Below are positions 1 through 64,000 of a stretch of DNA of 64,000 nt, piece by piece. Location: assembly GCF_000264455.2 (NCBI RefSeq), contig NC_017956.1, forward strand, positions 2,029,501 through 2,093,500, read 5' to 3'. Numbering within the stretch: the first letter of the stretch is position 1; each line of letters begins with the position of its first letter. The notes beneath the pieces were generated by a model that was not told the origin of the DNA, ran no database searches, and was given only the letters and a program-made list of their open reading frames with translations. The stretch is from Tistrella mobilis KA081020-065. GTDB taxonomy: Bacteria > Pseudomonadota > Alphaproteobacteria > Tistrellales > Tistrellaceae. The position numbers and the translations under genes are program-made.

Positions 1-242
1 AGCCGCTCAAGGATGTGGTCCGGAAAGCTGAAGCAGAGGTCGAGAAGCTGACCCGCGAACGCGACCGTCTTGCCGCCATTCTGGCCGACCCGAAGCTCTA
101 TGACGGGCCACAGGCTAAGGTGGCTGAGGCGACTCGGGCCAAGGGCAAGGTCGACGCCGACCTCGAAGCTGCCGAAGAGCGCTGGCTTGCCGCTGCAGAA
201 GCCTATGAGGCGGCGGAGGCCGAGGCACTGGCCGACGCCTGA
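1..242 (+). CDS. ABC-F family ATPase, C-terminal fragment
   Basis: The reading frame is open from the window's left edge and ends at 240-242, so only about the last 79 residues are present. They form a charged, heptad-like helical stretch rich in Glu, Lys, Arg and Ala, with a short break at DPKLYDG. This is typical of the C-terminal coiled-coil domain of Uup/EttA-type ABC-F proteins, which act on ribosomes or bind DNA/RNA. No nucleotide-binding motif lies inside the window, so the subfamily cannot be decided. The call rests on the style of this tail alone. Confidence 0.7.
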   Translation, partial: PLKDVVRKAEAEVEKLTRERDRLAAILADPKLYDGPQAKVAEATRAKGKVDADLEAAEERWLAAAEAYEAAEAEALADA

Positions 243-302
243 GAATGCCGATGCCGCGCTGACGGCGTCCGCTCCTCCGCAATCCGATCGCCATCACGAT
301 GC

Positions 303-341
303 GCAGGCCGGCCAGCGCCGCCTGCCGCCTCTGCTTTTTTT
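303..341 (+). terminator. possible weak intrinsic terminator of the ABC-F gene
   Basis: A 6-bp stem, GCAGGC (303-308) with GCCTGC (320-325), is followed after about 9 nt by a run of T at 335-341. The gap between stem and T-run is longer than ideal, so this is a weak candidate. The rest of 243-550 shows no convincing gene. Confidence 0.3.
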
Positions 342-559
342 GCGCCCGAAACGCGTCTACGACGCGACGGGCGAATTTTGCGTTGCAGACTGCGACTGAG
401 ACGCAACCCTATGCGCTGCAGAATGCATCGCGTTTTGCATCAAGACATCATAACCATTCCCGGCGGTCGTTATTCACGCCTGGCGTATCAGCAGCAGCCG
501 ACGTCGAGTGCCAATAATCAAAGGATCTCATCTTCAAATTTTGCTTCGCATTTTTCATC

Positions 560-589
560 TTGAACACATCGTCGAGACGATCCTAAATA
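560..589 (+). promoter_or_regulatory. promoter with internal inverted repeat upstream of the usg gene
   Basis: A sigma-70-like promoter can be read as TTGAAC (560-565), an 18-nt spacer and TAAATA (584-589). It lies in a locally AT-rich patch of an otherwise GC-rich region, about 55 nt before the Usg start codon. The spacer holds a perfect inverted repeat, ATCGTC-GA-GACGAT (568-581), exactly where a repressor would block RNA polymerase. The promoter and operator roles are inferred from sequence only. Confidence 0.5.
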
Positions 590-642
590 ATCCATATGAT
601 CCCTGCTCAATTCACATGCTTCCATCCGTAAGGAGTGCGGCC

Positions 643-906
643 ATGAAAGAAATTGAGGCTATCCTGCGCGACAATCGCATCACCACTGCGGAGATTCTCT
701 ATCATATGCCGGATCATCCAACAGTCCTTCAGAGTTTTGTCTGGCAATTCCTCGACATCGCTCCCCGGTTTCCGAAGTTACGCTCGTTCCTGGATTTCTG
801 GGCCCGCGAGATTGATGGCCGAATTCACTCGGTAACGGTTGCCAACTCAACACTGGCAGCACCTGCACGCTGGCGGCACCTGGACGGGGTGTGGCGCCTG
901 CAATAG
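643..906 (+). CDS. usg: Usg family protein
   Basis: This 87-residue protein matches the Usg-like family, small soluble proteins found widely in Alphaproteobacteria and often near tryptophan-biosynthesis genes. No biochemical role is established. The recognisable core is TTAEILYHMPDHP, then LQSFVWQ, and a segment around residues 48-62 containing FLDFWAREIDGRIHSV. The start at 643 is chosen because TAAGGAG (629-635) stands 7 nt before it; an in-frame extension to 508 would cross the promoter and is rejected. There is no trp gene beside it here. It appears to be a single-gene unit between the ABC-F gene and a sensor kinase. Confidence 0.85.
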   Translation: MKEIEAILRDNRITTAEILYHMPDHPTVLQSFVWQFLDIAPRFPKLRSFLDFWAREIDGRIHSVTVANSTLAAPARWRHLDGVWRLQ

Positions 907-1044
907 GCATGGGCCCGCGCTGTGACTGCCACAGCCCGAACGATCATGGCGCGGGACTTGCTTACCTCTTCGGTCATCACCACCGCCCCCCACCACGGCA
1001 CATGCCGGCAGGCGCCTGCATGTGGTCGCGGACGGAAAGCTGTC

Positions 1045-3174
1045 ATGACCGAAGACCGGCCGGGCGCCGCAGCGCGCCCTGCACCTGATCATCGAAGCGC
1101 CGGGAGACGATCGACGATCGCCGCCGACGCCTTGATCGTCTGGCTGAAGCCAGTGGCGGTCGGGCTGATGCTCGCGGCCCTGCTGTTGTTTGCCGTGGGG
1201 TTGGTGCGCAGCAACGAGATGGTCCGCGGCGTCATAACGGCCGCATCGGGCGATCTTCCGCGTGCCGCGATCGCCCTCCGCGATCTTGAGCGCACGATTC
1301 TGGCCGTGGTGGCGGGGCTCCCGTCGACGGACCGGACAATCCCTGACGAGCCCGATATCACGCGCAACAGGCTCGATCATATCCGAGAGCTGACGATCGC
1401 GATCGACAGCACCGGCATGGGCGCAATCGTCCGCGCCTTGCCGGATGGCGGACCGGTCCTGGATACACTGCGCGCCACACTCCGCCGGGCAGGCAGCACG
1501 GCAGATCCCGGCGAGGTGGTCCGGGAGCTGGGCCCGATCGCCGCCCGGCTCGCAGGGCTGCTGCCGAGGATCGAAGAAAAAACGGCCGAAGCCCGGATGG
1601 CCGCCCGCGCTGAGCTTCAGACGTTGCAGACGATGAGCATGCTGTCGGCAACGGGGGTCGTGGTCTCGGTCACGGGTCTCACCCTGTTGTCGGTGATCAT
1701 GCAGCTCAGGCTCCGCGCAAGCCGCGGGCGACTGCGCGACGCCATCGAAGCCATGTCCGACGGCTTTCTGCACATCGACCGCAATGGCCGCGTGACCGTT
1801 GCCAATGAACGGCTGCGCAGCCATCTGCCTCGCACCATGGCGTCCGTCCACCGCGGCCAGCCCTCGGGGCTGCTGATCGCCGCCCTGGCCGCCAGTGCGG
1901 CCGACCCGGAAACCGCACATCGACGCCTGCTTCATGTATTGGACAGCATGCCGGAGCCCGGACGCGCGCTGCTTCCGGCCCTGGATGTCAAGCTGGCCGA
2001 CGAGCACTGGCTGCGGCTCAGGGTTCGTATCGGCAGCGATGGCGGCCGTGCCGTGACCGTGGCAGACGTCACCGATCTCATAGCTGCGGAACACGCACGG
2101 CATCGTCAGGCTCTGGTGTTCAAACACCTGACGGATGGCGTAGTGCTGGCCGATGCCGACGGAAAAATCATGGATGTCAGCCCGGCGGCCGAACAGCTTT
2201 ACAGCGTATCGGCGGCAGCCATAGAGGGGCAGCCCATCGGCCTGCTGCTCCGTCCATCCGATGCGGAGCAGATGACCCGGGCCCTGCTCGACGAACTGTC
2301 CGGCTGCGAAATGGCAGAACGCGCCTTCCCGATCGCCCGTCCCGGCCCTGATGGGAACTTCAGCCCCACCGGCCGCGATGGCGAGGCAACCTTCGTCGCG
2401 CTCCGGGAGGCCTCTGCCGGCTTCAGCGGCGTCATCGCCCTGATCCGGGATGTCAGTGAAGTCCATCGCGTCCACAAGCTGAAGGCGGCCTTCATCGCGG
2501 CCGCGGCCCATGAGCTGCGGACGCCGACGACGGCACTGCTTGGCGCCTTGCGTCTCGCAAACAGCGGTGTCGGGGGCAATGTGCCCCCGCAACTGAACGC
2601 GCTGCTCGACATGGCCTCGCGCAATGCCGATCGCCTCTCATCCGTCATCGACGGGCTGGTGGATGTCGAGCGCCTCGAAAGCGGAAGCTTCACTCTGGCA
2701 CGTCAGCCGGTGAGGTTGGTAGATCTGCTGGCAACCATCGCCGCCCGCGCAAGCGATCTGCCGCATGTCGGACTGACGGTGAGCGGTCCCGCGGATCAGA
2801 TGGGCTGTGCAGAGGCCACCACGGTGATGATGGATCCGGAACGTCTCGCCCAGGCTCTGCTGGGCGTCGTCGATCAGGTCGCAGGGCCACCATCGCGGAT
2901 CGGGAGCCGTACCGCGGTCAGGCTGGCCTGGGGCCTGAACGATCACCGGGTCCGGATGTCGGTGGAACAGCCCGATCCGGCCAACCTGCCGGCCGAGACA
3001 ATGCCGCGCACAAAGGGAAACCGCTCGAGCCCGCCACGCCGCCCAGGCGATATCGGTTTCGGTCTGGCGGTCACCCGGGCGGTGGTGGAGCGTCATGGCG
3101 GGCTGATCTGGTGGGAAACCACCGACGCCGGCAGCCGCTTCAGAATCGATCTGCCGCTCCACCGGACCGGCTGA
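1045..3174 (+). CDS. membrane PAS-domain sensor histidine kinase with a degenerate ATP-binding domain
   Basis: This is a protein of about 709 residues. It has two membrane helices (around 30-55 and 197-221) flanking a periplasmic region, then two PAS-like segments; the second contains LTDGVVLADADGKIMDVSP. A HisKA dimerisation helix follows, with the phospho-acceptor motif AAAHELRTPTTALLG (His at about residue 489), and then a HATPase-like C-terminus. The G2 box is present (GDIGFGLAVTRAVVERHGG). The N box reads LAQALLGVVDQVAG, without the usual asparagines, and the G1 box lacks the D-x-G-x-G pattern. ATP binding may therefore be impaired. No response regulator is adjacent. The start at 1045 follows a weak GGAAAG; the frame is open back to 922. 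Confidence 0.8.
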   Translation: MTEDRPGAAARPAPDHRSAGRRSTIAADALIVWLKPVAVGLMLAALLLFAVGLVRSNEMVRGVITAASGDLPRAAIALRDLERTILAVVAGLPSTDRTIPDEPDITRNRLDHIRELTIAIDSTGMGAIVRALPDGGPVLDTLRATLRRAGSTADPGEVVRELGPIAARLAGLLPRIEEKTAEARMAARAELQTLQTMSMLSATGVVVSVTGLTLLSVIMQLRLRASRGRLRDAIEAMSDGFLHIDRNGRVTVANERLRSHLPRTMASVHRGQPSGLLIAALAASAADPETAHRRLLHVLDSMPEPGRALLPALDVKLADEHWLRLRVRIGSDGGRAVTVADVTDLIAAEHARHRQALVFKHLTDGVVLADADGKIMDVSPAAEQLYSVSAAAIEGQPIGLLLRPSDAEQMTRALLDELSGCEMAERAFPIARPGPDGNFSPTGRDGEATFVALREASAGFSGVIALIRDVSEVHRVHKLKAAFIAAAAHELRTPTTALLGALRLANSGVGGNVPPQLNALLDMASRNADRLSSVIDGLVDVERLESGSFTLARQPVRLVDLLATIAARASDLPHVGLTVSGPADQMGCAEATTVMMDPERLAQALLGVVDQVAGPPSRIGSRTAVRLAWGLNDHRVRMSVEQPDPANLPAETMPRTKGNRSSPPRRPGDIGFGLAVTRAVVERHGGLIWWETTDAGSRFRIDLPLHRTG

Positions 3175-3185
3175 CGGCCATGCAA

Positions 3186-3686
3186 TCAGGCGGCCCGTTC
3201 CCAGCGGCCATCCGGCCGCTGGCGCCAATAGGTCAGCGCGAACCCCCGGGCCTTCCGCGCCCGCCAGCGGTCGCGTGCCGCCGCAACCGCCAGGTCATCC
3301 CGCCCGTCGAAGAGATCGAGCACCCGGACAAAACCCGACGGATCCGGATGATCCATGCCATCGACCAGGACGAGGACCTGGGGGTCGTTGGGCAGATCAT
3401 CCCCCGCCGTCAGCCAGACGGGCTGACGTTCCGGCAGGGGATCGCCCTGGCTGCCATGCGGCAGGAAACTGTCCGGATCATAGGTCCAGAGCAGACTGTC
3501 CAGCGCCTTCACCCGCTCCGCCGAGCCCGCCCGCAGCGCCGCCCGCCAGTCGCGGGCGAGCACCCGCTCGAGCAGCGCGGGAAGCGCCTGCTCGAGCGGG
3601 GTCGCGGTCAGATGATAAAAGGCGATCTCCACCCCGGCGGGCGTTGCCTCGGCGTCGGCGGACATCGCCTCTCCGCCGCCGCTCAC
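3186..3686 (-). CDS. holC: DNA polymerase III subunit chi
   Basis: This 166-residue protein resembles the chi (HolC) family, which links the clamp-loader complex to SSB at the replication fork. It has the expected N-terminal strand EIAFYHLTATPLEQALPALL and the conserved DSLLWTYDPDSFLPHG and VDGMD segments. The GTG start at 3686 overlaps the pepA stop in a GTGA arrangement, so translation is probably coupled to pepA. An internal ATG seven codons later (3665) is an alternative start. The pepA-holC pairing is common in Proteobacteria. Confidence 0.9.
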   Translation of the reverse strand: MSGGGEAMSADAEATPAGVEIAFYHLTATPLEQALPALLERVLARDWRAALRAGSAERVKALDSLLWTYDPDSFLPHGSQGDPLPERQPVWLTAGDDLPNDPQVLVLVDGMDHPDPSGFVRVLDLFDGRDDLAVAAARDRWRARKARGFALTYWRQRPDGRWERAA

Positions 3687-5167
3687 GCGCCGGCTTCGAA
3701 GCGGTCGGCGACCAGGCGGTCGAGCAGGCGCACGCCGTAACCCGTGGCCCCCTTGGGCCCCAGATCGGTGTCACCCTTGCCCCAGACCACGCCGGCCACG
3801 TCGAGATGCGCCCAGGGCGTGTCGCCCACGAACCGCTTCAGGAACTGCGCCGCGGTGATGCTGCCGCCATCCCGTCCCTTGCCGACATTCTTCATGTCGG
3901 CAATGTCGGAATTGATGTCCTTGTCATAGGCATCCGACAGCGGCAGGCGCCACAGCCCCTCGCCGGTCGCGGCCGAGGCGGAGAGCAGGGCATTCGCCAG
4001 ACCGTCGTCATTGGCGAACAGCCCGGCATTATAGGTGCCCAGCGCCACGATGATCGCCCCGGTGAGGGTCGCCAGATCGACGATGGCAGACGGCTTGAAG
4101 CGGTCGCGCGTATAGGCAAGCGCATCGGCCAGCACCAGCCGGCCCTCAGCATCGGTGTTGATGACCTCGATGGTCTGGCCGGAGAGCGAGGTGACCACGT
4201 CGCCGGGCCGCTGTGCAGTTCCGGACGGCATGTTCTCGACCAGGCCGACCACGCCCACCACATTCACCCGCGCCTTGCGCTGGGCAAGCGTGCGAAGCAG
4301 CCCGGCGACGATGCCGGCGCCGCCCATATCCCACTTCATCTCTTCCATGCCACCCGCGGGCTTGATCGAGATGCCGCCACTGTCGAAACACACGCCCTTG
4401 CCGACGAAGGCCACCGGATCGCCGTCGTCCTCACGGCCGGTCCAGCGCATGATCACCAGATAGGGCTCGTTGGCGCTCCCCTGCGCGACGCCCAGCAGGG
4501 CGTTCATACCCAACGCCGCCATGCGGTCGCGGTCCAGCACCTCGACATCGATGCCGAGCCGCGCCAGATCCTTCAGCCGCTCCATGAAATTACGGGGCGT
4601 GAGAACGTTGGCGGGTTCCGAGATCAGCTCGCGGGTGAAATCGACACCGTCGCCGGCGGCATTGCGGGCCTCGAACGCCCCGGCAGCCTCGGCACCGGCG
4701 CCGCTCATCACCGTCACCGCCGGATCGACGGGGGCGTCGTCACCCTCCTTCTTGCTGCGATAGCGGTCGAACCGCCAGGCGCGCAACCGGGCGCCCAGCG
4801 CGACCTCGGCGGCAAGCGCCGCCTGATCTCCGTCGAGCCCGGAAATATCGATGGCGATCGCCGCAGCACCGGCGGCCGAGCGCACCGCCCTGCCCCCGAG
4901 CTTCAGCGCCTTCAGCGCATCGAACTCTCCGGTCTTGCCGATGCCGAGCAGAACGACCCGATCGAGCCCCACGCCATGTGGCGCCAGCACGACGGCCTGC
5001 TGCTCGGGCTTGCCTTCGAAACGGGCCGCCGCCATGGCCCGGCCCAGCGCGCCGCCGGTCGCCTCGTCGACCGCCTGCCCGGCAGGCGTCAGTGCCCGAC
5101 CTTCGGAGACGGGAAGAACGAGTGTGCCGTCGGCTGGAATCGACGACGTCGCGAAGCTGATGGTCAT
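3683..5167 (-). CDS. pepA: leucyl aminopeptidase (M17 family)
   Basis: This 494-residue protein is a cytosolic dinuclear-metal aminopeptidase that removes N-terminal residues from peptides. The M17 signature NTDAEGRLVLADAL is present, together with the upstream metal/active-site segments GKGVCFDSGGISIKP and KWDMGGAGIV. The N-terminal macro-like domain spans roughly residues 1-160 and the catalytic domain follows. The start at 5167 is preceded by GGAGAGG. An in-frame extension to 5512 lacks family similarity and runs into the divergent lptF region, so it is rejected. In some bacteria PepA also binds DNA (XerA/CarP role); nothing here shows that. Confidence 0.95.
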   Translation of the reverse strand: MTISFATSSIPADGTLVLPVSEGRALTPAGQAVDEATGGALGRAMAAARFEGKPEQQAVVLAPHGVGLDRVVLLGIGKTGEFDALKALKLGGRAVRSAAGAAAIAIDISGLDGDQAALAAEVALGARLRAWRFDRYRSKKEGDDAPVDPAVTVMSGAGAEAAGAFEARNAAGDGVDFTRELISEPANVLTPRNFMERLKDLARLGIDVEVLDRDRMAALGMNALLGVAQGSANEPYLVIMRWTGREDDGDPVAFVGKGVCFDSGGISIKPAGGMEEMKWDMGGAGIVAGLLRTLAQRKARVNVVGVVGLVENMPSGTAQRPGDVVTSLSGQTIEVINTDAEGRLVLADALAYTRDRFKPSAIVDLATLTGAIIVALGTYNAGLFANDDGLANALLSASAATGEGLWRLPLSDAYDKDINSDIADMKNVGKGRDGGSITAAQFLKRFVGDTPWAHLDVAGVVWGKGDTDLGPKGATGYGVRLLDRLVADRFEAGA

Positions 5168-5450
5168 GCCTGCCTCTCCGGGTTCCTGTGCATGGCTCGG
5201 ACACGCCTGAAGGTGATCCTGATGCGGACTGCTCTCCGGCGGGTGTCTCCGGGCAATATAGGCGGTGTGTCCCTCCGGCAGAAGACCGGTGACGCATATC
5301 GGACACGCCCATCCCCGAAGGCGGGCACTGGACCCTGGGCGTCGGCCAATATAAGTTGCGCCCGGCGGGCGGTGTCCCCGCATCCTGTCGCAGGACACGT
5401 CACAACCCGCCCGTTCCGCATCTCTCGCCGCCCCCGGTCTCCGCTCGGGG

Positions 5451-6626
5451 ATGGACAGTGAAGCCGCTTCCCAGCCCAGGGGTTCCATGCCGGGTTCCAT
5501 GCCGCTTGCCACCCGCTATCTGTTCAGACAGCTGCTGCTGCCGGCGCTCGCCATCACAGCAGGCCTTGCCGCAGTGGTCTGGCTGACGCAGTCCGTGCGC
5601 TTCCTGGATCTGATCGTCAACCGCGGTCTTTCGGCACTGGTCTTCGTTCAGCTCACCATCCTGCTTCTGCCCACTTTCCTGACCATCATCATGCCGATCG
5701 CCCTGTTCTGCGCGGTGGTCACGGTCTATTCCCGGCTGATCTCGGACCGGGAGCTGGTGGTGCTGCGCGCCGCCGGCCTGGGCCCATGGGCGCTGATCCG
5801 GCCGGCGATGATGCTGGCCGGCGTCTTCATGCTGATCGGCTATCTGCTCTCGCTCTACATCGTCCCGACCTTCACCCGGGATTTCCGCGAACTCCAGATC
5901 TCGATCCGCAGCGATGTGGCCGCCGTGCTGCTCCAGGAAGGGCGGTTCAATTCGCCGGTGCCGGGGCTGACGGTCTTCGTCCGCGAACGCCTGCCCTCAG
6001 GCGAACTCGCGGGCATTCTGGTGCAGGACGAGCGCAACAAGGCGGCGCCGGTCACGATGATGGCGGCGAAGGGCGGCCTGGTCGCCACCGACACCGGCCA
6101 GCGGATCGTCCTGGTCGAGGGCAACAGGCAGGAACGCAGCCCCGACGGGCGGGTCAGCTTCCTCTATTTCGACCGCTATACCGTCGATCTGGCACTGGTT
6201 GCAGGCGATGCGGCGCCCAGTGCACCGGACCGGCGCGAGCGTTATCTGTCGCAGCTTCTGAACCCTGAGGCCGGCATTTCGGAGAAGTTCCGCGGCGAGT
6301 TGCGCAGCGAGTTGCATCAGCGCCTTGCCTGGCCGCTCTACAATCTCGCCTTCACCCTGATTGCCCTCGGCCCCCTGCTCGCCGGCGAATTCTCCCGGCG
6401 CAGCCGTTGGACGAGGGTCGCATTGGCCGCGACGGCAATGATCGCCGTACAGCTCGCCGGCATCATGCTGACCTCGGCACTCGTCACGTCGCCGCTCGCC
6501 GCAATCCCGCTTTATCTCTCGATTTTCGGCGCTGCAGCCATCGCCCTCTGGCTCATGCTGGGGCGCCATCCCCGGCGGATTCCACCCCAGGCGCCCGACG
6601 CGGCGGCGGAGGAGGCCCGGGCATGA
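5451..6626 (+). CDS. lptF: LPS export ABC transporter permease LptF
   Basis: This protein of about 391 residues has the YjgP/YjgQ architecture: an N-terminal membrane helix pair, a large periplasmic beta-jellyroll region (about residues 130-270) and a C-terminal helix group. With LptG and LptB it pulls LPS from the inner membrane into the LptC-A-D bridge. Family segments include VRFLDLIVNRGLS, SDRELVVLRAAGL and LRSELHQRLAWPLYNLAF. Several starts are possible: 5451, 5487 (after AGGGG) or 5499. The longest is given. The gene overlaps lptG by 4 nt. Confidence 0.93.
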   Translation: MDSEAASQPRGSMPGSMPLATRYLFRQLLLPALAITAGLAAVVWLTQSVRFLDLIVNRGLSALVFVQLTILLLPTFLTIIMPIALFCAVVTVYSRLISDRELVVLRAAGLGPWALIRPAMMLAGVFMLIGYLLSLYIVPTFTRDFRELQISIRSDVAAVLLQEGRFNSPVPGLTVFVRERLPSGELAGILVQDERNKAAPVTMMAAKGGLVATDTGQRIVLVEGNRQERSPDGRVSFLYFDRYTVDLALVAGDAAPSAPDRRERYLSQLLNPEAGISEKFRGELRSELHQRLAWPLYNLAFTLIALGPLLAGEFSRRSRWTRVALAATAMIAVQLAGIMLTSALVTSPLAAIPLYLSIFGAAAIALWLMLGRHPRRIPPQAPDAAAEEARA

Positions 6627-7777
6627 CGCAGCCATCATCCAGTGCCGGTCACGTGCGGGCGGGTCGGGCACCATCGACCCCGCGCCGGCATGTATCGACC
6701 ACGCTCAGCCTCTATCTTGCCCGCCATATGTTGAATTCGGTCGGGCTGGTGCTGGCCGTAGTGATGGGGCTGGTGCTGGTGGTCGACCTCATCGAACTGC
6801 TGCGCCGCGCGGCCGGGGACGACGTGCCGGTAGCGACGCTGATCGGGATGGCGATCCTCAAGAATCCGTTTCAGTTGCAGAAGATCGCTCCTTTCGCGGT
6901 GCTGATCGGGGGCATGATCACCTTCTCACGCCTCACCCGCACGAATGAGCTGGTGGTGGCGCGAGCGGCCGGCGTGTCCGTCTGGCAGTTCATGGCGCCG
7001 CCCGTCGGGGTGGCCCTGCTGCTGGGGGCGTTTCTGGTCGCCGTCTTCAACCCTCTCGCCGCCATGATGGCCTCCAGATACGAATCGCTCGACGCCCGAT
7101 ATATCGGCGGTCGCAGCAGTCTTCTGTCGGTCGGCCCCGGCGGGTTGTGGCTGCGCGAGCGGCTGGACGGCGCACCAGTGGTCATCCACGCCACGCGTAT
7201 GGCTGCGGCGGGCACCGATCTCGGCAATGTCACGATCTTCCGCTACGGGCCGGATGAAACCTTCCGCGACCGGATCGACGCGGCCCGTGCCACTCTGGGC
7301 AATCAGGTCTGGCATATCGAGAACGCCGTAATCTCGGCACCAGACCGGATGTCAGAACGCGCAGAGACCATGGAACAGGCGACTCAGATGACGCGCGAGC
7401 AGATTCTGGACAGCTTCGCCAATCCCGAAACCATGTCCTTCTGGGCGCTTCCCGGATTCATCGCGCAGCTCAGGGATGCGGGCTTCAGCGCGCTACAGCA
7501 TCGGCTCTACTGGCACTCGGTTCTGGCCCTGCCATTGCTGATGACGGCCATGGTCATCATCTCCGCTACTTTCGGTCTGCGTTTCACCCGCAGGGGCGGT
7601 GCCGGCATCACCATTGCCGGCGGTGTCTTCACCGGCTTCCTGCTGTATTTCCTCACGGGCGTGGTCTATGCTCTCGGCCAATCCGGAGGCCTGCCGGTGG
7701 TGCTGGCTGCCTGGACTCCGGCCGGCGTTGCGGCGCTGTTCGGCATAGCGACCCTGTTGCATCTGGAGGACGGCTAG
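6623..7777 (+). CDS. lptG: LPS export ABC transporter permease LptG
   Basis: This 384-residue partner of LptF starts at an ATGA overlap with the lptF stop, which points to coupled translation and matched subunit amounts. The layout is as in LptF: N-terminal helices (LYLARHMLNSVGLVLAVVM), a periplasmic jellyroll, and C-terminal helices ending near residue 380. The segments RLTRTNELVVARAAGVSVWQ and LYWHSVLALPLLMTAMVII are typical of the family. The frame is open further upstream inside lptF, but that part is a shadow. The next gene, lptD, supplies the outer-membrane end of the same pathway. Confidence 0.93.
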   Translation: MTQPSSSAGHVRAGRAPSTPRRHVSTTLSLYLARHMLNSVGLVLAVVMGLVLVVDLIELLRRAAGDDVPVATLIGMAILKNPFQLQKIAPFAVLIGGMITFSRLTRTNELVVARAAGVSVWQFMAPPVGVALLLGAFLVAVFNPLAAMMASRYESLDARYIGGRSSLLSVGPGGLWLRERLDGAPVVIHATRMAAAGTDLGNVTIFRYGPDETFRDRIDAARATLGNQVWHIENAVISAPDRMSERAETMEQATQMTREQILDSFANPETMSFWALPGFIAQLRDAGFSALQHRLYWHSVLALPLLMTAMVIISATFGLRFTRRGGAGITIAGGVFTGFLLYFLTGVVYALGQSGGLPVVLAAWTPAGVAALFGIATLLHLEDG

Positions 7778-7779
7778 CC

Positions 7780-9972
7780 TTGGTCGCCGGACCTGCTTCC
7801 ACCCGCCGCCGCTCCACGCTCGATCGCCTGCGCGCCGATCTTCTGGCCGCAGCCGCCGTCGTCGTGTTGAGCGCCCTGCCTGATCCGGCCCGCGCCCAGG
7901 CCCTGCCCTCTCTTGCCTCCGACGAGCCGATCCTGCTTCAGGCGGATGAGGTGGAGTATGCGCGCGAGCTGGAGCTTGTGGTCGCGCGCGGTAATGTCGA
8001 GGTCGCCCAGGGCGACCGGATCGTCAGGGCCGACAGCCTGACCTACAACCGGCGCGACGGTATCGTCACGGCGCAGGGCAATGTGGCGATGGTCGAGCCC
8101 GACGGCTCGGTCATGTTCGCAAGCTATGCCCAGCTGGATGAAGGCTTCGCCAAGGGCATCGCCCGCGATCTCAAGGCCCGACTCGCCGACCAGACGCTTC
8201 TGGTTGCCGCCGGCAGCACCCGGGAAGGCCGCTTCACGCAGATGGACAAGGCGGCCTATACCGCCTGCGAACTTTGCGAAGACAAGCCCGACCGGCCGGC
8301 TCTCTGGCAGATCAAGGCCGACAAAGTCACCCATGACGAGCAGACCCGCGACATCGTTTATCGCGACGCGACGCTGGAACTGCTGGGGGTGCCGATCGCC
8401 TACACGCCCTATTTCAGCCATCCGGACCCGACGGTCGATCGCCGCAGCGGCGTGCTGGCGCCGACCTATCGCTCGAACAGCACGCTCGGCAGCCGGATCG
8501 ACATCCCCTACTACATCGTGATCGATCCCGCGACCGATGCCACGGTCACGCCGATGTGGACCACCGACCAGGGTGCAGGCCTCAGTGCCGAATACCGGCG
8601 GGCCCTGGATAACGGGGCCTATGCGCTGGAAGGCATGATCGCCGAGGCAACGGACGATGTCGCGCGCGACAATGTCCGCGGCTACATCGCCGGCCGCGGG
8701 CGTTTCGACCTGACCGATACGTGGCGCTGGGGTTTTGACGGCATATGGGCCGGCGACGACACGGTGCTGCGCGTCTACGACATTACCAACCGTGAGACCC
8801 TGACCTCTACCCTTTACGCCGAAGAGCTGAACGGCCGGGACTATGCTCAGATTGCCGGCTACTGGTTCCAGGGCCTCCGCAGCACGCAGCGGCAATCGGA
8901 GCTGCCGACAGCCCTGCCGATGGCGCAATGGAGCCGCCTCGGCGCGCCCGGCATGGCCCCGCTGGGTGGTCAGTGGCGGATGGAATCGAGCTTTGCCGGC
9001 CTGTCGCGTCAGGACGGGACCGACAGCTACCGCGCCACGGTGGGCGGCGGGTGGAACCGCAGCTATATCGGCAGCGAAGGCGGGGTGTACACGCTGACCG
9101 CCAATCTGCGGGGTGACGGCTATGTGGTCGATGACCTGACCGATGACGGCCGCAGCTTCAATGGCACCGCCGGCCGTATCCTGCCCGAGATTGCGCTGGA
9201 CTGGCGCCTGCCGATGGTTCGCTCCGACGGCGAGACCCGGCAGATGATCGAACCGATCGTGATGGGGGTGATCAGCCCCTATGGCGGCAATTCGTGGAAG
9301 ATCCCCAACGAAGACAGCCGCGATTTCGAGTTCGACGAGACCAACCTGTTCTCGACCCAGCGCTTCTCAGGCTATGACCGCGTCGAAGGCGGGCCGCGGG
9401 TCAGCTACGGCCTGCGGGTCGGCCATTATACCGGCGATGGCGGACAGATCACCGGTCTGGTGGGTCAGTCGCTCAGGGCCAGGGCCGACGACACCTTCGC
9501 GCCCGGCAGCGGGCTTGAGGACAAGGTTTCCGATTATGTGGGCCGGGTGGTAGTCACGCCGAACCCGAACCTCGATCTCTATTACCGGTTCCGCTTCGAC
9601 AAGGACACCTTCGAACCTCGCCGCACCGACCTGGGCGCGGCCTGGATCGTCGATCGGGCGAGTTTTGATCTGTCCTATACGCTCCTTAGGGCCGATGAGC
9701 GCGAAGTCACAGAGGATTACACCGACCGCGAAGAGGTGTATTTCAGCGCCGGCTACGATATTACGGACGACTTCAAGATCTTCGGCAGCCTGCGCCGCGA
9801 TCTGGAGAATGACCGCTCGATCAATCATGGGGCGGGCTTCGCCGTCGATCTCGACAACTGCCTCTACATCGTCTCCGAAGTCCGGCGCAGCTTCTCGCGC
9901 GACCGCGACATCCAGCCGTCGACCGATGTGCTGGTCCGTGTGGTGCTGCGCACCCTGGGCGGAACCTACTGA
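7780..9972 (+). CDS. lptD: LPS-assembly outer membrane protein LptD
   Basis: This 730-residue protein is the outer-membrane beta-barrel that inserts LPS into the outer leaflet. After a signal region (about 1-40, ending near RAQA) comes the OstA/LptA-like jellyroll with LLQADEVEYARELELVVARG. A long barrel of aromatic, alternating strands then runs to a C-terminus ending in Tyr. Only three mature cysteines are evident: the pair in YTACELC and one in DNCLYIV, against four in the E. coli protein. The start is TTG at 7780, two bases after the lptG stop, with GGAGG about 10 nt upstream. surA follows, fitting the shared envelope role. Confidence 0.93.
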   Translation: MVAGPASTRRRSTLDRLRADLLAAAAVVVLSALPDPARAQALPSLASDEPILLQADEVEYARELELVVARGNVEVAQGDRIVRADSLTYNRRDGIVTAQGNVAMVEPDGSVMFASYAQLDEGFAKGIARDLKARLADQTLLVAAGSTREGRFTQMDKAAYTACELCEDKPDRPALWQIKADKVTHDEQTRDIVYRDATLELLGVPIAYTPYFSHPDPTVDRRSGVLAPTYRSNSTLGSRIDIPYYIVIDPATDATVTPMWTTDQGAGLSAEYRRALDNGAYALEGMIAEATDDVARDNVRGYIAGRGRFDLTDTWRWGFDGIWAGDDTVLRVYDITNRETLTSTLYAEELNGRDYAQIAGYWFQGLRSTQRQSELPTALPMAQWSRLGAPGMAPLGGQWRMESSFAGLSRQDGTDSYRATVGGGWNRSYIGSEGGVYTLTANLRGDGYVVDDLTDDGRSFNGTAGRILPEIALDWRLPMVRSDGETRQMIEPIVMGVISPYGGNSWKIPNEDSRDFEFDETNLFSTQRFSGYDRVEGGPRVSYGLRVGHYTGDGGQITGLVGQSLRARADDTFAPGSGLEDKVSDYVGRVVVTPNPNLDLYYRFRFDKDTFEPRRTDLGAAWIVDRASFDLSYTLLRADEREVTEDYTDREEVYFSAGYDITDDFKIFGSLRRDLENDRSINHGAGFAVDLDNCLYIVSEVRRSFSRDRDIQPSTDVLVRVVLRTLGGTY

Positions 9973-10003
9973 CATGCACACGAACGAGCACAGAGGACGT
10001 TCG

Positions 10004-11284
10004 ATGAAGCCCTTGCGCATTCTGCTCCTGGCCGCCTTCGCCGGTACCACCGCATTGGGCGGAGTGGTGGCGACTGGGCCCGGCACGGCGCTCGCGCAGA
10101 CGGCGGGCCGGGTCGCGGCCGTCGTCAATGACGATATCGTCTCGGTGTTCGATCTGACTGCCCGGATGGACATGGTCATCAAGACCTCTCAGTTGCCGGA
10201 TGATCAGCAGACCCGTCAGCGCCTGGCACCGCAGATTCTCCGCCAGCTGATCGACGAACGTCTGCAGCTGCAGGCGGCTCGCCGGCTGGGCCTGAACGTC
10301 ACCGCCGATGAACTGTCGCGCGCCGAGGCGCAGATCGAGACCCGCAACAACTTCGCGCCCGGCACCCTGGAACAGGGGCTGCGGGCTCAGGGTATCGTGC
10401 CCGCCACAGTGATCGACCGTCTGCGCTCGGAAATCGCGTGGGAAAAGGTAGTGGCCCGCGAGGTGCGGCCGCGGATCGTGGTTGGTGAAGATGAAATCAA
10501 TGCGGTGCTGGATCGCATCCGCGCCAATGCCGGCCAGACCGAATACCGCGTGCTCGAAATCGTGCTGAGCGTGCCCGACCCGCAACGCGAGGCCGAGGTG
10601 CGCCAGAATGCCGAGCGGCTGCTTGAACAGCTGAAGGCAGGTGCGCCCTTCACGGCGCTGGCCCGCGAGTTTTCCGACGGCGTCACCGCCCAGCAGTCGG
10701 GCGATGTCGGCTGGGTTCTGCCCGGTCAGCTGTCGCCGGAGATCGACGCCTTCCTTGCCAATGCCCAGGCCGGCAGCGTATCGACGCCCATCCGTACGCC
10801 CGAGGGCTATCACATCGTGGCGGTCGCCGACACCCGCAAGGTGACGGGCGGCGACGCCTCACAGATCGAGATCGCGCTGAAACAGATTGCGCTTGAAACC
10901 GGTGACGATCCGGCAGCCCAGCGGGCCGCCACCGAGCGGCTGCAATCGGCCACGGCCGATCTCGCCTCCTGCGAGGCCGTGGACGGCATCGCCAAGGAGC
11001 TGGGCGCCGATCCGACCACCGATCTCGGCCGGCTGAAGGTCGGCGATCTGGCTCCGGCGCTGCGTCAGGCGGTGATCAATCTGGGCCCCGGCGAGGTTTC
11101 CGGGCCGATTACCGGTGGTGGCATGGTGCGGGTGTTCGTGGTCTGCGACCGCAGTGGCGACATCGCCGGGCTTCCGGACCGCGATACCATTCGCGAGGCG
11201 CTGATCCGCCAGCGGCTCGACACGATGGCCCAGCGCCATCTGCACGATCTTCGCCGCCAGGCGTTCATCGATGTCCGCGTCTGA
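10004..11284 (+). CDS. surA: periplasmic peptidyl-prolyl isomerase/chaperone SurA
   Basis: This protein of 426 residues has a Sec signal peptide ending near LAQTAG. A SurA N-domain (about 35-160) includes NDDIVSVFDLTARMDM, and a parvulin domain (about 170-275) has QQSGDVGWVLPGQLSPE and PIRTPEGYHIV. A second, less conserved PPIase-like part follows. SurA escorts unfolded outer-membrane proteins, LptD among them, to the BAM complex. The start at 10004 follows AGAGGA and a signal-peptide n-region. A 14-nt overlap with pdxA at the 3' end suggests one transcript. Confidence 0.93.
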   Translation: MKPLRILLLAAFAGTTALGGVVATGPGTALAQTAGRVAAVVNDDIVSVFDLTARMDMVIKTSQLPDDQQTRQRLAPQILRQLIDERLQLQAARRLGLNVTADELSRAEAQIETRNNFAPGTLEQGLRAQGIVPATVIDRLRSEIAWEKVVAREVRPRIVVGEDEINAVLDRIRANAGQTEYRVLEIVLSVPDPQREAEVRQNAERLLEQLKAGAPFTALAREFSDGVTAQQSGDVGWVLPGQLSPEIDAFLANAQAGSVSTPIRTPEGYHIVAVADTRKVTGGDASQIEIALKQIALETGDDPAAQRAATERLQSATADLASCEAVDGIAKELGADPTTDLGRLKVGDLAPALRQAVINLGPGEVSGPITGGGMVRVFVVCDRSGDIAGLPDRDTIREALIRQRLDTMAQRHLHDLRRQAFIDVRV

Positions 11285-12305
11285 CGATGCAGCACGGCGG
11301 CCGCTGGCCGTCACCATGGGAGAGCCGGCCGGCATCGGCGGCGAGCTGACCCTCGCCGCCTGGATGCGCCGGGCGGATCTCGCCCTGCCCGCCTTCCTGG
11401 CCATCGACGATCCCGACCGGCTGGCCGGGATTGCACGCAAGCTTGGATGGACGGTGCCGATCCGCGAGATTGCGTCGGCCGGCGACGCGCTGACGGCTTT
11501 CGACGACGCCCTGCCGGTTCTGCCCGTCCGGCTGCCCTCGCCTGCCACCCCGGGGCGCCCGGATCCCGCCCATGCCGGGGCAGTGGTCGAGGCACTCGAC
11601 CGTGCGGTCGACCTTGCCATGGCGGGCGCGATCGATGGCGTGGTGACCAATCCGATCCAGAAGAAGACCCTCTACGACGCGGGCTTTCCTTATCCCGGCC
11701 ATACCGAATACCTCGCCGCCCGCTGTGGTGGCGGCATGCGGCCGGTCATGATGATCGCAAGCCCGGCCATCCGGGTCGTGCCTGTGACCATTCACGAGGC
11801 CCTGATCCGGGCAGTGGCCCTGCTGACGCCCGACCTGATTGTCGAGACCGCCACCATCACCGCCGAGGCGCTGCGCCGGGATTTCGGCATCGCTCGGCCT
11901 CGGCTCGCCCTTGCCGGCGTCAACCCGCATGCAGGCGAAGACGGCACGCTTGGCCGGGAGGATATCGAGATCGTCGCCCCGGCAATCGAACGGCTGAAGG
12001 CAGCCGGCATCGATGCCAGGGGGCCGCTGCCGGCCGATACCCTCTTTCACGAAGAGGCCCGGGCGGGCTATGACACGGTTCTGGGCATGTATCACGATCA
12101 GGTGCTGATCCCGGCCAAGACCCTGGACTTCCATGGCGGTGTCAACGTGACGCTGGGCCTGCCGATTGTGCGGACCTCGCCCGATCACGGCACGGCGCTC
12201 GATCTGGCGGGCCGCGGCACGGCCCGTGTCGACAGCCTGATCGCCGCCATCCGCCTCGCCGGCACCATGGCTGCCGCCCGGCGCCGTGTCTCCCCTTCTG
12301 CCTGA
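11271..12305 (+). CDS. pdxA: 4-hydroxythreonine-4-phosphate dehydrogenase
   Basis: This 344-residue enzyme oxidises 4-phosphohydroxy-L-threonine in the DXP-dependent vitamin B6 pathway. Family landmarks are VTMGEPAGIGGE at the N-terminus, the substrate/metal histidine segment PGHTEYLAARCGGG, GVNPHAGEDG, GMYHDQVLIPAK and the C-terminal TSPDHGTALDLAG. The metal-binding histidines are retained. The ATG lies within the last codons of surA (14-nt overlap). The surA-pdxA-rsmA order is widely conserved in Gram-negative bacteria. Confidence 0.95.
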   Translation: MSASDDAARRPLAVTMGEPAGIGGELTLAAWMRRADLALPAFLAIDDPDRLAGIARKLGWTVPIREIASAGDALTAFDDALPVLPVRLPSPATPGRPDPAHAGAVVEALDRAVDLAMAGAIDGVVTNPIQKKTLYDAGFPYPGHTEYLAARCGGGMRPVMMIASPAIRVVPVTIHEALIRAVALLTPDLIVETATITAEALRRDFGIARPRLALAGVNPHAGEDGTLGREDIEIVAPAIERLKAAGIDARGPLPADTLFHEEARAGYDTVLGMYHDQVLIPAKTLDFHGGVNVTLGLPIVRTSPDHGTALDLAGRGTARVDSLIAAIRLAGTMAAARRRVSPSA

Positions 12306-12319
12306 ATTACAGAGCCCTC

Positions 12320-13228
12320 ATGACCTCCACGCCTCCGGCTGACACCGCTGCGATGCGCGATCCGACATCGGCGCTCGACGCCCTGCCCCCGCTCCGGGAC
12401 GTGATCGCGGCCGCGGGCCTCGATGCACGGAAATCGCTCGGCCAGCACTTCCTCCTCGACCTCAACCTGACCCGCCGGATCGCGAAGCTTGCAGAGGGGC
12501 GGGACGGGGTTGCCGGTCGTACGGTCATCGAGGTCGGCCCGGGGCCGGGTGGCCTGACCCGCGGTCTGCTCGCCGGCCCTGCCGCCCGCGTGATCGCGAT
12601 CGAGCGCGACAGCCGGGCCGTTCAGGCGTTGCAGCCGCTGATCGAGGTCTGTCCCGGCCGCTTCTCGATCATCGAAGCCGACGCCTTGACGATAGACCCC
12701 GGCAAGCTGCTCGACGAGGTTGGTGACGACGGTCGGTGCTGGATCGCCTCCAACCTGCCCTACAACATCTCCACGCAGTTGACCGTGCAGTGGGCCGAGC
12801 GTCCGGAACGCATCGCCGGCATGGTGCTGATGTACCAGAAGGAGGTCGCCGACCGGCTGACCGCCCGTCCGGGCAGCAAGGATTACGGCCGGCTGTCGGT
12901 GTTGGCCCAATGGCGCTTCAGCATCCACAAGGGCTTCGATATCGGCCCGCGTGCCTTCACGCCCCCGCCCAAGGTGACCTCGACCGTGCTGGTCTTCGAG
13001 ACCCGTCCCGAACCGCTGGCGCCTGCAGATCTGAAAGCGTTGTCGACGGTCACCGCTGCTGCTTTCGGCCAGCGGAGGAAGATGCTGCGACAGAGCCTGA
13101 AAGCACTTGGCGAGGCAGAAGGGCTCCTTGCTGCCGCTGATATCGATCCGACCCGCCGGGCAGAGACGGTGCCGGTAGAAGGCTTCTGCGCCCTGGCACG
13201 GGCCCTTACAGCGCGCAACACGCCTTGA
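12320..13228 (+). CDS. rsmA: 16S rRNA (adenine(1518)-N(6)/adenine(1519)-N(6))-dimethyltransferase
   Basis: This 302-residue KsgA/RsmA enzyme dimethylates two adjacent adenines near the 3' end of 16S rRNA using SAM. The signature KSLGQHFLLD opens the domain, followed by the SAM-binding loop VIEVGPGPGGLTR and the catalytic SNLPYNIST motif (N-L-P-Y). The C-terminal helical part contains FGQRRKMLRQSLK, as expected. It starts 14 nt after pdxA and probably closes the lptF-rsmA transcription unit. Confidence 0.96.
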   Translation: MTSTPPADTAAMRDPTSALDALPPLRDVIAAAGLDARKSLGQHFLLDLNLTRRIAKLAEGRDGVAGRTVIEVGPGPGGLTRGLLAGPAARVIAIERDSRAVQALQPLIEVCPGRFSIIEADALTIDPGKLLDEVGDDGRCWIASNLPYNISTQLTVQWAERPERIAGMVLMYQKEVADRLTARPGSKDYGRLSVLAQWRFSIHKGFDIGPRAFTPPPKVTSTVLVFETRPEPLAPADLKALSTVTAAAFGQRRKMLRQSLKALGEAEGLLAAADIDPTRRAETVPVEGFCALARALTARNTP

Positions 13229-13328
13229 GGACATGATCGATTTACACCGTCGACGATCTTGAACGGCTCGCGACGGCGCCCGACATTGGCATCGGCCACG
13301 TCCGGCCTCCCTCTCGACCGGAGACCGC

Positions 13329-14318
13329 ATGACCTATCTTCTGCTCGCTGCCGGCCTTGGACTTTTGTTCCTGGGTGGCGAACTGCTGGTGCGCGGAGCC
13401 GTCGGTACCGCTACACGTCTCGGCGTCTCTCCCATGGTGATCGGCCTGACGCTGGTCGGCTTCGGCACCTCGACCCCCGAACTGGTGGCCAGTCTTCAGG
13501 CCGCCCTTGCCGGGGCTCCGGGTATCGCAATCGGCAATGTGGTCGGCAGCAATCTTGCCAACATCCTGCTCATCCTCGGTGTCTCGGGGCTGATCCTGCC
13601 GGTGGTCGTGAACCCGTCCGCCTTTCGCCGCGACGGTACCGCGCTCGCCCTCGCCACCATCGCCTTCATCGTCGCCTGCCTTGGCGGCGAGCTTGGCCGG
13701 ATTGCCGGCGTGCTTTTTCTCGTTGGCCTCGTCGGCTACACGCTGTTCAGCTACATCTCCGACCGGCGGAGCAACGACGCTGCAGCCCGCATGCATGCAG
13801 CCGAGGCGGATTTCGTCTCGGAAGAGCCGCAGGTGAAAGCCATGAGCCTGCCCAAGGGCCTGCTGATCACCGCGATCGGCATCGCGGGCGTCATGCTCGG
13901 GGCCAATTTTCTGGTCGGCTCGGCGGTGGAGATCGCCCGCGAATACGGCATGTCGGAAGCCGTCATCGGCCTCACCCTGGTCGCCGTCGGTACGTCGCTG
14001 CCCGAGCTGGTCACCTCGGTGATGGCCGCGATCCGCCGCCATGGCGACGTCGCCTTCGGCAACGTCATCGGCAGCAATATTTTCAACATCCTGGGCATCG
14101 CCGGCGTGACGGCCCTGGTCAAGCCGATCGCGATTCCGGCCGAGGTGCTGGCACTGGATCTCTGGGCGATGGCCGGGGCTACGGCCCTGCTGCTGTTCTT
14201 CGCCTGGACAGGTTGGCGCATCGGACGCCGGGAATCCGGCATCTTCCTTGCAGCCTACCTGGTCTATCTGGCGGCCCAGCTCTCACCCGGCATCCGCGGG
14301 GCGCTGGGGCTCGCCTGA
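13329..14318 (+). CDS. calcium/sodium antiporter (CaCA family, YrbG-like)
   Basis: This 329-residue polytopic membrane protein has the two inverted alpha-repeats of the Ca2+:cation antiporter family. The first is VIGLTLVGFGTSTPELVASL with GNVVGSNLANILLILG. The second is VIGLTLVAVGTSLPELVTS with GNVIGSNIFNILGIAG. The glutamates in the two S/T-x-PE motifs bind the exchanged ions. About ten membrane helices are split by a short polar loop near residues 140-170. It is convergent with gmk, with 29 nt between the stops. Confidence 0.92.
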   Translation: MTYLLLAAGLGLLFLGGELLVRGAVGTATRLGVSPMVIGLTLVGFGTSTPELVASLQAALAGAPGIAIGNVVGSNLANILLILGVSGLILPVVVNPSAFRRDGTALALATIAFIVACLGGELGRIAGVLFLVGLVGYTLFSYISDRRSNDAAARMHAAEADFVSEEPQVKAMSLPKGLLITAIGIAGVMLGANFLVGSAVEIAREYGMSEAVIGLTLVAVGTSLPELVTSVMAAIRRHGDVAFGNVIGSNIFNILGIAGVTALVKPIAIPAEVLALDLWAMAGATALLLFFAWTGWRIGRRESGIFLAAYLVYLAAQLSPGIRGALGLA

Positions 14319-14347
14319 CATGCGTCGGGTTGCCGGACCGCCTCTCC

Positions 14348-15022
14348 TCAGCGGCCGGCACCTTCGCGCATCGCGTTCACGAAACCGCTGAGGCCGAGCC
14401 GCCGCCGGCGCCGCAGGCGCTCAGCCCTGAGGATCGCTTCCAGATCCGCCAGGGTACGGTCGACATCCTCGTTGACCAGCACATAGTCGTATTCGGCGTA
14501 GTGGCTCATCTCATCCGCCGCCTTGGCCATGCGCTTGGCCACCACCTCGGCGCTGTCCTGAGCCCGGGTGGTCAGGCGGCGCTCCAGTTCGGCGATCGAG
14601 GGCGGCAGGATGAAGACGGTCACAAGATCGTCGCGCGCCCGGTCGGCCAGCTGCTGGGTGCCCTGCCAGTCGATGTCGAACAGAACGTCGCGGCCGTCGG
14701 CCAGGGTCGCCTCCACCGCGGCCCGGGGTGTGCCATAGCTGTTTTCGAATACGGTCGCATGCTCAAGAAGCGCCTCTTCGGCCACCATGCGATCGAAACT
14801 CGGGCGATCGATGAAGTGATAGTCGACGCCGTCCACCTCGCCCGGGCGCATCGGCCGGGTGGTCACCGAGACCGACAGCGTGATGTCGTCATCCTGCGAG
14901 AGCAGGCGGCGCGACAACGTGGTCTTGCCGGCCCCCGAAGGCGAGGAGAGCACCAGCATCAGACCACGCCGGCGATCATGAGGGGCGCGGCGTGCAGCGG
15001 TGGCGTCGGTCATCGGCAGCAT
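14348..15022 (-). CDS. gmk: guanylate kinase
   Basis: This protein of about 224 residues converts GMP to GDP with ATP. The P-loop SPSGAGKT lies at about 27-34. GMP-binding segments include VSVTTRPMRPGEVDGVDYHF, ENSYGTP and FDIDWQGTQQL. The start at 15022 (an alternative lies at 15013) is preferred to the longer frame reaching 15106, which enters yicC. The C-terminus carries a short basic run (RLRRRRRLG). It lies directly downstream of yicC on the same strand, a pairing common in bacteria. Confidence 0.94.
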   Translation of the reverse strand: MLPMTDATAARRAPHDRRRGLMLVLSSPSGAGKTTLSRRLLSQDDDITLSVSVTTRPMRPGEVDGVDYHFIDRPSFDRMVAEEALLEHATVFENSYGTPRAAVEATLADGRDVLFDIDWQGTQQLADRARDDLVTVFILPPSIAELERRLTTRAQDSAEVVAKRMAKAADEMSHYAEYDYVLVNEDVDRTLADLEAILRAERLRRRRRLGLSGFVNAMREGAGR

Positions 15023-15050
15023 GGTCCCTGAGAGGCGGTGATGTCGAAGC

Positions 15051-15947
15051 TCATTCGACGTTCTGGATCTGCTCGCGGAGCTGATCGATCCGGGTCTTGA
15101 GGGCAAGGCCGATCCGGGTCAGCGCCGTGTCGGAAGATTTCGAGCACAGCGTATTGGCCTCGCGATTGAATTCCTGCGCCAGGAAGTCGAGCTGGCGCCC
15201 GACCGGTTCGTCTGCGGCCATCAGCTCCCGCGCCTGGGCGACATGGGCGACCAGACGGTCCAGCTCTTCGCGGATATCGGCCTTGGCGGCCAGCATTGCG
15301 GCTTCCTGGACGATCCGGTCTTCGGCAGCACCCGCGCGGTCCTGCAGCAGGCTGCGGAGCTGTTCTTCCAGCCGGGCACGGATGGTCGCAGGCTGGGTGG
15401 CGGCCAGGCCGGCAGCCTCGGTCACCAGCCCCTCGATCGCATCGACATGTTCGGTCAGCAACCGGGTCAGAGCCGCCCCTTCCTGGGCGCGGGCAATGAC
15501 CAGGCGATCGAAGGCGGCGATCAGGCTCTCGGTCATCGCATGCTCGCGCGCCGCCCGAACGGCCTCGCTCTCCTCCTGCTCCACCATCTGCAGCAGGCCG
15601 GGCACCCGCAGCAGACCGTCGAGCCGCGGCACCTTCGCCTTGGGAAAGCGCCGCTGAAGCTCGGTCAGAACCTCGCCCAGCCCATCGGCGACCTCTGGAT
15701 CGATGCGAAGACGCGCGCCCCGGGCATGGGTCACCAGGCCCAGCTGCACGCTGACATGACCACGGCGGATACGGTCCTGGGCGACCTTGCGCACGACCGG
15801 TTCCAGCTGGTCGAAACCGGGCGCCAGCCGGATCCGCAGGTCCAGCCCGCGGCCGTTGACGCTCTTGACTTCCCAGTTCCAGCCATAGCGGGCATCGCCT
15901 GCATCGGCGCGGGCGAATCCTGTCATGCTGGCAAGCGCCATGGCCAA
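15051..15947 (-). CDS. yicC: YicC/YloC family endoribonuclease
   Basis: This 298-residue protein opens with the family hallmark MALASMTGFARADA, followed by WEVKSVNGRGLDLRIRL. It closes with the conserved C-terminal domain FLAQEFNREANTLCSKSSD and the ending LREQIQNVE. YicC proteins are endoribonucleases implicated in small-RNA turnover in E. coli. It is followed 28 nt later by gmk, so the two are likely co-transcribed. An ATG two codons after the given start is equally possible. Confidence 0.93.
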   Translation of the reverse strand: MAMALASMTGFARADAGDARYGWNWEVKSVNGRGLDLRIRLAPGFDQLEPVVRKVAQDRIRRGHVSVQLGLVTHARGARLRIDPEVADGLGEVLTELQRRFPKAKVPRLDGLLRVPGLLQMVEQEESEAVRAAREHAMTESLIAAFDRLVIARAQEGAALTRLLTEHVDAIEGLVTEAAGLAATQPATIRARLEEQLRSLLQDRAGAAEDRIVQEAAMLAAKADIREELDRLVAHVAQARELMAADEPVGRQLDFLAQEFNREANTLCSKSSDTALTRIGLALKTRIDQLREQIQNVE

Positions 15948-16102
15948 TCTCCCGAGGATGAGCGATGATCAGGGGCGGGTCGGACGGGCGGACTATACGA
16001 ACCCGCCCCGCCCCCGCCAAGCCTCGGATCACCATCCGGGTCTGATCACGTCACAGTCTCCGACGCTGCCCGTCGGATGTCCACCAGGACCACCCGCGTC
16101 CC

Positions 16103-16876
16103 ATGACCGCATCCCCCACGCCCCGCCATATCGCGATCACTGGCGCGTCCAGCGGCCTGGGCGCCGCCCTGGCCCTGGAATATGCCGGGCCGGGCATCCG
16201 GCTTTCCCTGCACGGGCGCGACATGGACCGCACGGAAGCCGTGGCGGCGGCCGCCCGCAGCCGAGGTGCCGAGGTGGATGTGGCGCGGTTCGACGTCACC
16301 GATGCCGATGCCGTCGCAGCCTGGGTGACCGCGATCGGCGCACGCGCCCCCCTCGACCTGATGATCGCCAATGCCGGCATCTCAGGCAATGAAACCGGCA
16401 GCGGCGGCGCCGTTTCGGCAGAGGTCACAAGGGCGATCTTCGCGGTCAATGTCGACGGCGTGGTCAACACCGTACTGCCCGCAGCCGAACTGATGCTGGG
16501 TCGCGGGCGGGGAGCGATCGCCATCGTCGCCAGTCTCGCCGGCTATCGCGGTCAGCCGGGGGCCCCGGCCTATGCCGCCTCCAAGGCGGCGGTGAAGGCC
16601 TGGGGCGAGGGGCTGCGTCCGCGCCTTGCCCATGGCGGGCTGCGGGTCTCTGTCGTCTGCCCGGGATTCGTGCGCACGCCCATGACTGCCCGCAACCGCT
16701 TTCCGATGCCCTTCCTGATGGATGCCGACCGGGCAGCGCGGATCATCCGCCGCGGGCTCGATCGCAACCGGGCGCGCATCGCCTTTCCCTGGCAGCTTGC
16801 CGCCCTCTGCTGGCTGCTCGCCGCCCTGCCGGCCGCCTGGGCGGACCGGCTGCTCGGCAGCCTGCCCGGAAAGTGA
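16103..16876 (+). CDS. SDR family NAD(P)-dependent oxidoreductase
   Basis: This 257-residue short-chain dehydrogenase has the cofactor motif ITGASSGLGAALALEY, the structural motif IANAGIS and the catalytic pair in YAASKAA (Tyr and Lys), with Ser in IVASLAGY upstream. The last 30 residues are hydrophobic (AALCWLLAALPAAWADRLLG), which suggests peripheral membrane contact. The substrate cannot be deduced. It is divergent from yicC and sits just before the cobalamin riboswitch, with no obvious tie to either. Confidence 0.85.
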   Translation: MTASPTPRHIAITGASSGLGAALALEYAGPGIRLSLHGRDMDRTEAVAAAARSRGAEVDVARFDVTDADAVAAWVTAIGARAPLDLMIANAGISGNETGSGGAVSAEVTRAIFAVNVDGVVNTVLPAAELMLGRGRGAIAIVASLAGYRGQPGAPAYAASKAAVKAWGEGLRPRLAHGGLRVSVVCPGFVRTPMTARNRFPMPFLMDADRAARIIRRGLDRNRARIAFPWQLAALCWLLAALPAAWADRLLGSLPGK

Positions 16877-16959
16877 TGGCCGCCACGTCGGGCCCGTGAA
16901 AACACGCGAATGTCACATCGCACTTGCCAGAAGGGCGATCTCCGCGCCAGGATGTCGCC

Positions 16960-17150
16960 ACTGACGGTGTCCTGCGGTCGTTCCGCGGGATGAAAAGGGA
17001 ATGCGGTGCGCCGGTGGAATAGTCCGGCAATTCCGCGGCTGCCCCCGCAACTGTAAGCGGAGAGTGCCCCGTCTCGAAACCACTGGCCCCGACGGGGGCC
17101 GGGAAGGTGACGGTGGTGCGACGACCCGCGAGCCAGGAGACCTGCCGTCA
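16960..17150 (+). ncRNA. cobalamin (AdoCbl) riboswitch
   Basis: The leader shows the classical conserved blocks in order: the core GGGATGAAAAGGGAATGCGG (about 16987-17006), the CCCCCGCAACTGTAAGCGG block (17042-17060), a GC-rich peripheral hairpin near 17083-17101, GGGAAGG (17101-17107) and the B12 box GAGCCAGGAGACCTGCC (17130-17146). It lies about 150 nt before btuB in the same orientation. Binding of adenosylcobalamin would be expected to shut off expression of the five-gene uptake operon. The 5' limit is approximate, and the expression platform between 17150 and the btuB start is not resolved by eye. Confidence 0.96.
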
Positions 17151-17298
17151 TTCGCGGTCACGGGCGAGCACGTCGGGCGGGGTGTACCGATGGGTTCTGC
17201 AAGCGGTGGCGGCGCGGCATGAAGATCCCATAGGCCCCCAAGGCTTCCCTCTTCCCGCCCCGACCAGCCACCCTGCCGGCCTCGTTCGCAGTGACCGC

Positions 17299-19269
17299 AT
17301 GATGCAGTCGAACGAGGTCGAGTATCCCGTGTCCACGAATCGCCCGCCCGCTTTTGCCCGGTCGCGCCGTCTGCTCCGCACCGGTCTGACCCTGCCGCTG
17401 GTCGCCCTCTCTCCGTTTGCGGTCGCCACCGTCGCCACAGCCGAAGATGCCGGCACTGACGAGGCGACCCGCCTCGGACCGCTTTCCGTCTCGGCCGCCC
17501 GCAGCCCCGTGCCGGTCGAAACCGTCGGCAGCGCCGTCACCGTCATCACCGCCGAACAGATCGAGGCTCTGCAGATCCGTCAGGTCGACGATGTGTTGCG
17601 CCTGGTTCCCGGCGTCGCAGTCAGCCGCACCGGATCGGTCGGCGGCATGTCGCAAATCCGTATCCGGGGCTCGGAAGGCAATCAGACGCTGGTGCGCATC
17701 GACGGCATCGAAGTCTCCGACCCTTCGGGCGGTTCGGAATTCGATTTCGGCCATCTGCTCGCCTACGAGATCGAGCGGATCGAAGTGCTGCGCGGGCCGC
17801 AGAGCGCGCTCTATGGCTCAGACGCCGTGGGTGGCGTGATCGACATCACGACGAAGCGTGGCTCCGGCCCGCTCTCGGGCAGTGTGCGGACCGAGGCCGG
17901 CAGTTTCGACACCCGCGAAGCGGTCGGCACGGTCTCCTATGGCGACCAGATCTTCGACGCGCTGGTCTCGGCCCAAAGCTTCCGCACCGACGGCATCTCG
18001 TCCGCAGACGAACGCGCCGGCAATCCGGAGAAGGACGGCTACCGCAACCGTTCGGCCTTTGCCAAATTCGGCCTGCGGCCGTCCGAAGACCTGGAGTTCG
18101 CCCTGGTCGGCAGGACCGTGCGCTATCGGGCCGAAGGCGATGGCTATTCCACCCTCCCTTACGACGCCGATGAGGAAACCCGCGGTACGCAGACCTTCCT
18201 GCGCGGCGAAGCGCGCTACGCCATGGCGGACGGCCGCTGGCATCATAAGGTCGGCCTTGCCAACACCGAACATGATCGCGACTACCGATCAGATGGCAGC
18301 ATCACCAGCACCTATCTGGGCCGCCGGCTGAAGGCAGACTATCAGACCGACTACGGGTTCGAGACCGGCGCCGTCAGTCACGATCTTTCGCTGGGAACCG
18401 AGTATGAACGCGAAACCGTACGAACCAGCAGTGCCTGGTCAACGGTCGACCGTGCCTTTGATTCCACAGGTTTTGCGGGGGAATACCGCCTCGGGCTCTA
18501 CGACCAGCTCTTTCTCTCTGCGGCCGGACGCTACGACAAGAATGAAATCTTCGACGATCAGAAGACCTGGCGCTTCACCGCAGCCTGGCTGATCCCGGGC
18601 ACGGATACCAAACTGCGGGCTTCTTATGGAACTGGCATCAAGAACCCGACCTTGTTTGAGTTGTTCGGCTACACCAATACCTATCAAGGAAATCCCGATC
18701 TGAAGCCTGAAGAGGCAACCGGCTGGGATGCCGGTATCGAGCACAGCTTCTTCGATGGCCGATTCGTGATCGATTTCGGCTGGTTCCGTCAGGACATCGA
18801 AAACCTGATCCAAGGCAGCGGCAGCACGTCGATCAACCTGCCCGGCGCATCACGGGTCAATGGGATAGAAACCTCGGTCACCATTCGGCCGGTTTCGTGG
18901 GCCGATCTGCGGCTGGCCTATACGTATACAGACGGAGAAGACTCCAACGGGCAGGAGTTGGTGCGTCGTGCGCCGCACATCGCCAGTGCCGATCTCGCGA
19001 CCCGCTTTCTCGACAACCGTGGCCGGGCCGGCCTCTCTGTCGTCTACAACGGCGAACAGAAAGACTGGGCCTACGATGCCTTCTACAACCGAAGCGTCGT
19101 CACCCTCGACGATTACACCCTCGTCAACCTCACCGCCGCCTATGATCTCACCGACACGGTCGAAATTTTTGGCCGGATCGATAATCTCTTTGACGAGGAG
19201 TATCAGGAGGTTCTGGGTTACGGCTCACGCGGTCGCGCAGGCTATGCCGGCCTGCGGATGCGGTTCTGA
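17299..19269 (+). CDS. btuB: TonB-dependent vitamin B12 receptor BtuB
   Basis: This is an outer-membrane beta-barrel of about 656 residues. A signal peptide (PLVALSPFAVATVATAEDAG) is followed by a TonB-box/plug region (LGPLSVSAARSPVPVETVGS, DDVLRLVPGVAVSRTGSVGG, RIRGSEGNQTLVRIDG). The plug core IERIEVLRGPQSALYGSDA comes next, and the barrel ends in an aromatic-terminated strand (GYAGLRMRF). The riboswitch and the BtuFCD genes behind it make cobalamin the likely substrate. Starts at 17299, 17302 or GTG 17329 are all possible, as none has a strong ribosome site. A longer frame reaching into the riboswitch is rejected. Confidence 0.92.
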   Translation: MMQSNEVEYPVSTNRPPAFARSRRLLRTGLTLPLVALSPFAVATVATAEDAGTDEATRLGPLSVSAARSPVPVETVGSAVTVITAEQIEALQIRQVDDVLRLVPGVAVSRTGSVGGMSQIRIRGSEGNQTLVRIDGIEVSDPSGGSEFDFGHLLAYEIERIEVLRGPQSALYGSDAVGGVIDITTKRGSGPLSGSVRTEAGSFDTREAVGTVSYGDQIFDALVSAQSFRTDGISSADERAGNPEKDGYRNRSAFAKFGLRPSEDLEFALVGRTVRYRAEGDGYSTLPYDADEETRGTQTFLRGEARYAMADGRWHHKVGLANTEHDRDYRSDGSITSTYLGRRLKADYQTDYGFETGAVSHDLSLGTEYERETVRTSSAWSTVDRAFDSTGFAGEYRLGLYDQLFLSAAGRYDKNEIFDDQKTWRFTAAWLIPGTDTKLRASYGTGIKNPTLFELFGYTNTYQGNPDLKPEEATGWDAGIEHSFFDGRFVIDFGWFRQDIENLIQGSGSTSINLPGASRVNGIETSVTIRPVSWADLRLAYTYTDGEDSNGQELVRRAPHIASADLATRFLDNRGRAGLSVVYNGEQKDWAYDAFYNRSVVTLDDYTLVNLTAAYDLTDTVEIFGRIDNLFDEEYQEVLGYGSRGRAGYAGLRMRF

Positions 19270-19272
19270 TCC

Positions 19273-20151
19273 ATGCGGAGGTGGCGCCTCACGCTCCGCC
19301 CGACCGGCCTTCTGCTGACCGGCCTGTTGCTCGCGATCCTGCCCCCGGCTTTCGCCGGGGACGGGCCGCGCCGGATCGTGTCGATGAACCTGTGTGCCGA
19401 TGAATTGCTGCTGCGCCTGGCGCCGCCCGGCCGGCTGGTATCGGTCACCTGGCTGGCCGCGGGGCCGGCGGCGATCGATCCTGCAGCAGCGCAAGGGCTG
19501 GTGTTCAATCACGGCCGGGCGGAGGAGATTGCCCGGCTCGCCCCGGATCTGGTGGTCGCCGGCCGCTACACCACGCTGACGACCACGCAGATGCTGCGCA
19601 GGGCCGGCATCCCGGTGCTGCTGCTCGACGAGGCGACCAGCCTCGCCGGCATCCGGTCCCAGGTCACCAGCCTTGCGGCGGCCGTGGGCAACCCCGCTGC
19701 CGGCCGGCAGATGCTCGACGCCATGGACCGGATGCTTGGCGAGGCGACCCTGGATGCGAAAGATACACCGCAACCGGGTGTCGTGGTTCTGCGCCCCGGC
19801 GGCGGTGTCGCCGGAGCGGGAACCCTGCAGGACGAGATCCTGGCCGCGGCCGGTCTCCGCAATCTGGCCCCCGATGCGCCGGTCGATGGCGATGGCCGGA
19901 TCGGCCTCGAACGGCTGTTGCGCCTGAAACCCGATCTGCTCGTGCTCGATTCCGACGGGGATGCGCCACCGGCCCTTGCGCGCGAGGTGCTCGACCATCC
20001 GGCCTTCCGGGCACGGGCGGCGGGTATAACCGTCACCAGCCTGCCGGCCGCTCTCTGGGTCTGCCCCGGCCCGTGGGTCGCAGAGGCGGTCGGTCGCTTG
20101 TCGGCCGCGCGACGGTCGCTCGCCGCACGCCCGCGAGGATCGCGGCCATGA
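19273..20151 (+). CDS. btuF: cobalamin ABC transporter substrate-binding protein (BtuF-like)
   Basis: This 292-residue periplasmic binding protein has a signal peptide (LLTGLLLAILPPAFAGDG) and the helical-backbone (PF01497-type) fold. Family segments are RRIVSMNLCADELLLRL, LVFNHGRAEEIARLAPDLVV, GIPVLLLDEATSLAG and a C-terminal LKPDLLVLDSDG. It starts three nt after btuB and its stop overlaps the permease start (ATGA). Position and riboswitch control support B12 over iron-siderophore as ligand; the protein alone would not decide it. Confidence 0.88.
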   Translation: MRRWRLTLRPTGLLLTGLLLAILPPAFAGDGPRRIVSMNLCADELLLRLAPPGRLVSVTWLAAGPAAIDPAAAQGLVFNHGRAEEIARLAPDLVVAGRYTTLTTTQMLRRAGIPVLLLDEATSLAGIRSQVTSLAAAVGNPAAGRQMLDAMDRMLGEATLDAKDTPQPGVVVLRPGGGVAGAGTLQDEILAAAGLRNLAPDAPVDGDGRIGLERLLRLKPDLLVLDSDGDAPPALAREVLDHPAFRARAAGITVTSLPAALWVCPGPWVAEAVGRLSAARRSLAARPRGSRP

Positions 20152-21143
20152 CGCTGACCACGGGGCGGATATCGGCGGCGCTCCTCCTCCTCACCACCCT
20201 TCTGTCGGTGGCCTCCATCGCTGCCGGGCCGGACGGTCTGGATCTTCCGCGCGCCATGGCCGACGTCGCCCATGGCCGCGACACGCTGGATGCGCTGATC
20301 CTGGTCCAGCTGCGCCTCCCCCGCGCGATCCTCGCGATTGTGCTGGGCGCCGGGCTCGCCATGTCCGGCGCAGCTTTGCAGGGGCTGTTGCGCAACCCGC
20401 TCGCCGATCCGGGCATGGTCGGTGTCTCCGCCTCGGCTGGTCTGGGTGCCGTTGCCGCCTTCTACAGCGGTGCGGCAGCCGCCTGGTCGCTGGCCCTGCC
20501 GCTCGGTGGCATCGCAGGCGCCCTCGCCGCCACGCTGGTCCTGGCCGTGATCGCGGCACGTGGGGCCGGCACCACAGCGCTTATCCTCACCGGCGTCGCC
20601 GTCGGCAGCTTCGCCGCAGCCCTCACCGCCCTCGCCCTCAATCTCGCACCGTCACCTTATGCGGCGCTCGAAATCGTCTTCTGGTTGATGGGATCGCTCA
20701 GCGACCGCAGTATGGATCATGTCTGGCTGGCGGTGCCGCCGGTGATGATCGGTCTGGTGATGCTCGCCCGGCTGGGACGGGCACTCGAAGCGCTGACCCT
20801 TGGCGAGGACACGGCCGCAAGTCTCGGCTTCGATGTCACCCGCACCCGGCTTACGGCGATTCTGGGCACGGCCCTTGCCGTCGGGCCCGGTGTCGCGGTC
20901 GCGGGCGCGGTCGGCTTCGTCGGCCTCATCGTTCCGCATCTGCTGCGGCCGCTGGTCAGCCATCGCCCCGGCGCCCTGTTGCTGGTCGCAGCGCCGGCTG
21001 GCGCCGCTTTCACCCTCTCGGCCGATATCGCCGTTCGCCTGCTGCCGACCCGTCCCGAACTGAAGCTGGGGGTGATGATGGCCCTGATCGGTGCACCCTT
21101 CCTCGCCTCCCTGATCCTGAAGACCGCGCGAAAGGACGGCTGA
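20148..21143 (+). CDS. btuC: cobalamin ABC transporter permease (BtuC-like)
   Basis: This permease of 331 residues belongs to the FecCD/BtuC family, with about ten membrane helices. The signatures are LRLPRAILAIVLGAGLAMSG, LLRNPLADPGMVGVSASAG and VGFVGLIVPHLLRPLVSHRP (the cytoplasmic coupling region). The ATG at 20148 overlaps the BtuF-like stop by 4 nt. The in-frame upstream extension to 20073 is not needed. It forms the channel of the importer fed by the BtuF-like protein. Confidence 0.92.
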   Translation: MTLTTGRISAALLLLTTLLSVASIAAGPDGLDLPRAMADVAHGRDTLDALILVQLRLPRAILAIVLGAGLAMSGAALQGLLRNPLADPGMVGVSASAGLGAVAAFYSGAAAAWSLALPLGGIAGALAATLVLAVIAARGAGTTALILTGVAVGSFAAALTALALNLAPSPYAALEIVFWLMGSLSDRSMDHVWLAVPPVMIGLVMLARLGRALEALTLGEDTAASLGFDVTRTRLTAILGTALAVGPGVAVAGAVGFVGLIVPHLLRPLVSHRPGALLLVAAPAGAAFTLSADIAVRLLPTRPELKLGVMMALIGAPFLASLILKTARKDG

Positions 21144-21146
21144 CCC

Positions 21147-21992
21147 ATGGACGCAATGACCCTCGAGGCGCGACACCTCACCCTTTCAGGGCCGGACCGC
21201 GCCCGGCTCGAGGATCTGTCCCTGTCGTTCGGCCCGGGGCAACTGGTGGGGATGATCGGCCCCAATGGCGCCGGCAAGACCACGCTGCTGCGCCTGCTCG
21301 CCGGTCTTCTGACCCCGCAGCATGGGAGCGTGCTGCTCGGCGGGCAGCCGCTGCACCAATTGTCGGCCGCCGCCCGGGCGCGTCGGATCTCGTATCTGGC
21401 CCAGGGTGCCGATGTGCATTGGCCGCTGCCGGCCGAGGCGGTGGTGGCACTCGGCCGCCTGCCTCATGGTGACGGCCGGACGCCCGCGGACCGCCGCGCG
21501 ATCGCCCGGGCCATGGCGGCGACCGGGACGGAGGGCTTTGCCGGACGCAGGGTCGACAGGCTTTCAGGCGGTGAACGGCTCAAGGTTCTGCTGGCCCGGG
21601 CACTGGCCGTGGAAGCACCGATCCTGCTTGCAGACGAGCCGGTCGCAGCCCTCGACCCGGCACACCAGCTCGATGTCATGGACTTGCTCAAAGCCCTTGC
21701 AGGCGATGGCCGGTTGGTGGTGGCCGTGCTGCATGATCTGGGGCTTGCCGCCCGGTTCTGCGGCCGGCTGGTGTTGCTGGCCGAGGGTCGCCTGATTGCC
21801 GACGGACCACCTGAAGCCGTGCTCACCCCCGACAGGCTGGCACGGGCCTATGGCATCCGCGCCCTGCACGGCCAGGCCGACGGCCATCTGCTGGTCGTGC
21901 CCTGGGCCCGCACCCGGATGTCGGAACAGTCAAGGGAGACAACGACATGCCCCACGCATCCATCTCCGGGTATGAGGATGCAGGCCCGCTGA
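21147..21992 (+). CDS. btuD: cobalamin ABC transporter ATP-binding protein (BtuD-like)
   Basis: This 281-residue ATPase has Walker A (GPNGAGKTT), Q-loop (YLAQGADV), signature (LSGGERLKVLLARA), Walker B (ILLADEPVAALDP) and switch His (VLHDLGLAARF). It energises the BtuC-like permease. Its last 15 codons overlap the next gene by 46 nt, and the ribosome site of that gene (AAGGGAG) lies inside it. The C-terminal 20 residues, rich in Thr, Pro and Met, are not typical of the family and may exist only because of this overlap. Confidence 0.92.
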   Translation: MDAMTLEARHLTLSGPDRARLEDLSLSFGPGQLVGMIGPNGAGKTTLLRLLAGLLTPQHGSVLLGGQPLHQLSAAARARRISYLAQGADVHWPLPAEAVVALGRLPHGDGRTPADRRAIARAMAATGTEGFAGRRVDRLSGGERLKVLLARALAVEAPILLADEPVAALDPAHQLDVMDLLKALAGDGRLVVAVLHDLGLAARFCGRLVLLAEGRLIADGPPEAVLTPDRLARAYGIRALHGQADGHLLVVPWARTRMSEQSRETTTCPTHPSPGMRMQAR

Positions 21993-22990
21993 TCGGCCAG
22001 CTTCTGGCCGATCCGGCCCAGGCCTGGAGCACAGGCAGCTTCGGCGCCATCGCCGAGTTCATGCGCGATGCCGACGAGCCGCTGTCGGTCGATGCCGCAG
22101 AGGACCCCGAGCGCCGCCGGCTGGCCACCGCCCGTGGTGCCATCGCCATCACGCCGCGGAGCGATGTCCGGCCTCTGGCCTACGAGACCCCGTCCTCCGA
22201 CGGCGTCGGCTGGTCGTCGGCCATCGCCTTCTGCCTGCCCGAAGCCGCCGCCGCCGGGCCGGCCCGAACGGTGGTCACCGAACTCGGCCCCGATGCGGAT
22301 GCCGTACGGCCGGAAGACCGGAGCGGCATCCTGTTCGATCTGGGCCTCGGCATTCCTCATACCGAGGCCTGCCTGCGCGCCTCGACGCCCGAGGCGCTCT
22401 CGGTTCTCCGCAGGCTGGCCGGCCGGCCGCTGCTGGGAGAGGATCCGGGCCCGCGCCGGGCCGCCGCAGCCACCGGGGCCCATCGGGTCTTCATGACCCG
22501 GCTGGCAAGGATCGAGGTATTTCAGGCCGTTCCGAAGACGGGTGAAACCTCTCCCGAAGGACCCCACACCCATCTTCTGCCGAAGCTGCTGGCCGCCGGT
22601 CGCGCCGCCTCCGCCAATACGCCGATCCCCGACGGGTTGGTCGCCGGTCTGACGCTGCATGCGTGCAATCCGCTGCGCGACGCTCTCGGTCGGCCGCGTG
22701 CCTTCGACCCGATCGCCCATCAGACCTTTCAGGAATTGATGACGACGCATGGCGATCCGCGGGTGCTGGCCCTGCGTCAGCGGTTCCTGGCCGCACTGCA
22801 GGACGGGATGGCTCCGGACGCCCTGGTCGATGACGATGATCAGGATGCCCGGCATCTGCGGGCGACGCTTCGTGTGGCTCTGCGTCAGGCCCGCCAGACG
22901 CAGGCGGCCAGAACGGCTGTTATCGATGCCTGGGGCGATGCAATCGATCCTGCCACTCGTGGGCGGGCTCCGGACGCCGTCTGCGGCTGA
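21947..22990 (+). CDS. uncharacterised protein, last gene of the B12-uptake operon (possibly DUF6925)
   Basis: This 347-residue soluble protein has no signal peptide, no membrane helix and no classical enzyme motif I can name. Distinctive stretches are GLGIPHTEACLRASTPEAL, HRVFMTRLARIEVFQAVP, SPEGPHTHLLPKLLAAGR and LHACNPLRDALG. The histidine-rich PHTEACLR and PEGPHTHLLPK segments could bind a metal or corrinoid. My recollection is that similar proteins (perhaps DUF6925) accompany BtuFCD genes in other Alphaproteobacteria; this is unverified. The start at 21947 follows AAGGGAG by 8 nt. Being the fifth gene after a cobalamin riboswitch implies a role in B12 handling. Confidence 0.6.
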   Translation: MPHASISGYEDAGPLIGQLLADPAQAWSTGSFGAIAEFMRDADEPLSVDAAEDPERRRLATARGAIAITPRSDVRPLAYETPSSDGVGWSSAIAFCLPEAAAAGPARTVVTELGPDADAVRPEDRSGILFDLGLGIPHTEACLRASTPEALSVLRRLAGRPLLGEDPGPRRAAAATGAHRVFMTRLARIEVFQAVPKTGETSPEGPHTHLLPKLLAAGRAASANTPIPDGLVAGLTLHACNPLRDALGRPRAFDPIAHQTFQELMTTHGDPRVLALRQRFLAALQDGMAPDALVDDDDQDARHLRATLRVALRQARQTQAARTAVIDAWGDAIDPATRGRAPDAVCG

Positions 22991-22994
22991 GGCG

Positions 22995-24017
22995 TCAGTC
23001 GCCGGCCGCCGCCTTCGCGGCCCGGCGACGCTCGCGCTCGATCCGGCGCCATTTGGCGACATTGGCATTATGCTCGGCGAGCGTGCGCGCAAAGACATGG
23101 CCGCCCGTCCCGTCGGCCACGAAATACAGCGCATCGGTCTCCGCCGGCTGGGCCACGGCCATCAGCGCTGCCCGGCCGGGCAAGGCGATCGGCGTCTTCG
23201 GCAGACCGTCGATCTCGTAGGTGTTCCAGTCGTGGGCATTGCCCAGATCGGACCGGGTGATACCGCGGTCGATCCGGCCGCTGCCCTCGCTCAGGCCATA
23301 GATGACGGTCGGATCCGACTGCAGCCGCATGCCGCGCTTCAGCCGGTTCACGAACACCCCGGCCACAAGCGGCCGCTCGTCCGGAATGCCGGTCTCCCGC
23401 TCGACGATCGAGGCCAGGATCAGCATCTCTTCGGGCGTCGACAGCGGCAGATCCGGCCGCCTTGCGGCCCAGGCATCGTCCAGTGCCTTGTCCATCGCCG
23501 CCTTCATCCGGCGGATCAGGGCGCCGCGATCATCGCCACGGGTATAGGTGTAGGTCTCGGGCAGCAGCGCACCTTCGGCGAACCCCTCCATCGGCGGCAT
23601 GTCGCCGCTGAGCAGGTCGTCGCCGGCCACCGCCTCCCAGGCGGCGCGAAGCGTGATGCCTTCGGGCAGGGTCAGGCGGTGCAGCACGACCCTGCCTTCG
23701 ACCAGCATGTCGATGATGTCGGACGGGCTCTGCCCCGGCTCGACCCGGTATTCGCCGGCCTTCAGCCGGGTCTGCACATCCAGCAGCACCACCGCCGCCC
23801 GAAAGACCGCCGGTTGGTCGATCGCCCCGGCATCGGCCAGTTCACGGGTGATGCCGGCGACGCCCGTACCCCGCGGCAACAGCACGGTCCGGGCCTCGGT
23901 CAGCGGCCCGGGCGTTTCCAGCCAGACGGAGCCCCACCACAACAACGCCCCCGCCCCCGCGACGACCAGGGTCGTCAGGGAGACGAGGGCGATGATGAGA
24001 TGCTTCAGGAAGCGCAC
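22995..24017 (-). CDS. mltG: endolytic murein transglycosylase MltG
   Basis: This 340-residue protein has one N-terminal membrane helix (about 6-28), a LysM-like region (TVLLPRGTGVAGITRELADA, then LKAGEYRVEPGQSPSDII) and the catalytic YceG domain. The catalytic Glu lies in ILASIVERETG, followed by FVNRLKRGMRLQSDPTVIYG and LPKTPIALPGRAALMA. It cleaves nascent glycan strands and helps terminate peptidoglycan chains. It lies 50 nt downstream of fabF on the same strand. The stop is 4 nt from the end of the convergent B12 operon. Confidence 0.95.
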   Translation of the reverse strand: MRFLKHLIIALVSLTTLVVAGAGALLWWGSVWLETPGPLTEARTVLLPRGTGVAGITRELADAGAIDQPAVFRAAVVLLDVQTRLKAGEYRVEPGQSPSDIIDMLVEGRVVLHRLTLPEGITLRAAWEAVAGDDLLSGDMPPMEGFAEGALLPETYTYTRGDDRGALIRRMKAAMDKALDDAWAARRPDLPLSTPEEMLILASIVERETGIPDERPLVAGVFVNRLKRGMRLQSDPTVIYGLSEGSGRIDRGITRSDLGNAHDWNTYEIDGLPKTPIALPGRAALMAVAQPAETDALYFVADGTGGHVFARTLAEHNANVAKWRRIERERRRAAKAAAGD

Positions 24018-24067
24018 GGCAGAGCCCGCAGATCCCGGATCATAGTGTCGGCATCACTCGGGACGGC

Positions 24068-25327
24068 TCATTCGGGCCGGCCGAAGATCACCGAGGCGTT
24101 GGTGCCGCCGAAGCCGAAGGAGTTGGAGAGGGCGTAACGCACCTCACGTTCCTTGGGCTGATGGGGCACCAGATCGATGTCGCAGCCCTCGTCCGGATTG
24201 TCCAGATTGAGGGTCGGCGGCACGACACCGTCGCGGATCGAGAGGATCGAGAAGATGGCCTCGACAGCGCCGGCAGCGCCCAACAGATGGCCGATCGACG
24301 ACTTGGTCGACGACATCGACAGCTTGTAAGCCGCCTCGCCGAACAGGCGCTTCACCGCCGCCAGTTCGATCACGTCACCGCGGGGCGTGGAGGTGCCGTG
24401 GGCGTTGACATAGTCGATCTGGTCGGGGTTGAGCCCCGCCCGCTTCATCGCCGCCTGCATGGCGCGGAAGCCGCCATTGCCGTCTTCTGACGGCGCGGTG
24501 ATGTGATAGGCATCGCCCGACATGCCGTAGCCGACGACTTCGGCATAGATCTTCGCGCCACGCGCCTTGGCATGCTCAAGCTCTTCGAGCACGACCACGC
24601 CGGCACCCTCGCCCATCACGAAGCCGTCACGACCCTTGTCCCAGGGCCGCGACGCCCGTTCGGGGGTGTCGTTATAGCCGGAGGACAGAGCCTTGGCCGC
24701 CGCGAAGCCGGCAATGCCCATGCGGCAGACGGCGGCTTCGGAGCCACCTGCCACCATCACGTCGGCATCGCCCCACATGATCAGCCGGGCGGCATCGCCG
24801 ATGGCATGCGCACCTGTGGAGCAGGCGGTGACCACGGCGTGATTCGGCCCGCGGAAACCGTATTTGATCGAGACCTGGCCCGAGGCCAGATTGATCAGCG
24901 CTGCCGGGATGAAGAACGGAGACACGCGGCGCGGACCGCGCTGTTCCATGGTGACCGCGCCCTCGGCGATGGTCGGCAGACCGCCGATACCAGAGCCGAT
25001 CATGACACCGGTGCGATCGAGTTCTTCCTCGGCCTCCGGAGCCCATCCGGCGTCGCGGATCGCCTCGTCGGCGGCCCCCAGCGCGTAGTGGATGAACTCG
25101 TCCATCTTCTTCACGTCCTTCGCGGGAACATAGTCCTCGGGACGGAAGGCATCTTCACCGGCGCCCTTGGGCACCATGGCGGCGATGCGGACGGAAAGGT
25201 CGGACACATCGAAGCTGTCGATGTGACGGATTCCGGACTTGCTGGCGAGCAGACGCTCCCAGCTCGTCTTCACCCCGACCGCGAGCGGAGTGACAAGACC
25301 CAGCCCGGTGACGACGACACGTCTCAT
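24068..25327 (-). CDS. fabF: beta-ketoacyl-ACP synthase II
   Basis: This 419-residue condensing enzyme elongates acyl-ACP with malonyl-ACP. The catalytic triad is visible: Cys169 in VVTACSTGAHA, His in YVNAHGTSTPRGD and His in SSIGHLLGAAGAVE. The N-terminal RRVVVTGLGLVTPLAVGV is typical of FabF. Between its start and acpP lie about 284 nt without a gene. The complete set fabD-fabG-acpP-fabF runs along the minus strand here. Confidence 0.97.
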   Translation of the reverse strand: MRRVVVTGLGLVTPLAVGVKTSWERLLASKSGIRHIDSFDVSDLSVRIAAMVPKGAGEDAFRPEDYVPAKDVKKMDEFIHYALGAADEAIRDAGWAPEAEEELDRTGVMIGSGIGGLPTIAEGAVTMEQRGPRRVSPFFIPAALINLASGQVSIKYGFRGPNHAVVTACSTGAHAIGDAARLIMWGDADVMVAGGSEAAVCRMGIAGFAAAKALSSGYNDTPERASRPWDKGRDGFVMGEGAGVVVLEELEHAKARGAKIYAEVVGYGMSGDAYHITAPSEDGNGGFRAMQAAMKRAGLNPDQIDYVNAHGTSTPRGDVIELAAVKRLFGEAAYKLSMSSTKSSIGHLLGAAGAVEAIFSILSIRDGVVPPTLNLDNPDEGCDIDLVPHQPKEREVRYALSNSFGFGGTNASVIFGRPE

Positions 25328-25611
25328 CTCGGTCAGCGCGTCCTTTCTGCCTGAAATCGGTCGCGTGCCGGCGGCGCGACGCCTGCCGGAACGCCAGAAG
25401 CGGGCGTTGCAGCCGATCCCGTTCCGGACCGGCCGACGACGCCCGTTTCATAGCGGATCTCCGCGGCCCGTCAGGGTTGCGCGGCAGAGCCGGCTGCGGA
25501 GATGCCTGATCGGCATCGCAGCACCGGCTCCGGAGGATCAGCTCACCCGCATGGAAGCGGGCGCGGCCGTACCGACCTGGTGGCCGGCACGTCGCCCGGA
25601 GACCTGTCCGA

Positions 25612-25848
25612 TCAGGACTGGTTCTCCTGGATGAACTTGATGGCGTCCTGAACGGTCAGGATCTTCTCCGCGGCGTCGTCGGGGATCTCGATCCCGAACT
25701 CTTCCTCGAAGGCCATCACGAGTTCGACGGTATCGAGGCTGTCGGCACCGAGGTCGTCGATGAAGCTGGCCGTCTCGGTGACCTTCTCTTCGTCGACACC
25801 GAGATGTTCGACCACGATCTTCTTCACGCGCTCAGCAATGTCGCTCAT
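25612..25848 (-). CDS. acpP: acyl carrier protein
   Basis: This 78-residue acidic protein carries growing acyl chains in fatty-acid synthesis. Ser37 in the [10 protein letters not shown] motif receives the 4'-phosphopantetheine arm. It starts [19 protein letters not shown], the standard ACP N-terminus. The frame is open back to 26013, but the extra part has no family similarity. Spacers of about 200-280 nt on both sides suggest it can be expressed at a separate, higher level than fabG and fabF. Confidence 0.98.
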
Positions 25849-26047
25849 CAGTCGTCGTCCCTCAAGCTCACTGGCAAGTGGCGTTCGTTCGGGCGTAGCG
25901 CCGTACTGCCGTTTGTCTCGTGCCTGGCAGCCCCGCCGAAATCGAACAGGGCTGTAGCACACTTTCCGCACCTTGGCCAGCCGCGGCGGACATGTCGCGG
26001 CAATGAAGGTCACGGGGCTGGTCCGGTTTGCGTCCCCGGCCCGGCGG

Positions 26048-26785
26048 TCAGATCATGACCATGCCGCCGTTGACGTGGAGCGTCTGACCGGTCACGTAAG
26101 CCGCCTCGGCGCTCGCCAGATAGACGATGGCCGCGGCGACGTCTTCCGGTGAACCGAGACGGCCCACCGGCACCTTCTCGAGCAGACCGGTCTTCTGCTC
26201 GTCAGTCAGCACGTCGGTCATCGGCGTCGCGATATAACCGGGTGCAACACAATTGGCGGTGATCCCGCGCGAAGCGACTTCGTGCGCGATCGCCTTGATC
26301 ATGGCGGTCAGCCCGCCTTTCGAAGCAGCGTAGTTCGCCTGCCCCGGATTGCCCATATGGCCAACGACCGAGGTGACGGCGACGATGCGGCCGTAGCGGC
26401 GCTTCATCATGCCCTTCATCGCGGCCCGGGCCAGACGGAAGCCGGCCTTCAGGTTGACGTCGATCACCTGATCGAAATCGGCGTCCTTCATCCGCATCAA
26501 CAGCGTATCGCGGGTCAGCCCCGCATTGCTGACCAGAATGTCGAGCCCGCCCATGGCGGCTTCGGCATCCTTCACCAGCTGCTCGGCCGCGCCGTCCGCC
26601 GCCAGGTCGGCGGGCAGAACATGAACACGCGAGCCAAGCTCGGCGGCAAGACCTTCCAGCGCGTCCGCGCGGCGGCCGTGCAGCGCGACCACGGCGCCCT
26701 GGGCATGGAGAGCGCGGGCGATGGCGGCACCGATGCCGCCGGTGGCCCCGGTCACGAGCGCGGTGCGCTGCGTCAGATCGAACAT
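26048..26785 (-). CDS. fabG: 3-oxoacyl-ACP reductase
   Basis: This 245-residue SDR reduces 3-oxoacyl-ACP with NADPH. The cofactor loop is [19 protein letters not shown] is in [16 protein letters not shown], and the catalytic Ser and Tyr-x3-Lys are in [20 protein letters not shown]. The end [20 protein letters not shown] matches FabG proper, and its place between fabD and acpP settles the assignment over other SDRs. Confidence 0.97.
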
Positions 26786-26842
26786 GGATGATCCATCACT
26801 GTGGTGGACGGGAAAGATCGCGGGACGGTTGAGGGGCCGTCC

Positions 26843-27784
26843 TCAAAGAGACTTCAGGAACGCTTCGATCTCGGCCGGCGTTCCCACCGACTGGGCCGAA
26901 AGCGCTCGGTCGATGCGCTTGGTGAGACCGGAGAGGACCTTGCCCGCCCCCAGCTCCACGGTTTCCTCGACGCCGGCCTCCTTCATCGCCAGCACGCTTT
27001 CGCGCCAGCGAACCATGCCGGTCACCTGGTCGACCAGCAGACCGCGGATGCGGTCCGGATCGGAAACCGGAGCGGCGAGCACATTGGCGATCAGCGGCAG
27101 GCGCGGCGCGTCGATCTCCACCTGCGCCAGGGCATCGGCCATCCGCTCGGCGGCCGGCTGCATCAGCGGGCAGTGGAAAGGCGCGCTGACCTCCAGCGGG
27201 ATCGCCCGCTTGCCACGGGCCTTGGCGACCTCGACCGCGCGGTCGATCGCGGTCTTGTGGCCCGACAGGACCACCTGGCCCGGGGCGTTGTCGTTGGCCG
27301 CAACGCAGACCTCGCCGGACCCCGCGGCCTCGTCGGCGATGGCCCGCGCCTCGTCGGGATCCACGCCCATCAGCGCCAGCATGGCGCCCTGCCCGACCGG
27401 CACCGCCATCTGCATGGCCTGGCCGCGGATCTTGAGCAGACGTGCCGTATCGCCGATGTCCAGCGCCCCGGCCGCGCAGAGCGCCGAATACTCGCCCAGC
27501 GAATGCCCGGCCACGAAGGCGGCCTTCTGAGCCAGATCGACGCCGCCTTCCCGCTCGAGGACGCGAACCACGGCCATCGAGCAGGCCATGATCGCCGGCT
27601 GGGCATTCTCGGTCAGGATCAGCTGCTCGGCCGGGCCTTCAAACATCAGGCGGGTCAGCGGCTGCTTCAGCGCCTCGTCCACCTCCTCGAAGACCTCACG
27701 GGCCGCGGCGAAGGCCGCTGCAAGATCCTGTCCCATGCCCACCTTCTGCGAGCCCTGTCCGGGAAAGACGAACGCACGTGCCAT
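26843..27784 (-). CDS. fabD: malonyl-CoA:ACP transacylase
   Basis: This 313-residue enzyme loads malonate onto ACP. The nucleophile Ser95 sits in VAGHSLGEYSALCAAG. The N-terminal FVFPGQGSQKVGMG and the later SAPFHCPLMQPAAERM (catalytic His) are diagnostic. It is first of the minus-strand fabD-fabG-acpP-fabF series, with 57 nt to fabG. The roughly 600-nt region upstream should hold its promoter, though I could not choose one with confidence. Confidence 0.97.
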   Translation of the reverse strand: MARAFVFPGQGSQKVGMGQDLAAAFAAAREVFEEVDEALKQPLTRLMFEGPAEQLILTENAQPAIMACSMAVVRVLEREGGVDLAQKAAFVAGHSLGEYSALCAAGALDIGDTARLLKIRGQAMQMAVPVGQGAMLALMGVDPDEARAIADEAAGSGEVCVAANDNAPGQVVLSGHKTAIDRAVEVAKARGKRAIPLEVSAPFHCPLMQPAAERMADALAQVEIDAPRLPLIANVLAAPVSDPDRIRGLLVDQVTGMVRWRESVLAMKEAGVEETVELGAGKVLSGLTKRIDRALSAQSVGTPAEIEAFLKSL

Positions 27785-28144
27785 GGAGCCTCGCTTCAGT
27801 CTTGGCTGTCGACCCGATCGCCGGACCGAAGCCCGCAGGCCCGGCCGGTCGTCGCCAAGTCATGACCGCGACCGCGACCGATTGTCAAGAACCGCATCGT
27901 CCCAGCGCACCGGATATGGTCGCCATGACTGGCACGACCAGCAGTTTCCAGGGCTTTGCGATGCGGAACATCCAACGCCGGATCGGTCTCAGTTTAGCCG
28001 ACGCCGCGGAAGATGCGAGAGGCGAAATCAACCTTTAATACGTATTTTTCGGGACTTTTGTGATCACAGGGCGAGTTTCAGTGCCCACCGGGGGCCGCCT
28101 TGTGCCCGGCCATCCGCCGGGCGGGCCGCCGGCGGCGATTTGCC
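27785..28144. other. intergenic region between the fabD and rpsF units
   Basis: No open frame here looks like a real gene. The part 28022-28062 is clearly AT-richer than its surroundings and contains a 10-bp palindrome, AATACGTATT (28037-28046). It may hold promoter or operator elements for the minus-strand fab genes, but no pair of -35 and -10 boxes stands out. Confidence 0.4.
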
Positions 28145-28172
28145 TTGCGCGCCGAAGGGCATGACGTATAGT
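28145..28172 (+). promoter_or_regulatory. probable promoter of the rpsF operon
   Basis: TTGCGC (28145-28150), a 16-nt spacer and TATAGT (28167-28172) form a good sigma-70-type promoter about 200 nt before rpsF. The resulting leader of about 200 nt is long and GC-rich. In many bacteria the rpsF leader carries a binding site for the S6:S18 complex that allows autoregulation; I could not identify that motif by eye. Confidence 0.55.
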
Positions 28173-28379
28173 GCGCGCCTCCGCACCGGGTCTCTCGATC
28201 CGGTGGTGGGGATGTCGTGCGTCTACGCCATTATGACATGGCCAGATGCACAACACCGCTCCTTGCCGGCATCGCGTGATGTCGGCTGAGCCCGTCCCGC
28301 CCGGGCGGTCCGACACGCCGGAAGGCGATCGTCGGAGACCGGGGCGTCGGGCAGGAAAAAGCCGTAAGGAGTCCATTAT

Positions 28380-28832
28380 ATGCCCTTCTACGAGACGACG
28401 ATCATCGTCCGTCAGGACGCCTCGACCCAGCAGGTCGAGAAGCTGGGCGAGGATATCAAGACCATCCTCGAGAACGCCCAGGGCCGCGTGATCAAGCAGG
28501 AGAACTGGGGTCTTCGCCAGCTCGCCTACCGGGTCAAGAAGTACCGCAAGGCCCATTATCTGCACCTGAACATCGAGGCCTCGGCCGAGGCACTGGTTCA
28601 GATCGAGTACATGCTCCGCTACCAGGAAGATGTGCTCCGCTATCTGACCGTGCGCGTCGACGAAGTCTCCGAGGAGCCCTCGGTGATGATGCAGAGCCGT
28701 GGCCGCGGTGAGCGTGGCGAACGCGGTGAGCGTGGCGAGCGCCGTGGCGGCGACCGCTTCGAGCGTGGTGATCGCGGCGATCGTGGTGATCGCGGCGACC
28801 GCTTCGAGCGTCGTGAGCGCGCCGACCGCTGA
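28380..28832 (+). CDS. rpsF: 30S ribosomal protein S6, with a long RG(E/D) repeat tail
   Basis: This 150-residue S6 protein binds 16S rRNA together with S18 in the platform of the small subunit. The S6 core (about 1-105) has YETTIIVRQDAS, WGLRQLAYRVKKYRKAHY and LRYQEDVLRYLTVRV. From residue 107 to the end it is replaced by a low-complexity run of RGE, RGD and RFER repeats. S6 tails vary among bacteria (E. coli S6 receives added glutamates), but this highly charged tail is striking. TAAGGAG lies 9 nt before the ATG. rpsR follows 32 nt later. Confidence 0.95.
   Translation: MPFYETTIIVRQDASTQQVEKLGEDIKTILENAQGRVIKQENWGLRQLAYRVKKYRKAHYLHLNIEASAEALVQIEYMLRYQEDVLRYLTVRVDEVSEEPSVMMQSRGRGERGERGERGERRGGDRFERGDRGDRGDRGDRFERRERADR
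28698..28829 (+). repeat. in-gene tandem repeat coding for RGE/RGD units in S6
   Basis: Short units of about 6-9 bp, variants of CGTGGTGATCGCGG and GGTGAGCGTGGCGA, are repeated through the 3' third of rpsF. They keep frame and encode Arg-Gly-Glu and Arg-Gly-Asp triplets interrupted twice by a DRFER motif. Such tracts can expand or contract by slippage in multiples of three bases. Confidence 0.8.
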
Positions 28833-28864
28833 TCCTGTATCAGAAATCGCGAGGATAGATCGTC

Positions 28865-29140
28865 ATGGCTTCCAACAAGTCGCAGAGCGCCGTCACGATT
28901 CCGGCGGCTCAGGGCCAGCGTCGCCCGTTCTTCCGCCGGAAGAAGACCTGCCCGTTCTCCGGTGCGAATGCGCCGGTGATCGACTACAAGGACGTGAAGC
29001 TGCTCAGCCGCTACATCTCGGAGCGGGGCAAGATCGTGCCGAGCCGGATCACGGCCGTGTCCGCGAAGAAGCAGCGTGAGCTCGCCCGCGCCATCAAGCG
29101 CGCGCGCATTCTCGCCCTCCTGCCCTTCGTGGTGCAGTAA
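28865..29140 (+). CDS. rpsR: 30S ribosomal protein S18
   Basis: This 91-residue S18 partners with S6 on the small-subunit platform. The hallmark stretch is [15 protein letters not shown], then [19 protein letters not shown] and [20 protein letters not shown], ending ALLPFVVQ. It lies directly after rpsF and before a DUF2232 membrane protein and rplI, a standard alphaproteobacterial order. Confidence 0.98.
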
Positions 29141-29300
29141 CCCATCAGCCCTTCCGACGCCGTCCGCTCAAGACGGTGATCGACGGGATCCGATGGACCG
29201 ACCGACTGATCAGGTCCGGATGGTCCCGGAAACACGACCTTCGACCCGGTACCGGTAACGGTGCCCCGGCTTCGGAGGCGGATAGCGGAACAGGACGCCC

Positions 29301-30254
29301 ATGCGGTTGTCGCGCGACATCTCCATCACCCTGGCGGCGGGTGCCCTTTCGGGCGTCGGCAGCCTGCTGGTCGTGACGGGGGTGCTGGGCGTGATCGCAG
29401 CCTATCTGGCGCCCGCACCGCTCTTCGCCGCCGCGTTCCGCTATGGGCTGCCCGGCGGGGTGATTTCGGCCGTGGCCGGCACCATCGCAGGCGCCGCCAC
29501 CGCAGCGGCGCTGGCCGGGCCCGAACAGGTTCTCTACGGCCTGGGCTTTGCGGTGGTCACCGCGCTGCCCGTGCTTGTCATCGCCCGTTTCGCCCTGCTT
29601 TCCCGCCCCGATGGTGCGGGGGGAACCGAATGGTACCCGGCAGGACGGCTGATGACGGTGGCCATCGCGCTCGCCGGCGCGCTGGTTGCCGGGGGATGGC
29701 TGTTCGCAGCCGGTGCCGAGGGTGGCCTGCGCGGCGAGGTCGCGCGGACGCTGGAACCGCTGATCGAGCTGATGGCGGCAGATGCCGCCACGGCGAATGC
29801 CGCGGTTCTGGCCGAAAGTCTGGCGGGGCGTTTCGTCGCCTTCGCCGCGTGTTTCTGGGTGGTGCAGATGGTCCTTTCCGGCATGCTCGGCCGCTTCGCC
29901 GCGGACCGGCTGCTCGGGGGATCGATGCGGCCCGTGCCGCCGCTTGCCTCCTTCGATCCGCCCGAGGCGGTTCGCTGGGTGCTGGTCGCCGGCGTCGCAC
30001 TGACCATCGCCACCGGCGGCGACGGTGATTTCGGCCTCTTTGCCGGAGTTGCCGCGGTGCTGGCCGCGATGCCCTATCTGGTCCTCGGTCTGGGTGTGGC
30101 ACACGGGCTTGCCCGCGGTGTCCGCGGCGGCGGGTTTATCCTCGCTGCGGTCTATCTGCTGGCACTGATGCTGTACTGGCCGATCCTGCTGATCCTTGTC
30201 TTGGGCTTCGTCGAACGTTGGGCCGGGCTGCGCCGTCGCTCCGGTGCCGCCTGA
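29301..30254 (+). CDS. DUF2232 domain-containing membrane protein
   Basis: This 317-residue protein has about eight hydrophobic helices and very few charged residues outside loops. It corresponds to the DUF2232 (YybS-like) membrane family that sits between rpsR and rplI in Alphaproteobacteria. Its function is not established; a transport or substrate-binding membrane role is often supposed. The first helix is ISITLAAGALSGVGSLLVV. A polar segment near 100-115 and the longest loop around residues 140-175 separate helix groups. The location is conserved, but nothing here ties it to translation. Confidence 0.8.
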   Translation: MRLSRDISITLAAGALSGVGSLLVVTGVLGVIAAYLAPAPLFAAAFRYGLPGGVISAVAGTIAGAATAAALAGPEQVLYGLGFAVVTALPVLVIARFALLSRPDGAGGTEWYPAGRLMTVAIALAGALVAGGWLFAAGAEGGLRGEVARTLEPLIELMAADAATANAAVLAESLAGRFVAFAACFWVVQMVLSGMLGRFAADRLLGGSMRPVPPLASFDPPEAVRWVLVAGVALTIATGGDGDFGLFAGVAAVLAAMPYLVLGLGVAHGLARGVRGGGFILAAVYLLALMLYWPILLILVLGFVERWAGLRRRSGAA

Positions 30255-30276
30255 CACAGCCTTAGGAGTACATCCG

Positions 30277-30846
30277 ATGGAAGTGATCCTGCTTGAGCGC
30301 ATTCAGAACCTGGGCCAGATCGGCGACCGCGTGAAGGTCCGCCCGGGTTATGCGCGCAACTTCCTCCTGCCGCAGCGCAAGGCCATGCGCGCGACCAAGG
30401 AGAACCTCAGCTATTTCGAGACCCAGCGGAAGGCCCTGGTGGCGCTGAACGATCAGCGTCGCGGCGAGGCCGAGGTGCTGGCCGAGAAGCTGACCGGCCA
30501 GGTTCTGCCGGTCGTCCGTCAGGCGGCCGACAACGGCCAGCTTTACGGTTCGGTCACCGCCCGCGACGTCGCGATTGCGATGGAGCAGTTCGGGTTCGAA
30601 ATCAACGGCCGCCAGGTTCAGCTGCGCGAGCCGATCAAGACCCTGGGCACTCAGACCGTCTCCATCTCGCTGCACCCCGACGTTGTGGTCGACGTGACCA
30701 TCATCGTCGTCCGCAGCATGGACGACTTCCTGAACCAGCAGCGCCGTGCGGCCGAGGCCGACGAGCAGCTCGACGACGCCTATGAGCTCGCCGAGGAAAG
30801 CGCTGCCTATCAGGCCGACGAGGTTGAGGAGGAGGAAGAGGTCTGA
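30277..30846 (+). CDS. rplI: 50S ribosomal protein L9
   Basis: This 189-residue L9 binds 23S rRNA near the L1 stalk base. The N-domain signature is EVILLERIQNLGQIGDRVKV followed by GYARNFLLPQRKA, a connecting helix runs through about 45-75, and the C-domain has LYGSVTARDVAIAM. It has an acidic tail (ADEVEEEEEV) beyond the usual end of about 150 residues. TAGGAG lies 8 nt before the ATG at 30277. It ends the rpsF operon and is followed by a strong terminator. Confidence 0.97.
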   Translation: MEVILLERIQNLGQIGDRVKVRPGYARNFLLPQRKAMRATKENLSYFETQRKALVALNDQRRGEAEVLAEKLTGQVLPVVRQAADNGQLYGSVTARDVAIAMEQFGFEINGRQVQLREPIKTLGTQTVSISLHPDVVVDVTIIVVRSMDDFLNQQRRAAEADEQLDDAYELAEESAAYQADEVEEEEEV

Positions 30847-30895
30847 TCCTCTTCCGCCCGGACAGCCCGTCGGGACCCCTTGGGGCCGACACATG

Positions 30896-30937
30896 CGGCC
30901 GCGTTCCGGTACATCCGGGACGCGGCCGTATCGTTTT
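30896..30937 (+). terminator. intrinsic terminator after rplI
   Basis: A 14-bp stem (30896-30909 with 30915-30928, one G-T pair) closes a 5-nt loop TACAT and is followed by TATCGTTTT. This is a strong rho-independent terminator for the rpsF-rplI operon. Confidence 0.88.
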
Positions 30938-31050
30938 GACAGACCGGCTTTCTGGAACCGCAACAGGACCTGCGGATTTTACGACCGATCTGCCCCATCC
31001 GGATGCTGTGGCAAAAATTCAACAGTGCAGCACATCAAGTCCGTAGACAT

Positions 31051-31080
31051 TTGACGGGCGCTTTTGAAGGGGCATAAGAT
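31051..31080 (+). promoter_or_regulatory. probable promoter of cfa
   Basis: TTGACG (31051-31056) with an 18-nt spacer and TAAGAT (31075-31080) lies in a local AT-rich patch about 200 nt before cfa. A CATAAG reading (31073-31078, 16-nt spacer) is also possible. The remaining part, 31081-31260, holds no gene. Confidence 0.5.
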
Positions 31081-31276
31081 TGGAACGTGTCTAAAATACG
31101 CCGGCCCGGACCGGCGAGCGACGTCGGACCATCCCCCGCGCGTCGGCTGACCCACAATACCCGGCCCGTGCTCCTCCCGCACGGTTTCCGGCATCCGCAC
31201 GCGTGGAGTTGCCCCCGCACAGACCCGGCGTCTTTCGCCACGGCCCGGTCACGGCTCCTGACGGAGGCGATTGACC

Positions 31277-32518
31277 GTGATATCCGGTTTGACCTTCCTC
31301 GGCGGACTGATCCGCACGGGGACGCTGGTTGTGAATGACGAGAACGGACGCAGTCACCGCTTCGGCGACGGCACCGCCCCGCATGTCCGCATCCAGATCC
31401 ACGACCCTGCCATGCTCCGGCGCATGGCGGTCAACCCGTCGATGGCCCTCGGCGAAGGGTATATGAACGGCCAGTTCGACATCATCGACGGGGATGTGCG
31501 CACCCTGCTCGATCTGGGCGTGAAGAATTATGCCCGCCAGTCGGCCCATGCCCATCACTGGCCGGTCTGGGCAACGAGGCTGATCAACTTCTTCTATCAG
31601 CACAATCCGCGAAACCGGGCGCGACGCAACGTCGCCCATCACTACGACCTGTCCGAAGAGCTGTACCGGCTGTTTCTGGATGCCGACCGTCAATATTCCT
31701 GCGCCTATTTTCAGACGCCGGATGACGATCTGGAGACGGCGCAACGGCAGAAGAAGCGGCACCTGGCGGCAAAGCTGCTGCTGCAACCGGGTCAGAAGGT
31801 GCTCGACATCGGCTGCGGCTGGGGCGGTCTCGGGCTCTATCTGTCGGGTCATGCCGATGTCGAGGTGGTCGGCGTGACGCTGTCGGAAGAGCAGCACAAG
31901 GTGGCCCGCGCCCGCGCAGAAGCATCAGGCCTCGCCCAGCGCGCCGATTTCCGGCTCACCGATTATCGCGACCTCTCCGAGCGTTTCGACAGAATCGTGT
32001 CAGTCGGCATGTTTGAGCATGTCGGCCTGAAGCACTATGACGAGTATTTCCGCAAGGTCTACGACCTGCTGACCGATGACGGCGTGGCCGTGGTTCACAC
32101 GATCGGCCGAACCGACGGGCCCGGCGTCACCAATTCCTGGATCCGCAAATACATCTTCCCCGGCGGCTATGTCCCGGCACTTTCGGAGATGATGCCGGCG
32201 ATCGAGCGCGCCGGACTGGTCGTCACCGATGTCGAAATCCTGCGTCTGCATTATGCCGAAACGCTGAAGCACTGGTATGAGCGTTTCATGGAGCACCGCA
32301 AAGAGGTCCTGGCGCTGTATGACGAGCGGTTCTGCCGGATGTGGGAATTCTATCTGGCAGGCTGCGAGGCCTCGTTCCGTCACTGGGGTCAGGTGGTGTT
32401 CCAGGTTCAGCTGGCCCGCCGCCAGGATGCCGTGCCGCTGACCCGCGACTACATCACCGACACCGAACGCGAATGGGCCGCGCGGGAGCGTCGGCACGAG
32501 TTGCATGTGGCCTGCTGA
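31277..32518 (+). CDS. cfa: cyclopropane-fatty-acyl-phospholipid synthase
   Basis: This protein of 413 residues transfers a methylene from SAM to unsaturated acyl chains of membrane phospholipids. The SAM-binding motif is VLDIGCGWGGLGLYL. CFA-synthase segments include NVAHHYDLSEELYRLFLD, YSCAYFQTPDD, GMFEHVGLKHYDEYF and HTIGRTDGPGVTNSWIRKYI. The GTG at 31277 is 9 nt after GGAGG, a better spacing than the TTG at 31271. It is a single-gene unit with its own promoter and a perfect hairpin downstream. Confidence 0.95.
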   Translation: MISGLTFLGGLIRTGTLVVNDENGRSHRFGDGTAPHVRIQIHDPAMLRRMAVNPSMALGEGYMNGQFDIIDGDVRTLLDLGVKNYARQSAHAHHWPVWATRLINFFYQHNPRNRARRNVAHHYDLSEELYRLFLDADRQYSCAYFQTPDDDLETAQRQKKRHLAAKLLLQPGQKVLDIGCGWGGLGLYLSGHADVEVVGVTLSEEQHKVARARAEASGLAQRADFRLTDYRDLSERFDRIVSVGMFEHVGLKHYDEYFRKVYDLLTDDGVAVVHTIGRTDGPGVTNSWIRKYIFPGGYVPALSEMMPAIERAGLVVTDVEILRLHYAETLKHWYERFMEHRKEVLALYDERFCRMWEFYLAGCEASFRHWGQVVFQVQLARRQDAVPLTRDYITDTEREWAARERRHELHVAC

Positions 32519-32595
32519 CGCGACGCCCTGGCCCGCCAGGGGTCCCTGCCCTCAGAAGCCTTTCATCCCGACGCCCGCCGGTGCATGATCGCGAC

Positions 32596-32646
32596 CGTGG
32601 GCGACCGGTGGCCGGGCCAACCCGTCCCGGCCACCGGTCGCCCACG
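32596..32646 (+). terminator. perfect 21-bp inverted repeat between cfa and dnaB
   Basis: Arms at 32596-32616 and 32626-32646 are perfect complements (21 bp, mostly G-C) around the 9-nt loop CCAACCCGT. The sequence after it (GACCTGATCTGTTTC) has only a short T run. The simplest role is a transcription stop after cfa. The arm length is unusual, so a dnaB leader element is also possible. Confidence 0.7.
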
Positions 32647-32679
32647 ACCTGATCTGTTTCTGCACCGATCCCGAGGCCG

Positions 32680-34263
32680 ATGACCGACACCGATTTCGAC
32701 GCAGCCGGCCTGCCCGCCGTCACCGCCGGCGCCTCCACGGCGCTTACGGCAGGGTCCGATGCGGCCGGCAGCGGGCTCGCGGTCCGCAGCCGCCCCAACA
32801 ATGCCGAAGTCGAACAGGCGCTGCTGGGCGCCCTGCTCATCAACAATGAAGCCACCCATCGGGTCAGCAGCTTCCTGCGCCCCGAACACTTCCACGAGCC
32901 GGTTCACCAGCGGATCTACGGCCAGATCCTGCGCTTCATGGAGCGCGGTCAGATCGCCAATCCCGCAACGCTTAAACCGCTGTTCGACGCCGATCCCGCC
33001 CTGTCCGGTGTCGGCGGGGCCGCCTACCTGGCGCGCCTGGTCGGCTCTGCGATCTCGATCATCAATGTCGAAGACTATGCGCGGATCATCCACGACTTCG
33101 CGCTCCGCCGGGCGCTGATCGACATCGGCGAAGAGGTGGTGAACGAAGCCTATGACGGCCGCGCCGAGCGTCCGGCCATCGAGCAGATCGAGCATGCAGA
33201 GCACCGCCTCTACACCCTGGCCGAACAGGGAGAGATCGAGGGCGGCTTCGTCTCTTTTGACCGGGCACTCAGCACGGCACTCGACCAGATCGAAGCGGCC
33301 TATAAGCGCGACGGCAACCTGGTCGGTGTCGCCACCGAACTGATCGATCTCGACAATCTGATGGGCGGGTTGCAGCCCTCGGACCTGCTGATCCTGGCGG
33401 GCCGTCCGTCGATGGGCAAGACGGCGCTTGCGACGACCATTGCGTTCAACGCCGCGCGCGCCTACCGGACGGAACCCGAAGAGGCCGGCGGTAAGCCCAA
33501 ACACGTCGACGGCGCCGTGGTCGGCTTCTTCTCGCTCGAAATGTCGGCCGAACAGCTGGCCGCCCGCCTTCTGGCGGGTGCCGCCGGCGTGCCTTCCGAC
33601 CGGCTGCGCCGCGGCACCATGTCGCCCGAGGATTTCGAGAAGGTGGTGATGGCGGCGCGAGAGCTGTCGCGCATCCCGCTGTTCATCGACGACACGCCGG
33701 CGATCACCGTCCCGGCCATGCGCGCCCGCGCCCGCCGGCTCAAGCGGCAGCACGGTCTGTCGATGATCGTGGTCGACTACCTGCAGCTGATGCGGGCGGT
33801 GCGCGCCACCGACAACCGCGTGCAGGAAGTGTCGGAGATCACTCAGGGACTGAAAGCCGTCGCCAAGGAACTGAACGTGCCGGTGATCGCGCTGTCCCAG
33901 CTCTCGCGTGCCGTGGAGCAGCGCGAGGACAAGCGGCCGCAGCTCTCGGACCTGCGCGAAAGCGGATCGATCGAGCAGGACGCCGACGTGGTGATGTTCG
34001 TGTTCCGTGAAGAGTACTATCTGGCCCGCGCCGAGCCCAAACAGCGCCCGGACGAGAAGCCCGACAAGTTCGCCGAGCGCTATTCCCACTGGCAAAGCCG
34101 GTTCGAGATGTCGCGCAGCGTCGCGGAGGTGATCGTGGCCAAGCAGCGCCACGGCCCGATCGGCACCGTGCGGCTGCATTTCGACCTGAACACCACGCGC
34201 TTCGGCAATCTGGATCGCGACCACGCAGCCCTGCTGGCCGCCAACGCCCCGTCGAGCGAATGA
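32680..34263 (+). CDS. dnaB: replicative DNA helicase DnaB
   Basis: This 527-residue hexameric helicase unwinds DNA at the fork. The N-terminal domain (about 38-150) begins PNNAEVEQALLGALLINNEA. The RecA-like domain has Walker A (GRPSMGKTAL, about residue 240), GFFSLEMSAEQLAARLL, Walker B (MIVVDYLQLM) and the arginine-finger region LRESGSIEQDADVVMFVFRE. About 35 poorly conserved Ala/Thr-rich residues precede the N-domain. The stop overlaps the alr start (ATGA). I see no intein. Confidence 0.97.
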   Translation: MTDTDFDAAGLPAVTAGASTALTAGSDAAGSGLAVRSRPNNAEVEQALLGALLINNEATHRVSSFLRPEHFHEPVHQRIYGQILRFMERGQIANPATLKPLFDADPALSGVGGAAYLARLVGSAISIINVEDYARIIHDFALRRALIDIGEEVVNEAYDGRAERPAIEQIEHAEHRLYTLAEQGEIEGGFVSFDRALSTALDQIEAAYKRDGNLVGVATELIDLDNLMGGLQPSDLLILAGRPSMGKTALATTIAFNAARAYRTEPEEAGGKPKHVDGAVVGFFSLEMSAEQLAARLLAGAAGVPSDRLRRGTMSPEDFEKVVMAARELSRIPLFIDDTPAITVPAMRARARRLKRQHGLSMIVVDYLQLMRAVRATDNRVQEVSEITQGLKAVAKELNVPVIALSQLSRAVEQREDKRPQLSDLRESGSIEQDADVVMFVFREEYYLARAEPKQRPDEKPDKFAERYSHWQSRFEMSRSVAEVIVAKQRHGPIGTVRLHFDLNTTRFGNLDRDHAALLAANAPSSE

Positions 34264-35486
34264 GCACGCCGCTCACTGCCCTGCCCGCGGCACCCGCCGC
34301 CCCGCCGCCGGCCTGGATCGAGATCGATCTCGACGCGCTGGCAGAGAACCACGCCCGCCTCACCGGGCTGATGCGCGCGCACAACCCGGCTGCCGAGGTC
34401 ACGGGCGTAATCAAGGCCGATGGCTACGGGCTGGGGGCGGATATCGTCGGCCCCGCCCTTGCGCGGGCCGGCGCGCCTGCGCTTTTCGTCGCACATCTGT
34501 CGGAAGGTGCAGCGCTCCGCCGGGCGCTCCGGGCGGATCCCGACCCCGCCCGCCATGCCCTGCCGGTCTACATCCTGAACGGCATGGCCGAGGGAGAACG
34601 TGCGGATTTTCTGGCCTTCGACCTCCGCCCTGTGCTGAACGGCCCCGACGACCTCGACCGCTGGACCCGCGCCGGCCAGGCCCAAGGCGGGCCGCTGCCC
34701 GCCGCCCTGCATATCGACACGGGGATGAGCAGGCTCGGTTTCGACGAGGCAGGCTTCAAGGCCCTCGCAGCCGACCCGGCACGCCTCGGCGGCGTCGATA
34801 TCCGGATCACCATGAGCCATCTCGCCTGTGCCGATGATCCCGCCCATCCGCTGAACCGGCGCCAGCTCGACCGTTTCCGGGCCGTGACGGCCGTAGTCGG
34901 GCGTGGCCGGCTCAGCCTTGCGAATTCAAGCGGGCTGTTCCTCGGCCCCGACTTCCATTTCGATCTCGGTCGCCCGGGTGTGGCGCTCTATGGTGTCAAT
35001 CCGGTGCCCGGGCACCCGAACCCGATGGTCCCGGTCGTGCGTCTGAAGGCCCGGGTGCTGCAGGTGCGAACCATCGACAGCTTCGAGAGCGTCGGCTATG
35101 GTGCGGCAGCCCGCGCGCGGCCGGGCATGCGGGTGGCGACGCTGGCGATCGGTTATGCCGATGGCTGGCCCTGGTCGGCCGCAGGCAAGGGCGAGGTGGT
35201 GATTGCCGGCCATCGGGCCCCGATCCTCGGCCGCGTGTCGATGGATCTGGTGACGGTGGATGTCAGCACCCTGCCGGAACCGCTGATCCATGGCGGCGCC
35301 GTGGCGGAGCTGATCGGCGATCATCGCGACATCGATGCGCTGGCAAAAGACGCCGGTACCATCGGTTATGAGATCCTGACCCGCCTGGGCCGCCGCTATG
35401 CCCGGCAGCCGATGACGTCGGGCCAGACGCAGGTTTATCCGATTGGCGTGCCCACGCCGCAGACGGAGGTCGACCCCGCCCCATGA
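34260..35486 (+). CDS. alr: alanine racemase
   Basis: This 408-residue PLP enzyme makes D-alanine for peptidoglycan. The cofactor lysine is Lys52 in VIKADGYGLGA, and the second catalytic residue is Tyr in the segment ESVGYGAAARARPGMRVA. HIDTGMSRLGF, LANSSGLF and GRVSMDLVTVDV are family segments. It overlaps dnaB upstream and mlaE downstream by 4 nt each, so all three are probably translated from one message. The dnaB-alr pair is common in bacteria. Confidence 0.95.
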   Translation: MSTPLTALPAAPAAPPPAWIEIDLDALAENHARLTGLMRAHNPAAEVTGVIKADGYGLGADIVGPALARAGAPALFVAHLSEGAALRRALRADPDPARHALPVYILNGMAEGERADFLAFDLRPVLNGPDDLDRWTRAGQAQGGPLPAALHIDTGMSRLGFDEAGFKALAADPARLGGVDIRITMSHLACADDPAHPLNRRQLDRFRAVTAVVGRGRLSLANSSGLFLGPDFHFDLGRPGVALYGVNPVPGHPNPMVPVVRLKARVLQVRTIDSFESVGYGAAARARPGMRVATLAIGYADGWPWSAAGKGEVVIAGHRAPILGRVSMDLVTVDVSTLPEPLIHGGAVAELIGDHRDIDALAKDAGTIGYEILTRLGRRYARQPMTSGQTQVYPIGVPTPQTEVDPAP

Positions 35487-36256
35487 ACCCGCTTGCCGCC
35501 ATCGGCCGGGCCCTGCTCTCCCTGTTCGAGACCGTGGGCCGCGTTACGCTCTTCGTCCTGGTCGTGCTGCGCCATCTGGTCACCCCGCCCTTCTATTTCC
35601 GCGCCATGGGCCGGCAGGTGATGGAGATCGGCTATTACAGCCTGCCGGTGGTGGGCATGACTGCGCTGTTCAGCGGCATGGTGCTGGCCCTGCAAAGCTA
35701 TACCGGCTTCGCCCGCTTTTCGGCTGAAAGTGCCGTCGCAGGCGTGGTGGTGCTGTCGATCACCCGCGAACTCGGCCCCGTTCTCGCCGGGCTGATGGTC
35801 GCCGGTCGGGTGGGGGCCGCGATCGCCGCCGAAATCGGCACCATGCGGGTGACGGAACAGGTGGACGCGCTGACCACGCTGCGCACCAACCCCTACAAAT
35901 ACCTGATCGTGCCGCGGGTTCTGGCTGCGACCCTGATGCTGCCGGTACTGGTGCTGATCGCCGACATCATCGGCGTGATGGGCGGCTGGCTGGTCGGCGT
36001 TTACAAGCTGGGCTTCATCTCCACCACCTATCTGGTCAACACCTTCAATTTCGTCGAGCCGCTGGACGTGATCTCAGGGCTCGTGAAAGCGGCGGTGTTC
36101 GGCTTCCTGATCGCAACCATGGGCTGCTATCACGGCTTCAACAGCCGCGGCGGCGCCCAGGGTGTCGGCAGTGCCACGACCAATGCGGTGGTGTCGAGTT
36201 CGATCCTGCTGCTGATCTTCAACTATGTCATCACCGAGCTGTTCTTCGCGCGCTGA
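35483..36256 (+). CDS. mlaE: phospholipid transport ABC permease MlaE
   Basis: This 257-residue MlaE/YrbE permease belongs to the system that moves phospholipids between the inner and outer membranes. Five membrane helices are evident. The signature region is ITRELGPVLAGLMVAGRVGAA followed by IAAEIGTMRVTEQVDALTTL. It starts in a 4-nt overlap with alr and is followed 34 nt later by its ATPase. The substrate-binding subunit MlaD is not in the neighbourhood. Confidence 0.94.
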   Translation: MNPLAAIGRALLSLFETVGRVTLFVLVVLRHLVTPPFYFRAMGRQVMEIGYYSLPVVGMTALFSGMVLALQSYTGFARFSAESAVAGVVVLSITRELGPVLAGLMVAGRVGAAIAAEIGTMRVTEQVDALTTLRTNPYKYLIVPRVLAATLMLPVLVLIADIIGVMGGWLVGVYKLGFISTTYLVNTFNFVEPLDVISGLVKAAVFGFLIATMGCYHGFNSRGGAQGVGSATTNAVVSSSILLLIFNYVITELFFAR

Positions 36257-36290
36257 ACCACAGCCCCGTCCCCGAGGAGCCCCAGGCGAC

Positions 36291-37070
36291 ATGACCACCG
36301 CCACCCCGAAGATCGCGCTCGCCGACGTGCACAAATCGTTCGGCCGCAAGCAGGTGCTGCGCGGCGTAGATCTTTCGATCGATGCCGGATCGTCGCTGGT
36401 GGTGATCGGCGGCTCGGGCACCGGCAAGTCGGTGCTGATCAAGTCGATCCTGGGCATCATCCATCCCGACAAGGGCTCGATCCGCATCGACGGCCGCGAG
36501 ACCATGGGGCTCGGCGCCCGCGACCGCGAAGAGGTCATGGCCGGCATGGGCATGCTGTTTCAGGGCGGTGCGCTGTTCGACAGCCTGCCGGTCTGGCAGA
36601 ACGTCGCCTTCGGCCTGATCCAGGGCAAGGGGGTGGCCCGGCGCAAGGCGCGGGAGATCGCGATCGAGAAGCTGTCCCTGGTGGGGCTCGGCGCCGATGT
36701 TGCAGAACTGGCCCCGGCGGAACTGTCGGGTGGCATGCAGAAGCGCGTCGGCCTGGCCCGGGCGATCGCCACCGACCCCGACATCCTGTTCTTCGACGAA
36801 CCGACCACCGGGCTCGACCCGATCATGGCCGACGTCATCAACGATCTGATCCGCAATCAGGTGAAGCGCCTGGGTGCTACCGCCATCACCATCACCCACG
36901 ACATGGCGAGCGCCCGCAAGATCGCCGACCATGTGGCGATGATCTATCAGGGCCGGATCATCTGGCACGGCCCGGTGGAAGAGATCGACCACAGCGGCAA
37001 CCCCTATGTCGACCAGTTCATCCATGGTCGTGCCGACGGGCCGATCCAGATGGAACTGCGCCGGCCCTGA
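36291..37070 (+). CDS. mlaF: phospholipid transport ABC ATPase MlaF
   Basis: This 259-residue ATPase partners MlaE. Walker A is GGSGTGKSVLIKSILG, the signature is LSGGMQKRVGLARAIA, and Walker B is ILFFDEPTTGLDPIMADVI. The switch His lies in ITHDMASARKIADHV. GMLFQGGALFDSLPVWQNVAFG is the characteristic MlaF Q-loop region. The start at 36291 follows GAGGAGCCCC. radA follows after 36 nt. Confidence 0.95.
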   Translation: MTTATPKIALADVHKSFGRKQVLRGVDLSIDAGSSLVVIGGSGTGKSVLIKSILGIIHPDKGSIRIDGRETMGLGARDREEVMAGMGMLFQGGALFDSLPVWQNVAFGLIQGKGVARRKAREIAIEKLSLVGLGADVAELAPAELSGGMQKRVGLARAIATDPDILFFDEPTTGLDPIMADVINDLIRNQVKRLGATAITITHDMASARKIADHVAMIYQGRIIWHGPVEEIDHSGNPYVDQFIHGRADGPIQMELRRP

Positions 37071-37106
37071 CGCGTTTCGGCGCGACGGATTCCGGGAAAC
37101 CAGTCG

Positions 37107-38579
37107 ATGGCCAAAGCCACCACACATTTCGTCTGCCAGTCCTGCGGTGCCACTGCGGCGAAATGGGCCGGGCGCTGCGAAGCCTGCGGCGAATGGAACA
37201 CCATGGTCGAAGAGGTCCTGCCCCAGCCGGTGGCGGGTGGGCGCGGTTCGGCCGTGGCCTCCGCGCGGCGCGGGTTGTCCTTCGTCACCCTGGACGGGCC
37301 GGTCGAGGTCGTGCCCCGGCGGCGCTGCGGCATCGGTGAACTGGATCGGGTGCTGGGCGGCGGCCTGGTCCCGGGGGCGGCGATCCTGATCAGCGGCGAC
37401 CCCGGCATCGGCAAATCCACACTGCTGATCCAGGCCCTGGCGGCACTGGCCGGCAATGGGGTCGATGCCTATTACGTCTCGGGCGAAGAATCGGTCGATC
37501 AGGTCCGGCTGCGCGCCCATCGGCTGGGTCTTGATGGTTCGTCGGTCAGGCTCGCCGCCGAAACCAATATCCGCGACATCGTCTCGACGCTGGAGAAGAC
37601 CCCGGCGGACAGACCCGCGGTAGCGGTGATCGACAGTATCCAGACCATGCGCCATGACGGTCTGGAAGGCGCACCGGGAACGGTGTCGCAGGTGCGCGCC
37701 TGCGGTCAGGAGCTGATCCAGCTGGCCAAGCGGCGCGGCATTGCGGTCATCATCGTCGGTCACGTCACCAAGGAGGGCCAGATCGCCGGTCCCCGCCTGC
37801 TGGAGCACATGGTCGATACCGTGCTCCACTTCGAGGGCGAGCGCGGCCATGCCTACCGCATCCTGCGCGCCGTCAAGAACCGGTTCGGCGCCACCGACGA
37901 GATCGGCGTGTTCTCGATGACCGATCTCGGCCTGATGGAGGTGGAGAACCCCTCGGCCATCTTCCTGGGTGATCGCGATGAGAAGGTCTCGGGCAGCGCC
38001 GTCTTCGCGGGGCTGGAAGGCACCCGCCCGGTGCTGGTCGAGATCCAGGCTCTGGTGGCCGCCTCGGCGCTCGGCACGCCGCGCCGTACCGTGGTCGGCT
38101 GGGATGGCGGACGTCTGGCCATGATCCTCGCCGTGCTCGATGCGCGGTGCGGCCTTTCGCTCGGGTCGAACGACGTCTACTTGAACGTTGCAGGCGGGTT
38201 GCGCATCCTTGAACCGGCAGCCGATCTCGCAGTTGCAGCAGCGCTGCTTTCGTCGCTCACCGACCGGGCCCTGCCCAAGGAAACGGTGGTGCTGGGCGAA
38301 GTGGGGCTGTCGGGCGAGGTGCGTGCGGTTTCGCAGATGGAGGCGCGGCTCAAGGAAGCCGCCAAGCTGGGCTTTACCCGCGCCTTCGTTCCCAAGGCCG
38401 GCGCCGGCCGGCAGATGCCGGTCGAGATCCGGCCGCTGAAGCGCCTGGCCGAACTGGTGGAACTCTTCGTGGGGCCGAATGGCGAATACGCCCCCAAACC
38501 TGCCGGCGATCAGGCCGGCGACCGGGACGGCGCTGCCCGGCCCGGCCGGCGCGGCCAGCCGCGCGGAACGATCGACTGA
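37107..38579 (+). CDS. radA: DNA repair protein RadA
   Basis: This 490-residue protein helps process recombination intermediates. The N-terminal zinc finger has CQSCGATAAKWAGRCEACGEW-type spacing (C-x2-C, C-x2-C). A RecA-like core follows, with Walker A (GDPGIGKST) and the RadA-specific KNRFG motif in VKNRFGATDEIGVFSM. The C-terminal Lon-protease-like domain includes LNVAGGLRILEPAADLAVAAA and VVLGEVGLSGEVRAV. The last 30 residues are Gly/Pro/Arg-rich. Confidence 0.97.
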   Translation: MAKATTHFVCQSCGATAAKWAGRCEACGEWNTMVEEVLPQPVAGGRGSAVASARRGLSFVTLDGPVEVVPRRRCGIGELDRVLGGGLVPGAAILISGDPGIGKSTLLIQALAALAGNGVDAYYVSGEESVDQVRLRAHRLGLDGSSVRLAAETNIRDIVSTLEKTPADRPAVAVIDSIQTMRHDGLEGAPGTVSQVRACGQELIQLAKRRGIAVIIVGHVTKEGQIAGPRLLEHMVDTVLHFEGERGHAYRILRAVKNRFGATDEIGVFSMTDLGLMEVENPSAIFLGDRDEKVSGSAVFAGLEGTRPVLVEIQALVAASALGTPRRTVVGWDGGRLAMILAVLDARCGLSLGSNDVYLNVAGGLRILEPAADLAVAAALLSSLTDRALPKETVVLGEVGLSGEVRAVSQMEARLKEAAKLGFTRAFVPKAGAGRQMPVEIRPLKRLAELVELFVGPNGEYAPKPAGDQAGDRDGAARPGRRGQPRGTID

Positions 38580-38635
38580 CGGAAGCGGGCCTCCCTGCCC
38601 TCCCCGCCGTCCGCCCCTGTTGAAGGAAGACCCGG

Positions 38636-39403
38636 ATGTCCCTGACGCTCGCCGACGTGGTTGTGCTCGCCATCGTCGCACTTTCGACCCTGGTGGCATT
38701 GATCCGCGGCTTCGTACGCGAGGTGCTGTCGATCGTCGCCTGGGTCGGCGCCGCGCTGATCACGGCCTATCTCTTCGATCCGCTGCGCCCGCTTGCCGAT
38801 GACTTCATCGCCAGCGAGACCGCCGGCGACATCGCCACCATCGCGGTCATCTTTCTGGTCTCGCTGCTGATCCTGTCGGTGATCACCCGTGCCATCGGCG
38901 ACGTGGTCTCGGGCAGCCCCTTCACCTTCCTCGACCGCCTGCTCGGCGCCGGTTTCGGTGTCGCCCGCGGCCTGGCGGTGATGGCAGCCATCTATCTGGG
39001 CCTGCTCTGGGTCTGGGGCCCGAATGGCGAGCCCGAATGGGTTCGGAAATCGGAAACCCGTCCCGCGGTGGTCGAAGCGGCGCGGATCATTCAGGAACTG
39101 GTGCCCGAGCGCATGCGCAGCCAGTTCCTGGAGCGCGCAGACCAGGCGGCGGGCGCTGCGGCCGGCGCCGCAGGCGATGCGGTGCGCGGCACGCTGGGCG
39201 GTGCGATGCCCGGCATGCCGCGCGACACTGCGCCTGGAACGGCTCCTGCGCAGAACAACCCCTCGGGCAATGTGACAGGTGCAACCCCCTCCGGCGGTGA
39301 AATCGGTTACGGCGAAGGGCAGAGACATGATATGAACCGCCTGCTCGATGCGATCGAGCCCGCACCTGCGGGCGGCCAGGGTACGCAAGGCCAGGGCAAC
39401 TGA
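38636..39403 (+). CDS. cvpA: CvpA family membrane protein
   Basis: This 255-residue protein has four N-terminal membrane helices (about 5-120), with the family segments DVVVLAIVALSTLVALIRGF and VREVLSIVAWVGAALIT. A long disordered tail rich in Gly, Ala and Pro follows. CvpA was named for colicin V production, and it influences envelope and bile tolerance in enterics. It sits 62 nt before purF, the same linkage as in E. coli. AAGGAAG precedes the ATG. Confidence 0.88.
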   Translation: MSLTLADVVVLAIVALSTLVALIRGFVREVLSIVAWVGAALITAYLFDPLRPLADDFIASETAGDIATIAVIFLVSLLILSVITRAIGDVVSGSPFTFLDRLLGAGFGVARGLAVMAAIYLGLLWVWGPNGEPEWVRKSETRPAVVEAARIIQELVPERMRSQFLERADQAAGAAAGAAGDAVRGTLGGAMPGMPRDTAPGTAPAQNNPSGNVTGATPSGGEIGYGEGQRHDMNRLLDAIEPAPAGGQGTQGQGN

Positions 39404-39465
39404 CCGCATCCGGCTGACGGAGCGACCGCAAGTCCCAAGACGGTCGTCGAAATCGGTGCGAGGCG

Positions 39466-40956
39466 ATGATCATCACCCATCCCTTCCGATCCGGGCCCGA
39501 CGGCCGGGACCTGGTCCATGCAGATGAGGATCATCTGCGAGAGGAATGCGGAATCTTCGGCATTCACGGCCATCAGGAGGCTGCCCGTCACGTGGCCCTC
39601 GGCCTGCATGCCCTGCAGCACCGCGGCCAGGAGGCCTGCGGCATCGTCAGTTACGACGGCGACCAGTTCCACCCCCACCGTGCGGTCGGCCTTGTCGGCG
39701 ACGCTTTCGCCGATGAACGGCTGATGGCGCAGATGGCCGGCACTATGGGCATCGGCCATGTCCGCTACGCCACGACCGGCGGTGCGGGCCTGCGCAACAT
39801 CCAGCCGCTCTATGCCGATTTCGCCTTCGGCGGCCTTGCGATTGCCCATAACGGCAACCTGACCAATGCGCTGACCCTGCGTAGCCAGCTGGTCCAGCGC
39901 GGGTGCATTTTCCAGTCCACCTCGGACAGCGAGGTGATCGTGCATCTGATCGCGATCAGCCTCTATACCGATGTGGTGGACAAGCTGATCGACGCGTTGC
40001 GCCAGGTTCACGGCGCCTATTCGATCGTGGCCCTGACCCGCGACAAGCTGATCGGCGTGCGCGACCCCTGGGGGGTGCGCCCGCTGGTCATCGGCAAGCT
40101 CGACGGCGCCATGATGCTGGCCTCCGAGACCTGCGCACTCGACATCATCGGTGCCGAATTCGTCCGCGACGTTGAGCCGGGTGAGATCGTGGTCATCGAG
40201 CAGAGCGGCCTGCGCTCGATCAAGCCGTTCCCGAAGACCGCCAGCCGGTTCTGCATCTTCGAGCACATCTATTTTGCCCGCCCCGACAGCGTGCTGGAAA
40301 ATGTCAGTGTCTACGAGGCGCGCAAGCGCATCGGTCGTGAGCTGGCCCTGGAAAGCATCGTCGAGGCCGACGTGGTCGTGCCGGTGCCGGACAGCGGCGT
40401 GCCGGCGGCGCTGGGCTTCTCGGAGCAGAGCGGCATTCCCTTCGATTACGGCATCATCCGCAACCACTATGTCGGCCGGACCTTCATCGAGCCGACCGAT
40501 CAGATCCGGCATCTGGGCGTGAAGCTGAAACACAACGCCAATGTGCCGATGATCAAGGGCAAGCGGGTCGTGCTGGTCGACGACAGCATCGTGCGCGGCA
40601 CCACATCGACCAAGATCGTGAACATGGTGCGCGAGGCCGGTGCGGCCGAGGTTCATATGCGGATCGCCTCGCCGCCCACCACCCATCCATGCTTCTATGG
40701 CGTCGACACGCCGAGCCGCGAAAAGCTGCTGGCGGCGCGCATGGACATCGAAGAAATGGCCCGGTTCATCAATGCCGACAGCCTGGCCTTCATCTCGATG
40801 GACGGGCTGTACCGTGCCATGGGTGAAGAGGGCCGCAATCCGGTTCAGCCGCAGTATTGCGATGCCTGCTTCACCGGCGACTATGCCCTGCCGCTGACCG
40901 ACGGCCAGGTGGACGGCAGCGACGCCAAGTTCCGCCTGCGCAGCGACTTCGCCTGA
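39466..40956 (+). CDS. purF: amidophosphoribosyltransferase
   Basis: This 496-residue enzyme catalyses the first committed step of purine synthesis. The glutaminase nucleophile should be Cys28 in EECGIFGIHGHQ, exposed after removal of a 27-residue propeptide. LHALQHRGQEACGIV and IAHNGNLTNA belong to the Ntn-hydrolase domain. The phosphoribosyltransferase domain has the PRPP loop VVLVDDSIVRGTTSTKIV. Propeptide and length match the Bacillus-type group. It is followed by an SDR gene 46 nt later. Confidence 0.97.
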   Translation: MIITHPFRSGPDGRDLVHADEDHLREECGIFGIHGHQEAARHVALGLHALQHRGQEACGIVSYDGDQFHPHRAVGLVGDAFADERLMAQMAGTMGIGHVRYATTGGAGLRNIQPLYADFAFGGLAIAHNGNLTNALTLRSQLVQRGCIFQSTSDSEVIVHLIAISLYTDVVDKLIDALRQVHGAYSIVALTRDKLIGVRDPWGVRPLVIGKLDGAMMLASETCALDIIGAEFVRDVEPGEIVVIEQSGLRSIKPFPKTASRFCIFEHIYFARPDSVLENVSVYEARKRIGRELALESIVEADVVVPVPDSGVPAALGFSEQSGIPFDYGIIRNHYVGRTFIEPTDQIRHLGVKLKHNANVPMIKGKRVVLVDDSIVRGTTSTKIVNMVREAGAAEVHMRIASPPTTHPCFYGVDTPSREKLLAARMDIEEMARFINADSLAFISMDGLYRAMGEEGRNPVQPQYCDACFTGDYALPLTDGQVDGSDAKFRLRSDFA

Positions 40957-41002
40957 GCCGACACCGCAGCTGCCGCCCCCCAGAGCTTCCGGAGCGCGAC
41001 CG

Positions 41003-41827
41003 ATGACCGAAGACATCCAGCCCGCCGCCCCCACCGATCGCCCGCTCAAGGGCCGGATCGCCCTGATCACCGGTGCGTCGCGCGGTCTGGGTGCAGCGGT
41101 TGCGGAACGCTATGCCATGGCCGGTGCCCATGTCATCCTGCTTGCCCGTACCGTCGGCGGATTGGAAGAGACCGACGACCGGGTGAAGGCCGTGGGCGGC
41201 ACTGCGACCCTGGTGCCGCATGATCTGGCCGATCTCGACAAGCTCGACAGCCTGGGCCAGCAGATCTACGAACGTTTCGGCCGGCTCGACATCCTGGTCG
41301 CCAATGCCGGGCTGCTCGGCAACATCTCGCCCATGTCGCAGCAGAAGCCGCGCGACTGGGATCGGGTGATGACCGTCAACGTCTCAGCCAATCAGCGGCT
41401 GATCCGGAACTGCGAGCCGCTGCTGAAGCTGTCGACGGCCGGCCGCGCGATCTTCGTCACCTCGCGCGCCGCCCGCCGGATCCGCGGCTATTGGGGTGCC
41501 TATGCCACCTCCAAGGCCGCGCTCGAGGCCATGGTCAAGACCTGGGCGATGGAGATCGAGAACAGCCGCATCCGCGCCAATCTGGTCGACCCGGGGGCCC
41601 TGCGTACCCGTATGCGCGCCACCGCCTATCCGGGGGAGGAAAAGGACCTCCAGACCCCGCCAGAGGCGATCGCCGAGCTGTTCGTCGATCTGGCCCTGCC
41701 CGGCCTGACCGCCAATGGCGAGATCTTCGTGGCCCAGACCGCGCCTCAGGCACCGGCTCATGGCCCCGACCATCATGGTCACGACCATCATGGCCATGAT
41801 CATGGTCCCGGTTGCGGCTGCCACTGA
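41003..41827 (+). CDS. SDR family oxidoreductase with a His-rich C-terminal tail
   Basis: This 274-residue short-chain dehydrogenase has the cofactor loop ITGASRGLGAAVAERYAMAG, ILVANAGLLGN and the catalytic YATSKAALEAMVKTW. From residue 253 the protein ends in a run of His, Asp and Gly closing with GPGCGCH, with ten His and two Cys in 22 residues. This looks like a metal-binding tail and is not part of the SDR fold. It directly follows purF and ends at a strong terminator. The substrate is unknown. Confidence 0.87.
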   Translation: MTEDIQPAAPTDRPLKGRIALITGASRGLGAAVAERYAMAGAHVILLARTVGGLEETDDRVKAVGGTATLVPHDLADLDKLDSLGQQIYERFGRLDILVANAGLLGNISPMSQQKPRDWDRVMTVNVSANQRLIRNCEPLLKLSTAGRAIFVTSRAARRIRGYWGAYATSKAALEAMVKTWAMEIENSRIRANLVDPGALRTRMRATAYPGEEKDLQTPPEAIAELFVDLALPGLTANGEIFVAQTAPQAPAHGPDHHGHDHHGHDHGPGCGCH

Positions 41828-41859
41828 CCGGCGCACTGCACCAGACCGACGGAACTTCC

Positions 41860-41884
41860 GGGGCGCCTGACGGCGCCCCTTTTT
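41860..41884 (+). terminator. bidirectional-type intrinsic terminator
   Basis: GGGGCGCC (41860-41867) pairs with GGCGCCCC (41872-41879) around TGAC and is followed by TTTTT. It lies between the stops of the convergent SDR and TetR genes and clearly ends the plus-strand unit. On the minus strand the trailing sequence is not T-rich. Confidence 0.9.
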
Positions 41885-41896
41885 CGTGGTCAACCG

Positions 41897-42565
41897 TCAG
41901 GCGCCGGGAAGCTGTTCGATGATCGCGCGCATCAGATCTTCGGTCAGGCGAAGCTGAGGCGGTTTGCCGTCGCCATGGGCTGCCCCCGAGGTCGGGCTGC
42001 CGTCATCCAGCACGCCGTGTACCAGCGCCACGCCAACCATCAGTGCCAGTGCCAGCCGCGCCTTCTCCCGAGCATGGGTGCCGCCGATCCGCTCCACCAG
42101 ATGGTCCAGAACATCCGCCTCCAGCCGTTCACGGATCAGCGGCATGGCCGCCCGGCTGTTGATGGAGCTCATCAGGATCCGGCTGACCCGCTCGCAGGCA
42201 GCCAGAACGGCAGCATCGATCTCGTGATCGACCGCCTCGCGCCCATGTTCTTCCGTCAGCGCAGCCGATAGCACGCCGGGCCGGCCGGCCATCACGGTCA
42301 GGCGGGTCAGAACCCGTGCCAGCCTCTCGCGCGGGACGTCGCGCAGCAGGGCATCGAAGGCCGCGTCGCCCAGGCATACCGCGAACAAGCGTTCCTTTGA
42401 TCCGTAATAGCGGATGACCAGCGAAACATTGACGTCCGCCGCCCGGGCGATTTCCCTCAGGCCGACCGTGTCATAGCTGTTCGCGGCAAAGGCGTGGCGC
42501 GCCGCATCGAGGATCGCCGCTTTGGTCGCCTCGCTGTTGCGGGGCCTGCTCTCTTTATCTGACAT
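41897..42565 (-). CDS. TetR/AcrR family transcriptional regulator
   Basis: This protein of 222 residues has an N-terminal TetR helix-turn-helix (ATKAAILDAARHAFAANSYD, then VGLREIARAADVNVSLVIRY) and a helical ligand domain of about 150 residues. The HTH form with NVSLVIRYYGSKERLFAVC is typical. The target is unknown. It is divergent from a small hypothetical gene, and the spacer holds inverted repeats that could be its operator. The ATG at 42565 is preferred to a GTG one codon upstream. Confidence 0.88.
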   Translation of the reverse strand: MSDKESRPRNSEATKAAILDAARHAFAANSYDTVGLREIARAADVNVSLVIRYYGSKERLFAVCLGDAAFDALLRDVPRERLARVLTRLTVMAGRPGVLSAALTEEHGREAVDHEIDAAVLAACERVSRILMSSINSRAAMPLIRERLEADVLDHLVERIGGTHAREKARLALALMVGVALVHGVLDDGSPTSGAAHGDGKPPQLRLTEDLMRAIIEQLPGA

Positions 42566-42582
42566 CACTTCTTCATCAAATC

Positions 42583-42635
42583 AACTTCAAGTTATGCAAA
42601 CACCTGTTGACATGTCCTGGGATGGACATCTAAGG
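42583..42635 (+). promoter_or_regulatory. divergent promoter/operator region of the TetR gene
   Basis: Two inverted repeats lie here: AACTT-C-AAGTT (42583-42593) and ATGTCC-N6-GGACAT (42612-42629). The second lies between TTGACA (42607-42612) and a possible -10 ATCTAA (42628-42633), oriented toward the small gene on the plus strand. Such placing fits a TetR-controlled promoter. The binding itself is inferred. Confidence 0.4.
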
Positions 42636-42810
42636 TTTCAGACGACGGGTGGTGCTGCCGTCGATCTACGGCAGGTGGCGCAATTCCGCAGAGCCGGCGG
42701 ACATCCTCTCCCTCCCCGATGCCGGCGCATACCCCAGCGTTCAGGTACAGCTTTCGGGCTGCGCTGATGAGGGTTTTTGCCGCCACGGCGCAGAATTTGG
42801 ACGACAGGCA

Positions 42811-43107
42811 ATGCCCGAACAGGACGCGCACGGCCGAACGCAGGCCGGGCAGGTGCGACCGACGCGACTGAACACGCGGGAACTTCTGGAACTCGCCGCC
42901 AGTTTGCTGTCGGCGGCCGAAGCGGGGGACACATCGGTTGGCGGGCGGCTTGGCTCCCTTCCGGAGGAACTGCTGCGAGTGATCAACGACCTGCCGCCCG
43001 AATCCGAGGACCGGTCGTCGGCATTCCGCTTTCTCGATATCGAACAGGCGTCAGAGACCGTCACGATCCTGATCCGACCCAATGATCGCGATCAGGGGTG
43101 GAGCTGA
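42811..43107 (+). CDS. small hypothetical protein
   Basis: This is a 98-residue acidic protein with no recognised domain. The N-terminal 20 residues are polar. The middle is a predicted helix (NTRELLELAASLLSAAEAG), and the end is a strand-like DIEQASETVTILIRPN. The ATG at 42811 has only a weak ribosome site; the frame is open back to 42649. Composition resembles coding DNA, but independent support is lacking. It may be controlled by the divergent TetR regulator. Confidence 0.45.
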   Translation: MPEQDAHGRTQAGQVRPTRLNTRELLELAASLLSAAEAGDTSVGGRLGSLPEELLRVINDLPPESEDRSSAFRFLDIEQASETVTILIRPNDRDQGWS

Positions 43108-43367
43108 CCGGCCTTCTGCCCACACGATACCGGCGAACGCAGGCGGCGCCCCCGCCCTGCGACAATCGCGGCGTATATGTTATGTGAATCCGACGGGATC
43201 TGCGCGCGAAGACCATGATAATGGGTGCGTTCGACGCTTATTCCTGCCCGTTCACGGCGATCGCCCGCACGAAAAGCACGTGAAAGTAGTGTAATAGCGC
43301 GGGCATCCGCTGCCAGAACAACATTATTGCATAATATGGGAAAGACTGCAGACGCCGCCGAAGCCGG
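43108..43367. other. AT-richer intergenic stretch without a recognised gene
   Basis: This stretch is less GC-rich than its flanks, mainly over 43160-43345. It contains an inverted repeat ATTAT-TGC-ATAAT (43323-43335). No convincing gene, terminator or RNA is seen. Confidence 0.4.
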
Positions 43368-44357
43368 TCAGCCCTGCCCGATCAGCTCGGCAAAACGCCC
43401 CAGATCGACATTTCCGCCCGACAGGATCACGCCGACGCGTTGTCCGTGAATGTCGATGGCGCGGGAAAATGCGCCCGCGGCGGCAAGGCAGCCGGTGGGT
43501 TCCACCACCAGCTTCATCCGCCCGGCAAAGAAGCGCATCGCCTCGACCAGGGCGGCATCCTCGACCGTGATCACCTGATCGACCAGCGCCCGGATCACCG
43601 GGAAGGTCAGCCGGCCGGGGGCTGCGGTCTGGGCACCGTCGGCAATGGTCTGTGGCGTGGGGATGGAGACGATCTCTTCGGCTGCGAGGCTGCGGCGGAC
43701 ATCGTCTCCGGCGGCAGGTTCCACCCCGATCACCCGGCAGCCCGGCTGCAGGGCGGCTGCCGCAACCGCGGAGCCCGAAATCAGCCCGCCACCGCCCACA
43801 CAGACGAACAGCAAGTCCAGCCCGCCTGCATCGGGCATCGCCATCACATCCTGCAACAGCTCCAGTGCGGCGGTTCCCTGCCCGGCCATGACATCGGCAT
43901 GATCGAAGGGCGGGATCAGCACCAGGCCGCGCTCTTCGGCGATCTCGCGCCCGATGGCCTCGCGGTCCTGGGTGTAGCGGTCATAGGCCACCACCTCACC
44001 GCCATAGCCTTCCGTCGCCTGACGCTTGATCAGCGGTGCGTCGGACGGCATGACGATGACCGTCTCCAGCCCGAGAAGGCGCCCCGCCAGCGCCACCGCC
44101 TGGGCATGGTTGCCCGACGAGAAAGCGACGACGCCCCGCGGGGGGCGGGGCTCTGCCTTCAGTTTCGCAAGTGCATTATAAGCACCGCGGAATTTGAAGG
44201 CCCCCATCCGCTGCAGGTTCTCGGGCTTGAAGAACAGGCGTGCGCCGGTCATCGCATCGGCGGTCGCAGAAGTCAGCACCGGCGTGCGGTGGGCAACTCC
44301 CTCCAGCCGCGCTGCCGCAGCCCGGACATCCTCGATACCGATGGCGAGACCGGTCAT
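43368..44357 (-). CDS. threonine/serine dehydratase-like PLP enzyme
   Basis: This 329-residue fold-type II PLP enzyme carries the cofactor Lys55 in GAFKFRGAYN, VAFSSGNHAQ, the phosphate-binding glycine loop VCVGGGGLISG and VEPTGCLAAAGAF near the end. The short length without a C-terminal ACT regulatory domain points to the catabolic threonine dehydratase/serine racemase group rather than IlvA. The start at 44357 lies 4 nt after the der stop, with AGAAGAGG as ribosome site inside the der end, so the two are co-transcribed. Confidence 0.88.
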   Translation of the reverse strand: MTGLAIGIEDVRAAAARLEGVAHRTPVLTSATADAMTGARLFFKPENLQRMGAFKFRGAYNALAKLKAEPRPPRGVVAFSSGNHAQAVALAGRLLGLETVIVMPSDAPLIKRQATEGYGGEVVAYDRYTQDREAIGREIAEERGLVLIPPFDHADVMAGQGTAALELLQDVMAMPDAGGLDLLFVCVGGGGLISGSAVAAAALQPGCRVIGVEPAAGDDVRRSLAAEEIVSIPTPQTIADGAQTAAPGRLTFPVIRALVDQVITVEDAALVEAMRFFAGRMKLVVEPTGCLAAAGAFSRAIDIHGQRVGVILSGGNVDLGRFAELIGQG

Positions 44358-44361
44358 GTCG

Positions 44362-45921
44362 TCACCTCTTCTTCTTGCGGTCGGCGAAGGGGTTTTCGCT
44401 GGTGCGTAGCACCACGCGCACCGGCACACCCGGCAGGTCGAAACTGTCGCGCAGACCGTTCACCACATAGCGGACATAGCTGTCCGGCAGTTCCTTCGGC
44501 TGGCTCACGAAGATCGCGAAGCCGGGCGGACGGGTCTTGATCTGGGTGATATAGCGCAACCGCAGGCGCCGGCCGTTGGCCATCGGCGGCGGATAATTCT
44601 CGGTCATGCGTTCCAGCCAGCGGTTCAGCCGGCCGGTCGACACCCGGCGATTCCAGATCCGGTAGATGTCGAAACAGGCATCGATCAGCCGATCGGTGTT
44701 GTGACCGGCCAGCGCCGAGATCGTCACCACCGGTACGCCCTTGACCTGCGGCATCACATGGCTCATCCGCCGGCGCAGTTCGGTCATGAAGGCATCGGCG
44801 TCGGTGACGGTGTCCCACTTGTTGACCGCCAGCACCAGTGCACGGCCCTCGTCGACGATCAGCCGGGCAATGGTCATGTCCTGCTTCTCGAGCCCGCGTT
44901 CGGCGTCGATCATCAGCACCACGACATGGGCGAAGCGGATCGCGCGCAGGGTCTCGTCGACCGACATCTTCTCGATCCGGTCATCGATCCGCGCCTTCCG
45001 GCGCATGCCGGCAGTGTCGATGAGCCGGATACGGCGGCCGGCATGCAGCCAGTCGACCGCAATGGCATCGCGCGTGATACCGGCCTCGGGGCCGGTCAGC
45101 ACCCGGTCCTCGCCCAGCAGATGGTTCATCAGGGTCGACTTGCCGGCATTCGGCCGGCCGACGATGGCGATCTGCAGCGCCTTCTGGCGGCCGATCTCGG
45201 CCATGGCCCGTTCTTCGGCCGCGGCCAGGGTCTCTTCGTCCGCATCCTCGTCGATATCGACATCGGAGCCGTCATCGTCGAAATCATCGAGGCCGACTTC
45301 GCGGGGGCCGTGCTCGGCCAGTTCCTCCGCCTCGGCACCCTCGGCACCGGCGCGGGCCGCCGCGCGACGACGGGCGGCCGCAGCCTCGGCTTCAGCGGCA
45401 GCTGCGTCCTCCAGCGCCTCGGCATGGGCTGCACCATGGGCCGACAGCACGTCATAAAGGTCCGAGGTGTGGTCGCCATGCGCCGCGGACAGCGGCATCG
45501 GCTCTCCCAGCCCCAGGCCCCAGGCCTCGGCGAGGCCCATATCGCCGGCCCGGCCCTCGCATTTGTTCACCACCACCACGACGGGGGTCTCCACCCGCCG
45601 CAGCAGATCGGCAAAATGCTCGTCGGAAGGTGTGATGCCGGCGCGGCCGTCGATCATGAACAGCACCAGATCTGCATCATCGATCGCCGTTCGGGTCTGG
45701 GCCTGCATGCGGGCGTTCAGATCCGACGGATCCTCGATCTCTTCGAGACCGGCCGTGTCGACGACGTTGAAGCGCAGATTGCCGAGCCGCGCCTCACCCA
45801 TGCGGCGGTCGCGGGTGACACCCGGCGTGTCGTCGACGATGGCGATGCGCCGCCCGACCAGACGATTGAACAGGGTCGACTTGCCGACATTCGGCCGGCC
45901 GACCAGCGCCACGGTCAGCAT
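44362..45921 (-). CDS. der: ribosome biogenesis GTPase Der
   Basis: This 519-residue protein has two tandem GTPase domains and a KH-like C-terminus and acts in 50S subunit assembly. G1 motifs are GRPNVGKST (about 8-16) and GRPNAGKST (about 255-263). NKCEGR and NKWDTV are the G4 motifs. The linker between the two domains (about 165-248) is long and split into an Ala/Arg/Glu-rich half and a strongly acidic half (LDDFDDDGSDVDIDEDADEE). The start at 45921 begins MLTVALVGRP as in the family. The C-terminus is basic (DRKKKR). Confidence 0.96.
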   Translation of the reverse strand: MLTVALVGRPNVGKSTLFNRLVGRRIAIVDDTPGVTRDRRMGEARLGNLRFNVVDTAGLEEIEDPSDLNARMQAQTRTAIDDADLVLFMIDGRAGITPSDEHFADLLRRVETPVVVVVNKCEGRAGDMGLAEAWGLGLGEPMPLSAAHGDHTSDLYDVLSAHGAAHAEALEDAAAAEAEAAAARRRAAARAGAEGAEAEELAEHGPREVGLDDFDDDGSDVDIDEDADEETLAAAEERAMAEIGRQKALQIAIVGRPNAGKSTLMNHLLGEDRVLTGPEAGITRDAIAVDWLHAGRRIRLIDTAGMRRKARIDDRIEKMSVDETLRAIRFAHVVVLMIDAERGLEKQDMTIARLIVDEGRALVLAVNKWDTVTDADAFMTELRRRMSHVMPQVKGVPVVTISALAGHNTDRLIDACFDIYRIWNRRVSTGRLNRWLERMTENYPPPMANGRRLRLRYITQIKTRPPGFAIFVSQPKELPDSYVRYVVNGLRDSFDLPGVPVRVVLRTSENPFADRKKKR

Positions 45922-46015
45922 GGACGCGGACCTCCGGAATGGACATGAGGTGGTCGCGAAGCCGCCACGGTCGTCACGACCGCCGGCTCCACAGGATGAA
46001 GCTGCCAAGCGGACG

Positions 46016-46046
46016 CGACCCCGCAGGCCGTGTGCCTGCGGGGTCG
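46016..46046 (-). terminator. 13-bp hairpin between bamB and der
   Basis: CGACCCCGCAGGC (46016-46028) and GCCTGCGGGGTCG (46034-46046) form a perfect 13-bp stem with a 5-nt loop. No T-run follows on the minus strand. It may slow or end transcription from bamB, or only protect the mRNA end. Confidence 0.45.
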
Positions 46047-46095
46047 GCGCCCTGCATCGGTTCATGCGCATCAATGACGATGCGCGGGCCCCACG

Positions 46096-47472
46096 TCAAC
46101 GATAAGCGATCAGCGTCGCATCGTCGCGCAGCACATAGAGCTTGCCGTCGGCAACGATGGGCGAAATGTTCACCGCCCCGCCGACATCGGTTTCGCTGGT
46201 CTTGCTGCCGTCGGTCGGGTTCAGTGCCATCAGGCTGCCGGCACTGGATGCCAGATAAAGACGGCCACCGGCCAGCACCGGACCGGTCCAGCGGATCGGA
46301 TCCTCGCGATCCTCAGGGTCCTCGAAGGCCGGCAGATCGACCACCCAGCGCACCCGGCCGTCACTGCGGCGCATCGCCACCAGGCGGGTCGAGTCCACCA
46401 CCACATAGACGGTGGTGTCGGCCACCCAGGGGGTCTGATTCACCTTGAAAGGCTGCTCCCAGACCCGCAGGCCCGAGCGAACGTCGAAGGCCGCGATCCT
46501 GCCACCGACGGTGCCCGCGAAGACCATGTCGCGATCGATCACCGGGTCCGACAGAATATCGGTCAGCGCGCTCAGCGACGATCCGGCCGCGGCGAAGCCC
46601 GCGAGTGTCTCCGCCCAACCGACCCGGCCGCTGTCACCGCGCAGCGCCACCAGATCGCCACTGGAATAGGCCGCAACCACCAGATTGCCCAGAACGCCGG
46701 GGGCCGCCCCGCCCAGGATCATCTGGGTCGCCGGCACGCCGCCATGGCGCCACAGCTCGCGGCCGCTGTCGCCGGCAAGGGCGATCAACTGATTGTCGAA
46801 GCTCTGCACGAAGACGCGGCCCTCACCCGCCGCCGGCGGCGCACGGAATGGGGTATGCATCGACGTCCGCCACAGCTCGACACCGTCGGCGGGGTTGAGC
46901 GCCACCACGTCACCAAAGCCGGTCGCGGCGTAGATCCGCCCGTCGGCGATCGCCAGACCGCCGCCATAGGCGCCCTCCAGCAGATCGCTGTCGGGCGCAA
47001 GCTCCACCGACCAGACCCCGCGTCCGGTCGAGGCATCGAGTGCCACGACATTCGAATCGGCGTCGAGCACATAGATCCGACCATCGGCCATCACCGGCTG
47101 GGCCATCAGGCGCTTGGCCCCGCCAGAGCCCACGCCGGCATCCCCGCGCCAGGCCTCGACCGGGGTTTCCGGGCCGGCCAGCGCATGCATGGCGTGGTTG
47201 CCGTAGCCGCTGGTCTGCGGCCATTCGCCGTTCTGCCAGGCCGGCGGTACAGTGATCGCTTCGGACGCAACCGCCGGATCGATCCGGATGTCGGCCTTTT
47301 CCGGCATCACGGCGATTCGCTCGCCCGGCAGCGCCGGCTTGTCATCCGATCCCCACCAGCTGCCGCAACCCGACAGCAGCATCGCGGTCAACACCGCAAC
47401 ACCCGCTGCGCGCACCGGCCGCGACGGGCGACGGACGGCATCCACCTGCCGTCCGGGGCGAAGACTGGTCAT
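46096..47472 (-). CDS. bamB: outer membrane protein assembly factor BamB
   Basis: This 458-residue lipoprotein has a lipobox ending LLSGC (Cys36) after a basic n-region, with Gly at +2, which allows sorting to the outer membrane. The rest is an eight-bladed PQQ-type propeller with repeated blades such as VVALDASTGRGVWSVELA, VVALNPADGVELWRTSMH and IAAFDVRSGLRVWEQPF. BamB scaffolds the BAM complex. The ATG overlaps the stop of the YfgM-like gene upstream by 4 nt, an arrangement also seen as yfgM-bamB-der in E. coli. Confidence 0.94.
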   Translation of the reverse strand: MTSLRPGRQVDAVRRPSRPVRAAGVAVLTAMLLSGCGSWWGSDDKPALPGERIAVMPEKADIRIDPAVASEAITVPPAWQNGEWPQTSGYGNHAMHALAGPETPVEAWRGDAGVGSGGAKRLMAQPVMADGRIYVLDADSNVVALDASTGRGVWSVELAPDSDLLEGAYGGGLAIADGRIYAATGFGDVVALNPADGVELWRTSMHTPFRAPPAAGEGRVFVQSFDNQLIALAGDSGRELWRHGGVPATQMILGGAAPGVLGNLVVAAYSSGDLVALRGDSGRVGWAETLAGFAAAGSSLSALTDILSDPVIDRDMVFAGTVGGRIAAFDVRSGLRVWEQPFKVNQTPWVADTTVYVVVDSTRLVAMRRSDGRVRWVVDLPAFEDPEDREDPIRWTGPVLAGGRLYLASSAGSLMALNPTDGSKTSETDVGGAVNISPIVADGKLYVLRDDATLIAYR

Positions 47473-48194
47473 TTCGCAGGCTCCTGATCTGCGTCGGTCG
47501 ATGCGGCATCGGCGGGGGCAGCCTCGGCTGCGGCCTCAGAAGCGATGGGGGCTCCGAGCACGCGGGCGTAAGAGGCGGCACGGCCGCGGAGATCCTGCGG
47601 CGCATCGGCGTCGTCGGCCAGGCGCGCAAAGATCTCGCCCGCCCGCTGGGTGTCGCCGGCCTTGAAGGCGGCGAGTGCCACCAGTTCTTCGGCGAGCGGC
47701 CGCCAGTTCTCCTCGCCGTCGATCAGGCCCGAGACGCGGGCGCGGATCTGATCGGGCGTTTCGGTGCGGATGGCCAGCGATGCAGCCTTGAGCGTCGCGG
47801 TCGCCTTGAGAGCGGGATCCAGGTCGCCACGGGCGGCCACGGCCTCGAACCCGGCCTGGGCACCGTCGCGATCCCCGGCAGTGAGCCTGGCTTCGGCAGC
47901 GCGCATCAGGGCGAGACCGGCATAGCCGCTTTCGGCATCGGCGGCCAGCGCCTCGAACGCCGACGCGGCCTGATCCGGCTTGCCCGAAGCGGCAAGCGCC
48001 TCAGCCGCGGCATAGGCGGAGGCCTGTTCGTTGCGGCGGTTTTCTTCCCAGGCGCGCCAGGCGACATCGGCGGCCACGCCCACCACCACCAGCACCGCGG
48101 CGCCGATGATCCAGGGTCCGAAGCGTTTCCACAGCTTCAGGGCCTTGTCGCGACGCAGATCCTCTTCGATCTCGCGGATGAACTGTTCCGACAC
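47469..48194 (-). CDS. YfgM-like tetratricopeptide protein
   Basis: This protein of 241 residues has a cytosolic N-terminus (SEQFIREIEEDLRRDKALKL), one membrane helix (FGPWIIGAAVLVVVGVAADV) and a periplasmic TPR region rich in Ala, ending in an Ala/Glu/Asp-rich tail. It resembles YfgM, which works with SecYEG and periplasmic chaperones. The GTG at 48194 stands 10 nt after AAGGAGG. A GTG nine codons upstream (48221) would place that ribosome site inside the gene and is less likely. It is coupled to bamB. Confidence 0.85.
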   Translation of the reverse strand: MSEQFIREIEEDLRRDKALKLWKRFGPWIIGAAVLVVVGVAADVAWRAWEENRRNEQASAYAAAEALAASGKPDQAASAFEALAADAESGYAGLALMRAAEARLTAGDRDGAQAGFEAVAARGDLDPALKATATLKAASLAIRTETPDQIRARVSGLIDGEENWRPLAEELVALAAFKAGDTQRAGEIFARLADDADAPQDLRGRAASYARVLGAPIASEAAAEAAPADAASTDADQEPAK

Positions 48195-48325
48195 GCCCCG
48201 GGAACCTCCTTCAGACGCCACACTTGTCCGGGTACACGGGCAGCGCCACGTCCGCCCGGTGGACGGCCGTTACCATAGTCGTTCGGCATCTTCATGGCAA
48301 ATCCCCCGAAGCCGCGGGGTCAGCA

Positions 48326-49645
48326 TCACCCCGGCAGGTCTCCGGGGGCCGGTGGCGCCTCGGGGACGAGATGCAGATCATGCAGCGCCGCCCGTGCCCG
48401 CACCACCGATGCCGCCCCTTCACGGATCGCCTGGGCCCCCTGGTCGAACTCCATCCAGCGAATGTGGCCCACCCAGGGGGCAAGCACCAGATCCGGCGGG
48501 TCGCCGGCCATGCGACTGCGTGCGATCCGGTCCTGCATGATGCCGATCGAGTGCATCATGACCTCGCCGATGCCGATGCCGCCGACGCGTGCGGCAACCG
48601 CTGCCGCCCGACGCTCGGGATCGACGCTGCGTCCGGTGAGGCCCATCAGCCGGCCGCCGATCCCCAGCAGACGACGGGCCCCGCGCCGATCGACGGTCCC
48701 TGCCGCCGCGGCCGTCTGGGCGCTGCGGGCAAGGCCATGGGCGTGGGGGGCGGGATGACCACGGCTGGTGGGGCCGGGTTCGGGATCGACCGGCCGGGGC
48801 ACGGCATCCGCCGCCTGGGGCGAGGCGACACCTGGTGCGGGTATCGCCGCCGCATCGATCCTGAGCCGGCGCCTGTAGCCTGCAAGATCGCCATGGAGGG
48901 TCACCGCGATCACCGCCTCGGCCCCCAGATGCCGGCAGAGCGACACCGGCACCGGATTGACCAGGCCGCCATCGACCAGCAGCCGCCCACCCGCCCGCAC
49001 CGGGGCGAAGATGCCCGGGATGCTCATCGAGGCCCGCAGCGCGTCGACCAGATCGCCATCGGTGAGCCAGACCTCCTGGCCGCTGGCGAGATCGGTGGCG
49101 ATCGCGCCGAACGCCACCGGAAGATCCTCGATCCGGGTCTCGCCGAAGGCCTCCCGCAGCATCGCGGTCAGCCGGTCGCCGCCGACCAGACCGCCGGACC
49201 CCATCCTGAAATCGCCCAGCCGGACGACCTTGAGCCGGGTGAGATCCCGGACCCAGGCCTCGAATTCCGCAAGCCGGCCGGCGGCATGGAAGGCACCCAC
49301 CACCGCGCCGGCACTTGCGCCTGCGATGACCTGCGGCACCACCCCTTCGGCGGCAAGCGCGTTCAGCACCCCGATATGGGCCCAGCCGCGTGCCGATCCC
49401 GATCCCAGCGCCACACCCAGCACCGGCGGCCGAGGCGCCGCGGCCGGCCCCTCTCCGCGACGCGCAGCGGCATCGCCCCGTCGACGCCGCCGGCGATGCG
49501 GTCGCGCCGGATCCGACGCCGGAACCGGATCGGGTGCCGGGGGCGCATCGGGGGCGCGGGCCGGGTCGCCGCTTCGCGGATGCTGCGTCGCGGCAGATGT
49601 TTCAATCCTGGTGTCGCTTCGGGTTGGCGCGGCGGGTCTCGTCAT
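48326..49645 (-). CDS. patatin-like phospholipase family protein
   Basis: This 439-residue protein has a patatin core: the oxyanion motif GSGSARGWAHIG, the nucleophile elbow GASAG (Ser111) and the catalytic Asp in VDGGLVNPVP (Asp225). It would hydrolyse acyl esters of lipids. The N-terminal 70 residues are Pro/Ala-rich with an Arg run (HRRRRRR) and are likely disordered. A second low-complexity stretch follows the core. The start at 49645 is chosen because the longer frame to 50098 overlaps the divergent thpR gene on the opposite strand. Confidence 0.85.
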   Translation of the reverse strand: MTRPAAPTRSDTRIETSAATQHPRSGDPARAPDAPPAPDPVPASDPARPHRRRRRRGDAAARRGEGPAAAPRPPVLGVALGSGSARGWAHIGVLNALAAEGVVPQVIAGASAGAVVGAFHAAGRLAEFEAWVRDLTRLKVVRLGDFRMGSGGLVGGDRLTAMLREAFGETRIEDLPVAFGAIATDLASGQEVWLTDGDLVDALRASMSIPGIFAPVRAGGRLLVDGGLVNPVPVSLCRHLGAEAVIAVTLHGDLAGYRRRLRIDAAAIPAPGVASPQAADAVPRPVDPEPGPTSRGHPAPHAHGLARSAQTAAAAGTVDRRGARRLLGIGGRLMGLTGRSVDPERRAAAVAARVGGIGIGEVMMHSIGIMQDRIARSRMAGDPPDLVLAPWVGHIRWMEFDQGAQAIREGAASVVRARAALHDLHLVPEAPPAPGDLPG

Positions 49646-49711
49646 GTAATGCTCGTCCTTGATGTCAGGACCGGTCGCCCGGGCCGGCTGCGCGAGCGAA
49701 AGGAAATGCCC

Positions 49712-50449
49712 ATGCACAGGCTGTTCGTCGCTCTTCCTCTCCCGACCGCGGTACGGGACCAGCTCGCCGGCCTGCGCGGCGGCCTTGTCGGCGCCAGATG
49801 GACGGCGCCCGCCAATCTCCACCTCACATTGCGCTTCATCGGCGAAGTTGAGGGGCCGTCGGTTGCCGATGCCATCGACGCGCTCGACATGATTGATGTC
49901 GTGCCGCTGACCCTGTCGCTCAAGGGGCTTGGTCTGTTCGGCCCCAGCCGGCGCCCCGGCACGCTTTGGGCCGGCGTCGAAGGCGGCGCCCCGCTTGCCG
50001 ATCTGCAACGCCGGGTCGACGCCGCGATCGATGGTGCGGGCCTGCCGCGGGAGCGCCGCCGCTTCACGCCCCACGTTACGGTTGCAAGACTGAAGCAATC
50101 ACCGGATGATCGGCTCGACCGCTATCTGGCAGCCCATGCAGGTTTCACCACCCCGGATTTCACCGTCGATACCATGCATCTTTACGAAAGCCGCCTCGGC
50201 CATGAGGGGCCGGTCTATACCAGTCTCGGCGCCTTCGGTGCCCTGCCCGCCCCGACCTATGGTGAGACATTCGACGAAGACGGCCTGGATGAAGAAGCCG
50301 AACCGCCGGTCCTCGCAGCCGTCGACGGCGAGGTGCTGCCGACCTTCGACGAGCGCGGCCGCGGCCGCACCAGCTGGGGCGGTCCGCCGTCTCCGTGGCG
50401 GGATGCGGACATCTGGCCGAATGCAGGATGGCGGACACGCAGGCGGTGA
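49712..50449 (+). CDS. thpR: RNA 2',3'-cyclic phosphodiesterase
   Basis: This 245-residue protein is in the 2H phosphoesterase superfamily. The two catalytic HxTx motifs are HLTLRF (His37) and HVTVARL (His121). It opens 2',3'-cyclic phosphates and can ligate tRNA halves in vitro. The catalytic part covers about 1-180. An extra tail of about 65 residues, first acidic (ETFDEDGLDEEAE) and then Arg/Trp-rich, is not part of the family. AAAGGA precedes the ATG at 49712 by 7 nt. It is divergent from the patatin gene. Confidence 0.9.
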   Translation: MHRLFVALPLPTAVRDQLAGLRGGLVGARWTAPANLHLTLRFIGEVEGPSVADAIDALDMIDVVPLTLSLKGLGLFGPSRRPGTLWAGVEGGAPLADLQRRVDAAIDGAGLPRERRRFTPHVTVARLKQSPDDRLDRYLAAHAGFTTPDFTVDTMHLYESRLGHEGPVYTSLGAFGALPAPTYGETFDEDGLDEEAEPPVLAAVDGEVLPTFDERGRGRTSWGGPPSPWRDADIWPNAGWRTRRR

Positions 50450-50507
50450 CCTGTTTCGGAACGGTGACCGTCTTAACCACTTGGATACCATCCCCCGGCT
50501 AGTCTTC

Positions 50508-50538
50508 GCCGAAGGCCGCCTTTCGGCTGGCCTTCGGC
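50508..50538 (+). promoter_or_regulatory. leader hairpin upstream of the 452-residue hypothetical gene
   Basis: GCCGAAGGCC (50508-50517) pairs perfectly with GGCCTTCGGC (50529-50538) around an 11-nt loop. It sits 25 nt before the next start codon. It could end transcription from thpR or shape the leader of the next gene. No T-run follows, only AAACC. Confidence 0.4.
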
Positions 50539-50563
50539 AAACCTGCTCCCGGATCGAGACGAG

Positions 50564-51922
50564 ATGGCGCAAGCTGTGGCGAACGGACCCACCGGCACCG
50601 ATGGACGCACGGCCGATACGGCCACGGGCGGGGGCCTCGACGCGCGGCGTCTGATGCGCCAGCACCTGGCCGATCTGGACCGGCGGCTGGCCGAAAAGTC
50701 ACGACAGGGGCGGATGCAGATTCTGGCCTGGAATGCCTATGGCACCCGGCTGGAACTGTTGATGGTCTCCACCACCCATATGCACGAGGCCGTCGCCCGC
50801 GATCCCTTCCTGCTGGTCGGCTCGCGGAAGTTCAGCTATGCGCGCATGCGCCGGGCCCTGCAGCTTCTGGGGCTCAGGCCGATCGCGATCGAGCTGCCGT
50901 TCACGCCGGGCACGGATCTGCCGGACGCAGCGGTCGAAGCCGCCGTCCGGCGCTATGGCTGCACCGAAATCCAGTACCGCGGCATCGCCGGTTTCGAAAT
51001 CCGCGGCCTGTCGAAGCTCGATCCCATGCAGGCGGCACAGGCTGCCGCCGCCCTTTGGGGCCGTGTGGTCCGGGCCCGGCAGCTGCTGACGCGATCGGGC
51101 CTGGAGATCGATCTCGCCAGCCTGCAGAGCGGCGACACCCTGCTGCTGTGGAGCCGACAGCAGGGCCACAAGCCGGACATCACCCTTTTCGCTCTGATGA
51201 TGCTGGTGCTGGCCGATGCCACGCTGGACCGCATGGCCGAAGCAGACGCGAAGACAGGGACCGAAACGTCGGACAAGACGGAAAAGGCCGCAGACACCCA
51301 GCGTGCCGAGCGCGAGCCGGTCGGGGAGGATGGTGAGCCGGACCAGCTGGGCAGCGGGCTTGCCGCCGCCTTCCATGTCGGCAGTCAGCTGGAAGTCTTT
51401 CCGCCCGAGAACGACCGTCCCGGCACCCAGCCGGTGGTCATGGGCGAAGCGGTACGCCAGCTGCGCCAGATGCTGGCGGTCGCGACCGACGATCAGCTGC
51501 TGATCGGCGATTTTCAGGCGCCGCTGGTCGAAGGGCCGGTGCGTCAGGGCAAGATCTACCGCATGGTCGATACGCCCCGCTTCATCACCCACGCCCAAAG
51601 CCTGCTCGACCGGATCGAGGGCGAACGCATGGGCGGGGCCGCGCTCAACCGCCTGGTGACTTACCTCACCGGTGACCGGCTGATCGAAGGCGTCTTCACC
51701 ATCAAGCGCTACGAGATCGACCGGCCGGACGGCCGGCCCTGCGGCTTCTTCAATGCCAAATGCACCCTGCACCGGCTGAATGCCGCCCCGGTCTTTCTGG
51801 GCCTTCAGAACGAGCGCATTCGCCGTGCCCCGGGCCGCACCACCACCTATGACAGCCCTCAGCCTCAGCCACAGATGCTGTGGCCCGACGATCCGGTGAC
51901 CGAGGCAGATACCCCCGCCTGA
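50564..51922 (+). CDS. uncharacterised 452-residue protein
   Basis: I do not recognise a family. The protein has no signal peptide and no clear membrane helix. An N-terminal part (about 30-150) contains LDRRLAEKSRQGRMQILAWN and GCTEIQYRGIAGFEIRGLS. A helical middle is followed by a Thr/Glu/Asp-rich linker (about 225-265). The C-terminal part has ALNRLVTYLTGDRLIEGVF and GFFNAKCTLHRLNAAPVFLG. No catalytic pattern stands out. The start at 50564 lacks a clear ribosome site. It ends 2 nt before a convergent oxidoreductase gene. It looks real by length and codon use. Confidence 0.7.
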   Translation: MAQAVANGPTGTDGRTADTATGGGLDARRLMRQHLADLDRRLAEKSRQGRMQILAWNAYGTRLELLMVSTTHMHEAVARDPFLLVGSRKFSYARMRRALQLLGLRPIAIELPFTPGTDLPDAAVEAAVRRYGCTEIQYRGIAGFEIRGLSKLDPMQAAQAAAALWGRVVRARQLLTRSGLEIDLASLQSGDTLLLWSRQQGHKPDITLFALMMLVLADATLDRMAEADAKTGTETSDKTEKAADTQRAEREPVGEDGEPDQLGSGLAAAFHVGSQLEVFPPENDRPGTQPVVMGEAVRQLRQMLAVATDDQLLIGDFQAPLVEGPVRQGKIYRMVDTPRFITHAQSLLDRIEGERMGGAALNRLVTYLTGDRLIEGVFTIKRYEIDRPDGRPCGFFNAKCTLHRLNAAPVFLGLQNERIRRAPGRTTTYDSPQPQPQMLWPDDPVTEADTPA

Positions 51923-51924
51923 GG

Positions 51925-52977
51925 TCAGTCGGGAATCAGCACCAGAGAACCGGTGACGGTGCGCGCCTCCAGCCGCGCATGGGCATCGCCTGCGCGTGAG
52001 AGCGGCAAGACCCCGGCGACGGTGGGCGACAGCAGCCCCTCGACCAAAGCGGTGAACAGCGCAGACGTCGCCTCGCGCAGCCGTTCGCGATCGGCGATAT
52101 AAGCGAAGACTCCGGGCCGGTCGAGCCCGAGCGCCCGCATCGGCCCCAGCACGCCGACATCGACCGGCGGGATCGGCCCTGCCACCTGGCCGAAGCTGAC
52201 GATCCGGCCGAAGGGCCGCACCAGCGCCGCCAGCTTCGCGAAATCCGGCCCGCCCAGCCCGTCGAAGACGATATGCACACCTGCCCCGCCGGTCAGTTCG
52301 GCGGCGGCCCGGCCGGCATCGGCCAGCGCGGTGGCCCCCGTACCCACCACCACCCGTTCGGCGCCGGCTTCCTGCACCGCTTCGGCCTTGGCGCGCGTGG
52401 CCACACTCGCAATCACCCGCGCGCCCATAGCGGCCGCCCAGCGCACCAGGATGAGCCCGACCCCGCCGCCGGCGCCACGCACCAGCACGACGCGCCCGTC
52501 GAGCCTGAGGCCGAGGCCGTAGATCATCATATGCACGGCAATGCCGGGAAAGAGCGCCGCGGCCCCCACCTCCCAGGGGATCATGTGCGGGAAGCGCACC
52601 ACCCGCCCCACCGGCAGCACCCGATGGGTTGCATAGGCGCCGAGCGGCGGCCCGGCATGGGCGATGCGATCGCCGGGTGCGAAACGATCGACGCCTGGCC
52701 CGATCGCCAGCACCTCGCCCACTGAAGCAAGGCCGGGTATGTCGACCCCGCCGCCTTCGAGCGGCAGGGTGCCGTCGCGGTAATAGAGATCCAGATGATT
52801 GACGCCGATCGCCCGCGTCGCCATCAGCACCTCGCCCGGTCCCGGCCGCTTCAGCGGCACGGTCGCCGGCGCCAGCACATCGGGGCCGCCCGGATGGGTG
52901 ACATGCATCACCGTCGCCCGATCGGGCAGATGGGTGGTCGGGCTGCCGGGGGAAAGCGGGGTCGGCGGGGTCGTCAT
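51925..52977 (-). CDS. zinc-free MDR family quinone oxidoreductase-like protein
   Basis: This 350-residue medium-chain dehydrogenase resembles NADPH:quinone reductases. The N-terminal GroES-like part has AIGVNHLDLYYRDG and LASVGEVLAIGPGVDRF. The cofactor loop is VLVRGAGGGVGLILVRWAAA. Zinc-binding cysteines of alcohol dehydrogenases are absent. It lies downstream of the AraC-type regulator on the same strand after 88 nt. Whether it belongs to the iron locus is open. Confidence 0.88.
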   Translation of the reverse strand: MTTPPTPLSPGSPTTHLPDRATVMHVTHPGGPDVLAPATVPLKRPGPGEVLMATRAIGVNHLDLYYRDGTLPLEGGGVDIPGLASVGEVLAIGPGVDRFAPGDRIAHAGPPLGAYATHRVLPVGRVVRFPHMIPWEVGAAALFPGIAVHMMIYGLGLRLDGRVVLVRGAGGGVGLILVRWAAAMGARVIASVATRAKAEAVQEAGAERVVVGTGATALADAGRAAAELTGGAGVHIVFDGLGGPDFAKLAALVRPFGRIVSFGQVAGPIPPVDVGVLGPMRALGLDRPGVFAYIADRERLREATSALFTALVEGLLSPTVAGVLPLSRAGDAHARLEARTVTGSLVLIPD

Positions 52978-53065
52978 CGGATGCGCACCTTCAGGGACGG
53001 GCGTCTGTCACGGAACCGCCCCATAGCACGCCCGCCGCGCGCCCGCGTCAAGCCCATGTCGCGCG

Positions 53066-53965
53066 TTACGCCTGCCGGGCAAGCCGCCCCGGCGTCACCC
53101 CGAAACGGCGACGGAAGGCCGTGGTGAAGTTGGCGACATCGCCATAGCCGGCATGGAAAGCGGCTTCGGCGATGCTGCACCGGCCGGCGGCGATATCGGC
53201 ATGGGCATGGTCCAGCCGGCGGCCGCGCAGCCAGCCGGCGATGGAGGTGCCATAGGCGGCGCGGAACAGGCGCTGCATGGTGCTGACGCTCACGCCGCAC
53301 TCCGCCGCGATCTCGGCGAGGGTCGGGGCGCTGCCGTCGCGTTCTGACGCGATCGACAGCATCTCCAGCCGCTCGCGCAGCCGGCCTGCGCGTTGCAGAT
53401 CGGCCGGCTTGAGCCCGCTTTCTTCCGCTGTGGCATCTTCGCCGGCCACGGCAGCAAGAATGCCGGCCGCCGTCTCGATGGTATGGGCCTCGGCAACCAG
53501 CCGCGCCACCGGTACCGTCATCGGCTCGGGCGCGATCAGGGCCGCCGCCAGCGCCGCAAGCCGGGCCGATGGCCGCCACGACACCGCGGCCAGATGCCGG
53601 CCGCAGAACCGTCCGGCCGCCGTCCCGGGCTCGACGCCCGCGGCTTCCAGCCAGGGCCGTTCCAGGCGAAGGGTCACCTTGCGGACATGGGCGCCGGTGT
53701 GGAACTGGCGGCGCAGCAGCTCGGGCTCGGCCAGGGCCACGGCAAAGGCCGCCGGGGCATCGGGGGTGGCGACGCAGATCTGGCGACGGCCGCCGAAACT
53801 CGCCTCGACCAGCCCGTCGAGCACGATCACCGCGGTGAGCGAGGGCACGATCAGCCGGTCATGGACGCGGTCATCCCGCTCGATCCCATCGGTCGTGTGC
53901 ACCATCAACCCCGGCCGCGGATGGGCGACGGTCAGGCCGCCGCCGGCCAAAGCTGCTGGCTCCAC
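53066..53965 (-). CDS. AraC family regulator (PchR-like), likely of the siderophore receptor
   Basis: This 299-residue protein has a C-terminal double helix-turn-helix (TLAEIAAECGVSVSTMQRLF and ADIAAGRCSIAEAAFHAGYG, then NFTTAFRRRFGVTPGRLA) and an N-terminal ligand-sensing domain (MVHTTDGIERDDRVHDRL and onward). Similar regulators sense a siderophore and activate its receptor. It is divergent from the TonB-dependent receptor with 234 nt between starts. The start is GTG at 53965, next to a G-rich ribosome site (GGGGAGG). Confidence 0.85.
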   Translation of the reverse strand: MEPAALAGGGLTVAHPRPGLMVHTTDGIERDDRVHDRLIVPSLTAVIVLDGLVEASFGGRRQICVATPDAPAAFAVALAEPELLRRQFHTGAHVRKVTLRLERPWLEAAGVEPGTAAGRFCGRHLAAVSWRPSARLAALAAALIAPEPMTVPVARLVAEAHTIETAAGILAAVAGEDATAEESGLKPADLQRAGRLRERLEMLSIASERDGSAPTLAEIAAECGVSVSTMQRLFRAAYGTSIAGWLRGRRLDHAHADIAAGRCSIAEAAFHAGYGDVANFTTAFRRRFGVTPGRLARQA

Positions 53966-54006
53966 CCCCTCCCCGGCGACATGGCATCGTCTCCTTCAGA
54001 TACGCG

Positions 54007-54162
54007 ATTGCGACTTATTCTCATATATGCCGGCCGCTCGTGCAAGCCCCTGCGGGGGCCCTTCCCCCCTGACACGGCCGCACAAGATTTCGCCGCGGCT
54101 GCACAAGCCATGACCGTGGCGCATACCGGCGCAAGATCGTAATTGAAACTCATTCGCAATTG
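54007..54162. promoter_or_regulatory. divergent regulatory region with two Fur-like sites
   Basis: Two AT-rich words resemble iron boxes: ATTGCGACTTATTCTCATAT (from 54007), close to the regulator gene, and AATTGAAACTCATTCGCAAT (from 54141), close to the receptor. The second has AATTG-N11-CAATT symmetry. Placing them in the divergent promoter of a siderophore locus fits Fur control. The match is approximate and needs testing. Confidence 0.4.
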
Positions 54163-54199
54163 GGGCAAAGCAAGCCCTTCCGCCGGAGACCTGTGACCC

Positions 54200-56335
54200 A
54201 TGCGCCAGCCCTGCCCGTTCCTCGTTTTGCCCCTGCTCGCCACCGTCGCCACGGGGGCATTGATGGTCAGTCAGGCCCGCGCCGAGGATGCGCAGAGCCT
54301 GCCGTCGCTGGAGGTGGAGGACGAGCGGAGCTTCCCGTCGGATCCCGGCCGGACCGAGGGCAGCACCAGCTATGGCTCCGATCGTGTCGCCGTGGGCGGC
54401 AAGCAGGTGCGCGACATTCGCGAAGTGCCCCGTTCGGTCAGCGTCGCCACCCGCGCGCGAATGGACGACCAGAACATGACCCAGCTTGAAGACGTCGCGC
54501 GGCGCACGCCCGGCTTTCTGGCACTGACCAACGATCCCGGCCGGTCGAGCATCTTCGTGCGTGGCTACGAAATCGACAACGCCCTGGTCGACGGCCTGCC
54601 GGCACCGATCTCCAGCATCTACGGCACCCAGCCCGACCTTGCGATCTTCGATCGCGTCGAGCTGCTGCGCGGGCCCTCGGTGCTGTTCGGCGGCACGGGC
54701 GAGCCCGGCGGCATCGTCAATCTGGTCCGCAAGCGGCCGACCGAGATCTTCCAGGCCCGGGGCACGCTGGAGGCGGGGTCGTGGAACAATTACCGCGGGG
54801 TCGCCGACGTCTCCGGCCCGCTTTCCGCCGACGGCTCGATCCGTGGCCGGGTGGTCGGCGCCTATCAGGACCGGGAGAGCTTCACCGACGTGACCGAAAA
54901 CCAGGTCGGCGTCGGCTATGCCGCGATCGATGCCGATCTGGGTGAGGATACCCTGCTCTCGCTCGGCGCCTGGCGGCAGGAACGCGAGGCGACCCCGTTC
55001 AGCGGCCTGCCGGTCTCGACCACCGGCCAGTCGCTGGGCCTCAGCCGCTCGACCTTCGTGGGCGCCGACTGGAACCGGTTCGAGAACAGCTCCAATGAAG
55101 CCTCGGCCAGCCTCACCCATCGCTTCGGTGACGACAGCCGGCTGCAGTTCGGCGGCCGGGTGGCCGATCGCAGTGTCGATCTGAAATATGCCTATGGTTC
55201 CACCGCAGTGGATCCGGCCATCGGCACCACCGACCTCATCGCCATTCAGCGCCACTATGAAGAGCGCGCCTATGCGCTGGATGCCAATTATCTGAAGCCG
55301 ATCGAAGCCTTCGGGCAGCGTCATGAACTGCTGATCGGGGCGGACTGGCGGCGGTACGTCCAGTCCCTGGATGCCGGTACCGCCCGCGGCCTGGGCACGG
55401 TGAACGTCTACAACCCGTCATCCGACATCGCCGAGCCGGACATCGCCATCAGCCAGCGTACCCGCACCGAACCCGAACAGTTCGGCATCTACGCCCAGGC
55501 CACCATCCGCCCGGTCGAAGACTGGACCGTGCTTCTGGGCGGCCGCCTGGCCTGGGCCGAGACCCGGGTGACCAACCGCAACACCGGATCGGTGTCGAGC
55601 GTCAAAGACAGTGCAGAGTTCATTCCCGATGTCGGCATCGTCTACGACCTGACGCCCGACATCGCGCTCTACGCCAACTATTCCGGCATCTTTCAGCAGC
55701 AGACCGGCACCAATGCCGCCCTGGAAGCACTCAACCCGCGCACCGGAGAGCAGTACGAACTGGGCGTGAAGGCGAAGCTTGGCGACAGCGGACTGCTCGG
55801 CACCTTCGACGTCTTCCGGATGCGCGACAAGGACCGGGCGGTCGCGGTGAGCGGGACCACCTACTATGCCGAGGGCGCAGAGGTCGAATCCCGCGGCGTC
55901 GAGGCCGAGATCGCCGGCACCATCCTGCCGGGCTGGGAAGTCGAGGCCGGCTATACCTATACCCGCACCGAATACCTCAAGAACGCCACCACCGCGTCCG
56001 GCGGTACTTACAGCACCTATACGCCGAAGCATGTGGTCTCGGCCTTCACCCGCTACACCTTCCAGGACGGGCCGATGGCTGGCGTGCATCTGGGCGGCGG
56101 CGTGCGCTGGCTCAGCTCGTTCTACAATGTCGCCGGCAATCTCAAGATCGAAGAAGACGGCTATGTCGTGACCGACCTTCAGGCCGGCTGGGGCTTCGCG
56201 CCCGGCTATGACGTCACGCTCTCGGTCAACAACGTCTTCGACGAAGTCTATTACGACCGGGTCGGCGGTGCGGGGTTGTTCAACTATTACGGCGCGCCAC
56301 GCAACGTGCTGCTGTCGCTCAAGGCCAGCTTCTGA
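54200..56335 (+). CDS. TonB-dependent siderophore receptor
   Basis: This 711-residue outer-membrane protein has a signal peptide (LLATVATGALMVSQARAED), a plug domain (VRDIREVPRSVSVATRARMD, MTQLEDVARRTPGFLAL, FVRGYEIDNALVDGLPAP, FDRVELLRGPSVLFGGTGEP) and a 22-strand-type barrel ending in LLSLKASF with a terminal Phe. The plug words are those of the FhuA/FpvA ferric-siderophore group. The siderophore is unknown and no biosynthesis genes are in view. The next gene is a DUF2218 protein. Confidence 0.93.
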   Translation: MRQPCPFLVLPLLATVATGALMVSQARAEDAQSLPSLEVEDERSFPSDPGRTEGSTSYGSDRVAVGGKQVRDIREVPRSVSVATRARMDDQNMTQLEDVARRTPGFLALTNDPGRSSIFVRGYEIDNALVDGLPAPISSIYGTQPDLAIFDRVELLRGPSVLFGGTGEPGGIVNLVRKRPTEIFQARGTLEAGSWNNYRGVADVSGPLSADGSIRGRVVGAYQDRESFTDVTENQVGVGYAAIDADLGEDTLLSLGAWRQEREATPFSGLPVSTTGQSLGLSRSTFVGADWNRFENSSNEASASLTHRFGDDSRLQFGGRVADRSVDLKYAYGSTAVDPAIGTTDLIAIQRHYEERAYALDANYLKPIEAFGQRHELLIGADWRRYVQSLDAGTARGLGTVNVYNPSSDIAEPDIAISQRTRTEPEQFGIYAQATIRPVEDWTVLLGGRLAWAETRVTNRNTGSVSSVKDSAEFIPDVGIVYDLTPDIALYANYSGIFQQQTGTNAALEALNPRTGEQYELGVKAKLGDSGLLGTFDVFRMRDKDRAVAVSGTTYYAEGAEVESRGVEAEIAGTILPGWEVEAGYTYTRTEYLKNATTASGGTYSTYTPKHVVSAFTRYTFQDGPMAGVHLGGGVRWLSSFYNVAGNLKIEEDGYVVTDLQAGWGFAPGYDVTLSVNNVFDEVYYDRVGGAGLFNYYGAPRNVLLSLKASF

Positions 56336-56366
56336 ACGAATGAGAAAGCTCCGAGGACGCCGTCGC

Positions 56367-56660
56367 ATGCCCCGTTCCGAAGCCCGCGTGGTCACCCAAC
56401 TCGGCCAGCGCTACATGACCCTGCTCTGCCGGCATTTCCGACACAAGGTGCCGGCAGAGGTCACCGGCGACACCGCCCGTGCCGATTTCCCCTGGGGGGC
56501 GGTCGCCCGGATGGCCGCAACCCCGGACCATCTGCAGGTGACCTGCACGGCAGGCAACCCCGCCGACCTTGCCCGCACCCAGGACGTGATCGCCATCCAC
56601 CTCGCCCGCTTCGCCTTCCGCGACAAGCCCGAGATCATCTGGCAGCCGCTGCCCGACTGA
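56367..56660 (+). CDS. DUF2218 domain-containing protein
   Basis: This 97-residue protein contains RVVTQLGQRYMTLLCRHFRHK, the typical DUF2218 opening, and ends with a segment around EIIWQPLP. DUF2218 proteins are small, of unknown function, and often neighbour iron-siderophore genes, as here. The start at 56367 has GAGGA about 10 nt before it; an in-frame ATG at 56340 is possible. It ends directly against the convergent alkB gene. Confidence 0.85.
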   Translation: MPRSEARVVTQLGQRYMTLLCRHFRHKVPAEVTGDTARADFPWGAVARMAATPDHLQVTCTAGNPADLARTQDVIAIHLARFAFRDKPEIIWQPLPD

Positions 56661-57311
56661 TCAGCGCCCGCCTCCGGCGCAGCGGAAGGTGATGTTGATC
56701 CGCCGCTGCCCGGTCGCCGGGTGGGATCCGTCGCGCAGCTCTTTCACCCCGTGATGGGCAAGCCGCCAGGCGCCGCCCCAGACCACGACATCGCCATGGA
56801 CCAGGTCGATATTGGTGACCGGATCCCTGCGCGACGGCCCGCCGAACTGGAACACCGCCGGCAGGCCGAGCGAGACCGAGACGATCGGCTGGGTGAGATC
56901 GCCCTCGTCACGATCCTGATGCATGCCCAGCCGTGCGCCAGGGGTGTAGAGATTGATCAGACAGGCATCGGGCCGGAAGCCGGGGAAACCGGCCGCCGTT
57001 GCGGCCCGATCGGCAAGGTCCCCGAAGAGCGCCGGCATCTCCGGCCAGGGGCGGCCACTCTCGGGGTCGATCGGATCGTAGCGATAGCCGCGCCGGTCCG
57101 ACACCCAGCCGAGCCGGCCGCAATTGGTCATGGCCACCGACATGCGGCGCCCGCCCGGCGTTATCAGATGCCGGAAAGGCGCCGCGGCGGTGACGGCCTG
57201 AACCGCCTGCAGCAGGCCGGCCGCAACCGGCAGCGCGAAACCATCGAGCAGATGCGCACCGGGCGCGCTCCGCCGCGGCAGATCGTCGAAGAGCAGGCCG
57301 TTGGCGGGCAT
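56661..57311 (-). CDS. alkB: alpha-ketoglutarate-dependent DNA dioxygenase AlkB
   Basis: This 216-residue Fe(II)/2-oxoglutarate enzyme removes alkyl groups from N1-methyladenine, N3-methylcytosine and similar lesions. Iron ligands are His131 and Asp133 (HQD) and His187 (AHHGV). Arg204 and Arg210 near the C-terminus bind the cosubstrate. These numbers match E. coli AlkB closely. TNCGRLGWVSDRRGYRY is the nucleotide-recognition region. It lies 17 nt downstream of a second 2OG oxygenase. Confidence 0.95.
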   Translation of the reverse strand: MPANGLLFDDLPRRSAPGAHLLDGFALPVAAGLLQAVQAVTAAAPFRHLITPGGRRMSVAMTNCGRLGWVSDRRGYRYDPIDPESGRPWPEMPALFGDLADRAATAAGFPGFRPDACLINLYTPGARLGMHQDRDEGDLTQPIVSVSLGLPAVFQFGGPSRRDPVTNIDLVHGDVVVWGGAWRLAHHGVKELRDGSHPATGQRRINITFRCAGGGR

Positions 57312-57328
57312 GAGGCCGTTCCTCTCCG

Positions 57329-58042
57329 TCAGGCGGCGTCATGGAAGATGATGCCGAGCGTCCGCCGCCGGCCGCTCCGCACCCGTGCCACCCCGTGGCG
57401 CATGGTGACGCGATAGTCGCCGCGCGATCCCCTGACCGGCCGCTGATTGACCGCAAAGATCACGGCATCCCCTTGCCCCAGCGGCACGACATCGGGCCGC
57501 GACTGCATGCGCGGGCGCTGCTCGGTCAGCACGAATTCGCCCCCGGTAAAGTCACGGCCGGGCGCCGAAAGCAGCACCGCGATCTGCAGCGGGAAGACAT
57601 GCGCGCCATAGAGATCCTGGTGCAGGCAGTTATAGTCCCCGGGGCCGTAGTCGAGCAGCAGCGGCGTGGGCCGCCTCTGGCCGGCGGCGTGGCAGCGGGC
57701 GATGAAGTCGCGATGCGTGTCGGGGAACCGGACATCCAGGCCCATCCGCTGATGCCAGCCATGAGCGATCGGCACCAGATACGGCCAGGCCACCTCCCTG
57801 ATGGCCAAGACCAGTTCGGGCAGCGGATGCGCGAAGTACTTGTAGCGGCCCTGCCCGAAGCCATGCCGGGCCATGATCACCTCCGACCGGAAACCCTCCT
57901 CCCGCTCGTAGAGCCCCGCAAGCGCCGCGCAGCTCCGTTCATCGAACAAGCCTGGCAGCACTGCCCGGCCGCCTGCATCCAGATCGCCGGCGACGGCGCT
58001 CCAGTCGGTGGTGTTCAGCCGGGCGATCGGGTGTTGCTGCAT
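57329..58042 (-). CDS. 2OG-Fe(II) oxygenase
   Basis: This 237-residue oxygenase has the facial triad His141-x-Asp143 (LHQDLYG) and His216 (RHGVAR), with Arg226/227 as likely cosubstrate ligand. The N-terminal half has YKYFAHPLPELVLAIREVAWPYL and PTPLLLDYGPGDYNCLHQD, typical of a family commonly found beside alkB or ada. Its substrate is not established. The order on the strand (this gene, then alkB 17 nt later) points to a shared transcript and role in alkylation damage. Confidence 0.85.
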   Translation of the reverse strand: MQQHPIARLNTTDWSAVAGDLDAGGRAVLPGLFDERSCAALAGLYEREEGFRSEVIMARHGFGQGRYKYFAHPLPELVLAIREVAWPYLVPIAHGWHQRMGLDVRFPDTHRDFIARCHAAGQRRPTPLLLDYGPGDYNCLHQDLYGAHVFPLQIAVLLSAPGRDFTGGEFVLTEQRPRMQSRPDVVPLGQGDAVIFAVNQRPVRGSRGDYRVTMRHGVARVRSGRRRTLGIIFHDAA

Positions 58043-58072
58043 GGGGGCCTCTCGGTCGGATCAGATGGGAAA

Positions 58073-58099
58073 GACGGAACCGGATCATGCGGTTCCGTC
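58073..58099 (-). terminator. possible terminator after pyruvate kinase
   Basis: A 9-bp perfect stem (58073-58081 with 58091-58099) around 9 nt is followed on the minus strand by TTTCCC. It could partly end transcription between pyk and the 2OG oxygenase. Confidence 0.4.
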
Positions 58100-58132
58100 C
58101 CGTCTCCCGCACCTCGCGGCCGGACAGAGAAG

Positions 58133-59560
58133 TCAGTTTCCGTCGGCGCGGACCACCCGGATGTTGTTGGTCGACCCCGCCTGCCCGAAGGGGATGCCGG
58201 CCACCACCACCACCGGATCGGCGGGCCCGGCCAGTTCCTGCTCCATCACCGTGCGGGTCGCCTTCTCCACCATCTCCTCATAGGAATGGATTTCTTCCGA
58301 GAGCACGCTGTGCGCGCCCCAGAGCAGGCAAAGCCGCCGCGAGACAGGCAGGTTCGGGGTCGTCGCCAGGATCTGCGCGGCGGGGCGACGGCGAGCGATG
58401 CGGGCTGCGGTCGTGCCGCTGGAGGTGAAGGCCACCAGCGCCGGAGCACCGAGTGCCACGGCGAGGTCGGCGGCGGCAGCGGCCACCGCATGCGGCGCGC
58501 TGGTTTCCTCACGCGGGCCCGAGGCATCGACGATGCTGCGGTAGAATTTGTGCTGCTCGGTACGGCGGATGATCCGGTCCATCATCTCCACCGCTTCCAC
58601 CGGATATTGACCGGCGGCCGATTCGGCCGAGAGCATCACCGCATCCGCCCCGTCATAGATCGCCGTCGCGACGTCGGAGGCTTCGGCGCGTGTCGGCGTC
58701 GGGGCCGCGACCATCGAATCGAGCATCTGCGTCGCCACGATCACCGGCTTGGCGGCGAAGCGGCAGGCACGCACCAGCTCTTTCTGCCGGCCGGGCACGT
58801 CCTCGGGCGGGATCTCCACGCCCAGATCGCCCCGGGCGACCATCACCGCATCTGCGAGTGCGACGATCTCGTCGACATGGTCCAGCGCCGAGGGCTTTTC
58901 GACCTTGGCGACGAGCCCTGCCCGATCGCCGATCAGCCCGCGCGCCTCCAGCAGATCACCCGGCCGCTGCACGAAAGAGAGCGCCACCCAGTCGACCCCC
59001 AGCTCCAGCCCGAAGGCCAGATCCGCGCGGTCCTTGGGGGTCAGCGGCGACATGTCGAGCACCGTGCCGGGCAGGTTCACGCCCTTGCGGTTGGAGATGA
59101 CGCCGCCGATCTCCACCTCGGCATCGATATGGTCGTCGCCGAGGCCGGTAACCCGCAGCCGGACCCGGCCGTCATCGATCAGCAGATGATGGCCGGGCAA
59201 CACCGCCGCAAAGATCTCGGGATGCGGCAAGGGGATCGCCTCCGGTCCGCCCTCGCTGCCGTTCAGCACGAAGCGCAGCGCCTGACCGGGCGTGACCTCG
59301 ATCCGGCCGTCACGGATGGTGCCGACCCGGATCTTGGGGCCCTGAAGATCCTGCAGAATGCCGATCGGCCGGTGATGCTTGTCTTCCAGCGCCCGGATGG
59401 CGGCATGGACCCGGGCATGGTCGTCATGGCTGCCATGGCTGAAATTCAGCCGGAAGGTATCCACCCCGGCGCGAAACAGCGCCTCGAGCATGGCCGGGTC
59501 CGCACTCGCGGGTCCGACGGTTGCGACGATCTTGGCGCGACGCTTGCGGCGCATGATCAC
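58133..59560 (-). CDS. pyk: pyruvate kinase
   Basis: This 475-residue glycolytic enzyme makes pyruvate and ATP from phosphoenolpyruvate and ADP. RRAKIVATVGPASAD, FRLNFSHGS, VEIPPEDVPGRQKELV and the MLDSMVAAPTPTRAEASDVA region are pyruvate-kinase signatures (catalytic Lys in LVAKVEKPSAL). The GTG at 59560 overlaps the stop of the DUF4130 gene (GTGA), so the two are coupled; an ATG at 59554 is the alternative. A glycolytic gene behind two DNA-repair-type genes is unusual. Confidence 0.96.
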   Translation of the reverse strand: MIMRRKRRAKIVATVGPASADPAMLEALFRAGVDTFRLNFSHGSHDDHARVHAAIRALEDKHHRPIGILQDLQGPKIRVGTIRDGRIEVTPGQALRFVLNGSEGGPEAIPLPHPEIFAAVLPGHHLLIDDGRVRLRVTGLGDDHIDAEVEIGGVISNRKGVNLPGTVLDMSPLTPKDRADLAFGLELGVDWVALSFVQRPGDLLEARGLIGDRAGLVAKVEKPSALDHVDEIVALADAVMVARGDLGVEIPPEDVPGRQKELVRACRFAAKPVIVATQMLDSMVAAPTPTRAEASDVATAIYDGADAVMLSAESAAGQYPVEAVEMMDRIIRRTEQHKFYRSIVDASGPREETSAPHAVAAAAADLAVALGAPALVAFTSSGTTAARIARRRPAAQILATTPNLPVSRRLCLLWGAHSVLSEEIHSYEEMVEKATRTVMEQELAGPADPVVVVAGIPFGQAGSTNNIRVVRADGN

Positions 59561-60531
59561 GAACGGCCCCTGGGGCCGCCTCCCTCGTCATGACTGGGGC
59601 CGCCGGGGGCGACCATGGGATCGGCAAGCATGGGCTGCGCCGATCCCGGTTGCAAGTCTCCCGGTGACAAGTCTCCCGGTGAGGGGCCGTCGCGCGCGCC
59701 CGTCTTCACCCGCCGTGCCGCCAGACGGTGATGAAAGGCCGGCGCCGGGCGCCCGGCCGTTTCGGCCATGCCCCGCACCCGGGCCTCCGCCCCGGCGATC
59801 AGCTCCGGGATCAGGGCGGCTTCGGGCAGGTTCGCCCAGTACTTCACCGGCATTTCCGCGCGCATCGCCCTGGGTTTCAACCGAGCCGGATTGAAGATGC
59901 CGGCGTAATAGGTCAGCCACAACGCCTCGGTTTCGTCGGCCAGATCCGGGCGCGTGGCGGGTTCGGTCGAGACCGTCAACGTGGTGCCGTCGAAAGCGGC
60001 ACTGCCGCGCGGTGTCAGGATCATCCAGTCCATATCGGCGAAGCGGCCCCGGAAGAAGGGGGCGGTGCGGGCAACGACGTAGTGATCGGGCTCGAACCAG
60101 GCGACGAAACGCCGCCGGCCGGTCGGGCCCGGCGGCCCCGCCTCGCGGAAGCGCACGAAAGCGGTCATCTTATGGGCATCGCGCCGCACCGCCTTCTCCA
60201 GCCGCGTCGCTGCGACGACATCCGGATCGGTGCGCTGCCCAAGCAGCTGCCGGTCCTGGACCAGACGCCAGAGCAGACGGTAGAGCAGTCCGAACCGGAC
60301 CGGATCGGCATGGCAGATCACCGACCGGGCAAGGTCGAGAAAAGCCGCCGGCACGCCCGGTGCCTCGGCGCCGGGGGCCGGATCGGGAAGGGGCGGCGGC
60401 GGATCGAACAATTGCCCCCCGTCCGCCGGTTCCCAGGCCACCCTTTCGGGCGGCACCCCGGCCATCAGCAGGGCGCGCGCCGCCCGCCGCCATTCCTCGA
60501 AATCTCCCCGTCCGGTCAACGCGGCCCGCAT
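59557..60531 (-). CDS. DUF4130 / TIGR03915-type putative DNA repair protein
   Basis: This 324-residue protein matches the family that always accompanies a DNA-repair radical SAM protein. Landmarks are FGLLYRLLWRLVQDRQLL, AHKMTAFVRFRE, FVAWFEPDHYVVARTAPFF, MDWMILTPRGSAAFD and LWLTYYAGIFNPARLKPRAM. In many bacteria a uracil-DNA glycosylase domain (UdgX-type) follows in the same chain. Here the protein ends soon after the DUF4130 part in a Gly/Pro-rich tail with a duplicated SPGDL unit. It lies 15 nt after the radical SAM gene and overlaps pyk by 4 nt. Confidence 0.85.
   Translation of the reverse strand: MRAALTGRGDFEEWRRAARALLMAGVPPERVAWEPADGGQLFDPPPPLPDPAPGAEAPGVPAAFLDLARSVICHADPVRFGLLYRLLWRLVQDRQLLGQRTDPDVVAATRLEKAVRRDAHKMTAFVRFREAGPPGPTGRRRFVAWFEPDHYVVARTAPFFRGRFADMDWMILTPRGSAAFDGTTLTVSTEPATRPDLADETEALWLTYYAGIFNPARLKPRAMRAEMPVKYWANLPEAALIPELIAGAEARVRGMAETAGRPAPAFHHRLAARRVKTGARDGPSPGDLSPGDLQPGSAQPMLADPMVAPGGPSHDEGGGPRGRS
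59655..59682 (-). repeat. 15-bp tandem repeat in the DUF4130 tail
   Basis: The unit with core TCTCCCGGTGA on the plus strand occurs twice in direct succession at a 15-bp period, encoding SPGDL twice. It lies in the non-conserved C-terminal tail. Confidence 0.6.
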
Positions 60532-60546
60532 GCGGCTCCTCCCGGT

Positions 60547-61776
60547 TCAGAACAGTGCCAGCTGTGCCGGCGGCGCCACCAGCGCCCGCAGATCCTCGCG
60601 ATCGATCAGCCTGAGCGGCGTCCAGCCCCGGGCGGTGATGAAGGGCTTCACCTTGGGCAGCGACACGCGCAGCCGCCCCAGATCATCAAGCCCCAGCCGA
60701 CGATACCGCCTTGCCGACAGGATCGCCGTGACGGTCTTCACCCCGAACCCCGGCACCCTGAGCAGCATCTCCCGCGGCGCCCCGTTAACATCGACGGGGA
60801 AGAGCTGGCGGTTCACCAACGCCCAGGCGAGTTTGGGATCGATTTCCAGATCGAGCATGCCGTCCGGCCGGCCGGCGGTGATCTCACCCGGCGCGAAGCC
60901 ATAGAAGCGGAACAGCCAGTCCGCCTGATAGAGCCGATGCTCGCGTTCCAGCGGCGGGCGAACCGGCGGCAGCCGGCGCGAAGCTTCTGGAATAGGGCTG
61001 AAGGCCGAGTAGTAGACCCGCCGCAGCCCATAGGCCTCATAGAGCCCGCCGGCCGTGGCCAGGATCCCGGCGTCGCTGGTCTCGCAGGCGCCGACGATCA
61101 TCTGGGTCGACTGTCCGGCCGGCGCGAAGCGGTGCCGCTTCCGGGTGCGCAGGGTTGGCTCGGCGCTCTCTTCGATCCGTGCGCGGATGCCGCCCATGGC
61201 TCTCCGGATCTCCTGCGGCCGCTTCTCGGGGGCAAGCTCGGCGAGAGCCCGTTCGGTCGGCAGTTCGACATTGATCGACAGCCGGTCGGCGAACAGCCCG
61301 GCCTCCGCGATCAGCTCCGGCGCGGCATCGGGGATGGTCTTCAGATGGATATAGCCACGAAAGCCGTGGGTGAGCCTCAGCTCGCGCGCCACCCGCACCA
61401 GTTCGGCCATCGTGTGATCGGGGGAGCGGATGATGCCCGACGACAGGAACAGCCCTTCGATGTAGTTGCGTCGATAGAATTCGAGCGTCAGCCAGACCAC
61501 CTCTTCCGGCGTGAACCGCGCCCGGGCGACATTGCTGGAGGACCGGTTGATGCAATAGGCGCAGTCGTAGATGCAGAAATTGGTCAGCAGGATCTTGAGC
61601 AGAGAGATGCAGCGCCCGTCCGGCGCATAGGCGTGGCAGATGCCCATGCCGGTGGTGGAGCCGAGCCCGCCGGTCGCCGCCGAATCGCGCCGGCCACCGC
61701 CACTCGATGCGCAGGAGGCATCGTATTTGGCGGCGTCGGACAGGATGGCCAGACGGTCTTTCAGCGACATCTTCAT
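60547..61776 (-). CDS. putative DNA modification/repair radical SAM protein
   Basis: This 409-residue protein is of the TIGR03916 kind. The radical SAM cluster motif is CIYDCAYC (Cys68, Cys72, Cys75). GICHAYAPDGRCISLLKIL, FTPEEVVWLTLEFYRRNYIE and LFLSSGIIRSPDHTM are family words. The C-terminus has a helix-hairpin-helix segment (LLRVPGFGVKTVTAILSARR) suited to DNA contact. It is paired with DUF4130 in the same operon, the usual arrangement. A LexA box overlaps its promoter. A second ATG lies two codons downstream (61770). Confidence 0.92.
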   Translation of the reverse strand: MKMSLKDRLAILSDAAKYDASCASSGGGRRDSAATGGLGSTTGMGICHAYAPDGRCISLLKILLTNFCIYDCAYCINRSSSNVARARFTPEEVVWLTLEFYRRNYIEGLFLSSGIIRSPDHTMAELVRVARELRLTHGFRGYIHLKTIPDAAPELIAEAGLFADRLSINVELPTERALAELAPEKRPQEIRRAMGGIRARIEESAEPTLRTRKRHRFAPAGQSTQMIVGACETSDAGILATAGGLYEAYGLRRVYYSAFSPIPEASRRLPPVRPPLEREHRLYQADWLFRFYGFAPGEITAGRPDGMLDLEIDPKLAWALVNRQLFPVDVNGAPREMLLRVPGFGVKTVTAILSARRYRRLGLDDLGRLRVSLPKVKPFITARGWTPLRLIDREDLRALVAPPAQLALF

Positions 61777-61780
61777 GGAT

Positions 61781-61795
61781 GTTCACTATATGTTC
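61781..61795 (-). promoter_or_regulatory. LexA box (SOS operator) of the radical SAM operon
   Basis: GTTCACTATATGTTC is a perfect copy of the alphaproteobacterial LexA site GTTC-N7-GTTC. It ends 5 nt before the radical SAM start codon and covers the -10 element. LexA binding would block the promoter until DNA damage. Confidence 0.9.
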
Positions 61796-61812
61796 TGAAG
61801 GCGGCCGGTCAA
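61785..61812 (-). promoter_or_regulatory. promoter of the radical SAM operon
   Basis: On the minus strand TTGACC (61812-61807), 16 nt and TATAGT (61790-61785) form a strong promoter. Only 8 nt separate TATAGT from the ATG at 61776, so transcription should start at or next to that codon. The -35 box overlaps the end of the upstream cation-transporter gene. Confidence 0.75.
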
Positions 61813-62771
61813 GGCCCCGCCTCTGCCTCTCCGCTGCGCCGCACCACCTGCTGCCGCCAGGCCTCGGGCGTCTGCGGCTTCACATAGAGGGCCACAACCT
61901 GCGGATGGTCTGCGGTGAGCGCCGCTTCCAGACGTTCGATACAGGCCTCAATGGCGGTGGTGGTGGTCGTGTCTTCGAATTCTGCGCTCAGCGCCACCAC
62001 CACCTGTTCCGGCGCCAGATGGACGGTGACCACGCCGTTCACCGCCCGGATCACCGGATCGGCATGCGCGCGTTCGATGATGGCAGCCTGCAATGCCGGC
62101 GCCGCCCGCTCGCCGATCAGCAGCCCCATGCTCTCGCGCGCCAGGAAGACGGCGGTTGCCGCCAGAACCAGACCAATGCCGATGGAGGCGGCGCCATCCA
62201 GCTCCGGCATGTCGAGCAGATCGGCGGCGAGAATGCCCGCGGCTGCGATGACGATGCCGAGCAGGGCGGCGCTGTCTTCCAGGAGCACGGTGAAGACCGT
62301 CGGATCCTTGCTGCGCCGGATGGCGGTCAGCCAACCGAGATCGCCCTTCCGCGCCCGGAACTCCAGCAGCGCGACCCGCCAGGACCAGCCTTCGAACAGG
62401 AAGGCCAGCCCCAGCACCACATAGCTGACGGTCAGGTTGTCGGCCGGCTCCGGCGCCAGCACATGGCGGATGCCTTCGTAAAGCGACACCCCCGCCCCCA
62501 GGGCGAAGACCAGCAAGGCGACCACGAAGCTCCAGAAATAGAGCTCGCGGCCATAGCCCAGCGGGTGGATCTCGTCCGGCGGCCGGGATGAACGGCTAAG
62601 GCCGAGGAGGAGGAGCAGTTCGTTGCAGGTATCGACCAGCGAATGCACCCCCTCGCTCAGCATGGCCGAGCTGCCGGTGTAAACTGCGGCGGCGAATTTC
62701 GTCACCGCGATCGCCAGATTGCCGGCGAGTGCCGCATAGATCGTTCGTTTCGTGCCGGCGCTCGCCGTCAT
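61809..62771 (-). CDS. cation diffusion facilitator family transporter
   Basis: This 320-residue metal/proton antiporter has six membrane helices. The first metal-site helix reads MLSEGVHSLVDTCNELLLLL (Ser-Glu-x3-Ser-x2-Asp type). The middle helix has LLEDSAALLGIVIAAAGI (Glu-Asp site). The C-terminal cytosolic ferredoxin-like domain contains VIRAVNGVVTVHLAPEQVVV. The metal ion cannot be told from sequence. The ATG at 62771 has GAGAGG 7 nt before it. It sits 11 nt after the PQQ dehydrogenase stop, so the two may be co-transcribed. Confidence 0.88.
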   Translation of the reverse strand: MTASAGTKRTIYAALAGNLAIAVTKFAAAVYTGSSAMLSEGVHSLVDTCNELLLLLGLSRSSRPPDEIHPLGYGRELYFWSFVVALLVFALGAGVSLYEGIRHVLAPEPADNLTVSYVVLGLAFLFEGWSWRVALLEFRARKGDLGWLTAIRRSKDPTVFTVLLEDSAALLGIVIAAAGILAADLLDMPELDGAASIGIGLVLAATAVFLARESMGLLIGERAAPALQAAIIERAHADPVIRAVNGVVTVHLAPEQVVVALSAEFEDTTTTTAIEACIERLEAALTADHPQVVALYVKPQTPEAWRQQVVRRSGEAEAGP

Positions 62772-62782
62772 TGGCAATCCTC

Positions 62783-64000
62783 TCAGCCCTGGGGCAGCGC
62801 ATAGGCGATCAGTTCATCGCCGATCGGCGTTTCCATGAAGTGATGCCCGCCGGCCATGATCACCAGATACTGGCGGCCATCGATCTCGTAGGTCATCGGC
62901 GTCGCCTGGCCGCCGGCCGGCAGCACGTCGGACCAGACCGTCTCGCCGGTCTCGATGTCGATGGCCCGGATCAGGTTGTCGGTGGCGGCGGCGATGAAGA
63001 CCAGGCCGCCCGCGGTCACCACCGCTCCGCCGTTATTGGGCGTGCCGATATCGACCGGCAACATCGAGGGGATGCCGAAGGGGCCGTTGGTGCGGGCCTC
63101 GCCGAAGGGCCGGTCCCACAGGGTCTCGCCGGTTTCCATGTCGATCGCCCGGATGCCGCCATAGGGCGGCTCCTTGCAGAGCAGCAGGGTGACCGGCAGA
63201 CGCCAGCCGGCATTGACGTTGATGGCATAGGGCGTGCCGGCCTGCGGGTCGCCGGCCCCTTCCTGGCCGCCGAATTCCCCGCGTTCCTCGCTTCGCGGCG
63301 CCCAGCCCAGCCGCTCGGCTTCCTCGCGCGGAACCAGGCGGTTGTGGTTCGGCATGTCGTTGTAATTGGCTATGATCACGCCGCGGCTGGGATCGACGGC
63401 GATGCCGCCCCAATCGGAGCCGCCGTTATAGCCCGGATACTCCACCCAATGAGTGTCGGTGGTCGGCGGGGTGTAGAAGCCCTTATAGCTCGCCTGTCGA
63501 TACTGAATGCGGCAGATCATCTGATCGATCGGCGACATCCCCCACATCTTCGCCTCGGTCAGATCCTCGCGGCGCAGCGTATGGTAGAGCGAGAAGGGCT
63601 GGGTGGCCGACCGCTCGTCGGGCTCGACACCACCCTGCGGCACCGGCCTTTCCTCGACACCGGTGATCGGCCGGCCGGTCCGGCGGTCGAGCACATACAT
63701 GTCGCCCTGCTTGCTGGGCAGGATCAGCGCCGGCACCGCCCCCTCTCCGGTCGGGAAATCAACCAGGGTCGCCTGTGAGCCCAGGTCGTAATCCCAGACA
63801 TCCTTGTGCACGGTCTGGAACGACCAGACGGGCCGGCCCGTGTTCACGTCGATCGCGACCAGAGAAGTGGCATAGCGGTTCTCCGCCTCAGACCGGTCAC
63901 TGCTCCAATAATCGACCGCCGAATTGCCCATCGGCAGATAGACCAGACCCAGCTCTTCGTCGCCGGATGCCGTGGTCCACATATTGGGGGTGCCGCGGGT
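62783..64000 (-). CDS. membrane-type PQQ-dependent dehydrogenase, C-terminal part
   Basis: The reading frame is open through the window's right edge, so the 5' end is missing; about 405 residues are present. The propeller resembles glucose/quinate dehydrogenases: DEELGLVYLPMGNSAVDYW, WSFQTVHKDVWDYDLGSQAT, VPALILPSKQGDMYVLDRRT, MWGMSPIDQMICRI and YPGYNGGSDWGGIAVDP. The end has GGLVFIAAATDNLIRAIDIE and VLPAGGQATPMTYEIDGRQY. It would oxidise a sugar or polyol in the periplasm and pass electrons to ubiquinone; the substrate cannot be told. Confidence 0.9.
   Translation of the reverse strand, partial: TRGTPNMWTTASGDEELGLVYLPMGNSAVDYWSSDRSEAENRYATSLVAIDVNTGRPVWSFQTVHKDVWDYDLGSQATLVDFPTGEGAVPALILPSKQGDMYVLDRRTGRPITGVEERPVPQGGVEPDERSATQPFSLYHTLRREDLTEAKMWGMSPIDQMICRIQYRQASYKGFYTPPTTDTHWVEYPGYNGGSDWGGIAVDPSRGVIIANYNDMPNHNRLVPREEAERLGWAPRSEERGEFGGQEGAGDPQAGTPYAINVNAGWRLPVTLLLCKEPPYGGIRAIDMETGETLWDRPFGEARTNGPFGIPSMLPVDIGTPNNGGAVVTAGGLVFIAAATDNLIRAIDIETGETVWSDVLPAGGQATPMTYEIDGRQYLVIMAGGHHFMETPIGDELIAYALPQG

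Follow-up and report, generated by a model that had tools for sequence, protein, structure and literature searches.

A gene of the Pfam family DUF6925 closes the TonB-dependent B12 uptake operon of Tistrella mobilis KA081020-065, and by its recurrent location in riboswitch-headed btu operons it is a component of the BtuBFCD operon. The operon thus joins a soluble, conserved extra member to the genes of B12 uptake, one whose family is catalogued and functionally blank. The link to B12 is well supported; as to biochemical activity, which we infer, the chances are about evenly balanced that the protein serves the TonB-dependent B12 importer as a dedicated partner that handles corrinoid in the cytoplasm. 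The operon lies as follows in the window, the whole stretch of 64,000 nucleotides that was analysed.

16948..17163, + strand: cobalamin riboswitch aptamer RF00174 (cmscan, 135.1 bits, full-length model 1-189)
17173..19269, + strand: btuB-like TonB-dependent outer-membrane receptor (Pfam Plug and TonB_dep_Rec barrel; TIGR01779)
19273..20151, + strand: btuF-like periplasmic corrinoid-binding protein (Peripla_BP_2, E 3.7e-18; operon position)
20148..21143, + strand: btuC permease (FecCD, E 1.8e-75; PRK03784 BtuC, E 1.1e-60)
21147..21992, + strand: btuD ATPase (ABC_tran; PRK09536 corrinoid ABC ATPase, E 6.9e-74)
21947..22990, + strand: DUF6925 gene (PF21973, E 1.1e-114, residues 14-315 of 347; pLDDT 90.6; codon-position pattern)
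22559..22582, + strand: GPHTHLLP codons (residues 205-212), candidate corrinoid-contact site (conservation in 42 relatives)
22995..24017, - strand: mltG/yceG (YceG, E 5.8e-81), which bounds the operon downstream

The riboswitch is the sole Rfam match within the window. The start of btuB is approximate, with an open frame from 17107, and TIGR01779 (TonB-B12) matches the receptor at E 1.8e-92, under the model's cut-off; the start of btuC is an estimate, with an open frame from 20073. The DUF6925 reading frame encodes 347 amino acids from an ATG start, preceded by AAGGGAG, a plausible ribosome-binding site. The initial annotation had described a gene overlapping btuD by 46 nt and standing last behind btuB-F-C-D and one riboswitch, and the coordinates, the RF00174 match and the profiles all agree: the 46-nt overlap joins the DUF6925 gene start to the 3′ end of btuD. 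A site scan found no promoter-like match between these two genes, and a terminator scan gave one weak match, within btuB, fewer than in shuffled sequences, and none between btuD and the DUF6925 gene. Compared with a copy from the same genus (L045, 81% amino acid identity), the gene has 47/29/156 differences by codon position over 347 codons, and compared with a same-species copy (L053) it has 10/7/29. The same-genus comparison shows that selection acts on the DUF6925 protein, and judging from these patterns the gene is a real one under purifying selection. The protein is predicted to be cytoplasmic, with no hydrophobic leader or membrane segment visible in its sequence.

The window protein belongs to PF21973 (383 bits against a cut-off of 27, profile positions 4-300 of 300), the sole family matched in Pfam at E≤1. 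No relative was found in NCBIfam or PHROGs, and a PDB sequence search up to E 10 gave no match. The description of the protein as uncharacterised thus stands in that no function is assigned to the family, but not in the sense of an unrecorded one, as it is already filed in Pfam. The profile search also bears out the statement that it resembles no known salvage or adenosyltransferase family, having returned a full-length DUF6925 match and no unrelated enzyme family. The name DUF6925 is absent from the literature searched, and a linkage of the family to B12 appears unreported there, in a body of papers mostly outside subscription journals; the SEED name “BtuN”, which may or may not denote this family, occurs in two genome papers (PMC7038796, PMC8954225). 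Passages of the pCMU01 plasmid paper list btuB, btuF2, btuC2, btuD2 and a riboswitch, and these passages do not mention the gene after btuD2 (PMC3621897).

The case for a role in B12 uptake comes from gene neighbourhoods at 52 loci. Besides the window these comprise 34 loci in whole genomes (L044-L077), six on genome contigs (L001-L006) and 11 on plasmids (L042, L043 and L089-L097). The loci are not independent, as L053 is from the same species as the window and L043 and L096 are closely related. In 33 of the 52, btu genes adjoin DUF6925, and in five further loci its neighbours are B12 genes of another kind or a B12 riboswitch: cbtA in L059 and L066, cbiZ and a riboswitch in L068, a riboswitch in L062, and cobU with cobQ and a corrin/porphyrin methylase in L076. 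One locus (L063) has hemC and hemB alongside. The proposed link to B12 uptake is therefore strongly supported, with 38-39 of the 52 loci beside B12 or tetrapyrrole genes, the opposite of a family found mostly away from them. The family also co-occurs with B12 riboswitches: of 50 stretches scanned, 32 hold an RF00174 match, while the six cobalamin riboswitches in the 6.5 Mb and five contigs of the host genome imply a chance of ~1.6% per 17 kb stretch (about 1-2% expected). The 13 loci with no B12 or tetrapyrrole neighbour would suit a passenger gene whose function is unrelated to B12, but riboswitch enrichment of this size and recurrence in distant families lie far beyond chance and make that explanation extremely improbable.

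The host genome has one DUF6925 copy. By eye, a second riboswitch-headed operon of TonB receptor, binding protein, permease and ATPase lies elsewhere in it (L085, G000:C1:2535000-2547000), with no DUF6925 gene. The other four host riboswitches on G000:C1 have, again by eye, different surroundings: L084 is near a gene that is probably RNR-like, L086 near cob genes, L087 near a cobalt transporter resembling cbiMNQO, and L088 near a cobW/cob cluster.

Linkage to btu genes is dispersed across the family tree, where well-supported branches force at least four changes, and is thus not one inherited block; the pairing with B12 import is met repeatedly in many families of Alphaproteobacteria. On most of the annotated plasmids, the DUF6925 start lies at the preceding stop, 1-23 nt before it or shortly after it, and such close or overlapping starts suggest translational coupling. 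In the genome loci L044, L048 and L058, and in L061, the gene lies upstream of the riboswitch and btuB, so the riboswitch need not control it there. Among its companions are exbB, exbD and tonB (L043, L096), tonB (L052), cobN (L004), methylmalonyl-CoA mutase (L050), metE-annotated genes near further riboswitches (L095) and nrdHIEF (L089). A cytoplasmic corrinoid-sensing regulator of BtuCD or of B12-dependent gene expression could be encoded under a riboswitch and directly 3′ of btuD, often overlapping it, but no DNA-binding or signalling domain is matched and the family also occurs beside cob or cbt genes without btuCD (L059, L066, L076), which leaves a regulator quite unlikely.

Some neighbourhoods hold further genes. 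In Methylobacterium, the gene after DUF6925 encodes a small kinase-like P-loop protein (AAA_33; L042:7933-8457, L069:7395-7937, L097:6942-7472), a possible candidate corrinoid-salvage kinase; a different P-loop protein (AAA_28) is found near DUF6925 in L058. The Phaeobacter btu-cbiZ-DUF6925-exbBD-tonB operon (L043:11113-14774) adjoins DUF1826, phosphoribosyl-AMP cyclohydrolase, thrS and a GTP-binding protein, a grouping reminiscent of a zinc-limitation cluster.

A closer look at the protein shows that G30, G33, A34, E37, F38, G114, D116, D131, G133, R144, L154, G159, R180, R188, E190, G205, P206, T208, H209, P212 and P228 are near-invariant among 42 proteins. E37, D116, R144, R180, R188, E190, H207 and H209 are kept in every btu-linked member that covers the position, and losses of conserved residues occur only in unlinked or cbt/cob-linked copies, mainly L059, L065, L075 and L077. 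The claim of two conserved histidine segments holds for GPHTHLLP, where H207 is kept in 37 of 42 relatives and H209 in 39, but not for PHTEACLR, where H138 is kept in only eight of 42; R144, in the latter segment, is retained in 41 of 42. The C-terminal helical part (~residues 250-347) is missing in short forms, and an hhalign comparison of the GAIAEF and GRIEV hairpins gave no support for their having arisen by internal duplication. A cytoplasmic protein coupled to btuD and carrying this invariant set of charged residues and histidines best fits a receiver or processor of the imported corrinoid.

The histidine pair could instead serve cobalt or another metal, with the B12 linkage arising because corrins need cobalt. 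Metal handling would account for cbtA beside L059 and L066, for the metal-type ABC transporter genes beside L067, and for the fusion of DUF6925 to the Cys-rich DUF1289 (PF06945) in one clade. This clade (support 100/99) comprises six proteins with an N-terminal DUF1289 (L062, L063, L066, L067, L068, L076), and its neighbours include cbtA, cbiZ, cobU/cobQ, hemB/hemC or metal-type ABC transporter genes. These fused, diverged proteins would have a related task, on corrins or on cobalt, in the company of cbtA, cbiZ and cobU/cobQ, although the cbtA and cob genes could indicate cobalt instead. The window protein, however, lacks DUF1289, as does the unfused form in general, the cbtA-linked L059 has lost H207, H209, E37 and R180, and in its most frequent and best conserved form DUF6925 comes after an importer that takes up whole corrinoids, cobN-less genomes included. 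We therefore consider metal handling unlikely. A model of the DUF1289-DUF6925 fusion folded without an alignment reached a pLDDT of 36. At L062:5485-7035, a B12 riboswitch apparently governs an SBP_bac_5-type ABC importer, which may be an unusual one for corrinoids or metal; the DUF1289-DUF6925 gene lies alongside in divergent orientation.

The B12 enzymes encoded with DUF6925 narrow the choice further. Among 28 DUF6925 genomes tested, a PduO-type adenosyltransferase occurs in all 28, CobN in 22, CobA/BtuR in 20 and CbiZ in four. Four genomes lacking cobN (G030, G044, G186, G187) keep DUF6925 beside btu genes, which points to import and not to de novo synthesis, and together with the enzyme counts this suggests a job tied to imported corrinoid for which neither de novo synthesis nor CbiZ is required. 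The PduO and CobA adenosyltransferases, which act as the downstream step for imported B12, are separately encoded in DUF6925 genomes and share no homology with the family. Position downstream of the importer would suit a non-homologous cobalamin adenosyltransferase, but PduO in 28 of 28 genomes, with CobA/BtuR too in 20, means that DUF6925 is not a missing adenosyltransferase; with no CobA or PduO family match either, we rejected this role as highly improbable.

A remodelling enzyme acting on the imported corrinoid, by cleavage or exchange of the lower nucleotide loop or by a CbiZ-like change to a side-chain amide, has more in its favour. The adenosylcobinamide amidohydrolase CbiZ is also found in btu operons and adjoins DUF6925 in the Phaeobacter and Shinella plasmids, cobU/cobQ lie beside it in L076 and cobyric acid synthase in Komagataeibacter, the conserved charged residues look like an active site, and CbiZ is absent from 24 of the 28 genomes. 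Yet CbiZ is a different family (PF01955), unmatched by the window protein in the Pfam search, and DUF6925 cannot simply replace it where both are in one operon, so that a simple CbiZ substitute is disfavoured. As the family is present with and without de novo synthesis genes and matches no hydrolase family, we hold remodelling to be possible but improbable.

The initial annotation had called for a structure prediction, and the AlphaFold2 model (40 sequences) is confidently globular, with a pLDDT of 90.6 and a pTM of 0.89, and has no credible PDB match. Foldseek returned no match at E≤0.001 against the PDB and a viral library, which suggests that the predicted fold is unmatched among the solved structures in the two sets searched. 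A likeness to DNA sliding clamps in the top Foldseek ranks was rejected (TM ~0.1, rmsd 15-21 Å), and the match to 3na2 spans 86 columns with a TM of 0.17 by query and 0.39 by target. Against a corrinoid-handling role stand this lack of a fold or sequence relative of known function and the 13 of 52 loci that have no B12 neighbour.

HmuS/ChuS-type cytoplasmic proteins handle haem behind TonB-receptor/ABC haem importers. Their operons follow the same logic as the one in the window, with TonB receptor, binding protein, permease, ATPase and soluble tetrapyrrole handler, but their ligand is haem where that of DUF6925 would be a corrin, and the likeness is in role only: homology to HmuS/ChuS was not detected as a Pfam match at E≤1, as a PDB sequence match or among the 50 fold matches listed. 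CblC/MMACHC, a decyanase and dealkylase, and BtuM offer a second analogy, as the job proposed for DUF6925, receiving imported cobalamin and stripping its ligand, would resemble theirs. BtuM decyanates B12 via a cysteine (PMC6072759). DUF6925 is soluble and accompanies a separate ABC importer, and no similarity to either was detected in sequence or structure; a PDB sequence search to E 10 does not return CblC/MMACHC, nor is it among the 50 fold matches listed.

In the proposed mechanism of corrinoid handling, the DUF6925 protein would take the corrinoid leaving BtuCD and hold it in a site of Arg, Glu, Asp and His residues formed by E37, D116, R144, R180, R188, E190 and GPHTHLLP, where H207 or H209 could ligate the cobalt or serve as acid/base. 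The corrinoid would then be made ready for the B12 enzymes and the PduO-type adenosyltransferase of the genome, for example by stripping its upper ligand or by presenting it base-off. The earlier suggestion that the protein might process imported corrinoid is thus plausible, while no evidence points specifically to storage. More narrowly, and only tentatively, the family may be a soluble corrinoid processor of new fold that supplies the missing cytosolic receiving and ligand-stripping step of BtuBFCD, an independently evolved counterpart, in Alphaproteobacteria, of human CblC.

A sample of 385 genomes of the class contained the family in 25 cases, and a sample of 398 genomes of the phylum in 10, each of which again belongs to that class. 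Named matches are all alphaproteobacterial: Methylobacterium/Methylorubrum, Hansschlegelia, Phaeobacter, Paracoccus, Azospirillum, Shinella, Aminobacter, Phyllobacterium, Novosphingobium, Komagataeibacter and Sandaracinobacteroides. The E. coli control genome has no DUF6925. Most btuFCD systems, such as that of E. coli, work without it, and given its presence in only 25 of 385 class genomes DUF6925 is best seen as accessory.

To our knowledge, little has been learnt in bacteria about the path of B12 from the inner side of BtuCD to the adenosyltransferase. A conserved, riboswitch-controlled soluble partner with a confidently predicted, unmatched fold would make this step directly testable in Alphaproteobacteria amenable to genetics, such as Methylorubrum, Phaeobacter or Azospirillum, and the B12 linkage gives a Pfam domain of unknown function a functional handle.

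Follow-up and report, generated by a model that had tools for sequence, protein, structure and literature searches.

The window analysed here, a stretch of 64,000 nt, comes from contig C1 of a Tistrella genome of 6.5 Mb in five contigs, and a tree of its radical SAM (rSAM) protein places it in the Alphaproteobacteria. Five genes follow one another on the minus strand behind a LexA box, and profile matches and the sequence confirmed the reading frames and the box in the order that the first-pass annotation had claimed. The first gene encodes a radical SAM protein of family TIGR03916 with 409 aa and a CX3CX2C motif (60547–61776; E = 1.2e-168, 561.5 bits against a cut-off of 343.5), and the second a DUF4130 protein of family TIGR03915 with 324 aa that lacks a UdgX domain (59557–60531; E = 1.4e-60, 205 bits against a cut-off of 112.25). 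They are followed by pyk, the gene of pyruvate kinase (58133–59554; NF004886, E = 2.7e-194), by the gene of a 2OG-Fe(II) oxygenase of the Oxygenase-NA family PF09859 (57329–58042; E = 1.5e-85), and by alkB (56661–57311; NF011930, E = 1.4e-97). The order of the five genes and the LexA box were identical in all three Tistrella genomes compared, i.e., the source genome (G000), a second genome of the same species (G060), and one of another species (G001). Three modules are joined in Tistrella: the SOS pair of rSAM and DUF4130, pyk, and the Oxygenase-NA-AlkB pair. No Rfam family matched at the gathering cut-off between 56300 and 62800, and no terminator-like site was found in 56600–61900.

The reported gaps of 15, 90, and 17 nt agreed with the sequence, whereas the gap of −4 nt, a GTGA overlap of DUF4130 and pyk, applies solely to a GTG at 59560 as an alternative start codon. 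The overlap is probably a start-codon artefact, and the ATG at 59554 gives a gap of 2 nt. The ATG is preferred because the pyruvate kinase profile match begins at residue 3 counted from the GTG, and because the leader in front of the gene is conserved. With this start, the coupling of pyk to DUF4130 is still tight in all three Tistrella genomes.

The LexA box GAACATATAGTGAAC (61781–61795, minus strand) was found by exact sequence match. It lies over the −10 element of a sigma70-like promoter, TTGACC-N16-TATAGT (61785–61812, minus strand; 10 of 12 consensus positions), and ends 4 nt 5′ of the rSAM ATG. As the box covers the −10 element and the ATG follows only 4 nt on, the 5′ end of the transcript would be expected at the start codon or right beside it. 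The CDF gene upstream has its stop codon within the −35 element. This promoter was the only promoter-like site detected on the minus strand of 56600–61900, and an internal pyk promoter was not found in that region. The pattern GAACN7GAACA occurs 28 times in the source genome, compared to 3 times for the reversed pattern. Other boxes of the same type lie near imuA and dinB, two genes that were recognised by eye, and in front of a radical SAM gene of the PA0069 family. Upstream of recA a box with one mismatch was read by eye, and the lexA locus contains no exact box. Both the sequence and the wide conservation described below point to a near-leaderless, LexA-repressed rSAM promoter, which would be induced upon DNA damage.

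The conservation was analyzed with the best 80 of 586 confirmed named loci with an rSAM relative, with up to 8 kb per side and some shorter contigs, and with a class sample, in which 29 of 389 genomes had an rSAM gene over the cut-off and all 26 non-Tistrella ones were read. A GAACN7GAAC or GTTCN7GTTC box was present at the rSAM start in 77 of the best 80 of 586 loci. GAACN7GAAC occurred between −100 and +10 in 72 of these 80 and the reversed pattern in one, and the control yielded 27 hits in 4000 random 111-bp windows from the same 80 loci. In 63 of the 72 box-bearing loci (of the best 80 of 586), the first ATG, GTG, or TTG in frame came 0–7 nt after the end of the box. The class sample contained the box in 25 of 26 non-Tistrella loci (22 GAAC, 3 GTTC), L270 being the one without it. 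DUF4130 was encoded behind rSAM in all 80 of the best 80 of 586 named loci and in all 26 class genomes, i.e., in 106 of 106 cases. With boxes in 77/80 and 25/26 loci and DUF4130 in all 106, SOS control of the pair therefore looks general, and for Tistrella it is strongly supported by the sequence.

The SOS-regulated rSAM/DUF4130 pair is not new and has already been described in print; its rSAM family, TIGR03916, we take to be COG4277. One report ascribes SOS regulation in Bacteroidetes to an operon of the two genes COG1573 and COG4277 and refers to earlier reports for Verrucomicrobia and Alphaproteobacteria (PMC8565304). Another paper predicts DUF4130 to be an enzyme related to mutagenesis and links it with uracil DNA glycosylases and with radical SAM proteins that resemble SplB (PMC3765255). 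The Tistrella locus resembles the published pair in its rSAM protein of TIGR03916, the adjacent DUF4130 protein of TIGR03915, and the LexA box directly upstream. In contrast, its DUF4130 protein lacks UdgX, pyk stands tightly behind the pair, and Oxygenase-NA and AlkB come after it. A keyword search of the literature for UdgX together with radical SAM found no paper. That a particular third gene recurs behind the pair was considered and rejected: in 45 of the best 80 of 586 loci a coding-like ORF on the same strand began within 250 nt, but no cluster comprised more than 3 loci.

A profile scan of the Tistrella DUF4130 protein yielded no UDG match. The 80 non-Tistrella DUF4130 proteins (from the best 80 of 586 loci) fell into 11 short proteins of 249–284 aa and 69 long ones of 397–554 aa, one of which was cut by a contig end. 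The long proteins were taken as DUF4130-UdgX fusions by their length, L098 being the one that was scanned (TIGR03914, 337.7 bits). To explain the short form on an rSAM tree with 84 rows took 8 changes, at least 7 of which were forced by well-supported branches. The Tistrella rSAM stands in this tree among Rhizobiaceae, Asticcacaulis, and Niveispirillum, and the support of the fork is weak (84/76); horizontal arrival of the Tistrella rSAM is therefore only possible. Stand-alone UdgX-like genes were found on contig C2 of the source genome (TIGR03914, 260.8 bits) and on contig C13 of G060 (48.7% to the UdgX part of L098). No UdgX was found in G001, because one of its three PF03167 matches reached 35% to the UdgX part of L098, as did its counterparts in G000 and G060, and the other two had no match to that part at 1e-3.

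The 3′ end of the DUF4130 gene forms a tail (59557–59730, minus strand) that has no counterpart in the aligned UDG-less relatives and that holds the pyk leader. The aligned DUF4130 proteins without UdgX, two from Niveispirillum and one from Asticcacaulis, end about where the Tistrella tail starts. The GC contents at the three codon positions are 0.79/0.67/0.75 in the tail, compared to 0.73/0.56/0.83 in the DUF4130 core. The substitution pattern of the tail was not significant (5/10 versus 413/541 at third positions, p = 0.067). Synonymous conservation in the tail was not above that of the neighbouring CDF gene, which was more conserved still. On these two grounds, synonymous-site conservation was no longer taken to prove that the tail contains a pyk promoter. 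We read the DUF4130 frame as having run on into the pyk leader, and the weak codon pattern of the tail fits such a run-on.

The pyk gene is the sole TIGR01064 match in each of the three Tistrella genomes. Each of them also contains a full-length match to pyruvate phosphate dikinase, and thus pyk need not be essential. In the gene-order survey that had been suggested for related genomes, the coupling of pyk was kept in 3/3 Tistrella genomes, and the same order was not found elsewhere. None of the best 80 of 586 named loci, covered for at most 8 kb per side, encoded pyk, Oxygenase-NA, or AlkB near rSAM. Oxygenase-NA and AlkB were also not near rSAM in the 26 class loci outside Tistrella, and pyk was near it in one of them (L268). 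There it is divergent and 3.1 kb off with other ORFs in between, and this nearness was judged to be chance. A LexA-like box as a general feature of pyk was likewise rejected, since the flanks of 30 other pyk genes, about 400 nt each, contained none. The closest pyk genes in the plasmid collection were from Azospirillum, with 77–79% identity among the ten matches listed. Three annotated Azospirillum pyk records have as upstream neighbours a regulator, an opposite-strand epimerase, and an opposite-strand transposase, the gene table being incomplete. In one Allorhizobium record, pyk follows glycerate kinase. The Tistrella pyk also stands directly behind another gene, but it has SOS repair genes in front of it.

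The pyk leader (59564–59586, minus strand), identified by sequence and conservation, consists of the SD motif GAGGGAGG (59586–59579) and a hairpin, CGGCC-CCAGG-GGCCG (59578–59564). In Tistrella, the hairpin is followed by 9 nt and the ATG at 59554, and the stop codon of DUF4130 lies between the hairpin and the ATG. The Azospirillum leader is intergenic and has the order SD, CGGCC-loop-GGCCG, 7 nt, ATG. New in Tistrella is that the 3′ end of DUF4130 is written over pyk's own leader. A strict pattern for the element of SD, hairpin, and ATG matched 17 of the 22 close pyk leaders, among them 3 from Tistrella, with Azospirillum supplying most of the others. The 22 leaders are not independent because 3 Tistrella and many Azospirillum leaders are included; 21 of them are distinct, as are all 17 with the element. 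The strict pattern did not find it in five close leaders (L300, L303, L304, L314, and L315), and L309, which a narrower first pattern had missed, is not among these. The narrower pattern did not find the element in front of any of 31 more distant pyk genes. Of the 1945 ATGs in the window, one had the pattern upstream of it, namely the pyk start. The same held for one of the 16086 ATGs of 55 other loci, which is the pyk start of G001.

A BLASTN search with the leader of the window matched leaders of Azospirillum and Methylorubrum. In 10 aligned leaders, the five stem bases per side are invariant, and the length and the letters of the loop vary; covariation support for the hairpin is absent because the stem letters do not change. 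The stem formed in all five leaders that were folded as single sequences, with modest z-scores of −0.37 to −2.82 (−1.26 for the window). The distance between SD and ATG is 24 nt in Tistrella, and it is about 9 nt when the stem is folded. Split ribosome-binding sites of this kind are described in a review for phage T4, where the distance shrinks from 22 to 5 nt for gene 38 and from 27 to 11 nt for gene 25 (PMC3014915). The Tistrella leader is similar in that the SD motif is too far from the AUG, that a stem-loop would shorten the distance, and that the element is conserved in relatives. It differs from the T4 cases in that it serves a cellular metabolic gene, that it lies inside an upstream reading frame, and that its effect on translation is a prediction. 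We propose the pyk leader as a candidate for a hairpin-split ribosome-binding site in a housekeeping gene.

The gap between pyk and the Oxygenase-NA gene contains an inverted repeat without a T-run (58073–58099, minus strand; folding and alignment), which the first-pass annotation had suggested might separate two units. It folds with −19.0 kcal/mol and a local z-score of −3.08, compared to −1.59 for the entire 90-nt gap. The T-run is absent, and mismatches disrupt 2 of the 10 pairs in G001, the sister species; a conserved terminator was dropped for these reasons, and, as no terminator-like site was found either, the case for the hairpin as a separator is weak.

Among 290 genomes of the class, 70 matched Oxygenase-NA (69 over the cut-off), at 71 places. 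Apart from a weak hit in G279 and the second of the fragments in G235, all of these places were examined (69), and a few of the loci are cut short by contig ends. AlkB follows Oxygenase-NA on the same strand at 16 of the 69 places (13 of 66 outside Tistrella), and pyk is beside it solely in the three Tistrella loci. A LexA-like box in front of Oxygenase-NA as a recurrent feature was rejected, as it was present in 3 of 68 loci, about chance by an estimate from random-window counts. On two Azospirillum plasmids, Oxygenase-NA stands directly behind ada. The Tistrella pair resembles the Oxygenase-NA+AlkB and Ada-Oxygenase-NA pairs in that the genes are adjacent on the same strand with a short gap, but it sits behind pyk, and no Ada match was found among the seven translations scanned in 56319–62777. 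Judged from these gene orders, Oxygenase-NA and AlkB are an independent predicted alkylation-repair pair that exists elsewhere without SOS control or pyk and stands here after a 90-nt gap.

Our preferred reading, with a probability of about two thirds, is that SOS transcription enters pyk, that pyk has kept its own translation signal, and that the locus is a join of neighbours. The LexA-repressed, near-leaderless promoter would drive the rSAM-DUF4130 repair pair. SOS transcription should continue from DUF4130 into pyk because no gap beyond the 2 nt and no terminator-like site was found in front of pyk. Translation of pyk would start from its own SD motif, which would come to lie about 9 nt from the ATG once the hairpin has folded, and ribosomes that finish DUF4130 would have to open this hairpin. 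Basal pyk expression would come from a promoter that probably lies in or before the tail, or from leaky repression. DNA damage would then raise pyruvate kinase above its basal level. The downstream Oxygenase-NA-AlkB module, presumably separate, may share the read-through. The earlier suggestion of one damage-response unit is thus supported for the first two genes, on account of the LexA box and the conservation of the pair; it is probable for pyk as part of a shared transcript, and the last two genes, a separate pair by gene order, may or may not belong to the unit. We think that the arrangement arose by joining of neighbours, and a metabolic benefit is unproven.

The best surviving alternative, which we consider rather unlikely, is that the genes are merely adjacent. 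Here, pyk would be transcribed from a promoter of its own in the tail of DUF4130, read-through of SOS transcription would be negligible, and the locus would consist of three unrelated units. Such a view would account for a pyk leader that is common to relatives, for modules that are found apart elsewhere, and for the loss of the strong codon-position GC pattern in the tail (0.79/0.67/0.75). However, there is neither a gap nor a terminator-like site before pyk, and the LexA promoter is the only promoter-like site found on the minus strand of 56600–61900.

Clearly more doubtful is a dedicated wiring of pyk into the SOS response, in which induction from the LexA promoter would be combined with a split ribosome-binding site in the DUF4130 end that gates pyk translation by translation of the repair gene. 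The result would be a switch from damage to glycolysis or, by PykA-like moonlighting, to replication.

We find it slightly less probable still that the five genes form a real damage regulon with a repair function for pyruvate kinase. The enzyme might supply ATP or dNTPs, provide the oxygenases with 2-oxoglutarate or with electrons derived from pyruvate, or make a moonlighting contact to DNA polymerase as reported for PykA of Bacillus subtilis. The order is indeed kept in 3/3 Tistrella genomes, and two papers link B. subtilis PykA to replication (PMC9009071; PMC10427196), so that a functional role of the Tistrella pyk is possible. Yet the same order was not found outside Tistrella, Oxygenase-NA and AlkB stand behind a 90-nt gap, and on two Azospirillum plasmids Oxygenase-NA follows ada. 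That pyk takes part in repair is possible but unproven. That the LexA box is a chance match or the gene order an assembly artefact is highly improbable, as three assemblies agree and, of the best 80 of 586 other loci, 77 have a box at the corresponding position.

Taken together, the locus, seen in one genus, joins an already known SOS repair pair to the sole pyk found and to an alkylation pair, and is not a new kind of system. Our literature search found no report on pyruvate kinase with a LexA-controlled radical SAM gene in Alphaproteobacteria, nor on Tistrella pyruvate kinase; the papers listed for pyruvate kinase together with the SOS regulon concerned Synechococcus and Kineococcus. The rSAM promoter represents a widely conserved, apparently near-leaderless LexA design. 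If SOS transcription from it reaches the sole pyk, DNA damage would directly alter the central carbon flux in Tistrella, and the proposed link between a glycolytic enzyme and DNA replication or repair would become testable by a simple promoter swap.

The pyk gene is preceded by a conserved leader at 59564-59586, in which a hairpin lies between the SD motif and the ATG. The same arrangement was also found at further pyk loci (L292-L294, L297-L299, L301, L302, L305 and L309-L313), and the conserved leader is a candidate for a split ribosome-binding site.

At the AlkB end of the cluster, the minus-strand translation of 56660-56319 yielded no matches to the Pfam and NCBIfam models. In the sister species (G001), a plus-strand ORF of 97 aa is called at the place matching 56208-56660, and the plus strand is therefore the likelier place for the true gene of this region.

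A stand-alone UdgX-like gene is present on the second contig of the Tistrella mobilis genome (L249:3559-4557, C2), and none was found in the sister species. In a Sphingomonadales MAG (L164), a protein of 1169 aa, which by eye looks like DnaE2, begins 1 nt inside the 3′ end of a long DUF4130 gene.

LexA-type boxes were also seen elsewhere. A PA0069-family radical SAM gene of the same T. mobilis genome (L015:1501-2740; C1:2962465) has the box GAACATAACGGGAACA upstream. LexA-like boxes lie 139–180 nt upstream of Oxygenase-NA in three loci (L067, L070 and L091), where they may be due to chance.

Upstream of the rSAM gene, in the window (61781-61812) and in many relatives (among L097-L176), the LexA box seems to overlie the −10 region. 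The first in-frame start codon follows the box by 0–7 nt in 63 of the 72 rSAM loci that carry a GAACN7GAAC box. From these sequences, many Alphaproteobacteria seem to have a near-leaderless promoter for rSAM.
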